The notes under the pieces: generated by a model | What the model was told of the DNA's origin: nothing | Databases searched by the model: none | The model's input: only the letters and a program-made list of their open reading frames with translations | Shown here: in pieces, positions 1 through 42,853 of the stretch | Numbering within the stretch: the stretch's first letter is position 1 | Layout of the letters: the number at the start of each line of letters is the position of its first letter | Made by a program: the position numbers and the translations under genes | Source: Spirochaetae bacterium HGW-Spirochaetae-5 | GTDB taxonomy: Bacteria; Spirochaetota; UBA4802; UBA5550 | Reading direction: 5' to 3' | Assembly: GCA_002839285.1 (NCBI GenBank) | Contig: PGXT01000054.1 | Span: 15,596 to 58,448, forward strand | Length of the DNA stretch: 42,853 nucleotides

Positions 1-195
1 ATGCAGTCATGCGACTCTCTCATTGAAGCAATAGATGACTTTGACGGATCAGTAATAATGGTTACACACAACGAGATGCACCTGCGAAGCGTAGCCACAA
101 AGCTGGTTGTTTTTGATAATGATAAAATAAGCATCTACCCCGGCACATACGATGAATTCCTTGCCGATATCGGCTGGGCTGATGAGGATTACTGA
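1..195 (+). CDS. C-terminal end of an ABC-F family ATPase (5' truncated by window)
   Basis: Only the last 64 codons lie in the window. The residues match the end of the second nucleotide-binding domain of ABC-F proteins (Uup/EttA/YkpA type): a helix after the Walker B region, then VIMVTHNE, whose His (residue 23 here) is the H-loop histidine, and then the typical closing phrase [13 protein letters not shown] proteins are soluble tandem ATPases acting on the ribosome or in antibiotic resistance; which subtype this is cannot be told from the tail. The ATG at base 1 is probably an internal methionine, because the preceding Walker B and D-loop residues are expected immediately upstream. The gene ends with TGA two bases before the end of the converging epimerase-like gene. 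Confidence 0.85.
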
Positions 196-197
196 AA

Positions 198-1042
198 TTA
201 TTTTTTTAAAAGATCAGCAATTGCTCCCTGCAGCTCCGGAAACTGAAATCTGAATTTTTCATTGAGAAGTTTTTCCGGAACAGCCCGCTGACCCTTTGTA
301 AGAAATGACCCGAACTCACCAAGAACAATTCTCAGTACAAAGCCCGGTACAAACGGTATCAGTACCGGTCTTTTTACAGCTTTAGCCATTGTTTTTGTAA
401 ATTCCCCATTGGTTACAATTCCCGGAGCGGTACAGTTATATGCTCCTGACATTTTTTTATCAGTTACCGATTTTAAAACTATCCCGGCAACATCATCAAT
501 ATGTATCCAGGGGAACCACTGCTTCCCGTTACCGAGCTTACCGCCGAGCATCAATTTATAGTTCTTTTTAAGCAGAGGGAAAGCACCTCCATCAGATCCG
601 AAGACAGACCCGAAACGGAGAAGAACAACACGCAGATTTTTATCCTCCCCCTTCAAAGCCTCTTTCTCCCAGTCACTGCAAACCTGGGCAAGAAAATCCT
701 TTCCTGCACTGTGGGACTCTGTAATAACTTCATCATCGCTTAATCCGTAAAATCCCACTGCAGAGGCATTAATTAAAGTTTTACCTGCACCCTTTCCGGA
801 ACTGAAAGAATCAAGAATATTTGAAAAAGATTAACTCCCACAAGATTTATAACTATATCATGTTCCGCAAGACTGCTCTGCCATTCGCCGGGGAACATAA
901 GATCTGCCTTTACGAACGATACCCCATCATACTTATTCTCCTCTCTTCTAGCAAAAATAGTGACCTCGTGACCTGCCTGCTTAAGAGCCACTATAATATG
1001 TTTCCCTAAAAAACCAAATCCGCCTGCAACTGCTATTTTCAT
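198..1042 (-). pseudogene. YfcH/TIGR01777-like NAD-dependent epimerase, broken by a deletion/frameshift
   Basis: Two adjacent minus-strand frames together give one SDR-type epimerase of the YfcH family. The first (1042 to about 821) starts MKIAVAGGFGFLGKHI, a Rossmann GxxGFxG nucleotide-binding motif, and runs to GVNLFQ. It then goes out of frame and stops at 773. The second frame resumes at about 821 with NILDSF, continues through NASAVGFYG (active-site Ser/Tyr region) and on to the normal C-terminus at 198. In family members a stretch of roughly 15-20 residues with an RW...SR core lies between these two halves; it is absent here. The lesion is therefore a short deletion that also shifts frame, not a point indel. 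Natural decay and assembly error are both possible. The gene converges on the ABC-F tail. Confidence 0.8.
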
Positions 1043-1176
1043 AATGTAATCCTCCGTCCATTATTTAATATAATACAAATAAGACAATATCTGCAATGAT
1101 AATTTCAATTTTTGGATTAATACATTTATGATCCGACCGCAGATACCTCAAGAACACATCTCCTCAGTTAAAAAAG

Positions 1177-1308
1177 GGTAGCAAATTATTCTCGGGAATG
1201 CGTATGCTCCGTATACGCTGAAATGGGGGATTACCCAGGCGCTGCCCCTGTAATTCCCCATTTCAGGCTCAGCGCAAAGCACTGTGCCCCCAATAATAAA
1301 CTGCTGCC
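1177..1308 (-). repeat. Palindromic intergenic element, family A copy 1
   Basis: A 132-bp element in the divergent gap between the epimerase pseudogene and cheW. In inverted orientation it matches the copy at 28506-28640. It has three hairpin modules: GCGTATGC/GCATACGC-like, a central GGGGGATTAC/GTAATCCCCC arm pair (here partly degenerate, ending GTAATTCCCC), and an AGCGC...GCACTGTGCC arm, bounded by GTAGCAAATTATT and CTGCTGCC. It has no coding capacity. The rest of the 395-bp gap is AT-rich and carries the cheW leader. Confidence 0.8.
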
Positions 1309-1359
1309 TAAAAAAAGTTAATGAATAAATACTGAAAAATATTGCTTTTTTTTATCAGA

Positions 1360-1385
1360 TAAAGTATATTACTAAAACTCGATTG
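1360..1385 (+). promoter_or_regulatory. Weak candidate sigma-28-like promoter upstream of cheW
   Basis: TAAA at 1360-1363 and CTCGATTG at 1378-1385 are separated by 14 bp and resemble the flagellar/chemotaxis sigma-28 pattern TAAA-N15-GCCGATAA; the CGAT core is kept and the flanks are poor. The site lies 52 bp before the cheW ATG. Offered only because cheW genes are often under this sigma factor; the match is imperfect in both spacing and the -10 element. Confidence 0.25.
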
Positions 1386-1437
1386 ATAAATTTATAATTC
1401 TAATCATGTACTTAATATGAAGCATCGGAGGGCTTAA

Positions 1438-1935
1438 ATGGCTATGCAGGCAGATCTGACTACAAATGAAACTAAAGCAACATCTACTGAACAATATGTT
1501 ACTTTTCTAATAAATAATGAAACCTACGGTATTGAAGTATTACGTGTAAAAGAGATAGTCGGAATGACTACGATTACATCGGTTCCAAACAGTGAAAAAT
1601 ATCTTAAAGGTGTAATGAATCTCCGGGGAATTGTAGTGCCGGTGATAGATCTCCGGATGAAATTCAACATCCCTGAAAAGGAATATGATGCTTTTACAGT
1701 AATACTTATCATTGAAATGAGAGATTTTCTTGTAGGTGTGATTGTAGATTCAGTTTCAGATGTAATAACAGCTCCGGGTCAGCTACAGGAGGTTCCGAAT
1801 TTTCATGTAAGCATAGATAAGGAAGTTATCAAGGGCGTATTCAACAAAGACAGCAATCTGATTATTATTCTCAATGCAGATATAATGCTTACAGTTAAAG
1901 ATCTTGAAGTCCTTGCAGAAATAAACGAAGTATAG
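1438..1935 (+). CDS. cheW: Chemotaxis coupling protein CheW
   Basis: 165-residue single-domain CheW. CheW links chemoreceptors to the CheA kinase in the cytoplasmic signalling array. After a polar N-terminal extension of about 18 residues the domain shows the family phrases YGIEVLRVKEIVG, ITSVPNSEKYLKGVMNLRG, VVPVIDLRMKF and VIVDSVSDVI in the usual order, and the length is normal. The start is supported by GGAGGG seven bases upstream of the ATG; a second ATG two codons later is less well placed. It is monocistronic here, 400 bp ahead of a chemoreceptor gene on the same strand, and no cheA, cheY or cheR is in the window, so it probably serves a receptor array encoded elsewhere. Confidence 0.96.
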   Translation: MAMQADLTTNETKATSTEQYVTFLINNETYGIEVLRVKEIVGMTTITSVPNSEKYLKGVMNLRGIVVPVIDLRMKFNIPEKEYDAFTVILIIEMRDFLVGVIVDSVSDVITAPGQLQEVPNFHVSIDKEVIKGVFNKDSNLIIILNADIMLTVKDLEVLAEINEV

Positions 1936-2358
1936 AATTTCAATGTTTCTTCAAAAGTAAAAACTGTGCAGTTTCATTAAGTTGTATAAGCATATAATTA
2001 AATGAGACTGCTCTTTATTACCTTTGCAACACTTGAATCATCCGGATTATACAACAAAAACTTCAGGCACTTTTATAACAGTAAAAACTCTATCCTATCC
2101 CCCGAACAAGTGCGGCGGAGAGAATAATCCTTCATTTTACACTAAGATACAAGTTGATAACCCGGACATTTAAAAATTTATTTTTTTATTACAAATTTTA
2201 AAGCCGATGCATTATTTTCTCATTACATTGAAAATATTAATCTATCAAACAACCAGATTAATATTAAAATCCGTTTTTACTTATGCATCATTTTACGGAT
2301 ATTCTTTTATGTTAAAGAATATCCTTATAAAAAGAAACCTTGAGACATGGAGATCATC
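1936..2358. other. 423-bp gene-free region between cheW and the chemoreceptor gene
   Basis: AT-rich and without a credible ORF. It contains a small hairpin just after cheW (AAACTG-TG-CAGTTT, 1961-1974) with no clear T-run, and the perfect 11-bp inverted repeat at 2297-2324 described separately. Unlike most other gaps in this window it carries no copy of the palindromic repeat families. No confident promoter was seen. Confidence 0.5.
2297..2324. promoter_or_regulatory. Perfect 11-bp inverted repeat in the chemoreceptor leader
   Basis: GGATATTCTTT (2297-2307) and AAAGAATATCC (2314-2324) are exact complements around a 6-base loop, ending 34 bases before the proposed start codon. It may be an operator or a 5'-UTR hairpin. 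There is no T-run and the repeat precedes its nearest gene, so a terminator for cheW is less likely. Confidence 0.4.
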
Positions 2359-4485
2359 ATGAACATTCACTCGTTTAAATTCAAATTAATGTCCTATATA
2401 ACTTCTATCGTAATTGTTGCTATTGTTACAATTCAGATTATTACTCTCGCCATGACATACTTTGCAATAAATGAAGAAATTAATGATAAGATGCCTCTGA
2501 AGATGGATGCAATAATCAGCGAAATGAATATTAAAATGAATATGCACTCATCAATTGTGCGCTCGCTGGCATCCCTTGCGCAGAGTAACCGGAGCACTAT
2601 CTCCAGAGAGAACTATATAAATATGCTGAAGGATCTTGTGGGAGATAACAATGCCAGTTTCGGATTCGGTATATGGTTTGAGCCATTCAGATACAGCACT
2701 GCTGTAAAATTCTTCGGTCCCTATGCTTATCGCGACAAAGATAAAATAATCGTTACAACCGATTATGAAACCGCCGAGTACAACTTTCACAATCAGGACT
2801 GGTATAAAACAGGTGTGGGTAAACCTGAAAACAGTATATCATGGTCTGCTCCATTCTATGATGACGCCACAGGTGTTACAATGATTTCAGCAGTATCTCC
2901 ATTTTTCGATGCTGGTAAAAATTTTATGGGACTGGCAAGCGGTGATTTCGATATAGCCGAACTTCAGAATATTGTTCAGTCCATTAAAGATGATAAAACA
3001 GGCCTGCAGGCATTTCTCCTTGATGCCGATGGTACTTTCATCGCATTTCAGAATAAAGACCTCATAATGAAAAAGAAAATAACAGATCACTCCGATAAAG
3101 ATTTTGCTTCTCTCGGAAATGATGTTATCAAAAGTAAAAACGGCAGTTCAAAAATTACAATCGATGGTGATAAAAAATGGGTATATTTCCGCGAAATAAA
3201 AGAAACCGGCTGGATTCTTTGTATAACAGTTTCAGAAAGTAAACTTTATGCGCCACTTTATAAAATGATATTTGCCACTCTTATTATCGCATTAATTGCA
3301 ATCGGCATTAGCCTCCTTGTAAGTTTTTATATTTCAGGAAAAATTTCGAATCCGGTAAAAGCTATGAGTGAATTTGCCAATAAACTTGCCGAGGGTGATT
3401 TTACAGATAGAGTAAAAATAGAACAAAGAGATGAAATAGGCGATCTGGCAAAAGCTTTAAACTCTTCTGCGGATAACCTTGAAGATCTGATTACAAACAT
3501 CATAATGTCCGCTGAAAATCTCACTTCAGCCGTTGACCAGATAAGTAAAGGGAACATGAATCTTTCACAGAGAACAACACAGCAGGCTTCTGCTCTTGAA
3601 GAGATTGCAGCCACCATAGAAGAGAACACGGCAACTGTTGACCGGAATGCTGAGAACTCAAAGAGTGCTCAAGCTCTTACTAATGAGGGCGCGCAGAAAT
3701 CAGCTATCGGCAGCGATCAGGCTGTAGTTGCAATACAATCTATAAATGAGATTAATGATTCGAGTAAAAAAATCTCTGAGATAATTACAGTAATCAACGA
3801 AATTGCATTCCAGACCAACCTTCTTGCACTGAATGCAGCAGTTGAAGCAGCACGGGCTGGTGATCAGGGGAAGGGGTTTGCAGTTGTTGCCGGTGAGGTT
3901 AGAAACCTTGCGCAGCGTTCGGGCGGTGCGGCAAAAGAGATTGAACTTTTAATCAAGGAATCTGTTGAAAAAGTTGAAAAGGGGACACAGGTTGTAGTAC
4001 AGTCCGGCGAATTTCTTAAAGAGATAGCAAATGCCGCAAAAACAACTGCACATATTATATCCGAAATTGCTGCAGCAAGTGATGAACAGCGGCAGGGAAT
4101 GGATCAGATCAACCGCGCAATTGTTGAACTCGACTCTGCAACTCAGCAGAATGCGGCTCTTGTGGAAGAGACAGCATCAGCAAGTGAAGAGATGGCGAAT
4201 CAGGCTCAGGAGATGCTTGCACTAATGAGCAGATTTACAATCAGAAATAAAAACAGCAGATCGAAGACTATTGTAGAGCCGATAAAAAAGACTCCTGAAA
4301 AAACAGCTATCAAGAAAACAACTGAAATAAAAAAACAGGGGACGGCCCAAAAGTTTAAGCCTCAGGCTGCTGAGGTCAAACCTGTGATCATCGCTTCAGA
4401 GAAAAAAAATGAGCCATCTCCCAAAAAAGAAAAGTCATCAAATATTGATGACTTTATGAATGACGACGGTTTTGAAAAATTCTAA
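2359..4485 (+). CDS. Methyl-accepting chemotaxis protein with periplasmic Cache domain
   Basis: 708-residue chemoreceptor. Order: short cytoplasmic N-terminus, TM1 (about 11-37), large periplasmic dCache-like sensor (about 38-290, with [12 protein letters not shown] and DWYKTGVG...[11 protein letters not shown] as in small-molecule-binding Cache domains), TM2 (about 303-326), HAMP (about 327-380), and the long coiled-coil signalling domain. The invariant hairpin tip [20 protein letters not shown] is at about 481-500. A Lys/Glu/Pro-rich linker of some 60 residues ends in DDGFEKF, a tail resembling the CheR/CheB-tethering pentapeptide NWETF but with Phe at the Trp position. The ATG at 2359 is preferred over 2347 because GGAG (2349-2352) then sits seven bases upstream. 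The ligand cannot be told. Confidence 0.96.
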
Positions 4486-4510
4486 CGAATGAAATAGATC
4501 ATACTTGTGG

Positions 4511-4580
4511 CTTCGGCTCCGCTCAGCCAGCGTATTAAGCGCTCAGCCTGCGTACTTACCGCTCCCCGAGCGGAGCCGAG
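4511..4580. repeat. Inverted repeat between convergent genes (CTTCGGCTCCGCTC family)
   Basis: CTTCGGCTCCGCTC (4511-4524) pairs with GAGCGGAGCCGAG (4568-4580). The interior repeats CTCAGCC(A/T)GCGTA. It shares CCGCTCAGCCAGCGT with the element at 17655-17776. It lies between the converging chemoreceptor and fdhD genes and could serve as a bidirectional terminator, though there is no T-run. Confidence 0.65.
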
Positions 4581-4607
4581 GGGTGCGGAAGTTTAAATCA
4601 TAACTGT

Positions 4608-5363
4608 TTACAAATTCAATAATCTCTCAGAATGAGAATATACATTAAATCTATCTCCTCTAAGAAACCCGACAAGTGTCATATTTGACTGTTCAGCAGC
4701 ACTTACTGCGGCACTGGTGGGAGCTGATACTCCGGCAACGAAGACAGCGCCGGTTCTATAACTTTTACGTATCATTTCAAAGCTGATTCTTGACGAAAGC
4801 ATTATAAGAAAAAGACTCTCAATTTTTCCTTCAGCCAAAGCGCTCCCCATACATTTATCAAGAGCATTGTGTCTCCCCACATCTTCGGCAAAAGATATAA
4901 GATCTCCGCCGGATGAATAAAATGCACAGGCATGAACTCCGCCGGTTTTATCAAATACCCCCTGCATTTTAAAAAATTCATTCTGAAGAGTAAAGAGTCT
5001 TTCCGCCGTAAACTCCCCCTTATTCTGTGATACAGGTACAACAAGTTCATCTGAAATCATACTGCCTGAGGAGGCATAAACTTTTTTAAAACCGGGAACA
5101 ATTGAACCTTTAATATTCAGAGATATCCGGCTTTCATCCATTTTAAAATCATGAACATCACTGAGAGAATTTATAATCCCTTCATTAAACAAAAGCCCCA
5201 GTGCCAGCTCATAATCCATCCCGGGCATTCTCATGCAGAAATATTTTTTTTCACCATTGATAAAAATTTCAAAAGGATCTTCACTCACAATCCGGTCAGT
5301 GACATTCTCCGAATTCCCATTTTTATACTTCACTATTTTTATTTCAAATGTATCCATCAGCAT
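4608..5363 (-). CDS. fdhD: FdhD family sulfurtransferase / formate dehydrogenase accessory protein
   Basis: 251-residue FdhD homologue. FdhD passes sulfur from a cysteine desulfurase to the molybdenum cofactor of formate dehydrogenases. Family motifs are clear: MRMPGMDYELALGLLFNEGII near the N-terminus, TGGVHACAF, EDVGRHNALDK, LSSRISFEM, SAPTSAAV and LVGFLRGDRFNVYS. The CxxC that carries sulfur in E. coli FdhD (Cys121/Cys124) is absent: the aligned segment reads KKVYASSGSMIS with no cysteine. Either this branch uses a different mechanism or it has another role. Its Shine-Dalgarno GAGG overlaps the stop codon of the upstream gene, so the two genes are one operon. No formate dehydrogenase subunit lies in the window. 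Confidence 0.9.
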   Translation of the reverse strand: MLMDTFEIKIVKYKNGNSENVTDRIVSEDPFEIFINGEKKYFCMRMPGMDYELALGLLFNEGIINSLSDVHDFKMDESRISLNIKGSIVPGFKKVYASSGSMISDELVVPVSQNKGEFTAERLFTLQNEFFKMQGVFDKTGGVHACAFYSSGGDLISFAEDVGRHNALDKCMGSALAEGKIESLFLIMLSSRISFEMIRKSYRTGAVFVAGVSAPTSAAVSAAEQSNMTLVGFLRGDRFNVYSHSERLLNL

Positions 5364-5372
5364 TCAGCAACC

Positions 5373-6320
5373 TCATTCATTTATGACTATCTGACGCAGT
5401 CCCTTCAGCATCATATCATCATCTCTATATAACGTATAACTGGAAAAAAAATCACGAAGTCTCTCCTGAAGCAGCGGCTTCTGCACAACCCCCGATTCCG
5501 TCAGTTCAAGATAATCATCCCAGACTCCGAGCTGTTTCTCCTCTATTTCATGATGCCTCTCTCTATACTGAAAATACAGATAAAAGAAAAGAGGCTCGAA
5601 TAGTTCAGAACCGGCTTTAAGTTTTGATGCGGATGGATCAGGCATATTCATACATGCGGTAAAATAATCGTATGAAATAAACTGATAAATCTTAGGTGGT
5701 ATGGAATAAATATCATTACCGGATTTAACACTAAAGTCAATTGATATCTCTGTTGTGCTGAACTCGTCAAAAAATACCGAGGTGAATCTCTTGCCGTCAG
5801 TATCGACTTCAAGCTGCGACTTGAGCCTGAAAGAATCTATCAGAATAGGATTACTCCCTTTTATAACCGGGACCAGTCTTGACTTATATCTTATTCTATC
5901 AGTCATATATCCTGGAAAAGTTCTATTGTCCCCTTTGCCGGCAATAGTTCCATGGCCGCCTGTAAGTTTAAAATCGAATCTTAGAATATGTACAAAATCT
6001 ACAAGTTTACCGGGAATAGGTTTTACAAAATGAAGAGAATGCTGCTCCGAAGAGGGTTTCCTCTTTTCAAGGAGCATATGACCATGCAGATACTCCGGAA
6101 TTACCGAGACAAGACTGCCGGTTATCGCGGCACCCGCGGAATAATCAAGTTCACTTACCGGAATGGGGGGAATAGATATCTCCTCATTGACAGAATAAAA
6201 CTCCAGAAGAGATTCATCAAGAAAAACTCCGGAAATTTTATTCTTCTCATTTCCGCTTATTGAACTGACCAAATGGTCAATTTCTAAAACTGAGGATTTA
6301 TCTGAATCATTTATCTTCAT
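5373..6320 (-). CDS. Hypothetical protein co-transcribed with fdhD
   Basis: 315 residues, not recognised. No signal peptide or membrane span is apparent; the protein is acidic to neutral with mixed alpha/beta character. Noticeable phrases are ELDYSAGAAITGSLVSVIPEYLHGH (residues about 59-83), a Gly-rich TGGHGTIAGKGDNRTFPG segment in the middle, and a C-terminal helical region with FYLYFQYRERHHEIEEKQ. The ATG is preceded by AGGGTG at a usable distance. It ends nine bases before the fdhD start, with fdhD's ribosome site across its stop codon, so the two are translationally close and probably functionally linked. A role in molybdoenzyme maturation is only an inference from this pairing. Confidence 0.75.
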   Translation of the reverse strand: MKINDSDKSSVLEIDHLVSSISGNEKNKISGVFLDESLLEFYSVNEEISIPPIPVSELDYSAGAAITGSLVSVIPEYLHGHMLLEKRKPSSEQHSLHFVKPIPGKLVDFVHILRFDFKLTGGHGTIAGKGDNRTFPGYMTDRIRYKSRLVPVIKGSNPILIDSFRLKSQLEVDTDGKRFTSVFFDEFSTTEISIDFSVKSGNDIYSIPPKIYQFISYDYFTACMNMPDPSASKLKAGSELFEPLFFYLYFQYRERHHEIEEKQLGVWDDYLELTESGVVQKPLLQERLRDFFSSYTLYRDDDMMLKGLRQIVINE

Positions 6321-6484
6321 TATATCACCCTGCTGATCTCTATAAGAAGGAGCATTTAAACTCTTTTATTCTATAATACAACAATCAATCTTAGTTTGTA
6401 AATACTTTTCACCATCACCGGACAAAATAATAATAAAATAACACTATTAATTTCTTACCATATATTTGCAGCAGTTTATATCCG

Positions 6485-6526
6485 GAGGCACAGCGCTACG
6501 CGCTGCGCCTGAAGTGGGGGATTACG
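6485..6526 (+). repeat. Palindromic intergenic element, family A copy 2 (truncated)
   Basis: Only the first module (GAGGCACAGCGC-TACG-CGCTGCGCCT) and the opening of the second (GTGGGGGATTACGA) remain; the other arm of the second hairpin and the third hairpin are missing. It lies in the 298-bp divergent gap between the hypothetical gene and cheD, upstream of the cheD promoter. Confidence 0.65.
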
Positions 6527-6553
6527 ATTTTATTGAAAAAATAATATTAACCA

Positions 6554-6583
6554 TTGACAAATAGAATAAAGAAGTATTACTAT
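6554..6583 (+). promoter_or_regulatory. Candidate sigma-70 promoter for cheD
   Basis: TTGACA (6554-6559) is a perfect -35 box; TACTAT (6578-6583) follows after 18 bp as a -10 box. The -10 ends 35 bases before the cheD ATG. The surrounding sequence is AT-rich and there is no competing gene. Confidence 0.5.
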
Positions 6584-6618
6584 ATAGTTGAATTAAAATC
6601 CGAAATAGAGATTACAGT

Positions 6619-7104
6619 ATGAGTGAAACACTTTTAAATGTAGGAGTCGCGCAGGTCAGAATGGCAAAAGAGCCAACGGTTCTCCGCACAATTCTAGGAA
6701 GCTGCGTCGGGATCTGCATATATGACAGAATGAAAAAAATCGGAGGGCTTGCCCATGTTTTACTCCCTCTGGACACGGCAAATGGAGCTAATCCTGAAAA
6801 ATATGCAGATACAGCTATTCCCCTTCTGGTTCAGATGCTTCTGAAAGAGGGTGCAAAAAAAGAATTTCTATCCGCTAAGATTGCCGGTGGTGCTTCAATG
6901 TTTAAATTTGAATCCAATGTAACTCTTGGTCAGATTGGCGACAGAAATGTTGAAGAGACAAAAAAAATGCTGGCCAAGCTTCAGATTCCGCTGCTTGAAG
7001 AGGATACGGGTGGGAATTCCGGCCGCGTCATAGACTTTTATCTGATGGATGGCCACTTGAAAGTCAAGGCTGCCGGTCAGGAAAAAATTTATTATAAGGT
7101 TTGA
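6619..7104 (+). CDS. cheD: Chemoreceptor glutamine deamidase CheD
   Basis: 161-residue CheD. It deamidates specific glutamines of chemoreceptors and in many bacteria also binds CheC, tuning adaptation. The catalytic Cys is C29 in ILGSCVGICIYD and the catalytic His is H46 in GGLAHVLLP. The conserved KYADTAIPLLVQMLLKEGA and KIAGGASMF segments follow, and the length is normal. The start has a weak ribosome site (AGAGATT). The HDOD gene begins about 20 bases after its stop, so they form an operon. Together with the Cache-type receptor and cheW it suggests CheD-dependent adaptation, although cheC, cheR and cheB are not in the window. Confidence 0.95.
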   Translation: MSETLLNVGVAQVRMAKEPTVLRTILGSCVGICIYDRMKKIGGLAHVLLPLDTANGANPEKYADTAIPLLVQMLLKEGAKKEFLSAKIAGGASMFKFESNVTLGQIGDRNVEETKKMLAKLQIPLLEEDTGGNSGRVIDFYLMDGHLKVKAAGQEKIYYKV

Positions 7105-7124
7105 TAAAATCCGGGGTATTTTAC

Positions 7125-7985
7125 ATGCACGCACAGATAAAACAGAGAATTGAGAGCACAATAAATAATCTAGCAGCACTTCCGACTATGCCGGAAATTG
7201 CTTCTAAGATTCTAAATATGGTAAACAATCCCGATGTATCTTTTAAAGATGTAGCGGAGGAGATATCGAAAGATCAGTCAATGACAACTAATATTCTCAA
7301 GCTCTGCAACTCCGCATATTTCAGCAGAGGGAAAGAGATTACATCCATTGACAGAGCTATAGTAACCCTGGGGATCAAAGAGATAACAAGTATTGTTATG
7401 GTAATCGCAGCTAAACCGATTCTCGATAAGTTTGTAATCGGTTACGATCTTGGTAAGGGTGAACTCTGGAAACAGGGATTGATGGTTGCCAATCTGGCTA
7501 AAAAAATTGCCATTATGAAAAACCGTAAAGATATCTCTGATGTTGTTTTTACCGGCGGGATAATTCACAATGTCGGTAAAACCGTTATTGCAATATATGT
7601 TCAGAATACCTACAACGATATTATAAACGAAGTTAAAACAAAAAATATAACATTCAATGAAGCTGAAAAAGAGATCATGGGATACAGCCATCAGGAGATC
7701 AGCGAAAAGATTCTTGAGAAATGGAATTTTCCTCCGGTACTCAAGGCTATCGTAAGATATTACTCCGAGCCTGAAAATGCGCCTGAGCAATATAAAGCTG
7801 AAGTCTCTGCAGTACACATTGCAAATACAATAAGCATCATGGCAGGGATAGGGATCGGAAGTGACGGATTATATCATCAGCTGAGCAGCAAAGCGCTCGA
7901 CACATTAAAAATTACAAATGCCGAACTTGAGGAGTTATTTGCTAAAATTCCGGAAATGGGGAAACAGCTTCAGGATCTTGCCTAG
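7125..7985 (+). CDS. HDOD domain signalling protein
   Basis: 286 residues. HDOD proteins are HD-related domains, usually without phosphodiesterase activity, used in bacterial signalling. The N-terminal part shows the family phrase LAALPTMPEIASKIL, then SMTTNILKLCNSAYF and the segment IDRAIVTLGIKEI. The metal-binding HD dyad is replaced in GGIIHNVGK, as is usual for HDOD. The later GYSHQEISEKILEKWNFPP matches the domain's C-terminal half. The reading frame is open from a TTG at 7101 that overlaps the cheD stop, but the ATG at 7125 has GGGG about ten bases upstream and begins at the domain boundary, so it is preferred. It is co-transcribed with cheD. Confidence 0.9.
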   Translation: MHAQIKQRIESTINNLAALPTMPEIASKILNMVNNPDVSFKDVAEEISKDQSMTTNILKLCNSAYFSRGKEITSIDRAIVTLGIKEITSIVMVIAAKPILDKFVIGYDLGKGELWKQGLMVANLAKKIAIMKNRKDISDVVFTGGIIHNVGKTVIAIYVQNTYNDIINEVKTKNITFNEAEKEIMGYSHQEISEKILEKWNFPPVLKAIVRYYSEPENAPEQYKAEVSAVHIANTISIMAGIGIGSDGLYHQLSSKALDTLKITNAELEELFAKIPEMGKQLQDLA

Positions 7986-8004
7986 AATTACTTTTTTTAT
8001 TTTT

Positions 8005-8150
8005 AAAATCCCCTTTAACAAAGGGGATTTTTAGTAAAGCGAAACAGAGGGATTTCCGGTTTCTAAAGCCGGATGTTCAGAAGAAAAAAAATGGTCTTGA
8101 AACTTTAAAATCTCCCGGCCTGCGGCCACCCTCTTTGATAAAGAGGGTTT
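8005..8150. repeat. Convergent-gap double-hairpin element (family B, copy 1)
   Basis: Two A/T-flanked stems: AAAATCCCCTTTAACAAAGG and its continuation (8005-8031, followed by TTTT, terminator-like) and ACCCTCTTTGATAAAGAGGG (8128-8148). The spacer contains AAAGCGAAACAGAGGGATTT and AAATCTCCCGGCC. The same modules in inverted orientation occur at 38611-38730. It lies between the converging HDOD and smpB genes and probably terminates both. Confidence 0.7.
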
Positions 8151-8206
8151 TAACCTCTATAGAAATCTATCTTACATATTGCTGAAATGTAAAAAATGCC
8201 CGATCA

Positions 8207-8665
8207 CTATACGTACTTGCGGATATCCCTCTGCAGATCGCGTTTCATATCTCTATCTTGAATTGTCCGGCGCTTATCATGAGTATCCTTACCCTTTGCA
8301 AGACCAAGTTCAAGTTTGACTTTACCGTTTTTTATATACATTCTCAAAGGTACTAATGTGTATCCGCGCTCTTTGAGTTTACCGACAAGTTTTTTTATTT
8401 CATATTTATGAAGAAGAAGTTTTCGTTCGCGGAGAGGTTCGTGGTTAAAATAGTTCCCCATCTCGTAGAGTGATATATTCATTCCGATAATATACAACTC
8501 ACCATCTTTTATGTAAGCATAAGACTCCTGAATATTAACTTTCTTCTGCCGGATAGATTTGACCTCTGTCCCCTTAAGCACAACACCCGCTTCATAGGTA
8601 TCAAGAATCTCGTACTCAAATCTGGCTTTTTTATTTCTGAGTATTTCTATTATATTATCTGACAT
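8207..8665 (-). CDS. smpB: SsrA-binding protein SmpB
   Basis: 152-residue SmpB, the partner of tmRNA in trans-translation rescue of stalled ribosomes. The OB-fold core shows the family phrases NKKARFEYEILDTYEAGVVLKGTEVKS, the SYAYIKDGELYI segment, ISLYEMGNYFNHEPLRERKLLLHK and a very basic C-terminal tail (KGKDTHDKRRTIQDRD) that enters the decoding centre. The frame is open further upstream, but the ATG at 8665 has GGAGAG at ideal distance and begins the normal family N-terminus, so it is used as start. No tmRNA gene (ssrA) was recognised nearby. Confidence 0.96.
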   Translation of the reverse strand: MSDNIIEILRNKKARFEYEILDTYEAGVVLKGTEVKSIRQKKVNIQESYAYIKDGELYIIGMNISLYEMGNYFNHEPLRERKLLLHKYEIKKLVGKLKERGYTLVPLRMYIKNGKVKLELGLAKGKDTHDKRRTIQDRDMKRDLQRDIRKYV

Positions 8666-8829
8666 TGAATCTCTCCGTAAAAATATCTTTGACTGTTTAA
8701 AAAGCAACTAAACTGCCCAGAACAAAAACGTACGGGCATTCAATTCTATTTGAATGATTATATTTTTTAAGTTACAAGTGTCAAATGCTTATTTATTCGA
8801 ATTTACCCGGAAAATCAGGTAACAATTTA

Positions 8830-8950
8830 TTTCTGAAGGCACAGCTCATCGAGATGTGAAATGAATCGGGGGTTACGGGGGCGAAGCCCCGTAACCCCCG
8901 ATTCTCAGCGTATGCTGAACTTAAGCATCAGCGAAAATAATTCGCCACCC
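8830..8950 (+). repeat. Palindromic intergenic element, family A copy 3
   Basis: Forward orientation: GGCACAGCTCATCGAGATGTG (first hairpin degenerate), then a perfect GGGGGTTACGGGG/CCCCGTAACCCCC central hairpin, then CAGCGTATGCTGAACTTAAGCATCAGCG, then AAAATAATTCGCCACC. The A-to-G change in the central arm (GGTTAC for GGATTAC) is mirrored in the opposite arm, so the hairpin is preserved by a compensatory change. It is the only copy in the window not between divergent genes; it lies between htpG and smpB. Confidence 0.8.
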
Positions 8951-8958
8951 ATCTTCTT

Positions 8959-10830
8959 TTAAATCGCTTTATTCATAACTCTATTCATTCGTGCAACAAA
9001 GGCATTGGGACTCTTCAGCTCCATCCCCTCTACCAGCATCGCCTGTTCAAGTAGAAGAAAACTTATATCTTCGATAAGAGCTTCGTCTGACGCACCTTCG
9101 AGTTTTTTTATTATTTCATGATCAGGATTAATCTCAAGTACAGGTTTAAACTCAGGCAAATTCTCCTGACCCATAGCTTTAAGTATATGCTGCATCTGCA
9201 CTGTAGGATCATTCTCATCTGCAACAATGCATGATGGAGAATCGCTCAGTCTTGTGCTTGCAATTACATCCTTTACATTCCCGCCGAGTTTCTCTTTAAT
9301 CTTCTTAACAAGAGGTTCAATCTTCTTCTCTCTCTCTTTGTCGTCATCACTTTTAAGATCATCGGCAGCATCGCTTCTGTTTACAGATTTAAGTTCAAAA
9401 TCTTTATATTTAGGAATTGTTGTAATTACAATCTCATCAATTTCATCCGAGAGTATAAGCACTTCGATGTTTCTGTTTCTGTACATTTCAAGAAGCGGAG
9501 AATTTCTAAGTACATTCTCTTTACCGCCGGTGATGTAGAAAATTGAATTCTGGTCAGGTGCCATTCTCTCTACATATTCCGACAGTGTTGTATAATCCTC
9601 ACCCCTTGTAGACTTATACATTACAAGTTCAACAAGTTTGTCCTTGTTCTCATAATCCTGATATAAACCCTCTTTCACAGGGATTCCGAACTCTTTCCAG
9701 AACAGATTGTATTTCTCTCTCTTCCCGGTTTTAAGGCTCTCCAGCTCTGAAAGAATTTTTTTAACAGATGAAGAGCGGATCTTCGCCATTACCCTGTTCT
9801 GCTGAAGTATCTCACGGCTTACGTTGAGAGGGAGATCCTCCGAGTCGATAACTCCACGAACAAAACGGAGATATGTCGGCATAAGATCTTTATCATCATC
9901 TGTGATGAAAACACGTTTAACATAGAGTTTCACACCGGCTTTATAATCCGCCCGGAAGAGATCGATTGGAGCTTTTGCCGGGATATAAAAAAGTGTAGAA
10001 TAATCAAGAGTCCCCTCGGCCTGAGTATGCATATAAAGAAGAGGATCCTCCATATCATGACCGATCTGCCGGTAAAATTCGTTATAGTCCTCATCCTTCA
10101 GCTCGCTCTTGGAACGTTTCCATATTGCAGAAGCGGAGTTTATCTGTTCAACCTTCTCCTCTTTTATCTCTTTCTTATCGTCACCTTCACCTTCAAACTT
10201 TGTATCTTCAAAATGAAGATATATAGGGAAAGGCACGTGATTCGAATACTTTCTGATTATCCCCTGAATGGACCATCTGTTTGCATACTCTTCCCCCTCA
10301 TCATTAAGGAAGAGTTTAACCGTTGTGCCCTGAGTATCTCTCTCCGCACTCTCTATACTATATTCCTCTTTACCGTCACTGATCCATTTGCTTGCTTTAT
10401 CCTCGCCGGCTTTTCTTGATACAACTTCAACTTTATCTGCAACCATAAATCCCGAGTAGAACCCTACCCCGAACTGCCCGATTAAATTGGAATCTTTTTT
10501 CTCGTCGCCGGTCATGCTGTGGACAAAATTCCGTGTCCCTGAACGCGCGATTGTTCCGAGATTTTCGTCAAGCTCCTGCTCATTCATACCTATTCCGGTA
10601 TCTGAAATAGTTAAGGTTTTCTCCTTGTGATCAAAAAAGATATCCACTCTAGGCTCAAAATTTATTCCCTTATACTTCTCATCTGTAAGCGCGAGGAATT
10701 TCAGTTTATCCAGCGCATCTGATGAATTTGAAATAAGCTCCCTTAGAAATATCTCCTTATGGGAATAAAGTGAATGAATAATTAAATGTAAAAGCCTGTG
10801 AACCTCTGTCTGAAACTGTTTTTTACTCAT
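8959..10830 (-). CDS. htpG: Molecular chaperone HtpG (Hsp90)
   Basis: 623 residues, full length for bacterial Hsp90. The N-terminal GHKL ATPase shows FLRELISNSSDALDKL (catalytic Glu and Asn), DTGIGM, the lid around GTIARSGT and IGQFGVGFYS, and GTTVKLFL. The middle domain includes YVKRVFITDD and LPLNVSREILQQNR (the catalytic-loop Arg region), and the C-terminal dimerisation domain ends with LLLEQAMLVEG and NAFVARMNR. The ATG is preceded by AGGAG. A perfect 15-bp inverted repeat lies about 70 bp upstream and may control it. No CIRCE element (TTAGCACTC/GAGTGCTAA) was seen. Confidence 0.97.
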   Translation of the reverse strand: MSKKQFQTEVHRLLHLIIHSLYSHKEIFLRELISNSSDALDKLKFLALTDEKYKGINFEPRVDIFFDHKEKTLTISDTGIGMNEQELDENLGTIARSGTRNFVHSMTGDEKKDSNLIGQFGVGFYSGFMVADKVEVVSRKAGEDKASKWISDGKEEYSIESAERDTQGTTVKLFLNDEGEEYANRWSIQGIIRKYSNHVPFPIYLHFEDTKFEGEGDDKKEIKEEKVEQINSASAIWKRSKSELKDEDYNEFYRQIGHDMEDPLLYMHTQAEGTLDYSTLFYIPAKAPIDLFRADYKAGVKLYVKRVFITDDDKDLMPTYLRFVRGVIDSEDLPLNVSREILQQNRVMAKIRSSSVKKILSELESLKTGKREKYNLFWKEFGIPVKEGLYQDYENKDKLVELVMYKSTRGEDYTTLSEYVERMAPDQNSIFYITGGKENVLRNSPLLEMYRNRNIEVLILSDEIDEIVITTIPKYKDFELKSVNRSDAADDLKSDDDKEREKKIEPLVKKIKEKLGGNVKDVIASTRLSDSPSCIVADENDPTVQMQHILKAMGQENLPEFKPVLEINPDHEIIKKLEGASDEALIEDISFLLLEQAMLVEGMELKSPNAFVARMNRVMNKAI

Positions 10831-10898
10831 CGACTAAACTCCTTTGTTTTAAATAAATTTACATCCCCATACCGTGGATGATCGGATACTATTAACTG

Positions 10899-10939
10899 TG
10901 ATTAATCAGCAGTCCGGATTTTGAACTGCTGATTAATCA
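10899..10939. promoter_or_regulatory. Perfect 15-bp inverted repeat upstream of htpG
   Basis: TGATTAATCAGCAGT (10899-10913) and ACTGCTGATTAATCA (10925-10939) are exact complements separated by 11 bases. Read on the minus strand it begins with TATGATTAATC, so a -10-like TATGAT overlaps its upstream end, about 70-110 bases before the htpG start. There is no T-run. Candidate operator for a heat-shock or other regulator; an RNA hairpin in the leader is the alternative. Confidence 0.45.
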
Positions 10940-11030
10940 TACCAAAAAAATTACGGATAAAAAATCAAGAAAATTTTTTGATCAAGCTCCCTGTAGTATA
11001 TTCCCTCTTGACAGTTTGACCTTCCCTCAA

Positions 11031-11060
11031 AGAAGCCCCCTCCAGGGTGCGGGGGCTTCT
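11031..11060 (-). terminator. Hairpin after the small membrane-protein gene
   Basis: AGAAGCCCCC and GGGGGCTTCT form a perfect 10-bp stem around TCCAGGGTGC. It lies 40 bases past the stop of the 147-residue membrane protein on the minus strand; read that way it is followed by only a short TTT, so it is a weak intrinsic terminator. The stem/loop resembles the ends of the large inverted repeat at 36989-37291 (GGGTGCGGGGGCTT). Confidence 0.45.
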
Positions 11061-11100
11061 TCAGGTTCTTACTGCGTGATGATTTGTGGATCGCAAATAG

Positions 11101-11544
11101 TCAGTTTTCCCCCGAAAGATAAACCATTACGGAAGCTCCGATATATATTACCGGCGCGATCAGGTTGAATAAAAATCCTATACTCAACACATAAGGCGCG
11201 TGAGAAATGGAATTTGTCGCATAAAGAACAATGACAGAGATAAGATACCAGAGATTAGTTACAATCCTCAGTGCAAATATAATCTGACCATGAAAGAAGG
11301 TTGAAGCAAACATTATCATTACTATCAAAATAAGATAAACAGCTATGGGATTATTAATATCCGTCCACGATTCAAATATGTAATATTTTGCTATGGGGAG
11401 TATAATTGCTAAAAATGCTGTAAACGTATTAAGCACAATTATCTTGTTGAGAAGTGACAAAGCGGTAAACCACTCAACTGCAATCCTTATGATCTTCACA
11501 CAAAATGAACCGATACTATATAGTAACTCTTTCAATGCTTCCAT
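11101..11544 (-). CDS. Small integral membrane protein of unknown function
   Basis: 147 residues, not assigned to a family. Hydropathy by eye suggests about four membrane spans: around 33-52 (LNKIIVLNTFTAFLAIILPI), 66-84 (IAVYLILIVMIMFASTFF), 91-108 and 118-142 (VLSIGFLFNLIAPVIYIGASVMV). An amphipathic N-terminal segment (residues about 1-30) precedes them. The start is preceded by CAGG at a normal distance and lies three bases after the stop of the HAD phosphatase gene, so it is the third gene of the OmpA-HAD-membrane protein operon. No catalytic motif is visible. Confidence 0.75.
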   Translation of the reverse strand: MEALKELLYSIGSFCVKIIRIAVEWFTALSLLNKIIVLNTFTAFLAIILPIAKYYIFESWTDINNPIAVYLILIVMIMFASTFFHGQIIFALRIVTNLWYLISVIVLYATNSISHAPYVLSIGFLFNLIAPVIYIGASVMVYLSGEN

Positions 11545-11547
11545 AAA

Positions 11548-12282
11548 TTAACCTGCTGTTATTTTAATAAAATCGTTTACCGCTTCAGTGAAACCTTCCG
11601 GTCCCTCGCTATTCATAATTTTCCCGTTGAGCATTGGTATATCATTTAAACTATCACCTGCAGCGGCTGTAATAATCTCATCCTTAAATCTGATCTTATA
11701 AAACTCAATAATTTTTTTTACAGCTTCACCCTTGCCGGACCCGACGGGTATCAGATGATTAAATCTACCCCCCTTTGTAATCTGAAAATTATATTCAGCC
11801 AGTTTATCATTTAATTCTTCAATTTCAGAATCGGTCAGAAGATTGTTCCCTTCTTCAATAAATGGGAGAGTGGTAAGTCTTTTTTTAGCGAGAGATGCCG
11901 AATGAAGATCAAGCCCTGTCATATGAGCTATCTCATCATCGGAAAATGATAAAATTGACCGCAATGATTTTCCGGAAATATTCTCCAGCTCAGGTATAAA
12001 TGCGGAAAGAACCTCAACACCCGGTCCTGTTAATTCAACGTTATACTTTCCTGTATCTTCTGAGTAATATGCAATCCCGGAACCGTTTTCAAAAGCGAAT
12101 GAATAATGCAGATGAAGCCTTTTCATTAAAAATGACATCTCATCGAATGTTTTACTTGAAATACAGATCAGCGGAATAGATTTCTCACTGAGTAGTTCCA
12201 TACCGCGTATAGAACCGTCATGGCAGTAGTTATTATGATCTATAAGTGTCCCGTCAACATCAGTAAAGAAGAGTGATTTCAT
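11548..12282 (-). CDS. HAD-IIB phosphatase, mannosyl-3-phosphoglycerate phosphatase-like
   Basis: 244 residues with HAD motifs in order: FFTDVDGTL (nucleophile and acid/base aspartates, near residues 8 and 10), CISSKTF (motif II Ser), a lysine in the GSGKGEAV region (motif III) and GDSLNDIPML (motif IV). The phrase SFAFENGSGIAYY matches the mannosyl-3-phosphoglycerate phosphatase/YedP branch, which removes phosphate in mannosylglycerate synthesis. No mannosyl-3-phosphoglycerate synthase gene is adjacent, so the true substrate is uncertain. Its ATG overlaps the stop of the large OmpA-like gene (ATGA, 4 bp), which implies translational coupling, an odd pairing of a cytosolic sugar phosphatase with an envelope protein. 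Confidence 0.85.
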   Translation of the reverse strand: MKSLFFTDVDGTLIDHNNYCHDGSIRGMELLSEKSIPLICISSKTFDEMSFLMKRLHLHYSFAFENGSGIAYYSEDTGKYNVELTGPGVEVLSAFIPELENISGKSLRSILSFSDDEIAHMTGLDLHSASLAKKRLTTLPFIEEGNNLLTDSEIEELNDKLAEYNFQITKGGRFNHLIPVGSGKGEAVKKIIEFYKIRFKDEIITAAAGDSLNDIPMLNGKIMNSEGPEGFTEAVNDFIKITAG

Positions 12283-14912
12283 TTGATATCTTTATCCTTA
12301 ACCAGAAGAAACTCAACACGGCGGTTTCTTCTTCTGTTTTCTTCACTTGAATTAGGATAGAAAGGTAGACTCTCCCCCATGCCGACATACTTCAGCCTGG
12401 ATGAATCTGTCCCTTTGCCGACAAGGTAATTTTTTACGGCCAGAGCTCTTTTCTCAGAGAGATTAAGATTATACTCCTCATTTCCGATATCATCTGTATG
12501 CCCCTCCACGATAATATCATATGCTCTGTACTTCTCCAGAATCTGATAGACACGGTCGAGTATATTAGTCCCTCTCTTTCTAAGTGTTGAACTTCCGAAG
12601 GCAAACTCAATATTGCTTACTCTCATCTTAAGTCCCCTCTCTGTTACGATGACTAGTATGTCCACTGAAATTTTATCAGATGCTGTTTCAGAAATATTTC
12701 CGGCAGGATCTGTTGCGGTAAACTGGACATCGTAATCCGAAGCGGACTCGACAAGTTCGCCGTTATCACCCACACCATCCCATTTCAGATGTTCAGGGAT
12801 ATTCCCTTTCCCGCTGAATTTTTTAAACAGGAGCCCGCTCTCGTTATAAATATTTATATTCCAGCCTGCAAATCCTGAACTATCCTCACCTTTTATTTTA
12901 AGAGTAAGATAATCATTCTCTCCGTCATCATCGGGAGAAAAGAGATCCGGCTCGTGAGAGATACTGATTTTCGGTTTAGTATTGTCAAAAATAATCCGTT
13001 TCGGGTACGACACGGGATTATTCCCGCTTGCATACCAGGCCGTAAAAATTACTTTATATAATCCGTCATCGAGAAATTTTCCTTTACTGTCACGGCAGTC
13101 CCAGTCAACAGCAGCGGGAACTAAACCTGCACCCGCTATTGATGCGACAATTTTTTTCTCATCAGATTCGGTTATAAGAATTTCCCATCTCTCTATCCCC
13201 TTTACAGATGAAAGATCAGGGAAAAACATTATCAATGGTTTTTCATTTTTATTGTACGAAAAATATTCACTGCCAAAACGAACATCGGCAATCTCCATTT
13301 TAGTTGTAAGAATTATTTCGCGCAAAGCTGCAGATGCTTTATTACCGGCTTTATCGGCAGATGAAACCGTGTAGTAATAAAGACCATCGGGAAGAACCGT
13401 TCCCGATTCATCTGTTCCGTCCCAGACAAATCTTTCCGGAACAGAACCTCCGTCCCATTTGTATGAAACAACTGTAACACCGGCAGAATTCTTAATTTCG
13501 CCGACCCATACGTCTTCAAATGATGATTTAATCTTCTGATGAATAATCAATGTATCTTTATTTTTATCTCCATTCGGCGAGAAGATCATTGAATCTGTTT
13601 TTATATCAACCTCCGGAGAAGTGCTGTCTATTGCCAGAACCCCCGATTTAACAGGTGCTATATTGTCACGTGAATCCCATGCATAAAAATGATACTTATA
13701 CTTCCCGTCAGGGAGTTTTGTCCCGGAATTTGAGGAACCGTCCCATAATATTTTTTCAGGAACTGCCAGTGAATCTTTTGTGCTTATGAGCCTTTTGAAA
13801 AATGCCGAGACAGTAAGACTTTCATCCATCTCCCTGTCGCTCATTTTAAACTCTTTCACTATAAGATCTTTATCATCGGAGATCTGGAGCTTCCAGCCTC
13901 TGATTCTGCTCTGGTCACGGACTGATAAATCAAATATCAGATAATCCTGAACTCCGTCATAATTCGGGGAGATATATGTATAATCGGGATTAATCGATAA
14001 CGCAGGAGGTTCGCGGTCAAGCGCACCGTATTCAATTGTTATCCCCGCGGTATGATTTACACCCTGTTCCCCGGAGTATGTAAGCGCGTAATTAATTGAT
14101 GTGCTGTATGTTTCACCGGAAAACCTATATCCGGCACCTCCGGTATAAGATATAAATTCATAATTGTCCGGAACAGCCGCACCGAGTCTGAAAGAGAAAG
14201 AGTTTAAAATTGATGTTTCAAGCCCGAACTTAACAGCATAATTACCATAACTTTTGAACATCGATACATCATTATAAATACCGAAAGTATACACTCTGTC
14301 TCTATAAAAATCGAAGTTGTACCCTCCGGTAAAGGAATTCAGATCAGAATCCTCTCCCGAGCTGAATCCTGCATCTACTGTAAAACCGATTGCAGGATCG
14401 AGAAATCCGAATCCATTTATGGTAGAGGAACCGCTAAACTTATATATCAAACCGGGTTTAATCCCTATGTAATAATTTTTCTCCTGATACTCTGAGTACA
14501 TCATCCCTGTAGATAATCCGACCAGAAATTTTGATGTAAGCTCTTTCGACATACCGAGATATCCGGTATACCCTTTCTGTTCCGGAAGTCCATCGATAGT
14601 AAAGTAGCTGAAACCGGCAGAGATCACACCATAAGCTGTCGGGAAAGCTAATGCAGTGTAGGGATAGATATAATCTCCATCGAGTGAACCATAGTTGAGA
14701 CTCATACTGAATCTTTCAAGAGCTGCCATTGAAGCAGGATTATACGGAGAAAGATCACCTCCGGCAGCAGAAACACCGGCACCGGCCCGCCCTGAGTAGT
14801 ACGCGCTCCCGCCGGAGAGAAAGGCGCTCCCAGCCGTTGATGCACCTGTCGAAGAGACCAGGCAGATTATAAAGACAGGGATAATCATTATAGATAATTT
14901 TGTTATTTTCAT
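12279..14912 (-). CDS. OmpA-like outer-membrane protein with beta-barrel and FlgD-type Ig repeats
   Basis: 877 residues. An N-terminal signal segment (about 1-28, ending near ASTAG) is followed by a PorV/UPF0164-like beta-barrel region (about 30-300; note GRAGAGVSAAGGDLSPYNPASMA at its start). Then come about four repeats of a FlgD/CHU-type Ig unit with the pattern SPNGD...D, WDG, LPDGxYxY and D.AGN (about 300-740). The C-terminal 110 residues are an OmpA peptidoglycan-binding domain: VEGHTDDIGNEEYNLNLSEKRA and YVGMGESLP...RRRNRRVEF. It probably connects the outer membrane to peptidoglycan. The ATG at 14912 is preferred over an in-frame GTG at 14921, which lacks a ribosome site. First gene of an operon with the HAD phosphatase and small membrane protein. 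Confidence 0.9.
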   Translation of the reverse strand: MKITKLSIMIIPVFIICLVSSTGASTAGSAFLSGGSAYYSGRAGAGVSAAGGDLSPYNPASMAALERFSMSLNYGSLDGDYIYPYTALAFPTAYGVISAGFSYFTIDGLPEQKGYTGYLGMSKELTSKFLVGLSTGMMYSEYQEKNYYIGIKPGLIYKFSGSSTINGFGFLDPAIGFTVDAGFSSGEDSDLNSFTGGYNFDFYRDRVYTFGIYNDVSMFKSYGNYAVKFGLETSILNSFSFRLGAAVPDNYEFISYTGGAGYRFSGETYSTSINYALTYSGEQGVNHTAGITIEYGALDREPPALSINPDYTYISPNYDGVQDYLIFDLSVRDQSRIRGWKLQISDDKDLIVKEFKMSDREMDESLTVSAFFKRLISTKDSLAVPEKILWDGSSNSGTKLPDGKYKYHFYAWDSRDNIAPVKSGVLAIDSTSPEVDIKTDSMIFSPNGDKNKDTLIIHQKIKSSFEDVWVGEIKNSAGVTVVSYKWDGGSVPERFVWDGTDESGTVLPDGLYYYTVSSADKAGNKASAALREIILTTKMEIADVRFGSEYFSYNKNEKPLIMFFPDLSSVKGIERWEILITESDEKKIVASIAGAGLVPAAVDWDCRDSKGKFLDDGLYKVIFTAWYASGNNPVSYPKRIIFDNTKPKISISHEPDLFSPDDDGENDYLTLKIKGEDSSGFAGWNINIYNESGLLFKKFSGKGNIPEHLKWDGVGDNGELVESASDYDVQFTATDPAGNISETASDKISVDILVIVTERGLKMRVSNIEFAFGSSTLRKRGTNILDRVYQILEKYRAYDIIVEGHTDDIGNEEYNLNLSEKRALAVKNYLVGKGTDSSRLKYVGMGESLPFYPNSSEENRRRNRRVEFLLVKDKDIK

Positions 14913-14921
14913 AGATATCAC

Positions 14922-15136
14922 TTAATTTAAAAGATTAAAGACAGATTATATCACTTCAGAATCGAATCAAGACTTTTTTATTGAAGCCCCAGATTCAAAT
15001 TAAAATATCAAATTATTTCCAAGAACGCGGCGCGCAGCATATGCCCACCCGAAAAAAAATCGCTCTCCTTAAATCATACCGGAAACCAAAAATAAAATAA
15101 TTGAAAAAAACCTCTGTATAATAACAGGTATCCTAT
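14922..15136. other. Divergent promoter region with a possible eroded family A repeat
   Basis: 215 bp between the divergent OmpA-like and threonylcarbamoyl-AMP synthase genes. Around 15023-15057 GCGGCGCGCAGCATATGCCC followed by ACCCGAAAAAAAAT resembles the right end of the family A element (GCATACGCACCCCCGAAAATAAT), but the hairpins are no longer intact. No confident promoter boxes were identified. Confidence 0.35.
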
Positions 15137-16096
15137 ATGAATATAGTAAATACAACAGAAGAAAATATTAAAAAAGCTGCAGAGATTATAAAAAACGGCG
15201 GGCTCGTAGCTTTCCCCACTGAAACTGTTTACGGACTCGGAGCTGACGCACTCAATCCCGTTGCCGCAGCGGGTATATTTGAAGCAAAAAAAAGGCCCTT
15301 TTTCGATCCGCTGATAGTTCATATAGCAGAGATTTCCCATGTAGAAAAAATTGCAGAGAAGCCCGGTCCGAAAGTTTTAAAATTAATGGATAGATTCTGG
15401 CCTGGCCCTCTCACTATTGTTCTGAGTAAAAAAGATATTGTACCCGATATCGTTACTTCAGGCATCCCCACTGTTGCTGTAAGAATGCCGGTACACCCTG
15501 CAGCGCTTGCGCTTATCAGAGCGGCAGAAACACCTATAGCAGCACCAAGCGCCAACAGATTCGGATGCCTCAGCCCAACCACCGCTGAGCATGTCAGCAG
15601 TCAGCTTGGAGATTCAGTTGACATGATTCTTGACGGCGGCCCCTGCAGTATAGGTATTGAATCCACAATAATAAAGATTATGAATAACCGTTTCTACCTT
15701 CTCAGACCTGGCGGAATTGCCCCTGAAGAGATTGAAGATTTTACCGGAGAGATACTCCTATCGGAACCACAAGGTGAAAAGCCTGAAGCACCGGGACAGC
15801 TCCCCTATCACTACTCACCGGAAAAGCAGGTAATACTCACAGATAAAATCACCCGCATTGAAGAGCGGAGCGGATATCTCTTTTTCCGAAGTCCGGACAT
15901 GTCATATCCCGAAAACAGATCAAAGATACTCTCTGCAAATGGAGATTTAAGAGAAGCGGCGGCTAACCTCTTCTCCCATCTGCACCGGCTGGACATGCTT
16001 GACATAGATAAAATATACGTTGAACGTGTTGAAGGCTCGGGACTTGGTGTTGCCATTATGGACAGACTCAAAAAAGCATCAATGAAATATATCTGA
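15137..16096 (+). CDS. sua5: L-threonylcarbamoyladenylate synthase (Sua5/YwlC type)
   Basis: 319 residues. The enzyme makes threonylcarbamoyl-AMP from threonine, bicarbonate and ATP, the first step of t6A37 tRNA modification. The N-terminal YrdC domain (about 1-200) shows GGLVAFPTETVYGLGADA, EAKKRPFFDPLIVHI, FWPGPLTIVLSK, VAVRMPVHPAALALI and PIAAPSANRFG. The C-terminal Sua5 domain (about 225-319) follows a YHYSP linker, which distinguishes the long Sua5/YwlC form from short TsaC. The start has AGGT about eight bases upstream. The downstream membrane-protein gene follows with almost no gap. Confidence 0.96.
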   Translation: MNIVNTTEENIKKAAEIIKNGGLVAFPTETVYGLGADALNPVAAAGIFEAKKRPFFDPLIVHIAEISHVEKIAEKPGPKVLKLMDRFWPGPLTIVLSKKDIVPDIVTSGIPTVAVRMPVHPAALALIRAAETPIAAPSANRFGCLSPTTAEHVSSQLGDSVDMILDGGPCSIGIESTIIKIMNNRFYLLRPGGIAPEEIEDFTGEILLSEPQGEKPEAPGQLPYHYSPEKQVILTDKITRIEERSGYLFFRSPDMSYPENRSKILSANGDLREAAANLFSHLHRLDMLDIDKIYVERVEGSGLGVAIMDRLKKASMKYI

Positions 16097-16109
16097 AATG
16101 GAGAAGAGT

Positions 16110-16895
16110 ATGGCTTCCGGAAATCAACTATTTCAAAAAGCAGAAATTCGCACGTCGCTTTACAGGGGGTTTATCAATTCCCTCAGAACATTTTCACTTC
16201 TGCGCGAAAACAGAAGTATGCTTATTTATTTTGTTGTACCCTTTATACTGAACATATTAATTCTTTCCGGAATTTTTTATTATTCATATACAACAGTGAT
16301 CCCTCTGTTACAGTCATTTCTCTCCGGTGAAGCATGGTATATACAGTTTTTACGTGTTCTGATCTCCCCTGTACTATTTATTCTATTTTCAATCTTTACT
16401 GTACTCATATATTCGATTGCCGGGGGGATAATTACAGCCCCCTTTCTCGACCTGCTCTCGTTTAAAACAGAGAGAGTTCTCGGGAATAAAAGCCCCGAGG
16501 AGAGTGTTTCCCTCATGGAGATGGCATCTGACATATTGCGCGCTCTGTCGAACTCCATCCGTCTGATCTTTCTGATAATAATTATCAATATTATTCTCCT
16601 CCTGCTGAACCTTATACCGGGAGGGAGCTTTATATACGCTTTTTTAAATTTTCTTTCGGCACTATTTTTTTACGGTTTTCAATTTTACGATTTCCCTCTG
16701 GAAAGGGACAGGTACACTTTCAATGAAAAATTACGCATTACATGGAGATTCAGACGCTCGGTATTCGGAACCGGACTTGCTTTTTTTCTGATGTCATTTA
16801 TCCCGGTAATCGGTTTTCTCGGTCTTAACTTCTGTACCGTGGGAGCTGCTGTTACTTATGCAGAAGATATTAATCCTGTTTTAACGGAAAATTAA
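16110..16895 (+). CDS. EI24/CysZ-like integral membrane protein
   Basis: 261 residues. The layout matches the EI24 (DUF540/CysZ) family: a short basic N-terminus with GFINSLRTFSLLRENRSM, then hydrophobic hairpins at about 40-65, 87-120 and 155-205, the phrase GGIITAPFLDLLSFKTERVLG between spans, the aromatic YGFQFYDFPLERDRYTF segment, and a last span ending in FCTVGAAVTY. CysZ of E. coli mediates sulfate uptake; many family members outside Proteobacteria are uncharacterised, so sulfate transport is not asserted. The frame opens at 16098, but ATG 16110 has GGAG eight bases upstream and is preferred. Co-directional with sua5 and tmk. Confidence 0.8.
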   Translation: MASGNQLFQKAEIRTSLYRGFINSLRTFSLLRENRSMLIYFVVPFILNILILSGIFYYSYTTVIPLLQSFLSGEAWYIQFLRVLISPVLFILFSIFTVLIYSIAGGIITAPFLDLLSFKTERVLGNKSPEESVSLMEMASDILRALSNSIRLIFLIIIINIILLLLNLIPGGSFIYAFLNFLSALFFYGFQFYDFPLERDRYTFNEKLRITWRFRRSVFGTGLAFFLMSFIPVIGFLGLNFCTVGAAVTYAEDINPVLTEN

Positions 16896-16955
16896 TCAGG
16901 ACACAAGTGCATTACAGTACGAATCTGATATGACTTCAATTGGAGAGCAGTTTTT

Positions 16956-17558
16956 GTGAAGAATAAATTTATTGTTTTTGAAGGGATCGATGGTTCCGGA
17001 AAGTCTACCCAGTGTTCGCTGCTTTACAGCTATATTGCATCAAAAGATATTCCGGTTAAACTCCTTGCGGAACCGACCTCGGGAATATACGGTCAGCAGA
17101 TACGGAAAATGCTCCAGAGTGAAACACCGGTATCTGTTGATGAGCAGATCCGTCTCTTCATTGAAGACCGGCAGCAGGACTTTGATCTTAATATAAAACC
17201 ATGTATGGAACATGGTCAAACAATTGTTATGGACAGATACTTCTACTCAAACGCAGCATACCAGGGATCATCCATTATCTCTCCTGAAGATATAATCGGA
17301 AAAAATATAGAGAGAGGATTTCCTCTCCCTGACAGAGTTTACTATATCGACATAGAACCGGCAGAAGCCATGAGAAGAATAACGGCAAGAAGTGCATCGG
17401 GGAAAACCGAATTGTTTGAAAAGAAAACTTTCCTCGAAGGTGTAAGAAAAAACTTTCTTCATATGGCCGATAATCGTTTTCTTAAAATTGACGGAAGCGC
17501 AAGTCAGGATGAGATTTTTAATATAATAAAAAATGATTACCTGGTTCTCATAGGGTAA
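16956..17558 (+). CDS. tmk: Thymidylate kinase
   Basis: 200 residues, phosphorylating dTMP to dTDP. The P-loop is FEGIDGSGKSTQ; the dTMP-binding and DRX regions are AEPTSGIYGQQIR and MDRYFYSNAAYQG; PDRVYYIDIEPAEAMRRI and the LID segment ARSASGKTELFE follow. The start is GTG at 16956, supported by GGAGAG about ten bases upstream. There is no ATG at the domain start. It lies 60 bp after the EI24-like gene on the same strand, so is probably in the same transcription unit. Confidence 0.95.
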   Translation: MKNKFIVFEGIDGSGKSTQCSLLYSYIASKDIPVKLLAEPTSGIYGQQIRKMLQSETPVSVDEQIRLFIEDRQQDFDLNIKPCMEHGQTIVMDRYFYSNAAYQGSSIISPEDIIGKNIERGFPLPDRVYYIDIEPAEAMRRITARSASGKTELFEKKTFLEGVRKNFLHMADNRFLKIDGSASQDEIFNIIKNDYLVLIG

Positions 17559-17654
17559 AATATAATAACTATTTCATCACTGCAAAAAGATATAGCTTTT
17601 AAAAATTATTCGCAATACTATAGCATTTTACGATTGAAATAGTACTGACTTCAG

Positions 17655-17776
17655 GCTTCGACTCCGCTCAGCCAGCGTGAAATTTATGCTCTGCAGGCGT
17701 TAAATTACGCTCAGGGAGCTTTAAATTACGATCTCTGCTTGTATTGAGCTTGTCGAAATGAACGGAGTCGAAGGGC
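17655..17776. repeat. CTTCGACTCCG inverted-repeat element
   Basis: CTTCGACTCCG (17656-17666) and CGGAGTCGAAG (17763-17773) bound about 120 bp containing TGAGCTTGTCGAA and several GCGTNAAATTACGCTC-like sub-repeats. It shares CCGCTCAGCCAGCGT with 4511-4580. This sequence type recurs between genes in many environmental genomes. It lies between tmk and sppA. Confidence 0.7.
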
Positions 17777-17839
17777 TTATTAATTCATTAACCGCTATAG
17801 TCTGGATAATAAAATCACTCATACTTCATGGAGAAACTG

Positions 17840-20275
17840 ATGTTTGGAAAAAAAACTGTTACCGTTATGTTTTTAGTTTTTACCGCCGCATCTGCACTGT
17901 TTTCAAATGAGAACCCGTTCCAGCTCCCCCCATCTGCATTATCATCAAGCTACTCAGAGGGATCATTTTCATCAATGATAAATCCGGTTTTTACTGACAT
18001 GGACAGCACAAGCGGAATAGCATACAGATATGTATCATATAACAGTGACGATAAAGGTAACCACTTTGCTTCTCTTAATCTGTTCGGATTCGATTTTATC
18101 TATTCCCGTTACAATACCATACCGGACATAACCGGAAATTCAATACTTGAATCCGGTGTAAATCTCTACAGCATAAATAGAGGATTTTTCTTCGGAAACA
18201 TCTTCGGATTCGGAGCCGGATACTCCTTCAGCAGCGGCAGTGAGGATTATTTCAGCTCTTACAGCGCATGGAACGCCGGTCTTCTATTCAGGCCGGTAAA
18301 ATTTCTTTCACTCGGAACAGCATTCAGAGATATTAACGGGGAGATCGATGGAGAGAAGATAGACCCCGCCATTGATTACTCCATTTCAATCCGGCCGTGG
18401 AAGAATTACCTTACTCTTTCAGCGGGATGTATTACGCAGAAAGATAAAGACACGGAATACTACTACTCTGCCGATCTGAAAAGCTACAAAGAGATCTCAC
18501 TGGTAATTAAATACGGAACAGATAAAAGCATTACAGCCGGATTATCCATACCCCTCTATCTTAGAAGCGGAAACGGTATGGAGATGATACTTGATGCATA
18601 CGGTTCAGGAAAATCTGACACTGCTGATTTCAGAAGCAGCGGTATCGCATTCAAATCAAAAAGAGGGAAAGATACTATAAACATTTCACCTGCGGAAAAT
18701 TTTATCACTCTGAAAATCAGCGGAAATTATAATTTGGAGAGAAGAGAATCCAGTCTATTCCGGAGAAAAGAACCGGTTTTTCAGGACCTTCTCAGAGGAA
18801 TTTCAAAAGCAGGTGCAGACCCGGCTGTATCCGGCTTTATAATAGAAATAGAGAGTTCCGGATTCGGAATGGCCCAGGCTCAGGAGATAAGAGATTTACT
18901 GATTAAACTCCGCGGTGAGGGGAAAAAAGTTTATACAATACTTAATTATAGCGGAAACAGGGAGTACTATCTTGCCTCGGCATCTGATAAAATATTTTTT
19001 ACGCCAAACTCAACATTCAAAATAACAGGGCTTAGCGCTAAAGCCTACTTTCTGAAAGGTCTCATGGATAAGACCGGCGTTAAGTTTGAATCCATCAGCA
19101 AAGGTAAATATAAATCTTTCAATGAAACATATACAAGAACAGAGATGTCTGACCATGCCCGGGAAAATCTCAAAGAGATACTCACCGACCTGAACAACCA
19201 GTTTATTTCGGGAATAACTGAACAGAGAAAAATTACCCGTGAAGCAGTTGATGAACTTTTCAGAAAAGGATTATACTCTCCCGCCGAAGCAAAAGAGAAG
19301 GGATTTGTTGATGAAATTATGTACGCCAACGAAGCTCTAGATTCAATTACCGGGAAAGGGAGAACAATATCTTTTGAAAATTACATCCGGGAAGAGGAAA
19401 GGACCGATTCATGGGGAACCATCCCGGCCATTGCTGTAATAAACGTTACGGGGTCAATAATATCCGGTAAAGGGGGTGGTTCGGCTATGTCAAACTCAAC
19501 CGGTAATTACGAATATAAACTCTCTATAGATAAAGCATTCAGCGACAAATCGGTAAAGGCTGTTGTTGTACGAATAGATTCAGGGGGAGGATCCGCATCG
19601 GCTTCAGACTTCATGTGGAACGCGCTGTACGCTGCCAAAAAGAAAAATCCCAAGCCAGTTGTATTTTCATTCGGCAACATCGCCGCGTCGGGCGGATACT
19701 ATATTGCATGTACGGGCGATCCGGTCTTTGCGGGGAGAGGAACAATAACCGGATCGATTGGTGTTGTTGCAGGGAAAGTATCAGCGGAGGAGCTCTACTC
19801 GAAGCTCGGGATAAACACTGAAACAATCAAAATGAGTGAGTTTGCTGATATATTTTCAGAATCAAGAAGCCTCACTGAAAATGACAGGGTTTTACTGCAG
19901 AAAGAGATAGATTTTATCTACGACAGATTTACAGGTAAAGTAATGGAGGGGAGAGGTATATCTGAAAAGGAGATTGCAGATGTTGCAGAGGGGAAAATTC
20001 ACACAGGTTCCGGCGCAAAGAGCAGAAAACTGATAAACGAAACCGGGGGACTAATCGCAGCTCTTGAATACGCCAAAAATAAAGCCGGCATAGACTCGGA
20101 CTACAGGATAGTAAATCTCCCTGAAAGCAGTTCATTTTTAAGCGGGATTTTAAGTGATTCCGGTTCCTCAATTTTTTTAAAGCATATGCAGTTTCTGGTT
20201 CAGAATCTCGAAAAATACAAGATGCTGGATGAGCAGACTCTTTACATACTGCCGTATTCCATAGAAATTGAGTAA
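17840..20275 (+). CDS. sppA: Signal peptide peptidase SppA with an added N-terminal beta-rich domain
   Basis: 811 residues, against about 620 for the long-form E. coli SppA. Residues about 1-22 form a signal segment. About 23-270 are beta-strand-rich with Gly/aromatic alternation (FFFGNIFGFGAGYSFSSG), as in an outer-membrane barrel or surface domain, and are not part of classical SppA. Two S49 peptidase domains follow. The catalytic Lys is K425 in SKGKYKSF and the Ser is S617 in NIAASGGYY, spaced 192 apart (200 in E. coli, K209/S409). The ATG at 17840 is chosen because GGAG lies six bases upstream. Either the protease is displayed at the outer membrane or the extra domain is a periplasmic adaptor; the sequence does not decide. 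Confidence 0.88.
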   Translation: MFGKKTVTVMFLVFTAASALFSNENPFQLPPSALSSSYSEGSFSSMINPVFTDMDSTSGIAYRYVSYNSDDKGNHFASLNLFGFDFIYSRYNTIPDITGNSILESGVNLYSINRGFFFGNIFGFGAGYSFSSGSEDYFSSYSAWNAGLLFRPVKFLSLGTAFRDINGEIDGEKIDPAIDYSISIRPWKNYLTLSAGCITQKDKDTEYYYSADLKSYKEISLVIKYGTDKSITAGLSIPLYLRSGNGMEMILDAYGSGKSDTADFRSSGIAFKSKRGKDTINISPAENFITLKISGNYNLERRESSLFRRKEPVFQDLLRGISKAGADPAVSGFIIEIESSGFGMAQAQEIRDLLIKLRGEGKKVYTILNYSGNREYYLASASDKIFFTPNSTFKITGLSAKAYFLKGLMDKTGVKFESISKGKYKSFNETYTRTEMSDHARENLKEILTDLNNQFISGITEQRKITREAVDELFRKGLYSPAEAKEKGFVDEIMYANEALDSITGKGRTISFENYIREEERTDSWGTIPAIAVINVTGSIISGKGGGSAMSNSTGNYEYKLSIDKAFSDKSVKAVVVRIDSGGGSASASDFMWNALYAAKKKNPKPVVFSFGNIAASGGYYIACTGDPVFAGRGTITGSIGVVAGKVSAEELYSKLGINTETIKMSEFADIFSESRSLTENDRVLLQKEIDFIYDRFTGKVMEGRGISEKEIADVAEGKIHTGSGAKSRKLINETGGLIAALEYAKNKAGIDSDYRIVNLPESSSFLSGILSDSGSSIFLKHMQFLVQNLEKYKMLDEQTLYILPYSIEIE

Positions 20276-20286
20276 CTTTTAATTTG

Positions 20287-20315
20287 TTGACAAATTTTCA
20301 AATTTGCATTATATA
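20287..20315 (+). promoter_or_regulatory. Near-consensus sigma-70 promoter after sppA
   Basis: TTGACA (20287-20292), 17-bp spacer, TATATA (20310-20315). It lies 12 bp beyond the sppA stop and about 290 bp before the next start codon, with a repeat element in between. It could drive the REC-GGDEF gene with a long leader, or a small RNA. Confidence 0.55.
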
Positions 20316-20347
20316 TTACAGTAGTTAACGAAATGATTATAATAACA

Positions 20348-20453
20348 TCATTGCGAACAAAGTGAAGCAATCTGTTTTAAAACATTTATTTTATTATATA
20401 AAACAAGTAATTTACAAAACAGACTGCCACGGCATTCCATGCCTCGCAGTGAC
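20348..20453. repeat. Inverted-repeat element with TCATTGCGA-type ends
   Basis: The left end TCATTGCGAACAAAGTGAAG continues into CAATCTGTTTT; the right end, read inverted, is TCACTGCGAGGCATGGAATG followed by ...GGCAGTCTGTTTT. The ends are related imperfect inverted repeats around an AT-rich core of about 30 bp. This resembles small non-coding mobile-type repeats common in many genomes. No ORF. Confidence 0.6.
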
Positions 20454-20528
20454 TGAGTACTAATTCAATCGAAAACTGCTCTGGCAATAATTCTTAAATT
20501 TTTGATATTTATAAATAGTCTATTCTCC

Positions 20529-20550
20529 TCCCCGCTGAAGGCAGCGGGGA
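20529..20550. terminator. Short perfect hairpin before the REC-GGDEF gene
   Basis: TCCCCGCTG-AAGG-CAGCGGGGA, a 9-bp perfect stem with a 4-base loop, located 54 bases upstream of the proposed start codon. It lacks a T-run, so it may be a leader hairpin rather than a terminator. Confidence 0.4.
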
Positions 20551-20603
20551 AATGTAATCTCTAATTATTACAAGCTATGAATAAAGCAAACAGGCAGGTT
20601 TAT

Positions 20604-21545
20604 ATGAAAGTAACTCTGGCAAATCATACAAAAACTATACTCAAACCTCTTGAGGAGATATCCGCAGAGTTTAATCTGGAAATCACCGAGCTTCACAATC
20701 AGCCTGTAACAGAGGTACTTAACACCGGAATGCCCGAAATGGTTATAATAAACTGGATAGACGGCATGAATGCAGAAATATGCAGCGCCATTAAAAAAAT
20801 TAAAGCTATGAAAAGTCACCCCTTCATTCTTCTCATCGGAACGAAGGATACAGTCACCGACCTTACAGAGGGGGTAACATCGGGTGCAGACGACTATATC
20901 GCTATCCCCTTTACAAAAGATGAGTTGAAACTGAAACTTCGTATTGTTAAAAAACATATAGATCTTAATAATACTCTTCTTAAAACAAAAAAGAAGCTGA
21001 TTAAGTTTGCCAAAGAGGACCCTATTACTTCAGTCCTCAACAGGAGAGCGCTTCTTGACGAAATGCTGAACGAAATGGGCAGAGCGTCCCGCAGAGGTGA
21101 TTTTACATGCTCAATAATGATTAATCTTCACAATTATAATGACCTGCTCAATGAATTCGGAACAAAAGTCTTTGATGCTTTTCTGGGAGAGTTTGCCGGA
21201 AGGTTAAAAAAATCTATAAGACCATATGATAAAATCGGAAGATTTGAAGTCTCCCGATTTGTAATATTTCTTCCTCATGCGAGAAACGAAGAGGCTGAAA
21301 AAGTAGCCGAGAGAATAATAAAAAATCTTCAGAGCAAAAAGTTCAAATATAAAGATAACTATATCGGCCCATGCGTTTCAATAGGGATTTCGGAACTCGA
21401 TCCGGAAGATGTAGAAAAGAAAGGCAAACCGGATGACCACCTGATGAACGACCTTGTACTGGAATCATTCATCAGACGATCAGAGTTTGCAACTACTACT
21501 GCATGCGAAAAAGGTGATAACAAAATAGAAATTTATACTTTCTAA
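20604..21545 (+). CDS. Degenerate receiver-GGDEF protein
   Basis: About 313 residues. Residues about 1-120 look like a response-regulator receiver domain (VTLANHTKTILKPLEEI; GADDYIAIPFTKDEL). The phospho-acceptor position reads VIINWIDG with Asn where Asp is expected, and the conserved Lys before PF is Ile. After a helix comes a GGDEF-type domain (DPITSVLNRRALLDEM, then SIMINLHNYNDL). The active-site GGDEF is replaced by EVSRF in KIGRFEVSRFVIFLP, so diguanylate cyclase activity is not expected. Both halves appear inactivated while the frame is intact, which suggests a scaffold or ligand-sensing role. The ATG at 20604 (CAGG upstream) is preferred over 20577, which lacks a ribosome site. Confidence 0.82.
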   Translation: MKVTLANHTKTILKPLEEISAEFNLEITELHNQPVTEVLNTGMPEMVIINWIDGMNAEICSAIKKIKAMKSHPFILLIGTKDTVTDLTEGVTSGADDYIAIPFTKDELKLKLRIVKKHIDLNNTLLKTKKKLIKFAKEDPITSVLNRRALLDEMLNEMGRASRRGDFTCSIMINLHNYNDLLNEFGTKVFDAFLGEFAGRLKKSIRPYDKIGRFEVSRFVIFLPHARNEEAEKVAERIIKNLQSKKFKYKDNYIGPCVSIGISELDPEDVEKKGKPDDHLMNDLVLESFIRRSEFATTTACEKGDNKIEIYTF

Positions 21546-21554
21546 TTTATAAGT

Positions 21555-21584
21555 AAGCGCTGAACTTTATTAAGTTCAGCGCTT
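21555..21584. terminator. Bidirectional terminator hairpin
   Basis: AAGCGCTGAACTT-TATT-AAGTTCAGCGCTT, a perfect 13-bp stem with a 4-base loop, centred in the 75-bp gap between the converging REC-GGDEF and DUF1015 genes. Each side is followed by a T-rich run (TATTCTTGAATTGTTT on the plus strand). Confidence 0.75.
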
Positions 21585-21620
21585 ATTCTTGAATTGTTTC
21601 GCGGCCGGGTCAGTGACGGA

Positions 21621-22850
21621 TCAATCCAGTTCGTGAACCAGAAGACCGTCCCTGAGCTTAGGCTCAAACCAGGTGGATTTCGGAGGCATTATCAGCCCCG
21701 CATCGGAAACATTCATAAGCTGTTCGATCTCAGTGGGATACATAGAGAATGCAACTGCAAATTCACCTGAATCAACAACCTTTTCAAGTTCAGCTGTTCC
21801 TCTTATCCCCCCGACAAAATCTATACGCTTATCCTTACGCGGATCGTTGATCCCAAGAATCGGAGCAAGCACCCTCTTCTGTATAATTGTAACATCGAGT
21901 GATTCAATTGGATCTGAGGATATGTCAAACTTCGGTGTCATGGAGTACCACTCTTTCCCGATATACATGGAAAAAGTATTAACCTTCACCGGGACTTTTA
22001 CATTACTCTTTTCAATTTTAAAATCTTCACCGAGTTTTTTCATAAAATCTTCAGCAGACATTCCGTTGAGATCTTTCACAACTCTGTTATACGCCAGTAT
22101 CTTCAGCTGAGTATGAGGGAAAATAACAGCCTGAAAGCCGTTGAACTCCTCATCCCCTGTGTATGAAGGATTCGCCTCTCTTCTCATTTTGCACACTCTC
22201 ACTGCCGAGGCAGCTCTGTGATGTCCGTCAGCTATATAGAGTTCATCCTTTTCAAATGATTTTTTTATCTCGGCTATAAGGGCCTGATCCTCAATAAGTC
22301 TGACTATATGTTTGATCCCGTCAGAGGCTGTGAAATCATAAACAGGCTCGGCTGTCATGGCCTTTTCGATGAGTTTCCTTTTTTCATCACTGTCTCTATA
22401 TATTAAAAAAACAGGGCCGGTATTGGCGTTAACGATATCGACATGTCTGGTTCTATCCAGTTCCTTCTCTTCCCGGGTAAGTTCATGTTTTTTTATAATC
22501 TCTTTTATGTAATCATCAACATCGGCACATGCGACTACTCCGGTCTGAGTACGTCCATCCATAACCTGAGAGTAAAGATAAAGAATCGGTGTATCATCGA
22601 CAGTCATATACCCCTTTTCTTTAAACATATCAAAGGTCTCTTTTGCTTTCTTATAAACTTCGGGAGAGTAAGGATCTGTTCCCGGAGCAAGATCCATTTC
22701 AGACCTTGTTACATGATAAAAGTTATAGGGGTTTTCACCTGCGATTTCAATGACCTCTGGAAGTGATACAACATCATAAGGAAGCTCTGCGATCTTATCC
22801 GCAAGATCTTTTACCGGCCTGACACCTCTGAAAGCTCTGATTTTTGCCAT
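21621..22850 (-). CDS. DUF1015 family protein
   Basis: 409 residues, the typical size of DUF1015. Family landmarks: FRGVRPVKDLADKIAELPYDVVS at the N-terminus, NPYNFYHVTRSE, LYLYSQVMDGRTQTGVVACA, the YIADGHHRAASA motif near residue 210, and MPPKSTWFEPKLRDGLLVHEL at the C-terminus. The DGHHR motif recalls nucleotide- or phosphate-handling ParB-like folds, but no reaction is established from sequence and none is claimed. Soluble, no signal peptide. Start immediately preceded by an AT-rich leader with no strong ribosome site. It is monocistronic and diverges from the CCA transferase gene. Confidence 0.9.
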   Translation of the reverse strand: MAKIRAFRGVRPVKDLADKIAELPYDVVSLPEVIEIAGENPYNFYHVTRSEMDLAPGTDPYSPEVYKKAKETFDMFKEKGYMTVDDTPILYLYSQVMDGRTQTGVVACADVDDYIKEIIKKHELTREEKELDRTRHVDIVNANTGPVFLIYRDSDEKRKLIEKAMTAEPVYDFTASDGIKHIVRLIEDQALIAEIKKSFEKDELYIADGHHRAASAVRVCKMRREANPSYTGDEEFNGFQAVIFPHTQLKILAYNRVVKDLNGMSAEDFMKKLGEDFKIEKSNVKVPVKVNTFSMYIGKEWYSMTPKFDISSDPIESLDVTIIQKRVLAPILGINDPRKDKRIDFVGGIRGTAELEKVVDSGEFAVAFSMYPTEIEQLMNVSDAGLIMPPKSTWFEPKLRDGLLVHELD

Positions 22851-22954
22851 TTTTAAAATAACCTCAAAATTATATATACTTCAATAGTAGACCATAGCTT
22901 ATTAATAAATATTATTTTCAACAACAAAACGTAACAGCCCAAAAACCCATGATA

Positions 22955-23062
22955 TTTTTGCGGACTCAGCTCTACGAGCTTCGCCTGAAATAGGGGATCA
23001 CGGAGGCAATCCCCGTAATCCCCCATTTACAGTGTATACGAAGCATACGCACCACAGTTGCC
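22955..23062 (+). repeat. Palindromic intergenic element, family A copy 4
   Basis: Forward orientation: degenerate first hairpin (CTCAGCTCTACGAGCTTCGCC), central TAGGGGATCACGGAGGCAAT/CCCCGTAATCCCCCA, and GTGTATACGAAGCATACGCACC. It lies in the 401-bp divergent gap between DUF1015 and the CCA transferase. The remainder of that gap contains GGGGGTGCGTAGG and an AT-rich stretch with TTGACT at 23180 but no well-spaced -10. Confidence 0.75.
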
Positions 23063-23251
23063 GGCAATGAAATTTCTTTGTTCCTGCCGGGGGTGCGTAG
23101 GTTTGCTCGATGAAGGTTAGTATTCACCACCGGTTTTTGAGCAGATATGGGTTCCGTGACTAACTTTTTAATTTCCTTATTGACTGATGATATATAGAAT
23201 TTTAAGTGGTTATTACTTTAGCATTACAAATACTACTGCCGACAATAAATA

Positions 23252-24610
23252 ATGACAACTGATAATGAAATGAAAATAAAAGGTTTAAAAATCCCCGAAG
23301 AGTTTTACGACCGGTTGAGCGACTTCATCAACACCTTCAATAAGAACGGTTATGAATGTTACCTCATCGGCGGTTGTGTCCGTGACCTTATTCTCGGTTA
23401 CGAGATATATGATTACGACTTTGCTACAAATGCACGACCGGAACAGGTGATGAAACTTTTCCGTGTTAAAGGACTTGAGTTTGAGGTTACAACTTTCCGG
23501 TCTGACGGCACATATCTCGATGGAAGACGTCCTGAGCAGATTCATTATGCCGAATCGCTAGATGAAGATGTTATGCGGAGAGATTTTACAATCAACGGCC
23601 TTGCCTATGATTTCAAAAAAAATGAAGTCATTGATCACGTAGGGGGTCTTGAAGATCTGAACAATGGGATTATCCGGACAATTGGAGATCCAATTGAAAG
23701 GTTCAGCGAAGACGGTCTCCGGACATTCAGAGCCTGCAGATTTTCAGCAAAACTCGGATTTGAAATTGAAGAGAGGACATTTGAAGCTATAGGTGAAACT
23801 CTAAACATCTCGGCAATGGTCTCTGCTGAAAGAGTCCGGGAGGAGCTGATGAAGCTTCTTACTTCAGGACTTCCATCTGTGGGATTCGAGTGCATGAGAA
23901 AATCCGGTCTTCTTAAACTCTGGCTGCCCGAACTCGACAGCTGTTATGATATAGATCAGAATAAATTTCATGTGCATGATATATACTATCATAGTCTTTA
24001 TTCCTGCGATGCGGCACCATCGGATAAACCTCTTATACGTCTTGCAGCACTCTTTCATGACATAGGAAAATTAAACACCAGACGTGTAGGTGACGATGGG
24101 GATTATACTTTTTATAATCATGAAGTTATAGGTTCGCGTCTTGTGAAAAAGATTATGAAAAGACTTAAATTTTCAAATGCAGAGATTGAAGCTGTTAATA
24201 ATCTTGTAATTAACCATATGTTTCACTACACCGATGACTGGAGTGACGGGGCTGTTCGAAGATTCATGAGAAAAGTAGGTGTTGAAAACATTTCCGATCT
24301 GTTTATACTTCGCGAAGCTGACAGAATCGGAAACGGTTCACGTTCGGGACTTCCGCAGCCCATTATGGTGCTTCAGTCCAGGATTGACCGTGTGATTGAA
24401 GCTGAAAACGCAATCACTGTAAGGGATCTGAATATAGACGGAAATATTCTTATGGCCAGGTTCAATCTTAAGCCCGGTCCCATTATCGGCAGAATACTTC
24501 ACGAGCTTCTTGAAATTGTTCTTGATCACCCCGATATGAACACAGAGGAGATTCTTCTGGATAAATCTTCTGAAATCTATAACCGCTTAAAAGAAGAGAA
24601 CCAGAGCTGA
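23252..24610 (+). CDS. cca: CCA tRNA nucleotidyltransferase (class II) with HD domain
   Basis: 452 residues. Class II nucleotidyltransferase that adds CCA (or part of it) to tRNA 3' ends. The catalytic head shows YLIGGCVRDLILG and YDYDFAT, followed by TTFRSDGTYLDGRRP and MRRDFTINGLAYD, which favour CCA addition over poly(A) polymerase. The neck includes RFSEDGLRTFRACRFSAKLG. An HD metal-binding domain follows (LAALFHDIGKL, and later NHMFHYTDDW). No ribosome site is clear at 23252; downstream in-frame ATGs at 23267-23275 are alternatives. Its last 24 bases overlap the 3' end of the converging barrel gene. Confidence 0.94.
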   Translation: MTTDNEMKIKGLKIPEEFYDRLSDFINTFNKNGYECYLIGGCVRDLILGYEIYDYDFATNARPEQVMKLFRVKGLEFEVTTFRSDGTYLDGRRPEQIHYAESLDEDVMRRDFTINGLAYDFKKNEVIDHVGGLEDLNNGIIRTIGDPIERFSEDGLRTFRACRFSAKLGFEIEERTFEAIGETLNISAMVSAERVREELMKLLTSGLPSVGFECMRKSGLLKLWLPELDSCYDIDQNKFHVHDIYYHSLYSCDAAPSDKPLIRLAALFHDIGKLNTRRVGDDGDYTFYNHEVIGSRLVKKIMKRLKFSNAEIEAVNNLVINHMFHYTDDWSDGAVRRFMRKVGVENISDLFILREADRIGNGSRSGLPQPIMVLQSRIDRVIEAENAITVRDLNIDGNILMARFNLKPGPIIGRILHELLEIVLDHPDMNTEEILLDKSSEIYNRLKEENQS

Positions 24611-26191
24611 CTCGGCATCGCCTTCCCGGCTGGAATCATTCTGCGTAACTGTATATCTTATGTAGAATGAATTCTTCTCTTTCTTATACTTCAGGTTTAC
24701 CGATACTCCGTGAGCTGATTCATCGAATCGTGTGATAGATGAGTGCTCTGACGCCGGAGTTATCATTGCATACAGAGGGTTCTCTCCTTTTATTACAATT
24801 CGCGTATATCCCATAGAAAGACCCATGTAACCTGAAAAAAGATACCTCACCTCACATCCTCCAAGTCCGGAAATCCCTTCATCTTTTTTCTGAGCGGAAG
24901 ATCTGACCTTTAAATAAATCCGGTCTGAGAGAGATAGAGATGCTGAAAGATTCCCCTGATTAATCGGGTGCTCCCTATCCGTGGAATAATATTCCCTTCT
25001 TTTAAAATTCATGTCGATGTCAATTTTTTCCGTATTCAGAGTTGAAAAGATCTCCTCTTCAACTGATCCTTCGATATACTTTTTATTATATCCGGGAACA
25101 AGATCTTTTTCTGTGTAAACAATAAACCCGGTTTTGAAAATCCTGTGAGGGGAGATTCCGCACTTAAGCTCCCATATCCTTTCCGGTGTTCTGCTCCCCG
25201 ATGAATACTCAGAGTGAAAATTGTATCCGCTGTTTTTACCTTTAACTGAAAAATTCATAAGATGATTCTGGATCCCCGCACCCCATGCCATGGCATAACC
25301 TGTTACTACTTCACTCCCTGTAATTGAAGAGAATGCAGGTTCAATAAAAAGAGATATATTATTATCTGCATACTCCGCGAAAAGGCCCCCCTGTTTTATT
25401 AAATCTGCACCATCCCGGGAGTAATATTTATTTTTATCCCACAAAATATCTTTTCCGGAATCCCCTTTTAGATCTGTTTCGAAGTAGTATATCTGAAAAT
25501 TAAATAATGATAAAGTCTGTAGTCCGGCAACTCCTCCATAATTAATTATGTTCACCGGTTCTGTATTGTTTCCGCTTTTCTCAATTTTTGAATTTAAAGA
25601 GAAGAGCGATGAATCTATTGAGCCCGATTCGAACGATTGACGGGAGATGAATCTTCTCTGGATAGAAAAGAACGGAATGAAATAAATTTTTAGTTCTTCA
25701 AATGATTTATAAAATTCAAAAACTGTTCCGTATAATGAATACTGCGGATTGCCGCTGTTTGAAGGAACAATTGTCCGTTCCTTTGCTATTGAGATTTTTT
25801 TAGAAAAGGGATCACCTGATGAGTATGATTTCCTCCCCATCATCAGCCCCGAGCCGAAATGGAGATTATAATTTCCCGCCGTGAAGTTTACAAAACCGGA
25901 TACCTCCTTTACCTGAAGATTCCATGTATAAGAAAATGTATCATTATCAATATTGCGTATTGCAGTATAGTTAAAACTGAATGTGTCCGGGATATCAAGT
26001 ACTGCTCCGCCTCTTAATATAAGATTGCTTTTATCTTCCTCGTAGTCAAGGATTTCCCGGCTTACCCCTGTTTTTATACCGATTATATAATCATCACTCC
26101 AGGCTGTTAATGGAGATGTGATAGAAATTATTAGAGATAACAACATCACTTTAATCTGGGTGTTTTTTTGTGAGGAGATTATTTTAAACAT
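24587..26191 (-). CDS. Outer-membrane beta-barrel protein
   Basis: 534 residues with a signal segment (hydrophobic around 16-28, cleavage plausible near TAWSDD) and then alternating hydrophobic/polar strands throughout with Gly and aromatic girdles, ending in ALVLFF, a C-terminal Phe as in many outer-membrane barrels. A phrase like GNYNLHFGSGLMMGRKS near residue 105 resembles the barrel part of HhH-barrel proteins found in Bacteroidota-type genomes. No enzymatic motif. Last gene of a four-gene minus-strand operon; its ATG overlaps the preceding small ORF by 13 bases. It ends inside the 3' end of the cca gene (24-bp convergent overlap). Confidence 0.8.
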   Translation of the reverse strand: MFKIISSQKNTQIKVMLLSLIISITSPLTAWSDDYIIGIKTGVSREILDYEEDKSNLILRGGAVLDIPDTFSFNYTAIRNIDNDTFSYTWNLQVKEVSGFVNFTAGNYNLHFGSGLMMGRKSYSSGDPFSKKISIAKERTIVPSNSGNPQYSLYGTVFEFYKSFEELKIYFIPFFSIQRRFISRQSFESGSIDSSLFSLNSKIEKSGNNTEPVNIINYGGVAGLQTLSLFNFQIYYFETDLKGDSGKDILWDKNKYYSRDGADLIKQGGLFAEYADNNISLFIEPAFSSITGSEVVTGYAMAWGAGIQNHLMNFSVKGKNSGYNFHSEYSSGSRTPERIWELKCGISPHRIFKTGFIVYTEKDLVPGYNKKYIEGSVEEEIFSTLNTEKIDIDMNFKRREYYSTDREHPINQGNLSASLSLSDRIYLKVRSSAQKKDEGISGLGGCEVRYLFSGYMGLSMGYTRIVIKGENPLYAMITPASEHSSITRFDESAHGVSVNLKYKKEKNSFYIRYTVTQNDSSREGDAESALVLFF

Positions 26192-26376
26192 ACTTTCTCT
26201 ATAAGTTTTTTCTGTTCATCGGAAAAAGAATTATCGTTAAATAATGTGTTGAGGAATTCGCTCCGTTTTACATTTTCAGAGAGTTCACTGTAGCTGATTG
26301 CCTTACTTTTTCTTTTTGGAAGTATATTTTTCACCCCCCTCTTTGCTTCGCGATGTTCTCTCCAGACCGTAAACAT
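26179..26376 (-). CDS. Small basic protein in the surface operon (may be a displaced tail of the HhH gene)
   Basis: 65 residues from the ATG at 26376 (68 from an upstream TTG). It is Lys/Arg/Glu-rich and soluble, ending in SDEQKKLIEKVCLK. It overlaps the end of the HhH-barrel gene by 74 bases in another frame and the start of the next barrel gene by 13 bases, as in translationally coupled operons. The upstream gene ends in a run of lysines encoded by an A-rich tract, so a single-base indel there could have split one protein in two; the part after the tract (SKAISYSELSENVKRSEFLN...) would then be its natural tail. No family is recognised. Confidence 0.5.
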   Translation of the reverse strand: MFTVWREHREAKRGVKNILPKRKSKAISYSELSENVKRSEFLNTLFNDNSFSDEQKKLIEKVCLK

Positions 26377-27427
26377 TCTTTTCAAGATTCTTTATTTCAT
26401 CTCCTGTAAGGCCGATCTGCATCAGGCCCTTTTCCGTAATCGGCCCGATTTTTTCGCGAAATAGAATTATACGTTCAGCTGATATAAGTGATAATCCGTC
26501 GATTAATTTTATTTCATCAAATGATGCTGTATTAATATTTATTTTTTTCCGCACCGGACCGAAGAGCGGTTTCCCGTAGTAAAGGCTTTCCATTCTGCTT
26601 CCAGGAGTATAGGTAATCCCCACTGAATGTGTATAGCCGAGATACGGATGAAATTTTAATCCGTATGAAATATAGAAATCTTTTGCCAGTATTCCCATGG
26701 AATCTTTTGCCAGTATTCCCATGGCTGCTGAAAAGGATGAATTCTCCCGGCAGTACCCCCCTTTCACCGAAAAGAATGGTGCGGGATTTATCACTGCTGA
26801 GAATGTGTTTGCGTATAACGCGGCAGTCTCTGTGATATTCCAGGCAAGGGAGAAGCCTTTCCCCGGTTTAAGAAGAACCCCTGCTGAACGCTCGGGATAT
26901 ATTATTTCACTGTTCTGTTTCCCTGCAAGCGCGGCAATTCCGGTCTGATAAAAAGCGGCGTTTATCCATGGCAAGGGTGCAAAGAGTATCCCGTATCCCC
27001 CTTCTGGAATCTGCTCATCCTGATTTATCTCCCCGGTATCAATTTTCAGCCAATGAATACTCCCCGAAACACCTGCGTTGAGAAACGGGAAAATGGAATA
27101 ACCGGCACTCAACGAAAATGTATTCTCTCTATAGAAATCAGCACCAAATGAATCCCATGAAAACTGCATACCGAAGTCTCCCCCCGATCCGTACTGAATT
27201 GCTGAACCGGCTGTAGTGAGCTGCTCGTTGGTGTATGGTCTACCTGCACTGCTGCCGGCGATAAATCCATCGGCAAATGGAAGAAGTGCCGGGTTCAGCA
27301 TCACAACGGGGGATGAGTAGTCATGAACGGCAATCTGCATGGGGAACAGCGAATCGGGAGCACCGGTTTTGTATTCAAAGGCGCCCTGATAGACAATAGC
27401 TGCATATATTAACAGAGCTATTTTCAT
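26303..27427 (-). CDS. Barrel-like envelope protein with C-terminal ComEA-type helix-hairpin-helix
   Basis: 374 residues. The N-terminus is a short signal-like segment (MKIALLIYAAIVYQGAF). Residues about 30-290 look like a PorV-type beta-barrel (VVMLNPALLPFADG, GGDFGMQFSWDSFGADF, repeated Gly/aromatic strands). Residues about 296-355 form a ComEA-like HhH unit: KININTASFDEIKLIDGL, SAERIILFREKIGP and LMQIGLTGDEI, the canonical NINTA start. ComEA-type HhH domains bind DNA without sequence specificity; in an exported protein this suggests extracellular DNA handling. A perfect 24-bp tandem duplication (26677-26724) repeats eight residues, MGILAKD(S/F). It begins one base into the stop of the lamin-tail gene (TAATG), so is coupled to it. 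Confidence 0.8.
   Translation of the reverse strand: MKIALLIYAAIVYQGAFEYKTGAPDSLFPMQIAVHDYSSPVVMLNPALLPFADGFIAGSSAGRPYTNEQLTTAGSAIQYGSGGDFGMQFSWDSFGADFYRENTFSLSAGYSIFPFLNAGVSGSIHWLKIDTGEINQDEQIPEGGYGILFAPLPWINAAFYQTGIAALAGKQNSEIIYPERSAGVLLKPGKGFSLAWNITETAALYANTFSAVINPAPFFSVKGGYCRENSSFSAAMGILAKDSMGILAKDFYISYGLKFHPYLGYTHSVGITYTPGSRMESLYYGKPLFGPVRKKININTASFDEIKLIDGLSLISAERIILFREKIGPITEKGLMQIGLTGDEIKNLEKNVYGLERTSRSKEGGEKYTSKKKK
26677..26724. repeat. Perfect 24-bp tandem duplication inside the HhH-barrel gene
   Basis: Units 26677-26700 and 26701-26724 are identical (starting AATCTTTTGCCAG, ending CCCATGG). The duplication is in frame and adds eight residues to one barrel segment. Zero divergence between units indicates recent origin. 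Confidence 0.9.
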
Positions 27428-28422
27428 TATCTTTTCCCTACGATTATAAGGAATACATTGGATGTTTCTGAACTGGAGCTTTTCCCGGCAGCTTCAATCT
27501 GAACTGTATAAAGACCTGTCATGGTCTTTCCGCGGAGTCTGTTATCCTGAATAGAAAATGAAAAATAGCCGGGGGAGAGGTTCTCCTTCAATTCAGATGA
27601 GTAGACTGTAAATCCCGTTGAGTTGAATATTCTGACTTTAATGCTGCACGTTTCGTATAGAAAAAGCGGTATTGTTATATTACTGCTCCCTAAGCGGTGT
27701 GAGATTCTTTTTGATTCAGGGCGGAATAGCCGCCTCTTACCTTTGTCGGCATTGATTATGTTTTCACGTCCGGGTGTTGCATATGGTGTTACTTTGAAAT
27801 CGTTAAATGTATTTGTATCGGCACCTCTTACTCGGGATATTGTTGAGTATGAATTCAGTCCATCTTTACCTATGTCAACGGCACACTCCTGAATATTTGA
27901 AGAACTGCATAATTCCCACTCCCCTGCTGTCGAGGCTGCATTTATATACCCGGCAATTGTGCCGTTCACAGAACCGTCCCTATTGCTGAATGCAGCAAAG
28001 TCTAAGATGCCGCCATTATTATGCAGATCATCACTGTCTATAGATACTACACAGTCAGTATTCCATAATCCGTAGTTTACGCAGTAGAGATCAAGTATAC
28101 CGTTATTATTTGTGTCTCCGGTCAGATCTGTCTCATCTTCCATCGGATAGGGTGTGAAGTGTATTACCGCAAATCTGTCATCATAGGGCGTTTCCGCGAA
28201 ATCACGGTTTTTCAGAGTTACAGGTGAATCTGAAATCTTTTCATTAGTTCCGTAATACATGGTAACAAAAAATTGTGAAATGTCGCATGATTCAGTGTCA
28301 GGTGAAAGTGTTATCTCAACCCAGTCGCTGCTCCCGCCTGCGGAAATTTCATTAATCAATGGGCCTGCGTAAGAAGCAGAAGAAATAATCAGAAAAACAG
28401 AAATCACAGTAATAGTTTTCAT
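27427..28422 (-). CDS. Secreted lamin-tail-domain-like protein with C-terminal FlgD-type Ig fold
   Basis: 331 residues. The signal peptide is MKTITVISVFLIISSASYA with cleavage before GPLINE. The start of the mature protein, LINEISAGGSSDWVEI, is the hallmark of lamin-tail (LTD) domains, which often accompany secreted nucleases and competence-type proteins. The middle holds a Ca-binding-like DTNNNGILD and several cysteines (about six in the mature chain). The last 90 residues (SIKVRIFNST..., GLYTVQIEAAGK) resemble a FlgD-Ig or sorting-type beta-sandwich. It is the first gene of the operon with the HhH-barrel, small ORF and barrel genes. The ribosome site is weak (GGTGT). Confidence 0.72.
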   Translation of the reverse strand: MKTITVISVFLIISSASYAGPLINEISAGGSSDWVEITLSPDTESCDISQFFVTMYYGTNEKISDSPVTLKNRDFAETPYDDRFAVIHFTPYPMEDETDLTGDTNNNGILDLYCVNYGLWNTDCVVSIDSDDLHNNGGILDFAAFSNRDGSVNGTIAGYINAASTAGEWELCSSSNIQECAVDIGKDGLNSYSTISRVRGADTNTFNDFKVTPYATPGRENIINADKGKRRLFRPESKRISHRLGSSNITIPLFLYETCSIKVRIFNSTGFTVYSSELKENLSPGYFSFSIQDNRLRGKTMTGLYTVQIEAAGKSSSSETSNVFLIIVGKR

Positions 28423-28505
28423 CGGACACCGGTTTCAATCGTTTTATACTAATACGATCGAAACCGGCTGCTGATAAAAAATTTTTTAAATTTTATGTTT
28501 TTTTT

Positions 28506-28640
28506 GGTAGCGGTATATTTTTGGGGGCACAGCGCTTCGCGCTGTGCCTTAAATGGGGGATTACGGGGGGCAGCGCCCCCGTAATCCCCCATACTCAGCG
28601 TATGCGGAGCATACGCACCCCCGAAAATAATTTGCTGCCA
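28506..28640 (+). repeat. Palindromic intergenic element, family A copy 5 (best preserved)
   Basis: Reference copy. GGTAGCGGTATATTTTTGGG leads into hairpin 1 (GGCACAGCGC-TTCG-GCGCTGTGCC), hairpin 2 (TGGGGGATTACGGGGGGC-AGC-GCCCCCGTAATCCCCCA, written here in two arms of about 17) and hairpin 3 (GCGTATGC-GGA-GCATACGC), then CCCCGAAAATAATTTGCTGCC. The outer flanks GGTAGC and GCTGCC are themselves near-inverted. It lies in the 490-bp gap between the divergent lamin-tail and lon genes. The remaining parts of that gap hold GC-rich GCCGCGGCGG and AT-rich leader, with no gene. Confidence 0.85.
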
Positions 28641-28912
28641 TTTCTATTAATATTTTCAGTCGGAAAAAATCCTTGATTAATGTCTGCTCGAATATTTAGT
28701 AGTAATTTACGTAAGTTTTTATAAATTGATGGTAAAATTGCTCTCCGCCGCGGCGGAGATAAAATACCACCGGTTTTCGAACAGTTACTAATTTACCGGA
28801 TAATATTGATAATTGTCATTTTCGCCAGGTTCAGCCCGGTGGAAATCTGTTTACCGATACCTGCGGAGCTCTCACAGCTTTAAACTTATATGAACAATCT
28901 GGAGAAATATAT

Positions 28913-31333
28913 ATGATGGATATAGATGATATAATGAACGACGGCAGTGAATTTACAATTGATGCGGATCTCCTGGAGGGGGATCTTATTTCCCTTGATC
29001 ACGTTCTCCCTGAACAGCTCTACCTGATACCGATCAGGTACCGTCCCATATTTCCCGGAATCGTTACCCCTCTGATAATATCTCACGGAAGATTTACAAA
29101 GATTATTGACCGTGTATTGAATGAATCACGAACCATAGGTCTGGTACTGATTAAAGATGACGAAAAGGGTGAGATTAATTTTGAAGACCTTTATACTTAT
29201 GGGACAGCGGCGAGAATTCTGAAAAAAATTAATCTCCCCGACGGCGGAATTAATGTCCTTATAAACAGTGTTAAACGATTCAGAATAAAGGACGCGATTG
29301 AAAAGAAAAAGAATCTTCTGGCTGAAGTGGAATATCTCGAAGATATAACAGATAAAAAATCGAAGATGGAGGTTAAAGCTTACACTAGAGAAGTTCTCTC
29401 TCAGCTTAAACTTTTATCTGATAATAATCCGCTCTTTACGGAGGAGATGAAGCTTACAATGCTCAATGTTGAAGAGCCTGGTAAGATTGCCGACTTTGTA
29501 ACTTCACTCCTTAATATCGAAAAGCATGAATATCAGGATGTACTTGAAACAATAAATGTCCGGAGCCGTCTGGGTAAAGTACTTCATCTGCTTCATAAAG
29601 AGATGGAGGTTGTGGATGTTCAGAAGAAGATTCAGCATCAGATCGGCGAGAAGATTGACAAGCAGCAGAAGGAGTTTTTTCTTCGTGAGCAGCTGAAGGC
29701 GATAAAAGTTGAGCTTGGCCTGGAAGAGGATGAAAAGAGCGCCGATGTTAAAGAGATGCGGAGAAAGCTTGAAGAGCTTAAACTTAAAGGTGAAGTTCAC
29801 GATAAGCTTGTTGAAGAGATCGACCGTTTCACATTTATGGAGCCCTCTTCATCTGAATACTCTGTTGCAAAAAATTATATAGATACTGTACTTTCACTTC
29901 CGTGGAGCAAGGCCACAGTTGATTCAATAGATCTGGACAGGGCTGAAAAAATTCTTAACCGTGATCATTACGGACTTGAGGATGTTAAGCAGCGTATCCT
30001 TGAATTTATTGCGCTCAGAAAAATAAAGCCCGACGCGCGGGGTTCGATTATCTGCCTTGTGGGGCCTCCGGGTGTGGGGAAGACATCTCTGGGTAAGTCG
30101 ATTGCCGCCGCTCTCAACAGAAAATTTTTCCGCATTTCACTTGGCGGAATGAGGGATGAAGCCGAGATCAAAGGACACAGAAAAACATATATCGGTGCAA
30201 TGCCTGGGAAGATTATACAGGGACTTAAAATCAGCAAAACAAACAATCCTGTTTTTATGCTTGATGAAATCGATAAAATGGGTCAGAGTTTTCAGGGCGA
30301 TCCGGCCTCGGCGCTTCTTGAAGTGCTTGATCCGGAACAGAATGTTGAGTTCAGGGATTACTATCTCGATCTCCCCTTTGATCTATCCGATGTGCTTTTT
30401 ATAACCACAGCAAATACACTCGACACGATTCCTCAGGTGCTTGCCGACAGGATGGAGGTTATCCGTCTCTCAGGTTATATTGCCATGGAGAAATATGAAA
30501 TTGCGCGGAAATATCTCCTCCCCAAGCAGCTGAAGATGCACGGTCTTGAGAAGAACAGTGTCAAGATAGAGAAGAACGGTTACCTGAACATAATCAGCGG
30601 ATGGGCCCGGGAATCCGGTGTCCGTAATCTCGAGCGCAATATAGAAAAGATCTGCAGGAAGACGGCAACTCTTGTGGCGAAGAATAAACCGGTACCCGAA
30701 ACAGCTCTGACAGATGAGCAGATCCGCGAGTATCTCGGTATTGAAGTTTATCATGAGGAGGAGAAGCTCATGATAAACAAGCCGGGGATTGTTACAGGCC
30801 TGGCCTGGACTTCCCTTGGCGGGGCTACCCTTACTATTGAATCCATAGCTGTTAAGGTTAAAAGCGGCGCCGGACTGAAGCTTACAGGGCAGCTTGGCGA
30901 TGTAATGACCGAATCGGCTAATATCGCATATACTTATATAAATCATTTTCTGGAAGATGATGAAAGGGCCAGAAATGTTTTTGACAACTATCTTGTCCAT
31001 GTTCATGTACCGGCAGGTGCAACCCCCAAGGATGGCCCATCGGCCGGTATTACCATCGCCTCATCAATTTACTCCATGATAACAGGTAAAATGGCAGGGA
31101 ATGATGTTGCAATGACAGGGGAGCTTACACTTTCGGGTAAAGTTCTACCCATAGGGGGACTTAAAGAGAAGGTAATTGCCGCAAAAAGAGTTAATATAAA
31201 ACATATAATTATACCTTCCGACAACAGGAAAGATCTTGAAGATATTCCGGAATATATAAAAAAAGGGCTGACATTTCACCCTGTTAGTGATATAATAGAG
31301 GTACTGGAAATATGTTTTAAGAAAAAGAGATGA
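28913..31333 (+). CDS. lon: ATP-dependent protease Lon
   Basis: 806 residues, complete LonA. The N-terminal substrate-binding domain (about 30-230, starting LYLIPIRYRPIFPGIVTP) is followed by a coiled coil, the AAA+ module with Walker A GPPGVGKTS (K390) and Walker B FMLDEIDKM, and the serine-lysine protease domain with the catalytic pair Ser710 in PKDGPSAG and Lys753 in GGLKEKV; their spacing of 43 equals that of E. coli S679/K722. The first ATG at 28913 has GGAG eight bases upstream. The acidic 25-residue N-terminal extension is not part of E. coli Lon. No heat-shock operator was recognised. It is followed 75 bp later by the ComFB-like gene. Confidence 0.97.
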   Translation: MMDIDDIMNDGSEFTIDADLLEGDLISLDHVLPEQLYLIPIRYRPIFPGIVTPLIISHGRFTKIIDRVLNESRTIGLVLIKDDEKGEINFEDLYTYGTAARILKKINLPDGGINVLINSVKRFRIKDAIEKKKNLLAEVEYLEDITDKKSKMEVKAYTREVLSQLKLLSDNNPLFTEEMKLTMLNVEEPGKIADFVTSLLNIEKHEYQDVLETINVRSRLGKVLHLLHKEMEVVDVQKKIQHQIGEKIDKQQKEFFLREQLKAIKVELGLEEDEKSADVKEMRRKLEELKLKGEVHDKLVEEIDRFTFMEPSSSEYSVAKNYIDTVLSLPWSKATVDSIDLDRAEKILNRDHYGLEDVKQRILEFIALRKIKPDARGSIICLVGPPGVGKTSLGKSIAAALNRKFFRISLGGMRDEAEIKGHRKTYIGAMPGKIIQGLKISKTNNPVFMLDEIDKMGQSFQGDPASALLEVLDPEQNVEFRDYYLDLPFDLSDVLFITTANTLDTIPQVLADRMEVIRLSGYIAMEKYEIARKYLLPKQLKMHGLEKNSVKIEKNGYLNIISGWARESGVRNLERNIEKICRKTATLVAKNKPVPETALTDEQIREYLGIEVYHEEEKLMINKPGIVTGLAWTSLGGATLTIESIAVKVKSGAGLKLTGQLGDVMTESANIAYTYINHFLEDDERARNVFDNYLVHVHVPAGATPKDGPSAGITIASSIYSMITGKMAGNDVAMTGELTLSGKVLPIGGLKEKVIAAKRVNIKHIIIPSDNRKDLEDIPEYIKKGLTFHPVSDIIEVLEICFKKKR

Positions 31334-31408
31334 TTTTTCCTGAAACATATTATAAAATGGATAACCGGTATTTAAGGGAAGAAAACATGGCAGGGGGCTT
31401 TAGTTATT

Positions 31409-32086
31409 ATGGAATTTTTTAATCTTATTGAGATGATAGTTAAGGATATTGTTGATGAAGTTCTTGCGAAAGAGGATGATTTTAAGAGTATAAAATATCA
31501 CAGAAATGACATAATAGCTTATGTACTGAACAGAGTCCCTCCAAGATATGTAACAGGTGAAAGGGGTATTATTCACAGCAGAATTGATCCCAGGCTTAAA
31601 TACCAGCAGCATACCGATATTCTTTTTCTTACATACGAAGCAATAGGTCTGTTCTCTAAAAGGAGAACTACAGAGATTGAAGAGAAGAGCGGTGAGAGTG
31701 AAAAACTTTCAGGTCTTATACCGCATATGATAGGCGAGGCTCTTGAAGAGACTACTCTGTCTGTTATCCCTGACCTTAAGATAACACTTTTACATAATGA
31801 TAAACCGGCTGAGATGATGGATCTTGGATGGAAAAATCCCTATATTGCCTCAAAAGCCACTAGAGGATATTTTCATTTCTGGCCGAGATATATTCAGGAT
31901 AGTATGAGCTCTTCTGATCATGCTGAATTCACTCTGGTTTTTGAGCATCCTAAATTCGAAAACCGTACTGTCAAGGTGCGGTCTAAAGTGAATAAGAAAA
32001 ATGACCTGGGGAACACTCAATCAATCCCGCTTATTCTTCTTAAACTCAAAGATGGTGTCTCTTCAGAGTTTTTATGTGAGGATTAA
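31409..32086 (+). CDS. ComFB-like domain protein
   Basis: 225 residues. The first 65 match the late-competence ComFB family, with EMIVKDIVDEVL, then HRNDIIAYVLNRVPPRYVTGERG (the DI.A..LNR.PPRY signature). The two cysteines that precede this signature in many ComFB proteins are absent. ComFB domains have recently been linked to cyclic dinucleotide binding in some bacteria, so a signalling role is plausible. Residues about 95-225 are an uncharacterised domain with DLGWKNPYIASKATRGYFHFWPRY, reminiscent of nothing I can name. The ribosome site is weak and distant. It ends over the 3' end of tadA (4-bp convergent overlap at TTAA). Confidence 0.72.
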   Translation: MEFFNLIEMIVKDIVDEVLAKEDDFKSIKYHRNDIIAYVLNRVPPRYVTGERGIIHSRIDPRLKYQQHTDILFLTYEAIGLFSKRRTTEIEEKSGESEKLSGLIPHMIGEALEETTLSVIPDLKITLLHNDKPAEMMDLGWKNPYIASKATRGYFHFWPRYIQDSMSSSDHAEFTLVFEHPKFENRTVKVRSKVNKKNDLGNTQSIPLILLKLKDGVSSEFLCED

Positions 32087-32565
32087 GAATTCTGTTCTCT
32101 CTTTTTTTCACGTTTTGCTTTAAAGAATTCACTGAGCAGTGTTGAGCATCTGTCCCGGAGAACTCCCCATTTTATTTCCGGGATATGATTCATCAGACTG
32201 TTCCCGCAAATATCAAAGACTGTTCCGCATGCTCCGTATTTTATATCTTCAGCTCCGATAATTACACATTTTATTCTTGAGTGGACTATGGCTCCGGCGC
32301 ACATGGCGCAGGGTTCTTTTGTTACATACAAATTACATCCGGTAAGTCTCTCATTATTCAGATGAATCGATGCATTTCTTATAGCGATTATCTCCGCATG
32401 GAGTGTCGGGTCACTCTTCTCTCTGTTCTCATTTGACCCGACGGCGATGATCCTCCCGTCTTTTACTATTACTGCACCAACGGGAATCTCATCTCTCCGG
32501 TAAGCTTCAGCAGCAAGCGAGAGAGCATATTCCATATACTCTTCGTCAGTCATTGCTAACTGCAT
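32083..32565 (-). CDS. tadA: tRNA-specific adenosine deaminase TadA
   Basis: 160 residues. Converts A34 of tRNA to inosine, acting on the wobble position. Zinc and catalytic residues are clear: LHAEII (His ligand and catalytic Glu) and PCAMCAGA (two Cys ligands), with NENREKSDPT and FDICGNSLMNHIPEIKWGVL typical of TadA. ATG at 32565 lies inside the end of the nitroreductase gene, and ATG at 32553 lies just after its stop; either start is possible and neither has a strong ribosome site. The tight spacing shows it is translated from the same transcript as the nitroreductase gene. Confidence 0.94.
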   Translation of the reverse strand: MQLAMTDEEYMEYALSLAAEAYRRDEIPVGAVIVKDGRIIAVGSNENREKSDPTLHAEIIAIRNASIHLNNERLTGCNLYVTKEPCAMCAGAIVHSRIKCVIIGAEDIKYGACGTVFDICGNSLMNHIPEIKWGVLRDRCSTLLSEFFKAKREKKREQNS

Positions 32566-33134
32566 TTATTGATTATAATATCAGCAAGTTTACGTTTCGG
32601 AACGTAGTGAGTCCCTTCGCTGTCACGGTAGTATTTTATATCCTCACCGTTATCGATCTCTTTTATTACAACTTTTTCAACGGGGTATCCAAGCGCAATT
32701 ACAAGTTCGATTGTGTAATCATCGGATATTTTAAGCTCTGCAGCTAGGCCCTCTCTGTCAATCGATCCGATTATACATCCACCCATCTCTTTAGATGCGG
32801 CACCGAGGAGTATTGTCTGTGCCGCAATTCCATGGTCCCATTTGACATTAGATGAAATCTTTTTATCTGAAAGAATTACTATATATGCAGAGGGTCGTTC
32901 GCCATCTGACGGTCCATCCCAGTCGGGAAGATAACCTGCCCATTTCAGATAGGGGAACACTGAGTTGCGTTCTGCATACTCTGCTACATAATATTTAAGA
33001 GGCTGCAGATTCGAGCCTGATGGTATAAGTCTTGCATTATCAATCAGTTTCAGAAGAGCAAGCCTTGGTATCTCTCTGCTTTCATCAAATCTTCTGTAAC
33101 TTCTATTACGTTTAACAATCTCATGAAATTTCAT
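32556..33134 (-). CDS. Nitroreductase family FMN-dependent oxidoreductase
   Basis: 192 residues. FMN-binding motifs of the family: RNRSYRRFDE near the N-terminus, NARLIPSGSNLQPLKYYV, and GCIIGSIDREGLAAEL with the terminal VIALGYPVEKV. The class usually acts as homodimers reducing quinones, flavins or nitro compounds with NAD(P)H; the substrate cannot be inferred. The length is short but normal for the compact branch. First gene of a pair with tadA. Confidence 0.92.
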   Translation of the reverse strand: MKFHEIVKRNRSYRRFDESREIPRLALLKLIDNARLIPSGSNLQPLKYYVAEYAERNSVFPYLKWAGYLPDWDGPSDGERPSAYIVILSDKKISSNVKWDHGIAAQTILLGAASKEMGGCIIGSIDREGLAAELKISDDYTIELVIALGYPVEKVVIKEIDNGEDIKYYRDSEGTHYVPKRKLADIIINKCS

Positions 33135-33298
33135 GGTTTACCTCACTTTTATAAGTTGGTGTAATTTAATTAGAAAGACAAAAAATGGTCAAGGAAAAAT
33201 GTTGATAGAAAACGGCTGTACGGCAGCATTACAAAGACCGGTGGTCTTTTGTTATATCTGCGCCGCAGTTCATTGGAATATAATCCCCGAAAGCCTGT

Positions 33299-33715
33299 TT
33301 ACAGCCATGGATTGAGAAGGTTTACTCCTGTTAGTTTAAAATCCGGAGTGTTTCTTGTAACAAGAGTAAAGTTAAACTCGATGGCTGTGCATGCGATGAG
33401 TGAATCGATTACTGATATCTGAATTCCGGATTTCTTAAGTCTTGCTCTCTCTTCACCCCATCTTAATGCTATATTGTCATTAACCTGAAGGGTCGAATTT
33501 TTATAGGCATCAATTATTTTACTAAACCAGATGATGAGATCATTCTTTCTTTTCCCTTCCGGAAGAATATCTATTCCATATTTCAATTCACCAAGGGTAA
33601 GTGAGGATATATATAGATCTTCCTCTTCGCAATCAGAAAACCAGTTTAAAACATTCTTATCGGGCTTTTTGGAAATAAGTTCAGATATTACACATGTATC
33701 TAAAATATAACTCAT
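33299..33715 (-). CDS. vapC: VapC-type PIN-domain toxin
   Basis: 138 residues. PIN domain ribonuclease with the acidic metal-binding set: LDTCVISELI (Asp6), TLGELKYGI (Glu), ISVIDSLIACTA (Asp) and VTRNTPDF (Asp near the C-terminus). VapC toxins cleave specific RNAs, commonly initiator tRNA or rRNA. Its ATG overlaps the end of the antitoxin gene by 4 bases (ATGA), the usual arrangement for the type II pair. Confidence 0.95.
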   Translation of the reverse strand: MSYILDTCVISELISKKPDKNVLNWFSDCEEEDLYISSLTLGELKYGIDILPEGKRKNDLIIWFSKIIDAYKNSTLQVNDNIALRWGEERARLKKSGIQISVIDSLIACTAIEFNFTLVTRNTPDFKLTGVNLLNPWL

Positions 33716-33978
33716 AGAATGATATCCCTTCCGTAATCTTTATCCCGAGAAATATTAAGATTTAAATCCTTATGCGGTCTATTAAGCAGCAGTTCTTTTT
33801 TCAAATTCCCTTTCCGTATTTTATTGTCATATGTCTCAACACTTATTAAATAAGCAACAGGTTCACCATGTCTGGTGATTAATTGAGGTTCCCCTTCAAT
33901 TGCATTATTTATAACTTCAGAGATGCAGTTTTTTGCTGTTTGAATCTGCCATGTATTTCTTTTCATATCTTTATTCAT
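33712..33978 (-). CDS. Phd/YefM-type antitoxin
   Basis: 88 residues. The N-terminal segment TWQIQTAKNCISEVINNAIEGEP, then QLITRHGEPVAYLISVETYD, is the DNA-binding Phd/YefM fold; the C-terminal tail is basic and probably unstructured until it wraps the toxin. It precedes vapC as is typical, and probably represses the operon from the palindromic promoter region just upstream. ATG at 33966 (fifth codon) is an alternative start. Confidence 0.93.
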   Translation of the reverse strand: MNKDMKRNTWQIQTAKNCISEVINNAIEGEPQLITRHGEPVAYLISVETYDNKIRKGNLKKELLLNRPHKDLNLNISRDKDYGRDIIL

Positions 33979-33998
33979 ATTGTTTAATATTTTAATCT

Positions 33999-34041
33999 AG
34001 ACTGTCTGGCTTGAATATATAAAAATTACGTTCAATGTCAA
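33999..34041 (-). promoter_or_regulatory. Promoter and candidate operator of the toxin-antitoxin operon
   Basis: On the minus strand TTGACA (34041-34036), 16-bp spacer and TATATT (34019-34014) form a strong sigma-70 promoter directed at the antitoxin gene. The small palindrome AGACTGTCT (33999-34007) lies just downstream of the -10 and could be the autorepression site. Confidence 0.5.
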
Positions 34042-34087
34042 CTTTTTTTTATTCAATATATTTTTCTACACTGGTAATGAATTATTT

Positions 34088-34165
34088 TAGGGGGTGCTGC
34101 CCCCGTAATCCCCCATTTCAGTCGCAGCGCGAAGCCCTGTGCCTCCAAAAATAAACTGTACTCTT
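34088..34165 (-). repeat. Palindromic intergenic element, family A copy 6 (half element)
   Basis: Inverted orientation. It keeps GCCCCCGTAATCCCCCATTT, the hairpin-1 module (CGCAGCGCGAAGCCCTGTGCC) and CCAAAAATAAACTG, but the left portion with hairpin 3 and one arm of hairpin 2 is missing. It lies in the 281-bp divergent gap between the antitoxin and dsbD genes. Confidence 0.7.
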
Positions 34166-34259
34166 GAATCCGGTTTATTTTATTGACTCAATTTAATTCT
34201 TATAATTAACTAGTTCTATGGGCATCTAATCGTTTTTAAAATCAAATCAATTTATATTT

Positions 34260-36134
34260 ATGGATAGTATGAAAAAAATAATAACCGGTTTACTCCTTTC
34301 TTCTTTCATCTGCATCGCTCTTCCCGTTTCTGCTCTGGATAGACCGGTTGAAGAAGTTACCGCATATAATACTACAGGTAAAATTACCGTATATCCCGGT
34401 GAAAAATTTTTCGCTGTAATTGCCGTGGGGATTCCCGATGATTCATATATTTATGCAAATCCCAAAGGGAAAGGTATAGGGAAAGCCACTGAGATAGTAT
34501 TTGAAGAAATAAAGTATATTAAATCTTCTGAGGTCCGCTATCCCGAAGGTGAAAGTTATCTTGCAAAGGGTGATACCGATCCTGTAAACAGGTACACGAA
34601 GATTGTACGGTTTCCGGCAGCTTTTACTCTAAGTGATAAAATTTTACCGGGAGATTATTCGATCAACGCCAATATGTCCGCTCTTTTATGTACTGACGAT
34701 TCATGTCTCCCTGTCGAAAGAACCGTCAGTATACCCTTCAGCGTAAAGAGAGGTAAAGGGAGTCCCTCTTCATTGAAAATGAATCATATGAGTGAATTTC
34801 TATCTCTGAAGAGAAGTACCCCCTCAGTTATTTCTGCCGATGTTAAAGGTGCCGGGATTACCGGATCCGGTGAAGATTCAGGAATTCCTGAAAGTATCGA
34901 ATTTACTCCGCAGTATCCAGAAGGGGAGATTACAGGTATTTTCAAAGCTATACTTTTTGGTCTTATAGCAGGATTTATCCTTAACTTTATGCCCTGCGTA
35001 CTCCCAGTTGTCAGTCTTAAAATAATGTCATTTGTTATGAATGCCGGAGAGAACAGGAGAGTTATTGTCACCCAGGGCTTTCTCTTCTCTGCAGGTATTC
35101 TTGTAAGTTTTCTTATTCTGGCTGTACTTGCCGCAGTCTTCGGATATCAATGGGGTGCCCTGTTTCAGAATCGGTTTTTTCTTATTATTATGACCTCTTT
35201 TATTTTTGCAATGGCTTTATCGCTCTTCGGGGTTTTTACCTTCAATATACCTTTCATGGCCGGGAGAGCAGTTTCAAGAACAAGAGGGATCTATTCAGAT
35301 GCTTTTATTAAAGGGATAGCGGCTACACTTCTGGCAACTCCCTGCAGCGGGCCCTTCCTCGGAGGGACTCTGGCATGGACACTGACCAGACCGCCCGGTG
35401 TTATCTTTGTTATATTTGTATCTGTTGGTATAGGGATGGCTCTACCTTATATGCTCCTTGCTCTGAATCCTTCGTTGCTCCGTTTTGTACCGAAGCCGGG
35501 AGTATGGATGAACAATTTTGAAAAAGCAATGGGATTTCTTCTAATGTTTACTGTTGTTTATCTTCTTGGAATTCTTGACGGTTCCGGACGGATGGGGCTG
35601 ATTCTTTTTCTTCTGTTTTTGTCTGTGGGGTTGTGGCAGTTCGGAGAATTCGGTTCGATTGTTTCCGCAAAATGGAAAAGGATTCTATCATTCATTATAT
35701 TACTGCTAATTGCAGCAGCAGGATACGGTTTGTCTTTTAATTATTTTTATAAAGATAAAGTCTTATCCTACGAAAAAATCGATTTCAGTACAGATAGAAT
35801 TTTACAGAACCGGGATAAGGGTATAATTACAGTTCTTGAATATACTGCCGACTGGTGTCCGAATTGTTCACTTGTTGAAAAGCTGGCGCTTCAGAGCGAT
35901 GAAGTTCAGAGACTCTTTGCAAAAGATAACATCGAGTTTATGGTAGCAGACTTAACCGTTAGAAATCCTCAGGCTGAGTCGCTCATGGCAAGACTGGGGA
36001 GCAGATCGATCCCCCTCCTTGTTGTTTTCCCTCCTGGATCAGGTTTTAATTCTCCATTATGCCTGCGGGATATTTATTCATCAGAAGATGTAGTTTCTGC
36101 TGTGGAAAGGGCTGTAAAATTTCTAAAGAAATAG
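34260..36134 (+). CDS. dsbD: Thiol:disulfide interchange protein DsbD-like
   Basis: 624 residues. Signal segment (about 1-25), then a periplasmic DsbD-N/DsbC-like domain (about 30-165) with the cysteine pair in LLCTDDSCLPVE. A membrane domain (about 225-495) follows with the redox cysteines C246 in NFMPCVLPVVSLK and C362 in TPCSGPF. Last is a C-terminal thioredoxin domain with ADWCPNC (C533/C536). Electrons pass from cytoplasmic thioredoxin through the membrane cysteines to the periplasm. This is the standard three-module DsbD order and length. TTGACT at 34183 may be a -35 box, with TATAAT 12 bp away, too close for a normal promoter. The HAD gene follows after ten bases. Confidence 0.95.
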   Translation: MDSMKKIITGLLLSSFICIALPVSALDRPVEEVTAYNTTGKITVYPGEKFFAVIAVGIPDDSYIYANPKGKGIGKATEIVFEEIKYIKSSEVRYPEGESYLAKGDTDPVNRYTKIVRFPAAFTLSDKILPGDYSINANMSALLCTDDSCLPVERTVSIPFSVKRGKGSPSSLKMNHMSEFLSLKRSTPSVISADVKGAGITGSGEDSGIPESIEFTPQYPEGEITGIFKAILFGLIAGFILNFMPCVLPVVSLKIMSFVMNAGENRRVIVTQGFLFSAGILVSFLILAVLAAVFGYQWGALFQNRFFLIIMTSFIFAMALSLFGVFTFNIPFMAGRAVSRTRGIYSDAFIKGIAATLLATPCSGPFLGGTLAWTLTRPPGVIFVIFVSVGIGMALPYMLLALNPSLLRFVPKPGVWMNNFEKAMGFLLMFTVVYLLGILDGSGRMGLILFLLFLSVGLWQFGEFGSIVSAKWKRILSFIILLLIAAAGYGLSFNYFYKDKVLSYEKIDFSTDRILQNRDKGIITVLEYTADWCPNCSLVEKLALQSDEVQRLFAKDNIEFMVADLTVRNPQAESLMARLGSRSIPLLVVFPPGSGFNSPLCLRDIYSSEDVVSAVERAVKFLKK

Positions 36135-36144
36135 GGGGTGTTAT

Positions 36145-36975
36145 ATGGTTCATAATAATGTACTTCCTGATGATTTAAGTAATCAGAAAGCATTTTTTAT
36201 AGATATGGACGGGGTCATAAATAAGGGGAATCATCTTATTCCAGGCGCGGCTGAGTTTGTGGAAAAACTTAAAGCCGGGAATTATAAGTTTCTGTTTATC
36301 ACAAATAATTCATACTTTACCCCCGAGGAGCTGCGTGACCGTCTTGCCGATCTCGGTATAGTCGTAGAACCGGAGCATTTTTACACATCGGCCATGGCCA
36401 CGGCAAGATTTCTTAAATATCAGAGGAAGAGTTTCAGTGCATATGTTATCGGCGGGAAGGGGCTGAAGAAAGAGCTTGAAGCTGTGGGGGTTACTCTTAC
36501 TAATAATAAGCCTGACTATGTAATAGTAGGTGAAACAGAGGAGTATGATTACGGTAAGATAATTGAAGCTACTTTTCTTATTGAAGAGGGGGCAAAATTT
36601 ATAGCTACCAATCCCGATATTACAGGGCCGACTCCACGGGGGCCTGTTCCTGCGTGCGGAGCTCTTGTTGCCCCTATTGAAAAGGTTACGGGAGTGAAGG
36701 CTTATTTTCTCGGTAAACCGAATCCTGCCATGATGTACTGGGCCAGAAAAAGACTGAAGGTTCACACGATGAACTCATTCATGATCGGCGACAGGATGGA
36801 TACGGATATTGTCGGCGGACTTGAAGCTGGGATGACATGCTGTCTTGTCCTTTCAGGAGTTACCACACTTGAGATAATGAATAAATATCCTTATCAGCCC
36901 GATTATATTTTTAATTCAATAGCGGATATCGATCCCGATAATATAATTTCCCGATGGGATATGAAGAAGGGGTAA
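36145..36975 (+). CDS. HAD-IIA phosphatase, NagD/p-nitrophenylphosphatase-like
   Basis: 276 residues. HAD motifs: FFIDMDGVINKG (motif I), FITNNS (motif II), a lysine in FLGKPNPAMMYWA (motif III) and GDRMDTDIVGG (motif IV). The large type-C2a cap between motifs II and III is the NagD/phosphoglycolate-phosphatase-like type. Substrates in the family include UMP, phosphoglycolate and sugar phosphates; none can be assigned here. The start is well supported by GGGGGTG just upstream of the ATG. It is probably co-transcribed with dsbD, without an evident functional link. Confidence 0.92.
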   Translation: MVHNNVLPDDLSNQKAFFIDMDGVINKGNHLIPGAAEFVEKLKAGNYKFLFITNNSYFTPEELRDRLADLGIVVEPEHFYTSAMATARFLKYQRKSFSAYVIGGKGLKKELEAVGVTLTNNKPDYVIVGETEEYDYGKIIEATFLIEEGAKFIATNPDITGPTPRGPVPACGALVAPIEKVTGVKAYFLGKPNPAMMYWARKRLKVHTMNSFMIGDRMDTDIVGGLEAGMTCCLVLSGVTTLEIMNKYPYQPDYIFNSIADIDPDNIISRWDMKKG

Positions 36976-36988
36976 ATTTTTCAGGAGC

Positions 36989-37291
36989 TAAGTCCCCGCA
37001 CCCCGGTCCTTGGCAAAGCAAATTCATTGCCAAGGACCGGGATGCGGGGCAATGTCATTAAGTTAAGAGATTTGGAAATCCCGGAACTTTACACATAGCC
37101 CCCTAAATCCCCCGGAGGGGGACTTAAAAGACATTTGTTTTAAAAAAAATTATGTTAAAATTAATGAATTTTGCGATATTGTTTTAAAGTCCCCCTCCGG
37201 GGGATTTAGGGGGCCGGGCATTTGATGCTGCAAAATGATGTATGACGAATTTAGAATCTCTTAACTTAATGACATTGGGTGCGGGGGCTTA
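36989..37291. repeat. 303-bp nested inverted-repeat element
   Basis: Outer arms: TAAGTCCCCGCACCCC and AATGTCATTAAGTTAAGAGA (left, to 37072) against the complementary TCTCTTAACTTAATGACATT and GGGTGCGGGGGCTTA (right, 37255-37291). Inner arms: a perfect 28-bp inverted repeat, 37098-37125 against 37187-37214 (GCCCCCTAAATCCCCC...). The left arm alone carries an extra 23-bp-stem hairpin (36994-37016 with 37027-37049, one mismatch), as if one palindrome was inserted into another. It encodes nothing. It fills most of the gap between the NagD-like and hisE genes; the remaining 130 bp before hisE are AT-rich with a TTGACT at about 37370. Confidence 0.85.
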
Positions 37292-37443
37292 GGTAGAGTG
37301 AATATCATTATTACCACCAAAAAATGAGTATTTACTAATTATAAAACAGTCTTCGAACATTAAATCTTGACTAAAATAAAATTGATTTTAATCTCGCCCC
37401 GTAGAGTTTAAATTGAAATGTGAAGCTGCAGAAAAGGAATTAT

Positions 37444-37776
37444 ATGAATAACGATATTTTTAAAAGATTATTTGAAGTCATTGGTGAACGGAAAAAAGCC
37501 TCCCCTGAAAGTTCCTATGTGGCTAAACTGATGCATCGCGGAACTGAAAAAATCAACAGCAAAATAACAGAAGAGGCCGGAGAGGTCTGCGAAGCTGCCC
37601 TGGAAGATGATAAAGAGCACCTCGTTTATGAAATATGTGATCTCCTGTTCCATACTTTTGTACTTGCTTCACATAAAGATATAGTAATAGATGATATAAA
37701 GGCAGAATTTGAAAGACGGTTCGGAACAAGCGGACTTGCAGAGAAAGCCGGGAGAGATAAAAATGAATCTGAATGA
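37444..37776 (+). CDS. hisE: Phosphoribosyl-ATP pyrophosphatase
   Basis: 110 residues. HisE hydrolyses phosphoribosyl-ATP to phosphoribosyl-AMP, step two of histidine synthesis. Family signature: SYVAKLMHRGTEKINSKI, then EEAGEVCEAALEDDKEHLVYE and CDLLFHTFVLA, the all-alpha MazG-like fold with acidic metal-binding residues. The frame opens at a GTG at 37420, but ATG 37444 has AGGA at ideal spacing. It overlaps the hisG start by 14 bases and is a stand-alone HisE, not fused to HisI. Confidence 0.93.
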   Translation: MNNDIFKRLFEVIGERKKASPESSYVAKLMHRGTEKINSKITEEAGEVCEAALEDDKEHLVYEICDLLFHTFVLASHKDIVIDDIKAEFERRFGTSGLAEKAGRDKNESE

Positions 37777-38563
37777 AACTGATAGAATAAAATTCGCCCT
37801 TCCATCGAAGGGGCGCCTTAAAGACCCTACAATTGAACTGCTTAAAAAAGCCGGATTCAAGTTCAGGGCAACGGGTCGGAATCTTTACGCCACGTGCACC
37901 AACTATGACATTGTATTTATATTTGTAAGAGCTGACGATATCCCCGTGCTGGTTGAATCCGGAGTTATTGATCTTGGAATTACAGGAAGTGATTTAATTA
38001 TCGAAAGAAAAGCTCAAGTTGCAGAGATTCTACCCCTGGGTTATGGTCAGTGCCGGCTGTGTGTAGCAGTAAAGGAAGGATTTGAAAATGAGAGCCTTGA
38101 TTCCCTGAAGGGGAAAAATATTGCCACATCATTCCCGGTTATGACGCATGATTATTTTAAAAGAAACAATGTAGATGTCAACTGCATAGAAATGAACGGA
38201 TCTGTCGAGATAATGATTTTAAAGGTTTTCAAAGAGATCGGAGTTTATGAAACAACTCTTATCACAAAAAGAGAACTGGCCGATGACGAAAGAATTGTCA
38301 GAATAAAAAGAAGAATAGAAGGTGTGCTTGTAGCAAACCAGTACAGCATGCTTGAGTATAATATCAAAGAGAGTCTGCTTAAAAACGCGGAAAAGATCAC
38401 CCCCGGATTTAATTCCCCCACAATTTCAAGTCTCGATAAGGACGACTGGCTTTCTGTAAAAGTTATGGTTAAAAAATCCGAAGTGGTTCTTGTAATGGAT
38501 AAACTCGAAGCATTGGGAGCCACGGCAATAATTGAAACAGAGATAGTGAACTGCAGGCTGTAG
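37763..38563 (+). CDS. hisG: ATP phosphoribosyltransferase HisG (long form) lacking the PRPP-binding loop
   Basis: 266 residues from the ATG at 37763 (GGGAGAG upstream); long-form HisG is usually 284-300. The N-terminal half is normal (KFALPSKGRLKDPTIELL, GSDLIIERKAQVAEILPLGYGQCRL, IATSFPVMTHDYFKRN, CIEMNGSVEI), as is the C-terminal ACT-like regulatory domain (SVKVMVKKSEVVLVMDKLEA). Between EMNGSVEI (ending about residue 150) and MILKVFKEIG the expected segment AP..GLAD.I.D.V.TG.TL..N, which binds the PRPP phosphate, is missing: about 22-26 residues gone in frame at 38210-38218. As written the enzyme should be inactive. Operon with hisE. Confidence 0.85.
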   Translation: MNLNETDRIKFALPSKGRLKDPTIELLKKAGFKFRATGRNLYATCTNYDIVFIFVRADDIPVLVESGVIDLGITGSDLIIERKAQVAEILPLGYGQCRLCVAVKEGFENESLDSLKGKNIATSFPVMTHDYFKRNNVDVNCIEMNGSVEIMILKVFKEIGVYETTLITKRELADDERIVRIKRRIEGVLVANQYSMLEYNIKESLLKNAEKITPGFNSPTISSLDKDDWLSVKVMVKKSEVVLVMDKLEALGATAIIETEIVNCRL

Positions 38564-38610
38564 TACTCTGACCGTATGATTTTGAGTCAATAGTTTATCA
38601 GCTATAAACT

Positions 38611-38730
38611 TAAAATCCCCCCGTTTCGCTTTGCTCAACATCCCCCTTTAATAAAGGGGGTTATGAAATCCCGAAAGTCAAAACCCTCTTTATTAAAGAG
38701 GGTAACCATAGGCCGGGAGATTTTCCGGTA
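38611..38730. repeat. Convergent-gap double-hairpin element (family B, copy 2)
   Basis: Stems CCCCCTTTAATAAAGGGGG (38642-38660) and ACCCTCTTTATTAAAGAGGG (38683-38702). Flanking AAAATCCCCCCGTTTCGCTT and GGCCGGGAGATTTTCCGG match the 8005-8150 element in inverted orientation. It lies between the converging hisG gene and the peptide-modification operon, as expected for a bidirectional terminator. Confidence 0.7.
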
Positions 38731-38792
38731 TTATCTAAAAAACTATTTGATGAGAAATCATCCTGTCTAAGCAGCAGTATACATACATACTT

Positions 38793-39326
38793 CTACAAAT
38801 CCATAGAAAATTTATCTCCACCGGAGGATGATTTAATCTGAAGAAATTTTAAATCTCCCCCGCAGGTGGGGCATTTCTGAACATCATCTCTTACCGGATA
38901 GTCGTTTCCGCAGAAAGGACATTTGTTCTGTACATATTTAAACTGAAACTCCGGGAAAATATAAAATGTTTCCCCGTCTCTCTGATCGGTCTTTGCAATT
39001 CTCTTTTTAATCATATCATTGATTTCATATATGACAATATCATTCCAGCCGGTTTCACCTTTTATGATATCTTTTGTGATTTCTCCGTGATGTTTTGCCG
39101 CGGCTTTCAATATTGCTTCACGTATAAGCTCTGGTCTCAGCACCATCCCTGAGCGGAACACTTTAAAACCGGAAATCAGCAAAGGGAGACCGGAGACGAA
39201 AAAAATTCCCGCTGCAATAAGACGTGAAGTCATCCCGGAGGCTGCTATTACAAAGAGCAGACCCATCAGCTCGGATACAAGTCCTGTAATAATCATGGCT
39301 GAACCTGTAATTATTTTAAAGGCCAT
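38793..39326 (-). CDS. Membrane-anchored zinc-ribbon protein (last gene of the putative RiPP operon)
   Basis: 177 residues. Two membrane spans occupy about 6-30 (TGSAMIITGLVSELMGLLF) and 34-54 (SRLIAAGIFFVSGLPLLISGF). A compact helical region follows (about 65-115, IREAILKAAAKHHGEITKDI) that looks like a winged-helix or PCI-like segment, then a C-terminal zinc ribbon, KCPFCGNDYP...KCPTCGGDLKF (about 135-161, two CxxC pairs). The ATG follows the upstream stop by one base, with AGGAG 11 bases before. The role is unknown; operon position suggests it serves the cysteine-repeat protein or its maturase. Confidence 0.75.
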   Translation of the reverse strand: MAFKIITGSAMIITGLVSELMGLLFVIAASGMTSRLIAAGIFFVSGLPLLISGFKVFRSGMVLRPELIREAILKAAAKHHGEITKDIIKGETGWNDIVIYEINDMIKKRIAKTDQRDGETFYIFPEFQFKYVQNKCPFCGNDYPVRDDVQKCPTCGGDLKFLQIKSSSGGDKFSMDL

Positions 39327-39327
39327 A

Positions 39328-40593
39328 TTACCACTGCTCCTTTGTTCTTTTATTCAGTTCATCACCCATGGCTGTAAAATAAGTTTCAATATTCTTTATT
39401 GTAAAAAGAGTTTCGGTCTCTTTTAACATCTTTGAAGCGAACTCAGCAGGATGAATACCTGAAAAATCGGTTTCCAGTTTTTTTTCAAGCTCTTTCAGGT
39501 GTCCGGCAAACTTCAATGATATTTCCGGAACGTCAATTTTTAACGTCGGGAGTTCTGAATAGGTATCTTCTGTTTTTTTTACATCTTTAACGCTTTTCAG
39601 GAAAGTGTTCATCCCTTCCTTTATTCCGCGGATCAGTGCAATGAAAGAGACCGATTGCTTAATCCCCTCAGTAAGCGACCGGAAGACTCTGTTTAGTTCA
39701 CCGGTTTCTATAAGACTACCCTCTATATCTTTCCTGTTATCGGAAAAGGGCTCTCCGCAGAAATCGCAGAAATAGATGTTCTTTTCATTTTTTGAAAAAC
39801 ACTTTCTGCATTTACCGGAACGTTTTGAATCCGATCCGGTAAAGAGAAACTTCTCATCTCCATGCAGTACCGCAAGAGTGTTTGAAAAGGCCGCTTTCTT
39901 TATAAGAATATCCATATCTGTTGTAAGATTCTGAATTTTTTCAGTAATCATGGAAAACTCGGTGTAAAGATTGTTCCAGTGATCACGGGCATTGCTGTCA
40001 AGTTCAAGGAGTTCTTTCTCTCTGGTTCCCCACTTTGTACGTACAGCTTCTATTGCAGAAAGGAGAGCATCTCTTTTTTTTAAAATAACTTCTTTTTCAT
40101 CTTCAATTTTTTTCATATTAAAAAAATTAGTTATAAATCCGAAACCTGTACTCAGCTCATCAATTTTCCTGTTGAAAACCGATATTTCATCTTCAAGAAG
40201 ATTTATCTCTGCTTTTATTTTCTCCTCTTTTTTATCAAGATCACTGTTTGTTTTTTTAAGGCTGGCGAAGTATGATAAACTGTTTTTACTTAATCCTTTA
40301 ATTTCACTATCGAGTTTTCCCTTCTGCTCTTCAAGTTTTATCAGATTCTGTTTAAATTTTTTCCCCTGCTCTATCAGGCTCTCTTTGTAAAGGTCTCTCA
40401 CTTCCTTCGGGAATTTTTCAGGATCTTTGAAAAACTCATCCTGAAGAAATTCAATCTCCGCTGTACGGACCTTGATTACATTATTGAAGTTGGTGTTAAA
40501 GTGAGCCTGGATTCTGTTCAGTTTTTCATCTATCTCTGATGCAGTTAAGATAGAAGTTTCAATAAACTCCACCATCCCCTTAAGAGTTCCCAT
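39328..40593 (-). CDS. Coiled-coil protein with central zinc ribbon
   Basis: 421 residues, no signal peptide or membrane span. Residues about 1-250 are strongly helical and rich in Lys/Glu (two long coiled-coil stretches, about 75-155 and 165-235, separated by a GFGFITNFFNM loop). A zinc ribbon follows: GKCRKCFSKNEKNIYFCDFCGEPF (about 263-286, two CxxC). The C-terminal 130 residues are helical again. No catalytic motif. Its ATG overlaps the stop of the radical SAM gene (TAATG), so the two are translationally coupled. A scaffold or partner for the modification complex is an inference from position only. Confidence 0.75.
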   Translation of the reverse strand: MGTLKGMVEFIETSILTASEIDEKLNRIQAHFNTNFNNVIKVRTAEIEFLQDEFFKDPEKFPKEVRDLYKESLIEQGKKFKQNLIKLEEQKGKLDSEIKGLSKNSLSYFASLKKTNSDLDKKEEKIKAEINLLEDEISVFNRKIDELSTGFGFITNFFNMKKIEDEKEVILKKRDALLSAIEAVRTKWGTREKELLELDSNARDHWNNLYTEFSMITEKIQNLTTDMDILIKKAAFSNTLAVLHGDEKFLFTGSDSKRSGKCRKCFSKNEKNIYFCDFCGEPFSDNRKDIEGSLIETGELNRVFRSLTEGIKQSVSFIALIRGIKEGMNTFLKSVKDVKKTEDTYSELPTLKIDVPEISLKFAGHLKELEKKLETDFSGIHPAEFASKMLKETETLFTIKNIETYFTAMGDELNKRTKEQW

Positions 40594-41914
40594 TATAATA
40601 CCTCCCCTGATGGTTCGACTCCATCGACACCCCTGGTTTTTAGACGCAATCTATTTTCAAGAGACCAGATGAAATTACCTGATCCTGCATTTTCCCAGTA
40701 GAGCGGACAGGCTCCCTTGCAGAGAATCTTCATGCTGCACTTTTTACAAACCGGCGGGATATATCTCTTCTCTCTGAAGTAGAGAGCTTCGTCGCTGTTC
40801 CATATTGAACTAAACGAACTCTTCAGCAGATTCCCTATCCCTTTGCTGTAGCTTGAACATGGGAGAACATCCCCGGCAGGGTTAATCGATAAGAGACCGG
40901 ATACGCAGGCGCATGACTTTGATCCGAGATTGTGATCTACCGGATTAAACATGCAGTATGGAGTAGGTGAATACCAGACGAATTTTATTCCGGTCTCTTC
41001 GCTGTATTTCAGTACAGGTTCGATGATAGATGAGATGGATGAGTATCCGATGTTTACATTCTCATTATCTTTTGCTATCCCCGTTGCGATAATCATATTC
41101 ATGGAGAGGTATTTTGCATCGAATTCATTTTTTACAAATTTTACAAGGGGGATAAGGTGATCTCTGTTCCATCTGCATATTGTAGTATTGGTGTGGGTAT
41201 GTATCCCGGCCTGTTTAAGATTATGTATTGCAGCAACGGTATTTTTGTACGCGCTGCTGTTCCCGGTTATACGGTTATGAAGAAGTTCATCGTGTGATTC
41301 AAGGCTGACCTGTGCGGAATGAAGTCCAGCTCCGGCAAATTTTTTTACAAGCTCTTTATCCGATGATCTTACTCCGTTGGTTATCAGGTTTGTTCTCATC
41401 CCTTTTTTTACTGCGTATTCTATAAGTTCAGGGAGGTCATTCCGCTTTTATCTATAATCAGCTTTATCTGGTCAACTGTCATCTCTTTGAAGTCATCACC
41501 GCGGTAAGGGCTTGAGGCGTAGCAGAAGTCGCATCTGTTCTGGCACTTATATGTAACTGCAATCTCCGAGAGAACAGGAAATTTTATACTGTCGGGATTA
41601 TAATCGATTACAGATATATTTGTGGCTGATTTGTAATCATCGTTCATAACTGCACTTAACGATTTTACTATTCCAGTGAGATCATTTAATATAACATTTT
41701 TAGCTGTACCATATTTACTGTTTATGTAATCGACTGTCACGGCTGCTCCTGCTTTTTTCTCATAGAGAGAGTAAAGCATCTCAAAACCGGTACTGTTCAG
41801 ATGCTGAATTCTGTCGGGTCTGATAATCAGCAGGGAATCCTCCTGACGCAGATAAATGACCTCCGATGTTCCGGCTACGAAAGAGTCTATTTCACGTAAA
41901 ATTTCACTATTCAT
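40593..41914 (-). pseudogene. PqqD-like/radical SAM/SPASM peptide maturase, interrupted at the GGEP region
   Basis: Frame one (41914 to 41420) starts MNSEILREIDSF, with AGGA eight bases upstream. It contains a PqqD-like RiPP recognition domain (about 15-100: VIYLRQEDSLLIIRPDRIQH and LNSTGFEMLYSL) and the radical SAM cluster motif CQNRCDFC. It stops shortly after MTVDQIKLIIDKSGMTSLNL. Frame two (about 41441 to 40593) resumes with NDLPELIEYAVKKGMRTNLI and continues through the TIM-barrel to a complete SPASM domain (C-x-C, then CSSYSKGIGN..., and CKKCSMKILCKGAC near the end). The GGEP motif that should join them is absent, and the frame shifts. Both frames read sensibly over the junction 41420-41442, as after deletion between similar short sequences. 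Couples to the downstream coiled-coil gene. Confidence 0.85.
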
Positions 41915-41923
41915 GTTTATATC

Positions 41924-42853
41924 CTAAAAGCTCGACACGCAGGCAGAGTGACAGGCCGAGTGGCAAGCCGAGTGTACACATGCCGAGTGGCAAGCCGAAT
42001 GGCACGCCGAGTGTACACATGCAGAGTGACAGGCCGAATGGCATGCCGAGTGACATGCATCGTAACTGAATGATGAAATGTTCTCTATACCCGATGCCGC
42101 AGCGGATTCCGCAGCCTTGATGTCGGGCTGTTTGAAAAGAGATTCCACATTTTCAACTATTGAGGCTGAAAAATTTTCCACATTTTCAACTATACCTTCG
42201 GCAAAATCTTTTAAGCCCTCCGCGGCAGATCCCCCCTGATCTGCAATTTTACTGAAAAAACCTGCGGGATCACCGGGGACAGGTGAAGCGGGAATAATAC
42301 TTCCGGCATATTTTTCCGGATCTGAAGTAAATGTATCATTGATAATAATCCATCCGGAATTGCCGCTGAAATAATCTTTCCGTTTATCAGGAGAGGATGC
42401 TGTAAAATCCCTCCAGTGCCGGTCAATTTTCTCTGTATAAAGTTCAGCCGTTTTCTCAATATCTCCTTTCCAGATTTTTGACTGAAGTGATTTCCCTGTG
42501 CTTTTAAGTATCAGAGGTATTTTTCTTTTATCCAGTGTGCCGTCAGAGGCAATGGATAATATAAACTGTTTTTCGTAAGGAGTAAGATCCTCCCCTTCAG
42601 ATTTGATAACGGCAACCTGAAGCGGATTGCGGTTAAGAATATCTATGTACCCCCTGTTGAACAAATCCATTACTATAAGTGCTATACTTTTTGACGGTTT
42701 GTTTAGAAACATTGCGGCTTCAACAGGATTTAGATTTTCTATTATCTCACCTGTTCTGAAGGTCTCTATCTGTATCTCCGGCGCTATATATTCAGGTTTC
42801 TTTTCGAAGCGTTTTTTAATAGATGGGTGAATTTTCAGAATCATCAGCAGAAG
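41924..42853 (-). CDS. Cysteine-repeat protein, candidate modified substrate (5' end beyond window)
   Basis: At least 306 residues from the ATG at 42844; the frame remains open to the window edge (LLL before it), so the true start is probably upstream, after a membrane segment. The N-terminal part resembles the cytoplasmic domain of DUF2207/TIGR04222-type membrane proteins: LNPVEAAMFLNKPSKSIALI, VMDLFNRGYIDI, EDLTPYEKQFILSI. A low-complexity linker with two copies of (S/A)IVENVE(S/N) follows. The tail (about 262-306) is DAC, then three times HSACHSACHSACV, then SSF: ten Cys, nine HSAC units. Its stop codon overlaps the ribosome site of the radical SAM gene. TIGR04222-type proteins commonly end in Cys-rich low-complexity tails; modification is inferred from context. 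Confidence 0.8.
   Translation of the reverse strand, partial: LLLMILKIHPSIKKRFEKKPEYIAPEIQIETFRTGEIIENLNPVEAAMFLNKPSKSIALIVMDLFNRGYIDILNRNPLQVAVIKSEGEDLTPYEKQFILSIASDGTLDKRKIPLILKSTGKSLQSKIWKGDIEKTAELYTEKIDRHWRDFTASSPDKRKDYFSGNSGWIIINDTFTSDPEKYAGSIIPASPVPGDPAGFFSKIADQGGSAAEGLKDFAEGIVENVENFSASIVENVESLFKQPDIKAAESAAASGIENISSFSYDACHSACHSACHSACVHSACHSACHSACVHSACHSACHSACVSSF
41936..42061 (-). repeat. HSAC-encoding tandem repeat (three 39-bp blocks)
   Basis: Encodes DAC followed by three identical 13-residue blocks (HSAC, HSAC, HSAC, V). Codons vary at synonymous sites: His CAC/CAT, Ser TCG/TCT, Ala GCA/GCC/GCG/GCT, Cys TGC/TGT. The peptide is perfectly periodic while the DNA is not, which indicates selection on the amino-acid repeat. 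Confidence 0.9.

Follow-up and report, generated by a model that had tools for sequence, protein, structure and literature searches.

We analyzed a window of 42,853 bp, the right-hand 42.9 kb of a 58.4-kb contig in a MAG-like Spirochaetota assembly of 309 contigs. Four genes lie on the minus strand at the contig end, encoding, in order from that end, a tail protein, a radical SAM enzyme, a coiled-coil zinc-ribbon protein and a small membrane zinc-ribbon protein. The tail protein gene (41924..42853) ends in a stop codon at 41924, nine bases ahead of the radical SAM start at 41914; the radical SAM gene shares 1 nt (40593) with the coiled-coil gene, which in turn is separated by a single nucleotide (39327) from the membrane zinc-ribbon gene. 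A sequence-only reading of this locus had described this tight packing, along with three (HSAC)3V blocks at the end of the first protein, and both observations held: the protein ends in ISSFSYDAC(HSAC)3V(HSAC)3V(HSAC)3VSSF, of which the part from (D)AC onward (41927..42061, minus strand) is the tail that we propose as a modification site. No Rfam match was found at 36000-42853.

The tail protein

The window stops where contig C66 stops, which leaves the tail gene 5' truncated; an in-frame ATG at 42844 lies within the protein. Intact tail proteins from five relatives in the window's family have 918 to 1023 aa, and full-length members across lineages have about 550 to 1020 aa, with membrane segments. 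At full length, the window's protein would have about 920 aa and consist of a signal peptide, a large outer domain, membrane helices, a cytoplasmic domain and the tail. Full-length members carry an N-terminal hydrophobic segment, a large domain, one or more hydrophobic segments, positive residues, a domain weakly similar to DUF2207_C and the tail. After the large domain there is a single hydrophobic segment in other lineages, and a double-length one plus another in the window's family; 3 to 6 positive residues follow the last segment in most full-length members. By the positive-inside rule, one or three transmembrane segments followed by positive charges put the tail on the cytoplasmic side in both layouts, a prediction from hydropathy that would place it within reach of a radical SAM enzyme. 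One protein (L014 6655-9726, minus strand, genome G018) exceeds its relatives by about 100 aa and has an insertion in its cytoplasmic domain.

Profile searches related the protein only distantly to DUF2207. The C-terminal model (PF20990 and PF09972 were tested) was seen in 2 of 19 proteins at 22 to 25 bits against a cutoff of 33, the window's protein scoring a subthreshold 22 bits, and the N-terminal model matched the outer domain of 1 of 19 (E = 6.5e-4). The likeness is therefore a weak one in the cytoplasmic domain (≤25 bits) and in one member's outer domain, with scores below the gathering cutoffs where shown, and to our knowledge a CHSA tail with a radical SAM partner has not been described for DUF2207. 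Membership in TIGR04222, suggested earlier, was not borne out (11.3 bits against a cutoff of 43; E = 0.2). An AlphaFold model of the window's cytoplasmic part and tail had a mean pLDDT of 32 and carries no confidence.

The Cys/His array

The window's tail contains 10 Cys and 9 His residues. When it was compared with the tail at locus L009, we counted 30 synonymous and no amino acid changes in 51 codons, while the whole region shared with that locus was 63% identical. Such synonymous-only change argues that the tail is selected at the protein level. The spacing of four residues between cysteines is held almost throughout, across families. Among 177 four-residue units, a count that takes in a separate CYSGC-like pair of the nonwindow lineages, His follows Cys in 160 and Ala precedes Cys in 164, and the position after His is mostly Ser, Asp or Asn. 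Array length is nearly equal in all lineages, unlike that of neutral repeats.

The CYSGC/CFSGC-like pair (RSxxC[YF]xGC[FY]xP) lies about 10 residues ahead of the CHSA array in the nonwindow lineages (L047, L048 and L049 to L059). The motif ACHSAC also turned up in viral contigs. In the three richest (L065, L066 and L068), the matches were other-frame readings of VTQP repeats in phage genes; in L067, they were an other-frame reading of a PVTP-repeat gene; four more contigs had single matches each. The tail peptide had no match in plasmids. Given the predicted cytoplasmic location of the tail, we set aside heme c binding, in which the repeat would be read as CxxxCH-like.

The radical SAM-SPASM enzyme

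The earlier reading had assigned PqqD-like and SPASM domains to the second gene, and profile searches detected both in its relatives. Radical_SAM and SPASM (PF13186) Pfam profiles matched 18 of 18 relatives, and PqqD matched 4 of 18 (best E value, 1.3e-6). A profile of the N-terminal domain, which in the window occupies 41570..41914 (minus strand), hit five PDB chains at E ≤ 10, all of them RREs (TfuB1, PqqD, PqqC/D twice and TbiB1). The CxxxCxxC motif, GGEP and six SPASM cysteines are invariant across the 18 relatives. The final Cys of the canonical seven SPASM cysteines is not conserved, so cluster content may differ; a near-invariant Cys339 lies upstream and may replace it.

The family falls well below the cutoff of every NCBIfam model among the matches listed, where NirJ2, AhbD and PqqE scored best and ACGX and sactipeptide maturases lower. 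The best PDB profile match was SkfB (6efn), followed by PqqE (6c8v). Against plasmids, the best hits listed were 24 to 29% identical, and those with names were PqqE or an unnamed radical SAM protein. With a PqqD-like domain, the core motif and SPASM all found in the relatives, the enzyme is best read as a radical SAM-SPASM protein of the RRE-containing peptide-maturase type.

In the window itself, the frame of this gene is broken. Its 5' part, with the RRE and CxxxCxxC, runs from 41914 to 41420 (minus strand), where it meets a stop codon past a gap, and its 3' part, with the remaining barrel and SPASM, lies in another frame from about 41444 to 40593 (minus strand). Exactly 55 bp are absent, over the segment ...ISFTGGEPTLR that includes GGEP. 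As assembled, the window's own enzyme would be inactive, and we found no second copy of the gene in the genome, so we judged the system on its relatives. The neighboring hisG gene (37763-38563, plus strand) likewise lacks 66 bp, in frame, over the conserved ALNLARAIVDIVETGDSLRDN stretch, which both L009 and the sister species retain. That two such losses lie about 3 kb from each other, close to a contig end, suggests that both gaps are probably assembly errors.

The competing explanation is that the operon is decaying in this genome, with the radical SAM gene a true pseudogene and the system nonfunctional here, which would be compatible with modification elsewhere. The 55-bp deletion and frameshift would fit this. 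So would the sister species (genome G001; L115 6624-7031, minus strand, contig C56), which has the same dsbD-hisI-hisG neighborhood and at the equivalent place lacks the operon except for a remnant of the membrane zinc-ribbon gene, 135 aa long and without its zinc ribbon; this lone truncated remnant leaves room for genuine decay in the genus. Given the parallel loss in hisG, which points to assembly errors near the contig end, and the good conservation of the tail and remaining genes, we regard decay as a minority explanation, with perhaps one chance in a few of being correct.

Partner genes

The coiled-coil protein (39328..40593, minus strand) has four invariant cysteines in two CxxC pairs that form a zinc ribbon. 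Its model is a helical hairpin (pLDDT 65) with no match among PDB folds at E ≤ 0.001, only generic BAR-like coiled coils. Among 393 Spirochaetota genomes, the gene is confined to the six members of the window's family that carry the tail. The small membrane protein (38793..39326, minus strand) has a C-terminal zinc ribbon (Zn_ribbon_3 at 1.6e-4, below the cutoff), is kept in the same six operons and has distant paralogues outside them. In other lineages the partners differ: a membrane protein of about 300 aa is encoded downstream, often with a second one, of about 205 aa, upstream, and neither has a Pfam assignment. The two zinc-ribbon proteins that had been described as partners are thus both present in the window and do not belong to the system in general, and co-occurrence of the tail with this zinc-ribbon pair did not extend past one family. 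Since the zinc ribbons are a lineage-specific addition, the core consists of the tail protein and the radical SAM enzyme.

Distribution and linkage of the gene pair

We searched the 393 genomes for the tail with a degenerate DNA pattern for ACHSACHSAC and used the reversed pattern as a control. The pattern was found in 21 genomes of five families and the control in none. A profile built from 18 of the tail-linked enzymes found the enzyme family in exactly the same 21 genomes, so the proposed co-occurrence of Cys-repeat tail and radical SAM enzyme is complete in this sample. Enzyme scores were 414 to 708 bits, the 414 belonging to the window's own broken copy; below these came a 199-bit fragment and then scores of 182 and lower. 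The fragment, from one of the 21 genomes, is a partial second copy with its downstream partner at a contig end (L120 7571-7945, minus strand, genome G371, contig C3). It lies near transposase-like genes and is possibly a duplicated operon.

Wherever its start could be placed, the radical SAM gene lies directly downstream of the tail gene, at -4 to +21 nt. In one family (f35), 20 of 23 genomes carry the tail and 20 of 23 carry the enzyme; the two mismatches are at contig ends, one inside the enzyme gene and the other past the enzyme's first part beside the tail. Across the 21 genomes and the rest of f35, all 30 tails adjoin an enzyme gene, and no tail homologue without a neighboring radical SAM gene was found. 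Presence is mixed within f1 (6 of 20 genomes) and f50 (2 of 4 sampled genomes). The radical SAM and substrate domains diverge together (r = 0.95), to which shared descent also contributes. Because these families are related by descent, with partly vertical inheritance, the linkage amounts to about five families of support and not 21 independent cases.

Discussion

The genes, their strict co-occurrence and adjacency, the conservation of the tail's amino acids and the presence of RRE, radical SAM and SPASM domains in the relatives are established directly. Strict linkage, the RRE and the repeat together make the tail the most likely substrate of the enzyme, an assignment in which we have good confidence. 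More broadly, and with rather less assurance, we favor the view that the pair is a protein-modification system in which the target of a maturase-type radical SAM enzyme is a Cys/His array that remains part of a membrane protein, on the cytoplasmic side. The sequence leads us to predict a cytoplasmic tail; that the enzyme acts on this tail, by what chemistry and to what end, is inference.

In the mechanism that we propose, the substrate would run from a signal peptide through an outer domain and one or three membrane helices to a cytoplasmic domain, and would end in an array of some ten cysteines four residues apart, in units of Cys-His-Ser/Asn/Asp-Ala. The adjacent enzyme would hold the substrate through its N-terminal PqqD-like domain, and the 5'-deoxyadenosyl radical, with auxiliary iron-sulfur clusters, would then introduce repeated modifications along the array. 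A Cys-centered thioether is the likeliest single chemistry, at somewhat under an even chance, with other oxidation of Cys or His named beside it. The modified array is probably not cleaved. It would remain on the cytoplasmic side and, coupled to the outer domain, would bind metal or be redox active, and the membrane or zinc-ribbon partners particular to each lineage would link it to the rest of the cell. That the array stays attached and has a metal or redox role is less certain than that the tail is the substrate. The fullest form of the proposal, that the enzyme turns the cytoplasmic tail of a receptor-like membrane protein into a covalently modified, built-in metal or redox center, is offered tentatively, as about a one-in-three prospect.

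A different possibility is that the tail is never modified and is a helical Cys-x3-Cys/His-x3-His array that binds zinc, copper, iron-sulfur or heme, while the enzyme acts elsewhere, for example on a small molecule or a partner, within a shared metal or stress operon. Alternating Cys and His at i and i+4 fit metal binding on a helix, zinc-ribbon partners adjoin the pair in one lineage, and the enzyme's nearest named profiles are heme synthesis and PQQ enzymes. However, the enzyme carries an RRE, a peptide-binding domain, and in the phylum sample occurs only together with the tail, both of which favor the tail as its substrate; we therefore think an unmodified array unlikely. Least probable, at roughly one chance in eight, is a true RiPP, in which the large domain is the leader and the tail is a core that, once modified, is cleaved from it and released as a bioactive small molecule: an RRE-radical SAM-SPASM enzyme beside a C-terminal Cys repeat does recall sactipeptides and ranthipeptides, but the "leader" is membrane anchored and several hundred residues long, the array is nearly constant in size and sequence across families, unlike diversifying natural products, and nearly all genomes of one family have the enzyme. 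The earlier RiPP-type reading thus stands insofar as the tail is inseparable from its RRE-radical SAM-SPASM enzyme; in its strict sense, with leader cleavage and export, it is doubtful, since the tail is predicted to be cytoplasmic on an anchored membrane protein and we saw no protease, peptidase or exporter gene shared between the operons. The locus is best read as a RiPP-like system that is not a classical RiPP.

Several known systems resemble parts of this one. TIGR04222 membrane proteins have Cys-rich tails and are encoded beside modifying (MNIO) enzymes (PMC12452194); their tails are predicted to be periplasmic and are rich in Gly and Ser (PMC12452194). This appears to be the closest described arrangement, as both have a C-terminal, low-complexity, Cys-rich tail on a membrane protein and an adjacent gene for a modifying enzyme. 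The present pair differs in its radical SAM-SPASM enzyme, its predicted cytoplasmic tail, its strict CHSA repeat and the absence of a TIGR04222 match, and none of 12 tail-bearing genomes had an MNIO gene (PF05114). ACGX repeats also have Cys every four residues and are linked to a radical SAM-SPASM enzyme. The CHSA pair shares both features with ACGX (TIGR04340) and other systems with Cys at every fourth residue; it is set apart by the enzyme score (91 versus 400 bits for TIGR04340), a large membrane protein in place of a short peptide as substrate and an A-C-H-S repeat. SkfB and related sactipeptide and ranthipeptide maturases combine an RRE, a radical SAM domain and SPASM, the same domain architecture as our enzyme, with 6efn as the best PDB profile match. 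Unlike those systems, this one has no short leader/core layout, a membrane-bound substrate, an unconserved last SPASM Cys and thioethers that are putative. PqqE with PqqD likewise pairs a radical SAM-SPASM enzyme with a PqqD-like domain, but here the two are fused, the Cys-rich substrate is unrelated to PqqA and the score is 116 versus 381 bits. A literature search, conducted mostly without subscription journals, found no paper on this gene pair, none combining DUF2207 or ACGX with radical SAM and no occurrence of the tail motif as a protein sequence.

RRE-bearing radical SAM-SPASM enzymes are known to make small peptide natural products and cofactors. Here, such an enzyme is tied, without exception in the sampled genomes, to a large membrane protein with a Cys/His repeat that has hardly changed in sequence over five families. 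Because the tail is a short repeat that can be separated from the rest, its chemistry is directly testable. The presence of this undescribed gene pair in several spirochete lineages suggests a novel system for protein modification. Should the tail prove to be modified and still attached, RiPP-type chemistry would extend to cofactors of membrane proteins, as opposed to secreted natural products.

Follow-up and report, generated by a model that had tools for sequence, protein, structure and literature searches.

The enzymes closest in fold to the maturase considered here are the RiPP maturases SuiB, SkfB and CteB (PDB 5v1q, 6efn and 5why), which act on a short peptide; PDB 5wgg is likewise CteB. 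The ACGX system has a radical-SAM/SPASM maturase (NCBIfam TIGR04340) whose name is tied to a tetrapeptide motif, presumably one of Ala-Cys repeats. A different class of enzyme comes into play with the TIGR04222 membrane proteins, which end in a Cys-rich, low-complexity C-terminus; according to the available part of PMC12452194, MNIO enzymes are proposed to act on the members that bear Cys-rich tails, which are predicted to lie in the periplasm. The radical-SAM enzyme PapB, of the ranthipeptide freyrasin, acts on repeated Cys motifs and cross-links Cys-X3-Asp/Glu, as set out in the accessible text of PMC9413430.

The locus analyzed here comes from a draft genome of 309 contigs and 4.7 Mb (95% complete, 3.4% contaminated), which we infer from its fragmentation and its named relatives to be metagenome-assembled. 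The window, by which we mean the whole 42,853-nt stretch of DNA under analysis, is G000:C66:15596-58448; contig C66 is 58448 bases long, hence the end of the window is the end of the contig. Four adjoining genes on the minus strand close it: those for a tail-bearing membrane protein, a radical-SAM protein, a coiled-coil protein and a zinc-ribbon protein. Our reading, to which we assign a probability of about 0.7, is that the radical-SAM gene encodes an RRE/radical-SAM/SPASM maturase that carries an assembly deletion, and that the intact enzyme would dock on the neighboring protein and modify its tail. The maturase–tail system, not the break in the gene, is the interesting part; the break is most likely no real feature.

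An intact ortholog was modeled (pLDDT 85, from a 41-sequence alignment). The model runs from an N-terminal helix through three strands and three helices to the radical-SAM core and a SPASM region, and the structures it matches best include those of SuiB, SkfB and CteB. With these enzymes the ortholog has in common the fold, the domain order, the N-terminal arrangement of helix, three strands and three helices, and the CX3CX2C and SPASM cysteines, at 14–18% identity in the best rows. Sequence matches in the PDB were to SkfB (6.8e-31), PqqE (2.2e-30) and CteB (6.5e-17). The N-terminal region is a candidate RRE, judging by the helix and strand layout of the model and the near-full-length match of the model to SuiB; it gave no Pfam PqqD hit at E <= 0.01. 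The locus departs from SuiB, SkfB and CteB in its presumed substrate: instead of a short peptide, a large membrane protein would be modified at its tail. The locus differs from the ACGX system in its repeat, which is ACHS, and the intact ortholog scores 80.4 bits against TIGR04340, below the cut-off of 400; among the matches listed for the intact maturase, no NCBIfam radical-SAM model reaches its curated cut-off.

The tail-bearing proteins share the Cys-rich C-terminus of the TIGR04222 family, which they resemble weakly, as they do DUF2207 proteins; four of the five scanned match it in the same region, scoring 17.2, 17.5, 22.8 and 25.3 bits where the cut-off is 43, and the fifth (L185) gives no hit. 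They depart from that family in two respects: the partner enzyme is radical-SAM rather than the MNIO proposed there, and the tail is likelier cytoplasmic than periplasmic. The available part of PMC12452194 describes neither a radical-SAM partner (the term occurs in its references only) nor such a repeat. The four-residue spacing of the Cys motifs recalls PapB, a likeness of motif spacing alone; the acceptor of PapB is Asp or Glu (PMC9413430, in the text available), whereas in the CHSA tail this position is mostly taken by a further Cys. The literature searched, which lacked most subscription journals, yielded no description of a CHSA/ACHS tail, and it is in this provisional sense that the maturase–tail system is apparently undescribed.

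As assembled, the maturase gene occupies two frames. A minus-strand ORF (41914-41420, 164 aa) containing CQNRCDFC finishes ...IIDKSGMTSLNL-stop, and the other frame gives NDLPELIEYAVKKGMRTNLITNG and continues to 40593, the mechanical ORF of this second piece being 41399-40593. Neither piece contains GGEP. The first (41447..41914, minus strand), which comprises the RRE-like N-terminal region and the CX3CX2C motif up to IIDK, is 52% identical to residues 2–156 of an intact 467-aa ortholog and matches Pfam Radical_SAM at 1.7e-4, under the curated cut-off. The second (40593..41444, minus strand), with the remaining radical-SAM core and SPASM, is 74% identical to residues 176–466 of the same protein and matches Radical_SAM at 2.3e-9 and SPASM at 2.9e-12 (PF13186, 47.1 bits; cut-off 21.5). 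Because of these Pfam matches and the identity of both pieces to parts of one intact protein, their pairing is beyond chance. When 59 genomes (the source genome and 58 relatives) were searched with the second piece, orthologs at 63–74% identity were found in five members of the same family, and all five are one uninterrupted, single-frame protein. At the site of the break these read DK-I..[ED]AxVPTISFTGGEPTL-R-.DLPELI; the window has IIDK, two leftover bases (41445-41446, minus strand), then RNDLPELI (RNDLPELIEYAVKKGMRTNLITNG). In the place of these two bases the orthologs carry 19 codons (I..EAxVPTISFTGGEPTL), which leaves the window a net 55 nt shorter and shifts the frame. A second copy of the maturase was considered and rejected, as the intact ortholog matches only the two broken pieces and distant radical-SAM genes in this genome; a DNA search of the genome returned the window itself as the sole match. 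The same gene lacks a further 42 nt, in frame, at 40679/40680 (minus strand), where the orthologs carry 14 residues after WENAGS. This second loss had escaped the initial annotation of the window.

That annotation had recognized a radical-SAM gene split in two frames with GGEP in neither, and the ORFs, the Pfam matches and the five orthologs bear it out. Comparison with sibling genomes, which it suggested as a check, agrees, the GGEP segment being kept in a single frame in all five. Its description of the maturase as dead as written follows by inference for the given sequence, which has a frame change and no SAM-binding GGEP. It placed the feature at 41420-41442; the break is close by, and the junction itself lies just outside this range. 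The roughly 20 bases that it credited with two readings do give both, simply as two frames of one stretch. DKSGMTSLNL, however, is not the usual lead-in to GGEP that it was taken for: the five orthologs have I..[ED]AxVPTISFTGGEPTLR, and reading the downstream segment out of frame is what yields SGMTSLNL. The proposal that the deletion arose between short sequences resembling each other finds no support in relatives: where these are intact, no consistent direct repeat flanks the break positions. Single relatives reach 6–7 nt, in a check whose pattern missed three of six tRNA nucleotidyltransferase loci and to which the window's own lost segment is inaccessible.

When C66 was compared with G002:C30, a contig from a family member that shares part of its gene order, losses came to light in two genes outside the system. 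The hisG gene (37709..38563, plus strand) is without 22 conserved residues, ALNLARAIVDIVETGDSLRDND in G002 (66 nt, in frame, at 38218/38219). It was matched in 43 of 44 genomes; the genome's own match alone is broken in two pieces, around residues 153–174, and the matches are unbroken in all 42 matched relatives. The gene for tRNA nucleotidyltransferase (23252..24610, plus strand), an essential enzyme, is without 15 residues around TGxxHGTVTV, RVVPTGVKHGTVTVL in G002 (45 nt, in frame, at 23464/23465). It too was matched in 43 of 44 genomes, once only in its own, and the TGxxHGT segment is kept in six of the six relatives listed. On contig C186, a radical-SAM/SPASM gene resembling heme-type enzymes (L043:7767-8755) is likewise split in two frames: of 12 loci tried, 10 homologs align, each as two segments that lie in different frames, with a jump of about 19–24 residues and 2 to 11 bases left between the pieces. 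The fraction of invariant positions is 0.79 in the lost GGEP stretch versus 0.44 in the whole maturase gene, 0.77 versus 0.43 for hisG, and 0.60 versus 0.38 for tRNA nucleotidyltransferase (14 of 19 loci usable). For the second maturase loss, at the tail end of the gene, the values are 0.43 and 0.44, so this stretch is not unusually conserved.

Losses were then counted across 604 kb of the genome's own DNA and 786 kb of DNA from relatives, with partners required to be at least 55% identical. This gave 82 ORFs of relatives with a partner, covering 66.9 kb of own DNA. Internal losses of at least 10 aa in own genes number only four, namely the two in the maturase and those in hisG and tRNA nucleotidyltransferase. 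In the reverse survey (65 own ORFs, 66.0 kb), the relatives show no internal loss of at least 10 aa; a 10-aa gap in o_L120, situated at the edge of a gene and containing a stop, was not scored as a relative's loss. All four losses are on C66, against none in the roughly 35 kb compared on other contigs, so errors would not be uniform along the genome. At a looser 45% identity, gaps of 8–14 aa also occur in relatives, in poorly conserved proteins, and own contig C14 shows one 9-aa gap. The gene for the putative substrate is itself divided between contigs, with residues 10–473 at the end of C14 (5503-6894 of 6899; L042) and residues 607–918 at the end of C66. Residues 474–606 (about 133) were not found, and the ends of C14 and C66 have no exact overlap. 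The part in the window (41924..42853, minus strand) is an ORF, truncated where the contig stops, for the C-terminal 309 aa of a membrane protein that bears a Cys/His repeat tail. The substrate tail had been called perfect; this is right for the C-terminus and does not extend to the gene as a whole, the N-terminus of which is on another contig.

Judged from these sequence comparisons, the missing GGEP segment is very probably an assembly deletion and not a loss in the organism. What favors this reading is that like losses affect hisG and the only tRNA nucleotidyltransferase match in the same window and that the radical-SAM gene on C186 is similarly split; essential genes without core segments, together with a contig gap inside the neighboring gene, also point to assembly. 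Metagenome assemblers can misassemble strain mixtures, according to the part of PMC8021871 available. Between the two outcomes first envisaged, a system just lost or a sequence in error, the balance falls on the sequence, and loss is less favored since housekeeping genes carry similar losses. An assembly deletion is, in our assessment, much likelier than decay. A real, recent deletion, with the maturase decaying in the strain or in part of the population while the substrate gene is still intact, would account for the frame change and for two losses falling in a single gene, as in a young pseudogene, and we regard it as improbable. A pseudogene among intact housekeeping neighbors is not what was found: hisG and the only tRNA nucleotidyltransferase match are without conserved segments alike, the latter being a gene that cannot be lost. 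Nor is relaxed constraint seen in the maturase past the break. Past the junction, the fraction of differences from an ortholog is 0.20 at first, 0.13 at second and 0.60 at third codon positions, which is the pattern of a constrained gene, although a very recent loss would look alike and is compatible with it.

A deletion-prone region, with real losses on C66, must still be allowed for. Recoding, by contrast, can be set aside as having next to no likelihood. Programmed frameshifting or ribosome bypassing might join two open, conserved pieces that lie two bases apart into one working protein, but the GGEP segment is not in the DNA, so the joined frames cannot restore it; moreover, the five orthologs are all single-frame and the genome holds no second copy. 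An assembly deletion remains the preferred explanation. The break calls for caution: taken at face value, the draft would lead one to declare the system dead, or hisG and tRNA nucleotidyltransferase lost, although the assembly is more likely at fault.

The wider family was collected with a profile of the five orthologs, run on GTDB with one genome per species. It retrieved 51 loci, 35 at 43–100% identity and 16 at 28–38%. In 30 of the 35 first-group loci, an ORF with a CHSA tail lies near the maturase, upstream except in L158. Among the loci that lack it, L152, L156 and L166 have a contig edge no more than about 360 nt from the maturase, and the precursor of L164 runs off the contig; L171 is a true exception, with the maturase and both accessory genes and no tail-bearing gene in the 5 kb upstream. 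The accessory genes are the third and fourth of the operon. The third (39328..40593, minus strand, an ORF) encodes a 421-aa coiled-coil protein with CxxC motifs, a homolog of which is beside 33 of the 35 group maturases; the fourth (38793..39326, minus strand) encodes a 177-aa protein with a hydrophobic N-terminus and a zinc-ribbon motif (Pfam Zn_ribbon_3 at 1.6e-4, under the cut-off), with homologs beside 28 of the 35. Host MAGs of the CHSA group are labeled Spirochaetes, Chloroflexi, Myxococcales, Polyangiaceae, Deltaproteobacteria, Riflebacteria and Thermoproteota. The sister group has an ORF with a tail of (CA)n-GGGR type in all 16 loci (L181-L196), from Acidobacteria, Aminicenantes and archaeal MAGs, the archaeal hosts being mostly Methanomassiliicoccales; neither accessory gene of the CHSA group has a match in these 16 loci. 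Gene order varies as well: in L158 and L164, from MAGs labeled Thermoproteota, the putative substrate gene comes after the maturase and coiled-coil genes, not before them.

The tail consists of near-invariant ACHS repeats at the C-terminus of the membrane protein. Over the last 38 positions, the mean frequency of the top residue is 0.95 (25 tail-bearing proteins), compared with 0.32–0.60 in the other blocks with enough sequences. The model of the substrate (pLDDT 77.7, pTM 0.42) has an N-terminal helix, beta domains and a further folded region; helices 514–536, 538–560 and 587–614 fit membrane spans, and the tail, from residue 864, has a pLDDT below 50. In hydropathy profiles, several Lys/Arg residues follow the last membrane segment in most members, which argues that the tail is probably cytoplasmic and reachable by the enzyme, within the limits of a crude hydropathy prediction.

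The tail is a good candidate for the substrate of the maturase, and we hold this assignment to be probable. The N-terminal domain of the intact enzyme would dock on the neighboring membrane protein, and the enzyme would modify the ACHS tetrapeptide repeats of its C-terminal tail, in all likelihood from the cytoplasm; the likeliest chemistry would be radical-based and alter the recurring Cys residues, for instance by forming a thioether cross-link. Docking and modification are suggested because the tail is probably cytoplasmic, within the enzyme's reach; the particular docking and chemistry are tentative. The Cys/His tail could instead be unmodified and bind metal, with the adjoining radical-SAM enzyme acting elsewhere. 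Such a role would suit a dense Cys/His array next to genes (the third and fourth) that encode CxxC or zinc-ribbon-like motifs, yet it is unlikely given the linkage of maturase and tail in 30/35 loci, the change of tail type with maturase clade in the sister group (16/16 loci) and the resemblance of the maturase fold to peptide maturases. There is about an even chance that the locus represents an undescribed system, in which an RRE-like radical-SAM/SPASM enzyme modifies an ACHS or (CA)n-GGGR tail at the cytoplasmic end of a membrane protein and so produces a metal- or cofactor-binding tail that is kept on the protein and not released as a peptide. The tail stays near-unchanging in several phyla even as the remainder of the protein diverges, and almost every time its own maturase is encoded next to it. 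This makes it a strong lead to a membrane protein with a new kind of modification, and the intact orthologs, such as that of Spirochaetia bacterium UBA5763 (DIEX01000015.1), provide testable members of the system.

The three cysteines of the CX3CX2C cluster are invariant in 41 of 41 aligned relatives. Literal GGEP is present in 46 of the 51 related loci, the others being L172, L177, L165, L176 and L196 (a fragment). L172 and L177, from Deltaproteobacteria and Riflebacteria MAGs, have GGEA in its place.
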